Below are positions 1 through 10,060 of a stretch of 10,060 bases of DNA, piece by piece (positions within the stretch are counted from its first letter, which is position 1; each line of letters starts with the position of its first letter). The stretch comes from Bondarzewia mesenterica (Eukaryota > Basidiomycota > Agaricomycetes > Russulales > Bondarzewiaceae), in NCBI GenBank assembly GCA_004802705.1, contig SGPL01000839.1, forward strand, positions 558 to 10,617, given 5' to 3'. The translations under genes and the position numbers were made by a program. Below the pieces are notes generated by a model, which worked only from the letters and a program-made list of their open reading frames with translations, was not told the DNA's origin and ran no database searches.

Positions 1-354
1 TNTNNATNTNTNNNANANANAAAAATTTATTAGGCGATAATATAAATGAAAAAATAATATAATAAATATTGCCAAATTTAAGATATATTAAGGAAAACTA
101 AAGAAAATAAAATAAATTATTAAACAATAAGCATAGTTGTAATAATAGTTATAATTATTAGTAAATTTTGTTATTATACTTATAATTTTTGTGGCGCAGC
201 CAGCGTACCGCCAAAGGCGAGAGCGGAGCGGCAGATTTAATTTATAGTAATAATAAAAAAATTTGATGATATACTCATCTGTATAAAATAACCCAAATAA
301 TACACATACCCGCGGCCTTCTCTGGCGAAGCCGTAGCTTTATAAAATTTTATCT

Positions 355-440
355 TATTTTTTTTGTTTATTTTATTTTGTTTGTTTTTAAACAAAAAAAC
401 GCCTTTGTCCGAAGGAGCTAGAAGCAAAAAACAAAATTAG
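355..440. repeat. Dispersed direct repeat, copy A (partner at 5571-5654)
   Basis: A run of T-rich words including TGTTTATTTTATTTTGTTTG, then TTTTTAAACAAAAAAA, a short GC-rich centre, and finally CTAGAAGCAAAAAACAAAAT. The same series of blocks occurs in the same orientation at 5571-5654. The copies differ mainly in the centre, where this one has GTCCGAAGGAG and the other GGCG. Each copy has an AT stem around TTTAAA and a GC hairpin core, which resembles a mobile hairpin element. Confidence 0.75.
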
Positions 441-459
441 GCGGGGGCCCGGCCCCCGC
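441..459. repeat. Perfect GC palindrome (9-bp stem)
   Basis: The 19-base sequence gcgggggcccggcccccgc is a perfect inverted repeat around a single central C, in otherwise AT-rich DNA. It lies directly between the dispersed repeat at 355-440 and the double-hairpin element at 477-555. It is a GC-cluster hairpin; a functional role is not evident. Confidence 0.75.
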
Positions 460-476
460 GATTCTTTTTTTTTGAT

Positions 477-555
477 TTATGCGCTTTGGCTACGCCAGAG
501 CTAATAAAATTTTATATAAAATTTTATAAAGCGTACTGGCTTCGCAAGAAAAAAA
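477..555 (+). mobile_element. Double-hairpin GC element, copy 1
   Basis: There are two GC hairpins, one from GCTTTGGC/GCCAGAGC with a TACG loop and one around GTACTGGCTTCGCAAG. They are separated by a self-complementary AT stem (AAAATTTTATATAAAATTTT). Essentially the same 79-base sequence occurs in reverse complement at 9898-9979, differing only around one N. Fungal mitochondrial DNAs, Allomyces being the classic case, are known to carry mobile double-hairpin elements of this layout. Assigning this copy to such a class is inference from structure and copy number. Confidence 0.7.
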
Positions 556-711
556 ATTAGGCACAAAATATTAGAGTGCGTTTGCGGTTGCGGATAGAAA
601 TAAACAAGATTTAAAACACTACATTTAAAAAATATCTATTTCTAATTATAACTATATAATTGATTATATTTGTCACTATGTATCTCCCTTGCGAAGCCAG
701 TAGCGAGGAGT

Positions 712-1077
712 CTAATTTCCTCCTCAATAATACACAGCTATAAACAGGAATAACCAAACTACGTCTACAAAATGCCAATAAAGAATAGCTGCTTCATGTC
801 CTTGATGATGAGTATCTGTTAATTGATAATTTACTAATCTTATAAACCCTACTAATATAAATATTGTACCTATGATCACATGCAACCCATGTAGACCAGT
901 TGCTGCATAAAACACTGTCCCATATACAGAATCTGTTATTGTGAAACCTGCTTCTGAATATTCATAATATTGTAGTGCTGTAAAAATTACAGCAAAAACA
1001 ATAGTTAATAATGTTCCTAATATAGCACCTCTTCTATCTCCTTGTATTAAAGCATGGTGACCATATGTTACAAATGC
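712..1077 (-). CDS. cox3: Cytochrome c oxidase subunit 3, exon 3 (C-terminal part)
   Basis: This exon encodes residues 153-273 of COX3, a multi-pass inner-membrane core subunit of respiratory complex IV. Family landmarks are visible: an exon start reading AFVTYGHHALIQGDRRGA, the ITDSVYGTVFYAATGLHGLHV block, and the H-E-A..YWHFVDVVWLFLF C-terminal helix. Under the standard code it would stop at TGA (724-726). In code 4 that codon is Trp and the protein ends YYWGGN followed by TAG at 712-714, close to the usual COX3 tail. The 5' boundary follows from joining to exon 2, giving SSG-AFVTYGHHAL. The preceding intron ends in G (complement of 1078), as group I introns do. Confidence 0.95.
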
Positions 1078-1383
1078 CAAATCTCCAGCTATATATAGTA
1101 TAATAAATTAAAAAAATTAAAAAANTTAAACATCTGAATATATAACTCTTGTACTTTATATTAATTTATATTTTTCAAATTAAAACTTAATTAGTTAAAG
1201 TAGCATTGCTATTAATATTGAAAATTAATATAAAACCTTTGAAAAAGAAAAATTATTCTCTCGCTACGCTAGCTAATAAATTTTGAAAAGTTAGCTCTCT
1301 CTTGCGTAGCAGCTTTTTTTATTTTTGTCGCTAGCGCTACGCTGGCTCCGCCTTTGTGGCTCTGCCTTTTGCTTTAGCAAAAA

Positions 1384-1401
1384 GGCGGATGCGCTACCGC
1401 A
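1384..1401 (+). repeat. 18-bp GC word, copy 1 of 3
   Basis: GGCGGATGCGCTACCGCA, preceded by AAAAA and followed by a poly-A run, inside the second cox3 intron. Exact copies are at 8706-8723 (same orientation) and 8281-8298 (reverse complement). It is self-complementary enough to fold (GCGG..CCGC) and looks like half of a mobile GC hairpin. Confidence 0.75.
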
Positions 1402-1455
1402 AAAAAAAAATAAAAGCGCAGATAAAAAAAAAATCAGGAAGCGATTATAATTTGT

Positions 1456-1480
1456 GAGTCGACTCGAGTCGACTCGAGTC
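1456..1480. repeat. Alternating GAGTC/GACTC palindromic run
   Basis: Five 5-base units alternate exactly (GAGTC, GACTC, GAGTC, GACTC, GAGTC). This makes a 10-bp tandem repeat that is also self-complementary and contains overlapping SalI and XhoI-type sites. It lies in the second cox3 intron about 20 bases downstream (minus sense) of the S segment of P7, where a P9-type helix would be expected. Confidence 0.8.
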
Positions 1481-1683
1481 ATCTTTTTCTCTTCGAGATT
1501 CCGACTGTACATTAAGCACCAATAAAGGTACCCATCGATGATCCAGTCTGTAGCGATCATTATTTTTATAATAACCGACGGTCTTAGAATCAGATGTATT
1601 CCGTTAACCGTTTGCATCAATGTCGCCAAGATAGTATAGTAAAAGAATTATTCACTATCTCCTTTTTAAAGCTAGATTATTAA

Positions 1684-1732
1684 CCCCGCGCCTAATAAAT
1701 TTTNTATATATAAAAATTTAATAAAGGCGCGG
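1684..1732. repeat. GC-capped AT hairpin in cox3 intron 2
   Basis: CCGCGCCT at the left and AGGCGCGG at the right flank a long self-complementary AT stretch built around TATATATA, containing one N at 1704. The complementary GC ends would clamp the AT stem. Similar AT stems (AAATTTTTATATATAAAAA) occur near 5700, 8200 and 8600, so this is a member of the dispersed hairpin family. Confidence 0.65.
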
Positions 1733-1975
1733 CTGGCGTAGCCAGCGTAGCGAGAAGAGGATTTATAAAATAGGTTATTTTAATACAGTATTTGTACTAC
1801 CCCTTATTTTAAATAAGAATTAATCTAGGACTATGCAATTTATCTCTCTTGCGTAGCAGCTACTTTATTTTGTTTGCTTTAGCAAAACAAAATTAGGCCG
1901 CGATTGTGTTTTTAGCTACGCTTATTTATTTTTATACAATTAAAAAGAAATTAGCAGCCCTCCTGTAGCGGTGGC

Positions 1976-1993
1976 GCGGTGGAATCCCACCGC
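1976..1993. repeat. GGTGG/CCACC hairpin, copy 1
   Basis: GCGGTGGAATCCCACCGC folds into a 7-bp stem with a 4-base loop. The reverse complement of 9831-9848 matches it at 17 of 18 positions. A half-version (GGTATTCCACCGC) occurs in both copies of the large direct repeat at 4801-4813 and 7591-7603. It is part of the GC cluster at about 1955-2035 in the second cox3 intron. Confidence 0.75.
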
Positions 1994-2106
1994 CCGCCCT
2001 AAAGGGGGGAGCCATCTTTATCTTGCGTAGCAGCCGCGTTTTTTAATTTACAGTAAATGGAGTTATAATAAAGTATAGAAGAAAGAAAAATAATAAAATA
2101 TTTAGT

Positions 2107-2799
2107 TTAAATCAAATTAAGTTTATAATACATAGTCGGATGAAAATGAGGTTTCACTATTTTTATTAAATCATCCAAACTAGATTTTGGAATATATAAA
2201 CTATATTGATTCACTATTCCTGTTTTATGTATAGAAGTATTAAGAGAGTACTTATTTTCGAGTAAAGAGGCTAAATATTGAACATCTTTAAGTGTAAAAC
2301 CATTAGTACAAAATTTTAATCCTCTATTTTTATATAGACTACCATCATCCATTATCCAAATAGCTAAAGCTAAAGGTGATAAATAAGAATCTATAATTTT
2401 AGGAATTATTTTTCGTTTATTAGGATAAAATTCATCGTATATTCAATTAAATGAAGCATAAGTATAAGTTCTAAATCGATAATAATAAGTAATTTTACCT
2501 TCTATTCCTTTTCTAGTTTGCATTATAGGAAAATTTTCTTTTGCATAACCGAGAGAACTAATAATTTGATGTAACCATAATAAATATTCTCCATTAATTT
2601 TTGCTTGATAAAAAGCAAAACGTGAACCATTTCCATCTTTTTCCATAGTACCATCTCCTAGTAATGATCCTATTATTATACTTAATATATCATAATTATG
2701 AGGACCTATTCGTTTTAGAGAGGGAACTCTGGGACAGTTTAAAGGTAATAAACTACTGCTTAATAAAAATAAATCAGATAAATCACATTTCTGGCACAC
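2107..2799 (-). CDS. Intron-encoded LAGLIDADG homing endonuclease (LAGLIDADG_2 type), fused to cox3 exon 2
   Basis: This frame continues without interruption from cox3 exon 2 for 230 residues to TAA (2107-2109). It has one in-frame TGA (2443-2445), read as Trp in code 4. Two LAGLIDADG helices are visible: [16 protein letters not shown] at about intron residues 36-51, and [14 protein letters not shown] about 110 residues later. Their acidic residues (G-D-G and D-D-G) would be the metal ligands. The SLLGDG...WIMDDG pairing is characteristic of the LAGLIDADG_2 family. Homing endonucleases of this type cut intronless cox3 alleles to spread the intron, and some also act as maturases. Expression is presumably by translating unspliced or partly spliced cox3 RNA and processing the fusion. 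The frame is intact, unlike the endonuclease in the first intron, so it may still be functional. Confidence 0.88.
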
Positions 2800-3027
2800 A
2801 CCAGATGATAATAATAAAATAGTATTTAGTAAAGGTATAGCAAAAGGGTCTAAAGGAGTTATACCTTGTGGAGGCCAGCAACCACCCAACTCAATGGCTG
2901 GAGATAGACTAGAATGGAAAAAAGCTCAGAATACACCTAAGAAAGCAAATACTTCACTAATAATGAATAATATTATTCCTAGAGTTAAACCTTTTTGAAC
3001 TTGGATAGTATGGTTACCTAAATAAGT
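2800..3027 (-). CDS. cox3: Cytochrome c oxidase subunit 3, exon 2
   Basis: This exon of exactly 76 codons encodes residues 77-152 of COX3. Recognisable blocks are [54 protein letters not shown] and [16 protein letters not shown], the central transmembrane helices of the subunit. The codon for W in GVFWAFF is TGA (2926-2928), again showing code 4. The 5' boundary is set by joining ...ITEG to TYLGNHT, the preceding intron ending in G at 3028. The 3' boundary is at GGT (2800-2802), just before sequence that stops resembling COX3 (VCQKCDL). The neighbouring intron frame continues directly from this exon. Confidence 0.95.
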
Positions 3028-4278
3028 CAATTTTAGGCACGTATGTAATATAATGACATACTTAATTACCCATACGAATTATTCAATGTATTACTACATT
3101 GTTTGGACTATATATTAATTGATAGGTAGTAAAGGCTACGTATCAACTCTTCGCGTGTAGTCTCTGAGGATCCTACTAAGATAATTCTTAATCTTTTGGT
3201 TTCCTGCTGATTGTCCTAATATATTTATTATATACTTAGGATTTTCCAGCATATAGTAAAGTTTTAAGAGAGCACTTATAATAGGGTTTATCTTATAAAA
3301 TTTAGAATAATAATAATAAGAATTTAAATATCATAGTTCAAGTGAATACGTTTACTATTCATGTTAGAATGAATTAGCTTTATTTCAATTATACCTTTCT
3401 CTGTAAGATGTTCTTTAGATAGAATCATATAATATACTTCTCTCAATCTTTAAAATTTTGATTCTTGACCCCTAATAAAGGATAAATATTAAAATAATCA
3501 ACTAGAATTTTAACTTTATCTATAGCACTAACATAAACTGATAATATGTTATAATCAGATTTGATTTTTATATGTTAACAAATTACATGAAAGAGATTGA
3601 GCAATATTTTCCATTATACTTTCCATAGACAAGGAAGTTTTTTTATCTATAAGACGTTGATCTAATCTGAATTTTAAACTAATATTAGAACTAACAGATT
3701 TTTTATTATTACCTTTAGATTTACTTTCCACAATTTTTACACCAAAACTACCATCAGCTTCAGCAAACCCTGTAAATCAACTATTTGATAATATATTAGA
3801 TTCATCTATATTACTTTTTGGTATAGCTAAATTATATTTTTGATTCATAAATTACAATCAAATCATTTAAGGATTTATTCTTAGGTGTTCTTAACTTATT
3901 GTGTACAATATTTATAAATGTTATAATTCCTTGTTTATCTCCTATAATATATCTTATAATACTTTGGTTGGATAATTGAAAACGACCTATTCCTCCTAAT
4001 CTTTGTTGAATATACACATATAAAGCTAAATCATTTACATGTGCAGTAAAGACGATTCTAGGATTAAGTATTCTATTTAAGCTAGTGTTGCCTAAGAAAG
4101 GTAAACTAAGATGACCATCACCTTCCAATAAACCAGCTAAATAATAACCAAATTGATCATCATTCAACGTACTTTGAACATTATTAATTTTTATTATTTC
4201 TTTTATCTTTTCTGGACTAATCGCTCTAACTATACCCAGAATATTATTTGACAATACCCAATTAAAATTTGTTCTTTT
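3028..4278 (-). mobile_element. Group I intron in cox3 (first intron)
   Basis: This 1251-base intron separates cox3 exons 1 and 2, with exon 1 ending in T and the intron ending in G. The conserved core is clear on the minus strand near the 3' end. A P/Q-type segment contains AATCAGCAGGAAACC (about 3199-3213), the R segment is GATCCTCAGAGACTACACG (about 3155-3173), and the S segment is ATATAGTCC (3105-3113). GACT and AGTC in R and S would pair as P7. Most of the 5' part (3324-4278) is a LAGLIDADG endonuclease frame continuous with exon 1. The last 300 bases carry the ribozyme core. No GC clusters have invaded this intron, in contrast to the second one. Confidence 0.9.
3324..4278 (-). pseudogene. 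Intron-encoded double-motif LAGLIDADG endonuclease/maturase with three frame breaks
   Basis: The coding signal spans about 317 residues starting directly after cox3 exon 1 and ending NYDI-TAA (3324-3326). LAGLIDADG motif 1 is GYYLAGLLEGDGHLSLP and motif 2 is WFTGFAEADGSFGVKI. The C-terminal signature SKEHLTEKGIIEIKLIHSNM and the YPLLGVKN..FKDW block fit the LAGLIDADG_1 monomeric family, which includes I-AniI-like maturases. The reading frame breaks three times: one extra base in a 5-base run at 3837-3841, one extra base in a 5-base run at 3565-3569, and one missing base near 3438-3445. Both sides of each break stay conserved. Two breaks lie in homopolymers, as does one in cox3 itself, so sequencing error is as likely as decay. 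If the breaks are real, the endonuclease is dead and the intron is no longer mobile by its own means. Confidence 0.82.
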
Positions 4279-4505
4279 ACCCTCTGTTATAATATCTCGG
4301 AACCAAAAAAGCCATAGAAAAAGACTGTTAAAGTGAAACCTAAACTTATTAAAGAACTCCCATAAGAATAACCTTGCATGTAAACTACAGCTCCTACAGT
4401 TAAACTTAATAAGGAAAAACTAACTAGTATAGGTCAAGGAGATGGATCAACTAAATGATAAGGAAATGATTGATATTGATGTCTATTAATAATAATAGTG
4501 TTCAT
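4279..4505 (-). CDS. cox3: Cytochrome c oxidase subunit 3, exon 1 (one-base frame break)
   Basis: The exon starts at ATG (4503-4505), giving MNTIIINRHQYQSFPYHLVD, then PSPWPILVSFSLLSLTVGAV and VYMQGYSYGSS, the normal COX3 N-terminus. The W in PSPW is TGA (4434-4436). The frame breaks near residue 67. The expected FFWFRDIITEG is present, but only one frame over, after a run of six T (plus-strand A, 4305-4310). A seven-base run would give a 76-codon exon and the known motif, so the break is most simply a homopolymer undercall. Exon 1 ends at GGT (4279-4281), after which AAARAAC-type intron sequence begins. The start codon lies 3 bases beyond the edge of the large direct repeat, which forms the cox3 leader. 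Confidence 0.92.
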
Positions 4506-4508
4506 TAA

Positions 4509-4885
4509 GTAATATTTGTTCAAGTTATTAATACTAAAGTTTATTAATTTAATTATTTTTTAATCGTCACTTATTAAAGGTAATTATATAATAATATTAA
4601 ATCTTACATTACATAAATGTTCTATTAATAAATTTATATAACTGAAAAAATAAAATTAATGTATACAAATAGAGATTCGTAAGTTTAGTTGCTTGGATGA
4701 TAATTTTTAATTTTATATTGTTTATAATTATCTAAAATTATATTACCTAGTTACTTTTAACTTTTGTTATTAATTTTAAACCCCTCCCCCCGCGCCATAG
4801 GGTATTCCACCGCCCCCCCGCTTGCGAAGCCAGAGGTTGCTTCGCTAGGGAGAGGCGGGCGGAGCCAGCCAAAGGCGTTTTATTT
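4509..4885. repeat. Large direct repeat, copy 1 (5' leader of cox3)
   Basis: This 377-bp copy matches 7300-7675 in the same orientation. I count about seven substitutions and four small indels by eye. All are in the AT-rich part; roughly the last 110 bases, including the GC cluster at 4779-4880, are identical. In cox3 sense the repeat runs from the GC cluster to 3 bases before the ATG, so it is the whole visible cox3 leader. It may carry a promoter or translational activator site, but no promoter consensus can be assigned. The GC part contains a GCGAAGC/GCTTCGC stem and a half-copy of the GGTATTCCACCGC hairpin. Confidence 0.93.
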
Positions 4886-5842
4886 TTATATAAAATTAAT
4901 TTTTTTAATACAGTTTATTTTATTTTGTTTTTTGTTTTAAGACTATTTAATAAAAAAAGAAATTAATTTTTATTATTTCTCTTAAATTACTAGCTATAAA
5001 TTATTATTATCGACATTTTCCTCCTCACCCTAGACAAATATTTTGTGATAGGATACCTAAGATAATATAGATATAAATAAATTAAATGGTAGTGTGGCTC
5101 TTATTTTTTTTTGTTTAAACAAAAAAAAATTAAACAAAACAAATAAATGTATATCATTAAATAATTAACTAGAATTATTATAAGTTCAAAATATGATTTC
5201 ATAAATAACACTTAAATTAATAAATTACTTTTGTCGCCTCGCCTATGGCGGGGCGGGTTTAATTCTACAACTATATTACATAAAGGTATCCACTTTTATA
5301 ATTAGATATTATTGTTTACAGTGGAGATATAAAAAACTAAATAGAGAGAAATAAATAATAAAATAATCATATAATCAAACTATTTTAACTCTAAATATAT
5401 GCGGAGCCCTTGTCATAAATAAAACCTTTTCTTCGGATCGGAGCGACACATTGCCGGAGGCCTTGTTATATTATAAATAAAAGCATATAAAAGCATTTAC
5501 AAGTGAAAGGGGGTAACTTTATATAATTCATAATATTTTTATCGTCCCCTAATTTTGGTTTATCTGTCTGTTATTTTTTTTGTTTATTTTATTTTGTTTG
5601 TTTTTAAACAAAAAAAANNACGCCTTTGGCGCTAGAAGCAAAAAACAAAATTAGCCCCTTAATTTTTTTTTGCTATAGCATAGCAAAAAAAATAACTAAT
5701 AAATTTTTATATATAAAAAATTTATAAGGGCGGCTCCTTCGGGGAGCTGCGCGGTTTAAAAACACAAAATAAGGCAGCGTTTAGCAACAAAAATTAGAGC
5801 CAAAGGCGAGGCGGAGCCAAAAAAAAGGCGAGGCGCTTGTTT
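4886..5842. other. Spacer between orf483 and the cox3 leader, no gene
   Basis: I found no tRNA and no conserved protein frame in this 957-base AT-rich stretch. It contains GC patches at about 5232-5260 (CGCCTCGCC..GGCGGGGCGGG, hairpin-forming), 5400-5465 and 5610-5840. It also holds the second copy of the dispersed repeat shared with 355-440, with two Ns at 5618-5619, and a long AT stem near 5697-5727. A short GGAGGAAAATG-like string on the minus strand near 5020-5030 is not followed by a recognisable protein. In gene sense it is the 3' flank of orf483. Confidence 0.6.
5571..5654. repeat. Dispersed direct repeat, copy B (partner at 355-440)
   Basis: It is near-identical to 355-440 in the flanks but has a shorter centre: GGCG in place of GTCCGAAGGAG between CGCCTTT/CGCCTTTG and CTAGAAGC. 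Two Ns (5618-5619) lie at the end of its A run. The conserved flanks with a variable core fit gain or loss of the internal hairpin. Confidence 0.75.
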
Positions 5843-7293
5843 TTATAAAATAAAAAAATATATATATAAAAATAATAAACAAGAATGAAATAATATAACT
5901 CTTATATACACTTGTATAAACCAAAATTTACCTGGACTTGAAACTTGACTATTACTCTTTATTCTATTTACCCAATTCAATAAAAATTTAGGTAAGTTTT
6001 TAGGGATAGTAAAATAATTACTGTCTATTAAATAAATTACGAATAAATAAAATTCTAGAATATGATATAACCACCATCCTATAAACCATACTAATACTGA
6101 ATATTTTATCCAAAAAGATAAAGAAACCATTGAAAAGAAATCCATTATATAATCATATATGGCTGCGACGGGTGAAAAAGAATTAATATTACTAAATATA
6201 AAATATATAAAAATTATACATAATATAGCTATTATAAATACACTTACCCATCTAAATCTATTCTTATTTTTATTATTACTATCCTTTTTAATAAACATAT
6301 TTAATGAAGTCGCAGTACTTGTACCACTACCAAGTAATAAAGTAGATAAAGGTGTAAAAGCTTTATGATAATGATGCATATATAAAAAATAAACAGATAA
6401 ACAAGGTAAAGTGATTTTATTAAAATTCCTAATCCTCTCGCGGCAGCGTTTTCGATCACTCAATATTTTGTGATATTCTGTGACATTTATTTTATTAGGA
6501 ATTGGAGGAAACATAACTCTAGAATAAGTAGATAATAATCCTCTATAGGCTAATACAGGAGATATTAAACAAGTAGCTGACACTAATATATCTATCTTTT
6601 TTTGATTTTCCATGAAAAATTCTAAAGTTCTTGTACTATTTTCTAATCCTCTATCTAATTTTGACTTAAAATCCTGTAATTCTCCTACATTATTTTTTAA
6701 ACTAAACACTTCTTGGCTTAATTCTTCCACTTTTCCATCAGATTCTTTGAATTTATTTAGTAGTGTATTTGTAAAATCATCATCATTTTCTATTCTAGAT
6801 AACTGTGCTTTAAAATTAGGATCCTTAGATAATTCAATTATACTATCAATTATACCTTTGTCTTCCAATAAATTTCTAATTTCCGTTTTTTTTTTTTCTC
6901 ACTCATTATACTTAAAACTTCTACTATTTTATCTAAATAAACAACATCACCATTATTTTTAGAAGATACTTTACCGTAGTTAGGAAATGCTTCTTCAAAT
7001 GAACTCATTTCATCATTTGAAACCAAATCTAACGGTGTTTTATTATTATTGATAATTAACTGTTTTAACTCTTCTACACCATCTTTAGCTAATTCTGGTT
7101 CAAAATTATTTCATTCCTTCGCTTCTGTTTTATCCTCATCTGCGCCGCCTTTAATCTCTAAATTTGTTATTCTGTTTTCCAATTCTAAATTATTATTATC
7201 GTTTTCAATATATAATATATTAGAATTATGAAAAAATCTATAATATAAAGAGTTATTTTGTTTGTTAAGTAAGCTATTTCCGAAATTTGTCAT
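5843..7293 (-). CDS. Unidentified multi-pass membrane protein, about 483 residues (orf483)
   Basis: I do not recognise this protein. Reading starts at ATG 7291-7293 (MTNFGNSLLNKQNNSLYYRF), uses one TGA as Trp (7111-7113) and ends FFIL-TAA at 5843. It is split by one frame break at a run of twelve A (plus T, 6886-6897). A run of 13 or 10 would join SEKKK to TEIRNLLEDKG in one frame. Residues 1-230 are hydrophilic, Asn/Glu/Lys-rich and partly coiled-coil-like (about 182-230). Hydrophobic segments lie at about 235-255, 293-325, 349-368, 385-423 and 461-482, so an integral membrane protein is likely. The frame stays open for 1.4 kb of AT-rich DNA and uses TGA-Trp, which argues that it is coding. 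It starts 6 bases from a copy of the cox3 leader and would share its expression signals. It lacks LAGLIDADG, GIY-YIG, polymerase and ribosomal-protein motifs. Confidence 0.72.
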
Positions 7294-7299
7294 ATGTTT

Positions 7300-7675
7300 G
7301 TAATTTGTTTAAGTTATTAATACTAAAGTTTATTAATTTAATTATTTTTTAATCGCCACCTATTAAAGGTAATTATATAAAAATATTAAATATTACATTA
7401 CATAATGTTCTATTAATAAATTTATATAACTGAAAAAATAAAATTAATGATATACAAATAGAGATTCGTAAGTTTAGTTGCTTGGATGATAATTTTTAAT
7501 TTTATATTGTTTATAATTATATAAAATTATATTACCTAGTTACTTTTAACTTTTTGTTATTCATTTTAAACCCCTCCCCCCGCGCCATAGGGTATTCCAC
7601 CGCCCCCCCGCTTGCGAAGCCAGAGGTTGCTTCGCTAGGGAGAGGCGGGCGGAGCCAGCCAAAGGCGTTTTATTT
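7300..7675. repeat. Large direct repeat, copy 2 (5' leader of orf483)
   Basis: This 376-bp counterpart of 4509-4885 ends 6 bases before the orf483 start codon. The distance between equivalent points of the two copies is about 2.79 kb. Similarity stops sharply at both sides: the coding side diverges at the start codon, and the upstream side diverges directly after the GC cluster (AAAGGCGTTTTATTT). The GC cluster at 7569-7675 is identical to that of copy 1, implying a recent duplication or ongoing gene conversion. Confidence 0.93.
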
Positions 7676-7885
7676 AAAATTAGATTTTACATAATTAGAG
7701 TTTAAATAATCAGGATCTAATATAAGAAATTATTTTGTCCGAAGGACCGAAGGCTTTGTTTGTTTTTATGCCTCCCCGCCTTACTAAACAAAATAATTTG
7801 ATTATTAGATAAAAAAGGGGGTAAAATATAAATGATTATATTATGTAGATAAATAAGCGGCGAAGCCGCTTAAATATGTAATTTT
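7676..7885. other. Spacer between tRNA-Tyr and orf483 leader
   Basis: This is AT-rich DNA with a GC patch at about 7738-7780 (GTCCGAAGGACCGAAGG, containing the short inverted repeat TCCGAAGGA) and the hairpin at 7855-7871. No gene was seen. Confidence 0.6.
7855..7871. repeat. Perfect 7-bp hairpin just downstream of tRNA-Tyr
   Basis: AAGCGGCGAAGCCGCTT is a 7-bp stem with a GAA loop. In transcription sense it lies 15 bases after the tRNA 3' end, where it could affect 3' processing. It may equally be another GC-cluster hairpin, since GGCGAAGCC recurs elsewhere. Confidence 0.55.
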
Positions 7886-7969
7886 TGAGCAGTAAAGGAA
7901 TCGAACCTTTTACGGTGTAAAACCAATTCTTTTACAGAGAACCACCATTACCAATCGGATCACCTGCCC
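7886..7969 (-). tRNA. trnY: tRNA-Tyr (anticodon GUA), long variable arm
   Basis: This 84-base cloverleaf on the minus strand begins GGGCAGGTGATCC and ends ACTGCTCA. The anticodon stem is GTTCT/AGAAT (one G-U) around the loop CTGTAAA, giving GUA for Tyr. A variable arm with stem GGT/ACC follows, as expected for mitochondrial tRNA-Tyr of the class II type. The T arm is AAAGG-TTCGATT-CCTTT. The D arm is ATC/GGT with GG in its loop. The acceptor pairs GGGCAGG with ACTGCTC, including one G-U and a G-A mismatch at the innermost pair. It lies between cox1 and orf483 on the same strand and probably punctuates the same transcript. Confidence 0.92.
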
Positions 7970-8280
7970 GGATTCAGAAGGTTATTTTTTTAAGTATAAA
8001 TAATTGAATAAATTAAAAACCTTTTTACAGCAAAAAAAACATTATTCTTCTTTTAAAAATATAATAAAACCTAAAAATAAAAACCGCGGCTGCTACGCAA
8101 GAAAAAACTCTTTTATTTATTTCCCCCCCGCCTCTGGCGAAGCAAGCTCCTTCGGACACAGGCGTTTTTTTGTTTAAACAAACAAAATAAGGAGCGACTA
8201 AATTTTTATATATAAAAATTAATATATAAAAGGCGACAGCTTATGTCAATACAAGGCAAGTAAAAAACGCCTGTGTTTGT

Positions 8281-8298
8281 TGCGGTAGCGCATCCGCC
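8281..8298 (-). repeat. 18-bp GC word, copy 2 of 3 (inverted)
   Basis: TGCGGTAGCGCATCCGCC is the exact reverse complement of 1384-1401 and 8706-8723. With its flanks it forms inverted arms of roughly 27 bases with 8700-8726, bounding about 390 bases of intergenic DNA. Confidence 0.75.
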
Positions 8299-8537
8299 TT
8301 TTTTTTTATAAAACACACGCCTTTGTGGCTACGCAAGAAGGAGCTAGAGGAAAGGGGGCTAGGGGGTTAATAAAAATATATTAAAAATAAAATATTAATG
8401 CCGACAAGTCAATTGCATTAATAAACTTTAAAAAATTATAACTACTGTTTTTTTCTTAGGGCAAGCAGAAACTTTTAGTAAGGTAAGCCGGCTAGGTTTA
8501 ATCACAAAAACTAAGCATAAAAAAAAAAGAATACAAA

Positions 8538-8568
8538 GCTACGCAGCTACGCAACTACGCAGCTACGA
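8538..8568 (+). repeat. 8-bp tandem repeat, four units
   Basis: GCTACGCA, GCTACGCA, ACTACGCA and GCTACGA lie head to tail. The unit is the arm sequence of the dispersed hairpins (GCTACGCAAG), so this looks like local expansion by slippage of a GC-cluster arm. Confidence 0.8.
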
Positions 8569-8705
8569 AAAAACAACGGCTTATAAAATTTGAGCCTTAT
8601 AAATTTTTATATATAAAAATTTATTAGCGCAAAATTTTATTAGACCGAGAAAGTGTAATTTATTATTATTAAATGAGTTATCCTAATTTGTTTTTATCAA
8701 AAAAA

Positions 8706-8723
8706 GGCGGATGCGCTACCGCA
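8706..8723 (+). repeat. 18-bp GC word, copy 3 of 3
   Basis: Exact copy of 1384-1401, here preceded by a run of A and followed by ACAAAAAGGCGG. It lies in the cox1 3' flank. Confidence 0.75.
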
Positions 8724-8816
8724 ACAAAAAGGCGGTGTTTTTTTCAAAAACGCCCCCGCTTGCGAAGCCAGTGTGTTATTATTAACCTAAGAGGATTTAG
8801 GGGGGTGTATATAGGG

Positions 8817-8856
8817 TCCCAAAATTATAAATTTAAATCTAAAATTTTGTGGGGGT
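8817..8856. other. Possible hairpin in the cox1 3' flank
   Basis: TCCCAAAATT and AATTTTGTGGGGG can pair, with a two-base bulge, around an AT-rich loop about 45-85 bases after the cox1 stop codon in transcription sense. It could protect or define the mRNA 3' end. The evidence is only the pairing potential. Confidence 0.3.
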
Positions 8857-8901
8857 ATTATAAAGTTTAAAATTTTAATTATGGAAGAAAAGAGCCGATA
8901 A

Positions 8902-9207
<306 letters not shown>

Positions 9208-9827
9208 TTATTTCTAGATTCCTAATCTTACGACTAGGTTCAGACTATATCATCAATAAACTAAAAAAAAGTTTATTGTCGGGAGCTCGTGTGAGGTTTA
9301 TTGCTAGTACGGCTCACCTCTTAGTCGTTGAACGTTTCTTCCGCCGGGGGCGACTAAACTAATTTAGTTGTACTGTGAAAGACTTCGCTGCAAATTGACT
9401 CTTATTTGTCCCGCCTTTGGCTTATTTTTGTTTTTTTTAAACAAACAAAAAAAAAAAATTAGGAGACAGCTAGAGTTATCCTTGCAATTCACCCGATTCT
9501 CTATAGTAAAAATTAATTACTATAGGGGCATTGAGTTAAACCAGTTATTTTTTAACGTTAATTTATTTTTGTTCGACGGAATAGTAACCCTTTAAATGGA
9601 AGACCGTTATTTATATACTTGCTAAGTGTATCTTTTCCCATTTTAAATTGTTTAGCACAATTTACAGTTGATTTATCTCCAACTAGAGACAGATCTTCAG
9701 CATTATAAACGTACACTAATTTAGTTAATTTAGCTATTGTCTCCGCTGTTTTTTCAACTCCAAATTGTGGATTGTTAGGCCCAGACTTATTTCTTTTCTG
9801 CATTTCTATAAATTCAGGAGATTTAGG

Positions 9828-10020
9828 CGGGCGGTGGTATTCCACCGCTCTCTAATTTTTTTTTGTNTTGCTATAGCAAAAAAAAATAAGGAGCGGCTTT
9901 TTTTTCTTGCGAAGCCAGTACGCTTTATAAAATTTTATATAAAATTTNTATTAGCTCTGGCGTAGCCAAAGCGCATAAAGCAAAAACAAAATAAGTAGCG
10001 ACTAAAATTTTATAAACCGC
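9828..10020 (-). mobile_element. GC-cluster insertion within the GIY-YIG gene, including double-hairpin copy 2
   Basis: The insert contains, in plus order, the GCGGTGG/CCACCGC hairpin (9831-9848), a TTTTGCTATAGCAAAA stem (about 9860-9885, with an N at 9867), and the reverse complement of the double-hairpin element of 477-555 (9898-9979). It ends in a tail of AAAATTTTATAAACCGC. The ends were inferred from where the NUMOD3 coding signal stops and resumes, so they are uncertain by several bases. Several hairpin modules joined together suggest nested or compound insertion. Confidence 0.65.
9831..9848. repeat. GGTGG/CCACC hairpin, copy 2
   Basis: GCGGTGGTATTCCACCGC is a perfect 7-bp stem with a TATT loop. 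It is the reverse complement of 1976-1993 with one difference. It marks the left end of the insertion in the GIY-YIG gene. Confidence 0.75.
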
Positions 10021-10060
10021 ATACATAGGATTTAATATTCCGCTTCGATTAGCAATTCAT

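What the first reader, a model, noticed from the sequence alone, without database searches (positions are those of the whole stretch)
4509..7675. cox3 and an unknown gene share the same duplicated 5' leader
A 377/376-bp direct repeat (4509-4885 and 7300-7675) ends 3 bases before the cox3 ATG and 6 bases before the orf483 ATG. Similarity stops at the start codons on one side and directly after an identical GC cluster on the other. This means either that orf483 captured the cox3 leader with its expression signals, or that the 2.79-kb unit (orf483 plus one repeat) inserted at the 5' end of cox3 and regenerated the leader. Some fungal mitochondrial mobile elements (Allomyces, Rhizophagus) are known to duplicate host gene ends on insertion, but those duplicate C-termini. 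A duplicated 5' leader would be a different variant. Recombination between the copies could excise orf483 as a circle.
Basis: partly seen in the sequence, partly recalled or inferred. Interest (0 to 1): 0.82.

Follow-up and report, generated by a model that had tools for sequence, protein, structure and literature searches.

The report
Unknown mitochondrial gene with copied cox3 leader
In what looks like mushroom-type fungal mitochondrial DNA, a gene of unknown function sits directly behind a copy of the leader of the respiratory gene cox3, so it may be switched on by cox3's own signals; a similar arrangement is already in print for another fungal genus.

Summary
Confirmed. A 376/377-bp direct repeat lies before cox3 and before an unknown ORF ("orf483"): 364 of 374 aligned columns are identical, and no other full copy was found in the 33-Mb assembly. 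Similarity runs from a GC cluster, identical in both, to within a few bases of both start codons. The ORF belongs to a family of predicted membrane proteins with four other members of 218 aa or more found; a decayed paralogue lacks the leader. The ORF starts about where its relatives start and has no cox3 codons, so the copy replaces its 5' flank. My reading: leader capture by recombination at a GC cluster, giving the ORF cox3's expression signals. The duplication is shown; direction, expression and function are inferred; excision as a circle is possible but unsupported. The idea is in print: PMC10234125 reports 5' ends of core genes, cox3 included, upstream of cox2 and intergenic ORFs in Heterobasidion and proposes that they maintain ORF expression. 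Different here is a leader-only copy ending at the start codon. Another contig of the assembly shows the known atp6 3'-end duplication around a homing-endonuclease ORF.

The parts
7300..7675 (-). leader copy directly upstream of the unknown ORF
   Evidence: 364 of 374 columns identical to the cox3 copy; two full copies found in the assembly
4509..4885 (-). leader copy directly upstream of cox3
7564..7675 (-). stretch with the GC cluster at the 5' border of the ORF-side copy, identical to the cox3-side copy over 112 columns
   Evidence: related cluster pieces at C840, C556, C523
4774..4885 (-). stretch with the GC cluster at the 5' border of the cox3-side copy
6850..7293 (-). unknown ORF, first open frame (147 aa, table 4); residues after the 12-T run are probably out of frame
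   Evidence: 31% to P0003 over residues 12-135, E 1e-08; to P0001 only E 0.007
5843..6868 (-). unknown ORF, second open frame (341 aa): long helical part, then hydrophobic segments
   Evidence: P0001 37% over 100%, P0002 51% over 62%; hydropathy
4886..5842 (.). spacer between the ORF and the cox3-side leader, with dispersed GC-cluster and AT-rich repeats
   Evidence: 81 matches in the assembly, its own included, mostly to a few short stretches of the query
4287..4505 (-). cox3 exon 1 (end approximate)
   Evidence: PF00510 E 8.9e-08
2107..3030 (-). cox3 middle exon running in frame into an intronic LAGLIDADG_2 ORF (limits approximate)
   Evidence: PF00510 and PF03161 in one frame
3549..4254 (-). 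two LAGLIDADG_1 ORF pieces in the first cox3 intron
   Evidence: PF00961 in both
712..1080 (-). cox3 last exon (start approximate)
   Evidence: PF00510 E 5.5e-52
7886..7969 (-). tRNA-Tyr (GTA) upstream of the ORF-side leader
   Evidence: ARAGORN

Best explanation
A mitochondrial gene of a conserved but uncharacterised membrane-protein family has acquired a copy of the cox3 5' leader, from a GC cluster down to the start codon, and is probably transcribed, processed and translated with cox3's own signals. SHOWN: two real, slightly diverged copies; placement right before two unrelated coding regions; membership of the ORF in a protein family; absence of the leader at its decayed paralogue. INFERRED: the copy was made by recombination (gene conversion, break-induced copying, or single-crossover integration of a circle that had already captured the leader), with one exchange in or at the GC cluster and the other near the start codon, and it was kept because it lets the ORF be expressed. 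In baker's yeast the cox3 leader is where the cox3-specific translational activators Pet494, Pet54 and Pet122 act (recalled), so the ORF could be coupled to cox3 synthesis.
For: The repeat ends at both start codons and at one GC cluster. The ORF's first piece is collinear with P0003 from residue 12 and shows no cox3 sequence, so the swap stops at the edge of the coding sequence. Relatives with long open frames exist: P0001 477 aa, P0003 462 aa, P0004 395 aa, P0002 218 aa. The paralogue on C268 lacks the leader and its frame is broken where GC-rich stretches lie. In 14 mt-like stretches held, the AT-rich part of the leader has no match beyond the two copies that is better than those of 3 shuffled controls. 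Published analogue: 5' partial core genes, cox3 included, upstream of cox2 and of intergenic ORFs in Heterobasidion, read there as possible expression elements (PMC10234125).
Against: No RNA data. Direction of copying is not shown, as no relative with a single leader could be fetched (viral contigs and genome contigs one search found none). The ORF frame is broken in the assembly, so it may be a pseudogene. The two leader RNAs fold better than most shuffles (z -4.8, 0 of 100 as good; z -3.8, 1 of 100 as good) but into partly different structures, and the GC cluster's share was not separated, so this neither supports nor refutes a function. Third-position GC gives no sign of a foreign origin. 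No promoter or activator site is known for this fungus.
Confidence: 0.55

Rival explanations
1. The 2.79-kb unit (one leader plus the ORF plus spacer) is a mobile insertion at the 5' end of cox3 that brought its own leader copy, the 5' counterpart of the Allomyces/Rhizophagus mobile ORFs; the leader now in front of cox3 is then the newcomer, and the unit could leave as a circle.
For: The direct repeats bracket the unit and cox3 keeps a complete leader. A contig of the same assembly has a mobile-ORF-like arrangement at atp6: two copies of the atp6 3' end, 81% alike, around a LAGLIDADG ORF. Linear mt plasmids capture host pieces, including the first 48 amino acids' worth of nad2 (PMC9925561), and DNA-polymerase-B and RNA-polymerase matches lie on mt-like contigs of this assembly. 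Some short imperfect AT-rich inverted pairs lie on either side of the ORF and its leader, for example 5094-5127/8165-8198, 34 nt, 85%.
Against: No endonuclease or polymerase domain in either ORF piece; those inverted pairs lie inside or outside the unit, not at its ends, and look like the dispersed repeats of this mtDNA; the copies are 97% alike; no contig holds an excised junction or empty site.
Confidence: 0.2
2. A partial cDNA of the cox3 leader was reverse transcribed and inserted before the ORF, as proposed by others for duplicated mt gene ends.
For: The duplicated piece looks like a 5' untranslated region. Himmelstrand et al. suggest cDNA copies for partial genes and a related route for GC palindromes (PMC10234125).
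Against: No group II maturase domain (PF08388) match in the assembly, 0 of 1 genome; other reverse transcriptases were not sought. A cDNA end at the start codon is unexplained.
Confidence: 0.1
3. The duplication is ordinary repeat-driven rearrangement of a repeat-rich mtDNA with no effect on the ORF, which is a decaying plasmid remnant.
For: Spacer queries give 81 and 123 matches in the assembly, their own included, mostly short dispersed stretches. DNA polymerase pieces are split over frames. The ORF frame is broken and so is its paralogue.
Against: The junction falls at the ORF's start codon; relatives are long and open; among the repeats of 120 bp or more in the mt-like sequence held, this is the only one that puts a core-gene leader before an ORF.
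Confidence: 0.13
4. Assembly artefact.
For: The assembly contains Ns, broken frames in a core gene and contig ends where mt-like and nuclear-looking sequence meet.
Against: The two copies differ at 10 places and have different flanks inside one contig.
Confidence: 0.02

Closest known systems
Partial 5' core-gene duplications (PA_nad2, PA_cox3, PA_atp8) upstream of cox2 and intergenic ORFs in Heterobasidion annosum s.l. mitogenomes (PMC10234125; seen: abstract, sections 10 and 11, part 1 of 2 of the discussion, and passages)
   Same: Copy of the 5' region of a core gene, cox3 among them, placed just upstream of unknown intergenic ORFs, nearly all with membrane segments; mtDNA with optional GC repeats; proposed to keep ORFs expressed.
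   Different: Those are described as 5' ends of partial genes; here the copy is non-coding leader and stops at the start codon. Here the copy lies 2.79 kb from its source in direct orientation, with a large GC cluster at its border. The Heterobasidion 13-bp GC palindrome has 0 exact matches in the 14 stretches held.
Mobile ORFs with duplicated C-termini (Allomyces atp6; Glomus atp6, atp9, cox2, nad3; PMC3630166, passages)
   Same: A host gene end is duplicated around an inserted ORF and the gene stays complete.
   Different: 3' coding end, endonuclease ORF, divergent copy; here 5' leader, no endonuclease domain, 97% identity. A case of the known type lies at atp6 on contig C655.
Introns with N-terminal duplications in Tremella fuciformis (PMC7315562, abstract and passages)
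   Same: Mobile DNA carrying a copy of part of the host gene in a basidiomycete mtDNA.
   Different: Coding duplications inside introns.
Agrocybe aegerita nad4 repeats beside an integrated linear plasmid (known here only from a reference title and a mention in other papers)
   Same: Host gene sequence duplicated beside plasmid DNA.
   Different: Inverted repeats with a whole gene; not so here.
Plant cytoplasmic-male-sterility ORFs with captured 5' regions of atp6 or atp9 (recalled; two searches showed only a listing and passages of PMC11312923, which did not describe promoter capture)
   Same: Unknown ORF with membrane segments placed behind the expression region of a respiratory gene.
   Different: No phenotype known here; the ORF is a conserved family, not a chimera of host genes.

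Membership tests
Heterobasidion-type 5' partial-gene duplication upstream of an ORF | copy of the 5' region of a core gene directly upstream of an intergenic ORF | tested here: met
   the copy ends 6 to 10 bases before the ORF ATG
Heterobasidion-type 5' partial-gene duplication upstream of an ORF | copy includes 5' coding sequence of the core gene | tested here: not met
   similarity stops at the start codons
Allomyces/Rhizophagus mobile ORF | homing endonuclease encoded in the insert | tested here: not met
   no LAGLIDADG or GIY-YIG hit in either ORF piece at E <= 1, nor in P0001, P0003, P0004 at E <= 0.1
Allomyces/Rhizophagus mobile ORF | duplicated 3' coding end with foreign-level divergence | tested here: not met
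   5' non-coding leader, 364 of 374 columns identical
Integrated linear mitochondrial plasmid | terminal inverted repeats around the insert | tested here: not met
   none at the unit's ends among the pairs listed (25 of 35, 25 of 42); short imperfect AT-rich pairs elsewhere, such as 5094-5127/8165-8198
Integrated linear mitochondrial plasmid | DNA or RNA polymerase gene in the insert | tested here: not met
   none in the ORF pieces tested, nor by whole-assembly searches on this contig; matches only on C422, C655 and C225, C203
Uncharacterised ORF family (P0001-P0004) | sequence similarity over the N-terminal and the membrane part | tested here: met
   second piece; first piece: E 1e-08 to P0003, 0.007 to P0001
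Leader capture that drives expression | transcripts of the ORF begin in, or need, the captured leader | not testable with these tools
   needs RNA

The most novel reading that the evidence does not exclude
The ORF is a selfish, plasmid-derived mitochondrial membrane-protein gene that survives by wearing the complete cox3 leader, and so is made under the control of cox3's gene-specific translation factors; the 376-bp direct repeats let the ORF flip out as a 2.79-kb circle and back, leaving cox3 intact either way.
Probability: 0.2. Interest if true: 0.75.

Novelty: new variant of a known kind. Interest (0 to 1): 0.45.

Why it matters
How unknown ORFs persist in fungal mtDNA is an open question. 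A leader-only duplication separates expression signals from coding sequence, so the idea put forward for Heterobasidion (duplicated 5' ends keep integrated ORFs expressed; PMC10234125) can be tested by mapping RNA ends in two nearly identical leaders that differ at 10 marker positions. It would also connect fungal mitochondrial ORFs with the promoter capture known from plant male-sterility genes (recalled).

Tried and rejected
Plasmid and phage record collections: no match. IMG/VR scans with the second ORF piece, P0001, P0003, P0004, cox3 exon 1 and a leader word: no relative; GTDB contigs with P0001: none. So there is no outgroup for the leader and no polarity. Heterobasidion as the source: unlikely, as its 13-bp GC palindrome has 0 exact matches in the 14 stretches held. 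The C426 piece as a third copy: rejected as a probable mis-joined read. C489 as an empty site: its mt part stops with the contig, at window 7829, before reaching the repeat. A duplication of the cox3 3' flank behind the ORF: the shared stretches are short dispersed repeats. Upstream ORFs in the leader: 13 aa in the cox3 copy and 18 aa in the ORF copy, beginning alike, not pursued. AlphaFold model of P0001: mean pLDDT 48.9, pTM 0.24, too poor for a fold search, none made. PDB profile search: 3 weak hits, best E 0.036, a designed scaffold and fibrinogen chains. Coiled coil: no predictor was run; the term rests on the low-confidence long helix and on weak hits to such proteins. Rfam at gathering thresholds: only a group I intron at 9221-9548. 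Paper searches: 10 answered; among the papers I opened, PMC10234125 was the only direct prior art. No search phrase was answered with a leader-only case, but wording varies and the library lacks most subscription journals.
Full report
What the window is. The window is bases 558-10617 of contig C802 in a 33.1-Mb assembly of 844 contigs. Gene content is fungal mitochondrial: cox3 in three coding pieces with LAGLIDADG intron ORFs, tRNA-Tyr, a group I intron, and TGA codons inside frames read as tryptophan. An exon at 9186-8902 looks like the end of cox1 by a PRRIPDYPD stretch (recalled; Pfam gave no COX1 hit for it). A gene with several short introns on contig C426 (by eye) and the literature on similar ORFs suggest a basidiomycete (inference). 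mtDNA is scattered over many contigs.

The observation. On the minus strand the order is tRNA-Tyr, ORF-side leader (7675-7300), unknown ORF (7293-5843), spacer (5842-4886), cox3-side leader (4885-4509), cox3 (from 4505). The two leaders match in 364 of 374 alignment columns, with 7 substitutions and 3 single-base indels. The first 112 columns, holding a GC cluster, have no difference; all 10 differences lie in the AT-rich remainder, which under even spread would happen about 3% of the time (my arithmetic), so this is only weak evidence for conversion or constraint in the cluster. The sequence upstream of one copy and that upstream of the other share only short repeats, the longest listed being 35 columns. 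A genome search gives 6 matches: the two copies, three short GC-cluster pieces, and a 91-bp piece at the end of C426 followed by Ns, which by eye carries cox3-copy variants and looks mis-joined. Against 14 held stretches of mt-like contigs, the AT-rich leader part matches nothing but the two copies better than 3 shuffled controls do; the best other real match has E 3e-09, the best control matches E 9e-12, 4e-13 and 9e-09. The copies therefore exist, are two as far as found, and are not an assembly echo.

The ORF. In this assembly it is two overlapping frames of 147 and 341 aa, with a run of 12 T between the readings. The core gene atp6 is likewise split over two frames on C655, with a run of 7 T in their overlap, so I regard the break as a probable assembly error, not proven. 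The second piece matches P0001 (477 aa, 37%) and P0002 (218 aa, 51% over 62%); a profile search added P0003 (462 aa), P0004 (395 aa) and P0005, a 110-aa fragment 97% identical to part of P0001. P0001, P0003, P0004 and P0005 come from JGI data and P0002 from two other sources; contexts were not available. The first piece matches P0003 (31% over residues 12-135, E 1e-08) but P0001 only weakly (E 0.007). Shared features by eye are an FH(S/N)(S/C) motif near the N-terminus, an S(S/T)FEE stretch, a long helical part and C-terminal hydrophobic segments. No Pfam family passes its cut-off in the ORF pieces or in P0001, P0003 and P0004. P0004's source name, an antitoxin component, has no support from Pfam. 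A second member lies at the AT-rich end of contig C268 (24% identity to the second piece, E 2e-08), split over frames, with GC-rich stretches at the breaks, and without the leader. Third-position GC of the ORF pieces (0.18, 0.15) is within the range of the cox3, cox1, cox2 and atp6 pieces (0.11-0.20), so composition does not mark it as foreign.

How it most likely arose and works. The copied piece has the limits of an expression region: it ends at cox3's start codon and at the start codon of an ORF whose N-terminus is collinear with a relative's. I infer that the ORF acquired the leader by recombination, with one exchange in or beside the GC cluster, and that it was kept because it gives the ORF cox3's transcription, processing or translation signals. 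Whether capture happened in place or on a free molecule that then integrated by one crossover cannot be told; both give this map. A comparison within the assembly is at hand: on C655, atp6 is followed by a LAGLIDADG ORF and a second atp6 3' end, 81% alike over 216 columns, the mobile-ORF anatomy. The cox3 case differs from it in the end duplicated, in the lack of an endonuclease and in the identity of the copies.

Plasmid background. A search for B-type DNA polymerase gave 4 matches, 3 on C422 and 1 on C655. One for phage-type RNA polymerase gave 5: 1 on C225, which also carries the mtDNA's repeats, and 4 on C203, perhaps the nuclear gene (inference). Linear-plasmid genes thus probably reached this mtDNA, which makes a plasmid origin of the ORF plausible but not shown. 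Himmelstrand et al. 2014 argue that such ORFs in Agaricomycetes may come from plasmids (PMC4201751; sections 8 and 12 and passages). Nieuwenhuis et al. [quoted passage not shown] abstract, results and discussion).

What is known. The strongest prior art is PMC10234125: in Heterobasidion the 5' ends of nad2, cox3 and atp8 and of two ORFs are found upstream of cox2 and of intergenic ORFs, and the authors suggest that these may help to maintain expression of the ORFs. The present case supports that idea in an apparently different fungus and sharpens it, because only the non-coding leader is duplicated.

Limits. No RNA, no reads, no relative with an ancestral state. About 65 kb in four contigs plus ten partial loci were compared, with matches of 120 bp or more listed; shorter or more diverged duplications would be missed, and about 6 kb of what was compared reads N.

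Noticed in passing
G000 contig C655 (L023) 4672-4886 and 6074-6287: The atp6 3' end is present twice, 81% alike, around a broken LAGLIDADG ORF: the known Allomyces/Rhizophagus-type arrangement.
   Followed up: yes
G000 contig C268, last ~1.2 kb (L024): A decayed paralogue of the unknown ORF, broken over frames with GC-rich stretches at the breaks, on mt-like DNA at the end of a contig whose other held parts near this end look nuclear.
   Followed up: partly
window 6850-7293 and P0001, P0003, P0004: The family has an N-terminal (R/K)-(Y/F/L)-F-H-(S/N)-(S/C) motif that resembles cleavage sites of imported mitochondrial proteins (recalled), odd for a gene inside the organelle.
   Followed up: no
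window about 6430-6455: A small GC-rich stretch in the ORF coincides with a 3-residue in-frame insertion relative to its relatives, perhaps a GC-cluster piece tolerated in frame.
   Followed up: no
window 4886-5842 and 7676-8901, and many contigs: Dispersed GC-cluster and AT-rich repeats: 81 and 123 matches, own included, from these two queries; related cluster pieces also near the ends of C840 and C556, which are otherwise GC-richer and nuclear-looking.
   Followed up: partly
ends of contigs C426, C489 and C268: Nuclear-looking contigs end in mt-like sequence at Ns or a homopolymer: mis-joins or nuclear insertions of mtDNA.
   Followed up: partly
G000 contig C422, 17297-17545 against 9881-9634: A 249-column inverted repeat at 84% lies in the N-terminal parts of two similar hydrophobic ORFs of unknown function on a contig that also carries DNA polymerase pieces.
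   Followed up: no
near the start of C802 (window about 21-591) and the end of C746 (L030): 579 columns at 97%: C746 may continue the mtDNA downstream of cox3, though C523 also matches C746 over 627 columns, so a repeat is not excluded.
   Followed up: no
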